In this document: in pieces, positions 1-5,595 of the stretch
Position numbering within the stretch: the first letter of the stretch is position 1
How the letters are laid out: every line of letters begins with the position of its first letter
Assembly (NCBI GenBank): GCA_009781125.1
Contig: WQYS01000181.1
Coordinates: 1-5,595, forward strand
Direction: 5' to 3'
Source: Acidobacteriaceae bacterium
Lineage (GTDB): Bacteria; Acidobacteriota; Terriglobia; Terriglobales; Acidobacteriaceae
DNA: 5,595 nucleotides
Notes under the pieces: model-generated
Database searches by the model: none
What the model was told of the DNA's origin: nothing
What the model saw: the letters and a program-made list of their open reading frames with translations, nothing else
Made by a program: the position numbers and the translations under genes

Positions 1-387
1 AAGCTCGACTTCGAGTTGAAGGCCGAGGTCCAGCGGGACATCTATCGCGCACGTAAGGAAGACCCGAAGCGCGACATGGCCGACATAAAAAAGGAAGTCG
101 CAGAGGAGCATGAACTACCTTTCATCAACGGCGGCATCCAGATTCCAGATGCGCGCATTGAGTTCGACCGCGACGACGACCGTAAACGAATCGAAGACCG
201 CGATCAAGGTTCTCGCTCCGGTGGTCACGAGGACATCGAAGTGCTGACCGCCGCCTACGGTCGCAGCCACCTTCGCGCCAAGGCGCAGTCCGGCTTCCAC
301 AACTACGCCACGTCAGCCGACTGCGCCAGCATCACCGCCAGGATTGAGGACGACCGCGGCCTGATGGAGAACATCCTCGACCTATGA
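1..387 (+). CDS. 3' end of an uncharacterised mobile-element-type protein (partial)
   Basis: The frame is open from the first base to the TGA at 385-387, giving 128 visible residues, so the true start lies upstream of the window. A TTG at 16 could be called as a start, but nothing resembling a ribosome binding site precedes it and the frame continues to its left. The fragment is very charged: an N-terminal helix rich in Lys, Arg, Glu and Asp, then a segment IPDARIEFDRDDD, then DIEVLTAAYGRSHLRAKAQSGF. From memory, an 'IPD-RIE(Y/F)' stretch followed by 'VE(V/L)-T--Y-G-HL--KA-(S/A)GF' recurs at the C-terminus of DNA-binding or relaxation-type proteins on plasmids and integrative elements. I cannot check this and assign no function. 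The gene overlaps the next one by ATGA, so the two are probably co-translated. Confidence 0.75.
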   Translation, partial: KLDFELKAEVQRDIYRARKEDPKRDMADIKKEVAEEHELPFINGGIQIPDARIEFDRDDDRKRIEDRDQGSRSGGHEDIEVLTAAYGRSHLRAKAQSGFHNYATSADCASITARIEDDRGLMENILDL

Positions 388-1445
388 CGCTGGACTACGA
401 TCCCATCTCCCGCCTGCAGGCTCCGGGGTATACGGAGCGCGAGGCCACATTTCTGTACCTCGTCGCAGTTCATTCCGGTTTCTTTCTCCGCCAGCAGTAC
501 CTACGTTTCATCCGTCGCAGTAGCGGCGCTCTGGACGAACAGTTCCTGCGCCAAGCCTCCCGGCTCGGTCACATCCAGAGCCTCGCCTTCGGCAAATCAC
601 GGCGCGTCTACCATCTGACTTCGCTCCAGATTTACGCAGCCTGCGGTCTGGGAGACTCTCATCACCGCCGCAATAAGGCCGACGCCGCCATCAAGTCCCG
701 GCTCATGGTTCTGGACTTCGTCCTCGATCATCTCGACGATTCTATTCTCTCGACTCAGCAGGATAAGTCCGATTACTTCACCGAGAACCGCGGCCTCAAC
801 GAGTCCATCCTGCCACGTTCCCGTGGCGTGGTTTTCTCCGATGAGTTTCCCATCCTTATTAACAAGAACGGCCTTGTCCGCTTCACCTTCTTCGACGAGG
901 GAACGCTCTCGCTCAGTTCCTTCGAGAAATTTCTCAGCCAGCACCGCGCCGTCTTCACCGCGTTGCCCGGTCTCGAACTGCTCTATGTCGCCGATTCGGA
1001 GCGGAATATCGCCTCTGCCCAGGCGCTTTTTAACTCGAAGCTCGACAAAGTCGCCACCTCTCGCGTGTCGCCCCTGATGCCGCGCGGCCTCGATCACCTG
1101 ATCGAGTACCTCTCCTTATATAACCGCTTTGAAGTGCGGAACCAGTCGTCAACCCTGCGAGAACTTGCCGATCTGCGCGAAGGCAACGCTCTCTACAACT
1201 CGCTGCAGCATCGCGCGCTTGTGTCACAACTCGATGGCACACGGTACGAATTTGACAGAATCCGTCAGCGGTTGAGCAAGCTAACGGGGACGCAGGTGTT
1301 CACTGCGGTTGTTCTGCCCCATCGTTACCCGCTCTACAGCAGCAAATCCCAGCACCCGCCTAAGCCAAAGTCTGACTCTAGCGGGTACTCTACCCAGAAG
1401 CCAATCCAGAAAAGACAACCCATTCAGTATGAGCTATTTAGCTGA
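384..1445 (+). CDS. Conserved hypothetical protein with winged-helix-like N-terminus, mobile-element associated
   Basis: A complete 353-residue frame starts at ATG 384, overlapping the upstream stop as ATGA. A GGAGA at 366-370 lies 13 nt before the start, rather far, so coupling to the upstream gene probably drives translation. Residues about 16-90 (YTEREATFLYLVAVHSGFFL, then LRQASRLGHIQ and RVYHLTSLQIY) look like a helix-turn-helix or winged-helix domain with a beta-wing, of the sort seen in replication-relaxation and related plasmid proteins. The middle (about 100-300) is mixed alpha/beta with no catalytic motif I recognise. The C-terminus (about 324-353) is a basic, Pro/Gln/Lys-rich low-complexity tail ending YELFS. 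There is no signal peptide or membrane segment, so it should be cytoplasmic and probably binds DNA. Existence of the gene is well supported by its length, codon pattern and operon overlap; its function is unknown. Confidence 0.8.
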   Translation: MTLDYDPISRLQAPGYTEREATFLYLVAVHSGFFLRQQYLRFIRRSSGALDEQFLRQASRLGHIQSLAFGKSRRVYHLTSLQIYAACGLGDSHHRRNKADAAIKSRLMVLDFVLDHLDDSILSTQQDKSDYFTENRGLNESILPRSRGVVFSDEFPILINKNGLVRFTFFDEGTLSLSSFEKFLSQHRAVFTALPGLELLYVADSERNIASAQALFNSKLDKVATSRVSPLMPRGLDHLIEYLSLYNRFEVRNQSSTLRELADLREGNALYNSLQHRALVSQLDGTRYEFDRIRQRLSKLTGTQVFTAVVLPHRYPLYSSKSQHPPKPKSDSSGYSTQKPIQKRQPIQYELFS

Positions 1446-1464
1446 GCGGATGTAGGCGGGTAAA

Positions 1465-1551
1465 AGAAGTTCTACGGGGAGAGCGACCGCACCCCGCCGG
1501 GGTTGACACGACGGCTGACGCCGCGCTGGTCGCTCTCCCCGTAGAACTTCT
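1465..1551. repeat. Perfect 24-bp inverted repeat enclosing two small hairpins
   Basis: The left arm at 1465-1488 is the exact reverse complement of the right arm at 1528-1551, with no mismatch over 24 bp and 39 bases between them. Inside the 39 bases are two smaller hairpins: 1491-1503 (5-bp stem ACCCC/GGGGT, loop GCC) and 1512-1523 (4-bp stem CGGC/GCCG, loop TGAC). A single strand could therefore fold into a three-way, cloverleaf-like structure. It begins 20 bases after the stop of the 353-residue gene. On the plus strand no T-run follows, so it is not a typical intrinsic terminator in that direction; read on the minus strand it is followed only by a short TTTTA. It could be a single-strand-recognised site (transfer or replication origin, recombination site), a small non-autonomous element, or a transcription barrier. 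No target-site duplication is seen at its edges. Confidence 0.9.
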
Positions 1552-1624
1552 CAGATACAAATCAGATCAGCCGCAGATACAAAATAGATGTTTCCAGTAT
1601 CTGCGACAGATACAAACCAGATCA
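1552..1624 (+). repeat. Three iteron-like CAGATACAAA-CAGATCA repeats plus one inverted half copy
   Basis: Three 18-bp copies are visible: 1552-1569 (CAGATACAAATCAGATCA), 1574-1591 (CAGATACAAAATAGATGT) and 1607-1624 (CAGATACAAACCAGATCA). Their starts are 22 and 33 bases apart, i.e. whole multiples of 11, so they would lie on nearly the same face of the helix. An inverted partial copy, GTATCTGCG at 1597-1605, pairs with CGCAGATAC at 1572-1580. The array begins at the very base after the large inverted repeat ends. This is the layout of a multi-site protein-binding region such as a plasmid iteron array or an autoregulatory operator. No replication initiator is in the window, so the role is inferred. 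Confidence 0.75.
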
Positions 1625-1674
1625 ATTCAATATCCAAAGTTGATCTCTCGGACTGATACTCACCCGATCTACGG

Positions 1675-1860
1675 CGGACCTTAACAGGGACCAACTCAGG
1701 ACATGAACAGGTCCGTCATCCGGCCCGAACCAGTCCCCGATTCGGACCTTAACAGGGACCGGCTCGGGACCGGAACAGGCTCCACATCAATCCGGCTTCA
1801 CTCAAAACCGGGACCAACCCAGGATCGGAACGAGTACCAAGTCGGTCCCTAACAGGTACT
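1675..1860 (+). repeat. Degenerate tandem repeat field, 11-12-bp GGACC..AACAG units
   Basis: An 18-bp block, CGGACCTTAACAGGGACC, occurs exactly at 1675-1692 and 1743-1760 (68 bases apart), and similarity continues for about 19 bases (32 of 37 identical overall). Each block is built of shorter 12-12-11-base units, for example 1676-1687, 1688-1699 and 1700-1710, and again at 1744, 1756 and 1768. A more decayed third block lies at about 1810-1845 (GGGACCAACCCAGGATCGG...) and a fourth hit, CGGTCCCTAACAGGTAC, at 1843-1859. The arrangement suggests an old short tandem repeat that was duplicated and has drifted. An open frame runs across it on the minus strand, but its protein is only repeat translation. 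Function unknown; a protein-binding array or a leftover satellite are both possible. Confidence 0.7.
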
Positions 1861-2214
1861 GCCCTGCGACTGAATGCGGGCCGTGGAAGTGATGGAAAAC
1901 GCCGCCAGAGGCCTTGGAAAAAATTCGTATCGAACACAACGCCAGCCAGACACAGGTGGTTCATCTCAAGACCAACATTGAGGACCCTATCCCTGTTCGA
2001 TCCCGATCACGACGTGCGCCGAATCTTTCCCACCGAGGAAACTCTACGACGACAACCTACGAGAGCGATCCGCATGGCCGTGTGCTGTCACCCTCGTTTA
2101 TCATTGTCTGTAACGTGGACTCTTTGTTTCTGAAGGTCTTAAGTATGCACCCTCTCCGCTTTACGGACGGAATCGAGGTTGCATCTCACTGTTTTTTTGT
2201 ACGTTGGATGGCGA
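1861..2214. other. Intergenic leader before the helicase gene, no supported gene
   Basis: About 350 bases separate the repeat field from the helicase start. A 124-codon open frame starts at TTG 1914 and overlaps the helicase start, but it lacks a ribosome binding site and has a composition-driven, Ser/Arg/Thr-rich translation. A second frame (about 1978-2130) gives a short protein-like stretch, FDPDHDVRRIFPTEETLR, before a stop at 2131; it could be a gene remnant but has no start. A run of seven T lies at 2192-2198. I found no convincing -35/-10 pair and no hairpin-plus-T-run terminator, though the helicase operon promoter most likely lies in this segment. Confidence 0.5.
2206..2211 (+). promoter_or_regulatory. 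Weak ribosome binding site supporting the ATG at 2215
   Basis: GGATGG lies just upstream of ATG 2215, with its GGA six bases from the start. It is a poor but plausible Shine-Dalgarno match. It favours ATG 2215 over the in-frame TTG at 2179, which would add twelve residues (MHLTVFLYVGWR) unlike the remembered start of the family, MELTPYH. Confidence 0.4.
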
Positions 2215-4434
2215 ATGGAACTGACGCCCTACCATGTTCGATATTTTGCTCACGAACTGACCAAACGGTCCAGTTCGGCGTCGGTTGACAGTCTCACGTC
2301 GGCTCTGGCGGATGCTCAGGTTGACCTCAATCCCCATCAGGTCGAAGCCGCGCTCTTCGCCTTTCGGTCTCCGCTTTCACGAGGTGCAATCCTTGCCGAT
2401 GAAGTCGGCCTTGGTAAGACCATCGAGGCCGGAATCCTGCTCTCACAGCGTTGGGCGGAACGCCGCCGTCATCTTCTCGTCATCTGTCCGGCGAATCTGC
2501 GCAAGCAATGGGCACAGGAACTCGCCGACAAATTCTTCCTGCCGTCATCCATCCTTGAAACCAAGACCTTCAATGAGGAGGTCAAACGCGGGAATCTGAA
2601 TCCGTTTGACCAGCAAAAGGTCGTACTCTGCTCCTATCAATTCGCCCGTACCAAGGATGTCTACATTAAGCAGACTCCTTGGGATATTGTGGTGATTGAT
2701 GAGGCGCACCGCCTTCGCAATGTTTACAAGCCCGGCAATAAAATCGCCAATGCCATAAAGGATGCAGTCAAGGATCGCCCGAAGACTCTGCTTACAGCGA
2801 CTCCGCTTCAGAATTCGCTTCTGGAACTCTACGGCTTGGTAAGCATCATTGATGAATTCACATTTGGCGATCTGAGGAGTTTCCGCAGTCAGTTCTCGCG
2901 GATAAACTCTCAAGATGATTACCGTGCGCTTCGGGAGCGCATTCGGCCTGTCTGCCAGCGGACTCTTCGCCGACAGGTTCTTCAATATATTAGCTATACC
3001 AATCGGCACGCGCTGGTTCAAGAGTTCACCCCGAACCCGGACGAACAGCGGCTCTACACCTTGGTATCGGAGTATCTGCAATCGCCACGCCTGTATGCTC
3101 TGCCAGCCAGCCAGCGACAGTTGATGACCCTGATCCTGCGCAAACTGCTGGCATCTTCGACCTATGCCATCTCGGACACGCTGCTTGGCCTTGCCAATAA
3201 GCTGGAGGCTATCGAAAACGCGCAGGTTGCTCTGGACACCCCCTCGTCAGAGGAGTTGGGAGAGAACTTCGAGGCTTTGCCAGAGATCGAAGACGAATGG
3301 CTGGAGGACGAGCCGGATGAGGACGCCGACAGGACAAATGCTGTTCAGCAGTTATCGCCTGAGCAACGGGAAGAGCTTCGTGCCGAAAAAGTAAAGCTAC
3401 GCCAATTTCATGATCTGGCGAAGAGCATACAGAAGAACTCCAAAGGCGAGGTACTGTTGACGGCTCTTCGTAGGGGATTCGATGCAGCCAACCGCGCTCG
3501 CGAGGAACACCAGAACGGCGCTCTCCAGCAGAAGGCCATCATCTTTACAGAATCGAGGCGGACGCAGGAGTACCTGCTTCGTCTGCTGGAGGAGTCGGAG
3601 TTCGCTGGAAAGATCGTCCTGTTCAACGGCACGAACAGCGATCCCAAGAGCGCCGAAATCTACCGAAACTGGTTGGAGCGATATAAAGGGACCGACCGTG
3701 TCACCGGCTCGCCCACAGCGGACAAACGCGCCGCACTGGTTGAGTATTTCCGGGACGAAGCCAGCATTATGATCGCCACCGAAGCGGCGGCGGAGGGCAT
3801 CAATCTCCAGTTCTGCAACCTCGTGGTCAACTACGATATGCCGTGGAACCCGCAGCGTATCGAGCAGCGCATTGGCCGCTGTCATCGCTACGGGCAGAAA
3901 TATGATGTAGTAGTTGTCAACTTCCTGAACCGGGCTAACGCTGCCGACGTTCGCATCTACCAGATTCTTGCTGAGAAGTTCCAACTCTTCGATGGCGTCT
4001 TTGGCGTGTCTGATGAGGTTCTCGGCTCCGTGCAGTCGGGCGTGGACTTCGAGAAACGTATCGTATCTATATATCAGCAGTGCCGGACGCCGGAGCAGAT
4101 CGAGTTTGAGTTCGATGCCCTACAGAAAGAACTGGAGTCGGACGTAGCGCAGGCGCGTTCCGTGGCGCAGGAGCAGTTGCTCAACAACTTTGACCAGGAG
4201 GTCATCGAGAAGGTTCGTGTCGAGGCTGGCAAGTCCCGTAACCGCTTCGAGGAAATGCTGTGGAATGCGACACTTTTCTATCTCCAGCCATATGCAGCCT
4301 TCGACAAGACTGGTCGCAGCTTCCAGCTTGAGCGGAACCCTTTCCCGGAGGAGCAGATTCACTCCGGCCCGTACCGGATGGGTCGCAACGTCGAGGACGC
4401 GAACACCTACCGCATAGGCCATCCACTTGCATAG
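2215..4434 (+). CDS. RapA-like SNF2-family helicase, N-terminal 739 residues up to an in-frame amber stop
   Basis: This encodes an ATP-driven DNA translocase of the bacterial SNF2/RapA type. From ATG 2215 the motifs are: Walker A DEVGLGKT (62-69, Lys68), DEAH box (162-165), TATPLQNS (from 194), an acidic linker rich in Glu and Asp (about 346-374), IIFTESRRT of the second RecA-like lobe (from about 442), TEAAAEGINLQ (from about 522) and the arginine-finger motif QRIGRCHRYGQ (551-561). All catalytic residues look intact. The start MELTPYHVRYFAHELT fits what I remember of a bacterial SNF2 family of about 950 residues. The frame ends at TAG 4432-4434 after ...YRIGHPLA, yet the same frame continues as RVLGQCLALDTPPVELRF... 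to 5106, so this is a truncated piece of a 963-codon gene. The alternative start TTG 2179 is less likely. The family occurs in restriction and defence loci; DISARM DrmD is a related possibility, but no other DISARM gene is visible. Confidence 0.9.
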   Translation: MELTPYHVRYFAHELTKRSSSASVDSLTSALADAQVDLNPHQVEAALFAFRSPLSRGAILADEVGLGKTIEAGILLSQRWAERRRHLLVICPANLRKQWAQELADKFFLPSSILETKTFNEEVKRGNLNPFDQQKVVLCSYQFARTKDVYIKQTPWDIVVIDEAHRLRNVYKPGNKIANAIKDAVKDRPKTLLTATPLQNSLLELYGLVSIIDEFTFGDLRSFRSQFSRINSQDDYRALRERIRPVCQRTLRRQVLQYISYTNRHALVQEFTPNPDEQRLYTLVSEYLQSPRLYALPASQRQLMTLILRKLLASSTYAISDTLLGLANKLEAIENAQVALDTPSSEELGENFEALPEIEDEWLEDEPDEDADRTNAVQQLSPEQREELRAEKVKLRQFHDLAKSIQKNSKGEVLLTALRRGFDAANRAREEHQNGALQQKAIIFTESRRTQEYLLRLLEESEFAGKIVLFNGTNSDPKSAEIYRNWLERYKGTDRVTGSPTADKRAALVEYFRDEASIMIATEAAAEGINLQFCNLVVNYDMPWNPQRIEQRIGRCHRYGQKYDVVVVNFLNRANAADVRIYQILAEKFQLFDGVFGVSDEVLGSVQSGVDFEKRIVSIYQQCRTPEQIEFEFDALQKELESDVAQARSVAQEQLLNNFDQEVIEKVRVEAGKSRNRFEEMLWNATLFYLQPYAAFDKTGRSFQLERNPFPEEQIHSGPYRMGRNVEDANTYRIGHPLA
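4432..4434 (+). other. In-frame amber codon interrupting the helicase gene
   Basis: TAG at codon 740 is the only stop between 2215 and 5106 in this frame. There is no frameshift: the residues on both sides (GHPLA, then RVLGQCLALDTPP) join smoothly. The family, as I remember it, carries a Gln at this place (HPLAQR), so a single C-to-T change of CAG to TAG at 4432 would explain it. It could be a real nonsense mutation, a sequencing error or, less likely, a readthrough site. Confidence 0.85.
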
Positions 4435-5106
4435 CGTGTCCTTGGGCAATGCCTCGCGCTCGACACGCCGCCTGTTGAGTTGCGTTTCAATCTCACGAAG
4501 AGCGGGAAGCGTATCGCCGCCCTGGAGCCGCACGTCGGCCATAGCGGATGGCTGGTCTGCTCCAGGTTCACCGTAGAGTCCTTCGAGTCCGAAGAGAACA
4601 TCCTCTTTGCCGGAATCGAGGACGGCGGCCAGCCGCTCGATGACAACGCCTGTAGGCGGCTCTTTGATCTTGCCGCCGAAACGGGCCAGCCGGTTCTGCC
4701 GGTTGCGGTCCCTGCACTTGACGATCTGCTTCAGACGCAGAAAGATGACATCCTAGCCGAGATTGGCAAACGTAATAGCAGTTGGCTCGATCAGGAGACC
4801 AGCAAACTGGACCGCTGGAGCGAAGACCTGAAGTTCGGTCTGGAACAGGAGATCAAAGACCTCGACCAGCAGATTCGTGATGCCAAGCGGTCATCCGCCG
4901 CCGCCGCTACACTGGACGAAAAACTCGTCCATCAGCGTGCGCTTAAGGCGCATCAAGCCATGCGCAATCAAAAGCGGAAAGACCTCTTTGTCGCGCAGGA
5001 TCAGGTTGAGGATAAGCGCGACGCTCTTATCGCCGATATTGAAGCCCGTATGACCAAGGGACAAGCTGAAGAATTGATTTTTCGCATTCGCTGGAGTCTG
5101 ACATGA
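4435..5106 (+). pseudogene. C-terminal part of the SNF2-family helicase, downstream of the amber codon
   Basis: These 223 codons continue the helicase frame without a shift and end at TGA 5104-5106. The first part (RVLGQCLALDTPPVELRF, then GKRIAALEPHVGHSGWLVCS) resembles the beta-rich domain that follows the motor in this family. Residues numbered from the full gene, about 839-945, form a charged coiled coil (KLDRWSEDLKFGLEQEIKDL and onward), and the tail FRIRWSLT resembles the end of full-length homologues as I recall them. A TTG at 4480 could start a separate 208-residue protein, but there is no clear ribosome binding site and it would cut into the domain, so independent translation is doubtful. 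With the upstream piece the gene is 963 codons, the length expected for the family. Codon choice remains like the upstream part, which suggests a recent interruption rather than long decay. Confidence 0.8.
5093..5096 (+). promoter_or_regulatory. Ribosome binding site for the DUF2130-type gene
   Basis: GGAG sits inside the last codons of the helicase frame, six bases before ATG 5103. Together with the ATGA overlap it indicates coupled translation. If the amber codon stops ribosomes at 4434, coupling would be lost and expression of the downstream gene would depend on this site alone. Confidence 0.6.
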
Positions 5107-5595
5107 GCATAATTGCCGAACCTACGATCATCTGCCCAAAATGCAAAGCTGAGATTCCTCTTACAGAATCGCTCGCCGCTCCATTACTTGAGCAGGAGCG
5201 CAAAAAATATGAAAAGAGGCTGTCTCTTAAAGATAAGGAACTTGAACAAAGAGATAGAGAGCTTGAGCAGCGTGAAGAAGTACTTCGTGAAAAAGAAAAA
5301 ACTGTCACGGATGCAAAGCGCAAGATCGACCAGCAGATTGCCGAACAGGTAGTTGAGAAACTGAAGACTGAACGGGCATTGATAATTGCAGAGGAAGCTC
5401 AGAAGGCCAAACTCGCCAGCGCGTCTGAGATTGAGGCCCAAAAACGCGAAGTCGAAGGACTGAGGGAAGTTCTCGCCACGAACAACCAAAAGCTCGCCGA
5501 AGCTCAAAAGACACAGGCCGATCTCCTCAAAAAACAGCGTGAGCTTGACGACGCCAAGCGGGAACTTGATCTGACCGTGGAGAAGCGGGTTCAGG
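5103..5595 (+). CDS. DUF2130-type coiled-coil protein (partial, runs off the window)
   Basis: ATG 5103 overlaps the helicase stop (ATGA) and the frame is open to the window end, giving 164 residues: MSIIAEPTIICPKCKAEIPL, then a long helix. A CPKC pair at residues 11-14 looks like half of a zinc-ribbon knuckle. Residues from about 28 onward are an almost unbroken heptad-rich coiled coil dense in Glu, Lys, Gln and Arg, including AEEAQKAKLASASEIEAQKR and KKQRELDDAKRELDLTVEKR. The opening 'CP-C---I-LTESLAAPLLE' and the 'RELDDAKRELDLTVEKRVQ' phrase match what I know of DUF2130 (COG4487) proteins, usually over 400 residues long, whose C-terminus (not in this window) resembles a PD-(D/E)XK nuclease fold. 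Its first 250 bases are more A-rich than the genes before it. Role: probably a nuclease-like or DNA-end-binding partner of the helicase; this is inference from adjacency and family. RmuC-like proteins are an alternative comparison. Confidence 0.85.
   Translation, partial: MSIIAEPTIICPKCKAEIPLTESLAAPLLEQERKKYEKRLSLKDKELEQRDRELEQREEVLREKEKTVTDAKRKIDQQIAEQVVEKLKTERALIIAEEAQKAKLASASEIEAQKREVEGLREVLATNNQKLAEAQKTQADLLKKQRELDDAKRELDLTVEKRVQ

What the first reader, a model, noticed from the sequence alone, without database searches (positions are those of the whole stretch)
4432..4434. A single in-frame amber codon splits an otherwise intact SNF2 helicase
The frame runs from 2215 to 5106 with one stop, TAG, at codon 740. 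Residues after it continue the family's C-terminal region in the same frame, and the downstream overlap with the next gene is preserved. A simple reading is a recent CAG-to-TAG change, i.e. a defence-type gene freshly switched off, or a sequencing error. A rarer option is regulated readthrough, which would give a short motor-only form and a long form.
Basis: partly seen in the sequence, partly recalled or inferred. Interest (0 to 1): 0.7.

Follow-up and report, generated by a model that had tools for sequence, protein, structure and literature searches.

The report
Single stop codon in helicase gene
A helicase gene, probably a defence gene, on what looks like a mobile element of an uncultured bacterium carries one stop codon where nearly all relatives examined have glutamine; it looks like an ordinary recent loss-of-function allele or a sequence error, not a special decoding device.

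Summary
Frame 2215-5106 has one internal stop, TAG at 4432-4434 (codon 740), followed by 223 open codons of the family's C-terminal region. Of 119 listed relatives, 113 have a residue there: 109 Gln, 3 Arg, 1 Lys, no stop. None of 99 loci covering the place stops there. The part after the stop shows no extra decay: branch ratio 1.88, rank 53 of 94 tips, median 1.69. Best reading: a very young nonsense allele of an accessory helicase on a conjugative-type element, or a one-base sequence error; without reads these cannot be separated. Regulated readthrough is not supported: the stop is not shared, lies inside a predicted C-terminal domain, and has no unusual RNA fold after it; lesions in relatives are scattered. 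TAG-as-Gln recoding is unlikely: one TAG against 101 ordinary Gln codons, while TAG ends 19 of 76 long frames in ten kin loci. The helicase resembles DrmD below its curated cut-offs; in kin it usually has a Mod-like gene downstream.

The parts
2215..4434 (+). SNF2-type helicase, 739 codons and the stop: SNF2 motor (residues 55-282 and 452-560) and the beginning of the C-terminal domain
   Evidence: SNF2-rel_dom E 1.1e-34, Helicase_C E 1.2e-20; best full-length relatives 88-90% identical
4432..4434 (+). in-frame TAG, codon 740; Gln in 109 of 113 listed relatives with a residue there
4435..5106 (+). continuation of the same frame, 223 codons and TGA: rest of the C-terminal domain, long coiled coil and last strand
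   Evidence: layout from the model of the relative P0002
5103..5595 (+). start of the next gene (runs off the window), relative of the DUF2130 protein that follows the helicase in close kin
   Evidence: 75% identity to L001:8889-9356; DUF2130 in L001
2091..2234 (+). leader shared with kin loci at the helicase start (81% to L003, from just upstream into the gene); the helicase operon probably begins here
384..1445 (+). gene of the carrying element, 353 aa; matches (E up to 0.001, many distant) in 64 of 299 sampled genomes of the class
1..387 (+). C-terminal end of the element gene before it; both genes occur together in all of L103-L110

Best explanation
An accessory SNF2-type helicase gene, cargo on a conjugative-type element of a bacterium close to Acidobacteriota (inferred from its nearest relatives), has acquired one premature TAG at a codon that is glutamine in nearly all relatives examined. 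Translation should stop after 739 residues (shown: the codon; inferred: that it terminates). The product keeps the whole ATPase motor but loses most of the C-terminal domain and the coiled coil, so it is probably non-functional or misfolded (inferred). The allele is very young: no further decay is detectable (shown, within the power of the test).
For: 109 of 113 listed relatives with a residue at the column have Gln and none stops; 74 of 99 loci have Gln and the others another residue. No second stop in 963 codons. Post-stop to pre-stop branch ratio 1.88, rank 53 of 94 tips, median 1.69. Simulated neutral drift of 0.10 substitutions per site after the stop would raise the ratio to 4.1-5.0, reached by 2-4 of 93 other tips; drift of 0.03 or less would not stand out. 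No private change at otherwise invariant columns, 0 of 348 before and 0 of 27 after the stop, a weak test because 75 and 104 of the 109 sequences also have none. TAG ends 19 of 76 long frames in ten kin loci.
Against: No reads and no genome, so a one-base error would look the same; the lack of decay that makes the allele young is also what an error predicts. Breaks in other metagenomic relatives may be errors too. The 25 best places in 299 sampled genomes have no internal stop, so broken copies are not common in genomes.
Confidence: 0.6

Rival explanations
1. The stop is a one-base sequencing or assembly error in a short contig; the gene is intact.
For: No detectable decay; the part before the stop is known from one contig (P0001: 1 member, 1 contig of 5595 bases); no whole genome is held.
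Against: No other sign of error: the four frames have no further stop. The cluster of the post-stop frame, P0121, lists 3 member sequences, which could not be opened and may or may not share the stop. Nothing direct either way.
Confidence: 0.31
2. Regulated or leaky readthrough gives a short motor-only form and a long form.
For: The part after the stop is as constrained as in intact relatives, which maintained readthrough would also give.
Against: Stop not shared by any relative examined (0 of 113; 0 of 99); it falls in helix 737-747 of the modelled relative; no unusual fold of 4432-4531; no recoding element in the Rfam scan.
Confidence: 0.05
3. The host or element reads TAG as glutamine (alternative code or suppressor tRNA).
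For: The TAG stands at a Gln column; the three frames whose ends are seen in the window end in TGA, so no other TAG is seen to terminate.
Against: 1 TAG against 79 CAG and 22 CAA in 1608 codons; 19 of 76 long frames in ten kin loci end in TAG (mechanical frames); no tRNA in the window. In the recoded phage phAss-1, TAG is spread over 41 ORFs (PMC10607447, passages seen).
Confidence: 0.02
4. Two genes: the motor and the C-terminal part are separate proteins in this lineage.
For: The C-terminal search finds short proteins with recurring lengths of 242 and 210 aa; a frame can start at TTG 4480. One relative, P0103, aligns by BLAST up to window residue 738, near the stop.
Against: All nine 242-aa hits start at the same internal Met (window residue 722), which explains the recurring length. 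No ribosome-binding sequence seen before 4480 (by eye). 0 of 99 loci stop at codon 740.
Confidence: 0.02

Closest known systems
Nonsense alleles / young pseudogenes of accessory genes
   Same: single premature stop in an otherwise intact frame; other broken copies at scattered places in relatives
   Different: no difference seen; whether the base is real is untested
DrmD (DISARM SNF2-like helicase; NCBIfam NF038318, NF038317)
   Same: closest curated models, 651 and 258 bits; PADLOC DrmD 645 bits
   Different: both below the curated cut-offs (950 and 610); genes downstream in close kin are DUF2130, AAA_13 and type III Mod or Res
RapA (bacterial SNF2 ATPase)
   Same: best relative among solved structures by profile and by fold
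   Different: 16-17% identity and TM-score 0.40-0.54 by query length for the five RapA rows in the top 50
TAG-recoded phages (phAss-1, PMC10607447, passages seen)
   Same: TAG at a column that is Gln in relatives
   Different: one TAG in the whole window, no tRNA seen in it, TAG terminates frames in kin loci

Membership tests
young nonsense allele | relatives have a sense codon there | tested here: met
   113 of 113 listed relatives with a residue there, of 119; 99 of 99 loci that cover the place
young nonsense allele | homology continues in frame after the stop | tested here: met
young nonsense allele | base supported by reads | not testable with these tools
   no reads; no genome held
older pseudogene | relaxed constraint or further lesions | tested here: not met
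   rank 53 of 94; no second stop; drift of 0.03 per site or less would be missed
programmed readthrough | stop conserved at the same place in relatives | tested here: not met
   0 of 113, 0 of 99
programmed readthrough | stop at a domain edge, leaving a stable short form | tested here: not met
   residue 740 is in helix 737-747 of P0002's model, block pLDDT 84 and 91; domain limits judged from secondary structure only, pTM 0.58
programmed readthrough | stimulating RNA structure | tested here: not met
   z -0.33 for 4432-4531; no recoding family in the Rfam scan
TAG-as-Gln code | TAG frequent at Gln columns and not a terminator | tested here: not met
   1 TAG in 1608 codons; TAG ends 19 of 76 long frames in ten kin loci, not in the same genome
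TAG-as-Gln code | CUA tRNA in the genome | not testable with these tools
   none in the window; genome not held
DISARM DrmD | curated NCBIfam cut-off | tested here: not met
   651.1 against 950; 258.2 against 610 for the part before the stop; P0002, full length, 647.3 and 258.7
DISARM DrmD | DrmA, DrmB, DrmC neighbours | tested here: inconclusive
   not among the families shown for 8 kin ORFs (lists cut at 25 rows); the window ends in the next gene
type III restriction-modification cluster | Mod gene near the helicase | tested here: met
   in kin, not in the window: a Mod-like match in 61 of 80 loci, and in 54 of the 61 loci with at least 4 kb downstream (54 counted by hand from the listing); some matches are only 25-35% identical and may be other methyltransferases

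The most novel reading that the evidence does not exclude
The TAG is a conditional switch: the long, active helicase is made only when a TAG suppressor is present, for instance one brought in by an infecting TAG-recoding phage, so that the defence gene is armed by the invader's own tRNA. The in-frame TAGs in L014 and L039 would be independent cases. Against it: scattered, unshared positions, and the L039 gene also ends in TAG. Nothing here excludes it.
Probability: 0.01. Interest if true: 0.85.

Novelty: new member of a known kind. Interest (0 to 1): 0.13.

Why it matters
As it stands, little: it is one more apparently fresh loss-of-function allele, or an error, in an accessory gene of a mobile element. 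It is useful as a worked example: codon identity in relatives, a fixed-tree rate test and a power check separate 'young or artefact' from 'old pseudogene' without reads. The helicase family itself, often found with Mod-like methyltransferase genes in loci from several phyla, may deserve more attention than the stop.

Tried and rejected
Two-gene organisation: the recurring 242-aa C-terminal hits looked suggestive, but all nine start at the same internal Met. Clustering of breaks: the nine shorter relatives among the 119 listed end roughly between window residues 650 and 815, but the list holds only the best scores and so favours late breaks; not taken as evidence. Clean ends of P0105 (before a Trp column) and P0106 (before a Gln column) look like further nonsense alleles, but a gene cut by a contig end would look the same. 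dS between the window and the six nearest loci compared is 1.6-4.1 before the stop, near saturation, so it was not used to date the stop. Viral contigs: two loci (58% identity) for the helicase, none for the upstream gene. Plasmid records: no match for the upstream protein and no DNA match covering 80% of the window; phages: one short DNA match. Rfam: two matches far below gathering score, on a hairpin. Papers: none in the held library has both 'SNF2 helicase' and 'DUF2130'; one has DUF2130 and restriction (listing only). PMC10853773 and PMC12458937 (passages seen) showed nothing on this helicase with type III Mod genes in those passages. Searches on broken defence genes, readthrough, recoding and type III restriction were seen as listings only, apart from the papers named here and PMC10607447.

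Full report
Observation. The frame 2215-5106 holds one internal stop, TAG at 4432-4434, codon 740. After the stop 223 codons stay open to a TGA that overlaps the ATG of the next gene at 5103.

What stands at codon 740 in relatives. A search with the part before the stop listed the best 120 of 7998 scored proteins; the first is the window's own. Of the other 119, 113 have a residue in the column: 109 Gln, 3 Arg, 1 Lys; 6 have a gap because they end or lose the alignment before it. Of 114 loci held by then, 99 cover the place: 74 Gln (CAA 38, CAG 36), 10 Lys, 7 Glu, 4 Arg, 2 Ser, 2 Leu, no stop (some genes may be held twice, as L003 and L083, which lie in the same genome). In 299 genomes of the class of G001, the 25 best places show no stop inside (two of them, in G009 and G090, have identical coordinates and may be one record); two weak matches further down the list (33-35% identity, G292 and G016) contain one TAG each.

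Has the gene decayed? On a tree of 109 full-length sequences with fixed topology, the window's terminal branch is 0.130 before the stop and 0.244 after it. The ratio 1.88 ranks 53 of the 94 tips with a pre-stop branch above 0.01; the median is 1.69. The C-terminal part evolves faster in most of the family. In simulation, neutral drift of 0.05 substitutions per site after the stop gives ratios of 2.9-3.5 (reached by 8-15 of 93 other tips) and 0.10 gives 4.1-5.0 (2-4 of 93); drift of 0.03 or less would not stand out (four runs each). The window has no private change at columns otherwise invariant among the 109, 0 of 348 before and 0 of 27 after the stop; this is weak support, since 75 and 104 of the 109 sequences also have none. 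dN/dS against six loci is low on both sides of the stop and within or close to the range between intact relatives, with dS near saturation. So the stop is young, or not real, or read through.

Is the stop a device? A device should be shared, and in this sample it is not. Breaks in relatives are scattered. Among 80 loci, L014 has in-frame TAG at its residues 53 and 675 and L039 at 627; all three are TAG. P0105 and P0106 also end cleanly, before Trp and Gln columns, but could be cut by contig ends. P0084, P0090, P0101, P0103, P0104 and P0108 end with 2 to 21 residues that do not align to their nearest full-length relative. An AlphaFold model of the intact relative P0002 (mean pLDDT 77, pTM 0.58) puts residue 740 in helix 737-747. 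Judged from secondary structure, the C-terminal domain begins after the helix that ends at 690 and continues past the stop to about 830; a coiled coil and a last strand at 950-962 follow. The short form would keep the motor and end inside that domain. The 100 bases from the stop fold no better than shuffles. No tRNA lies in the window.

Recoding. The four frames hold 79 CAG, 22 CAA and 1 TAG in 1608 codons. In ten kin loci 19 of 76 long frames end in TAG (mechanical frames, other genomes). In the TAG-recoded phage phAss-1 TAG is spread over 41 ORFs (PMC10607447, passages seen). The window does not look like that, but its own genome could not be examined.

What the gene is. The motor is SNF2-type. 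The nearest curated names are DrmD models, both below their cut-offs (651 of 950 and 258 of 610 bits), so I do not call it DrmD. In the close Acidobacteriota loci L001, L003, L004 and L005 it is followed directly by a DUF2130-type gene; L003 and L004 then have an AAA_13 ATPase, and L001, L003 and L005 a type III-type methyltransferase; L065 has Mod and Res. L002, also close, shows none of these. Of 80 loci, 61 show a Mod-like match; of the 61 loci with at least 4 kb downstream, 54 do (the 54 counted by hand; some matches only 25-35% identical). A defence role is therefore likely but inferred. The best solved-structure relative is RapA.

Where it sits. The two genes upstream (1-387, 384-1445) occur together in all eight of L103-L110. 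In the four wider loci (L111-L114) the pair is followed by a gene of about 680 aa and then a gene that in L113 matches VirB11/TrbB/TadA-type conjugation ATPases, all below the curated cut-offs; the other three show a protein with a similar start there. In the window the helicase with its leader (from about 2091) stands behind the pair instead. That the helicase operon is cargo on a conjugative-type element is an inference from this.

Verdict. An ordinary, very young nonsense allele (0.60) or a one-base error (0.31); readthrough 0.05, recoding 0.02, two genes 0.02. Reads would separate the first two.

Noticed in passing
window 1464-1553: Hairpin with arms of about 25 bases (-63.6 kcal/mol for 1464-1558) just downstream of the element gene; DNA from 1476 on also matches the stretch behind the same gene in L103-L106. 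Possibly a terminator or another structured feature of the element.
   Followed up: partly
L001-L080, downstream of the helicase: Mod-like methyltransferase genes follow the helicase in 61 of 80 loci from several phyla, and a DUF2130 gene in 7 of 80; no paper with both 'SNF2 helicase' and 'DUF2130' is in the held library.
   Followed up: partly
P0145 and P0159: Two short relatives join the first 67-89 residues of the helicase to its last 96-195; P0159 is listed on 8 contigs, which suggests internal deletions that persist.
   Followed up: no
L014:6001-8880 and L039:2-2821: Relatives with in-frame TAG codons at other places (residues 53 and 675; 627), all TAG.
   Followed up: partly
window 1680-1860: Short imperfect repeats around the words ggacc and gaacagg in the non-coding stretch before the helicase leader (by eye).
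   Followed up: no
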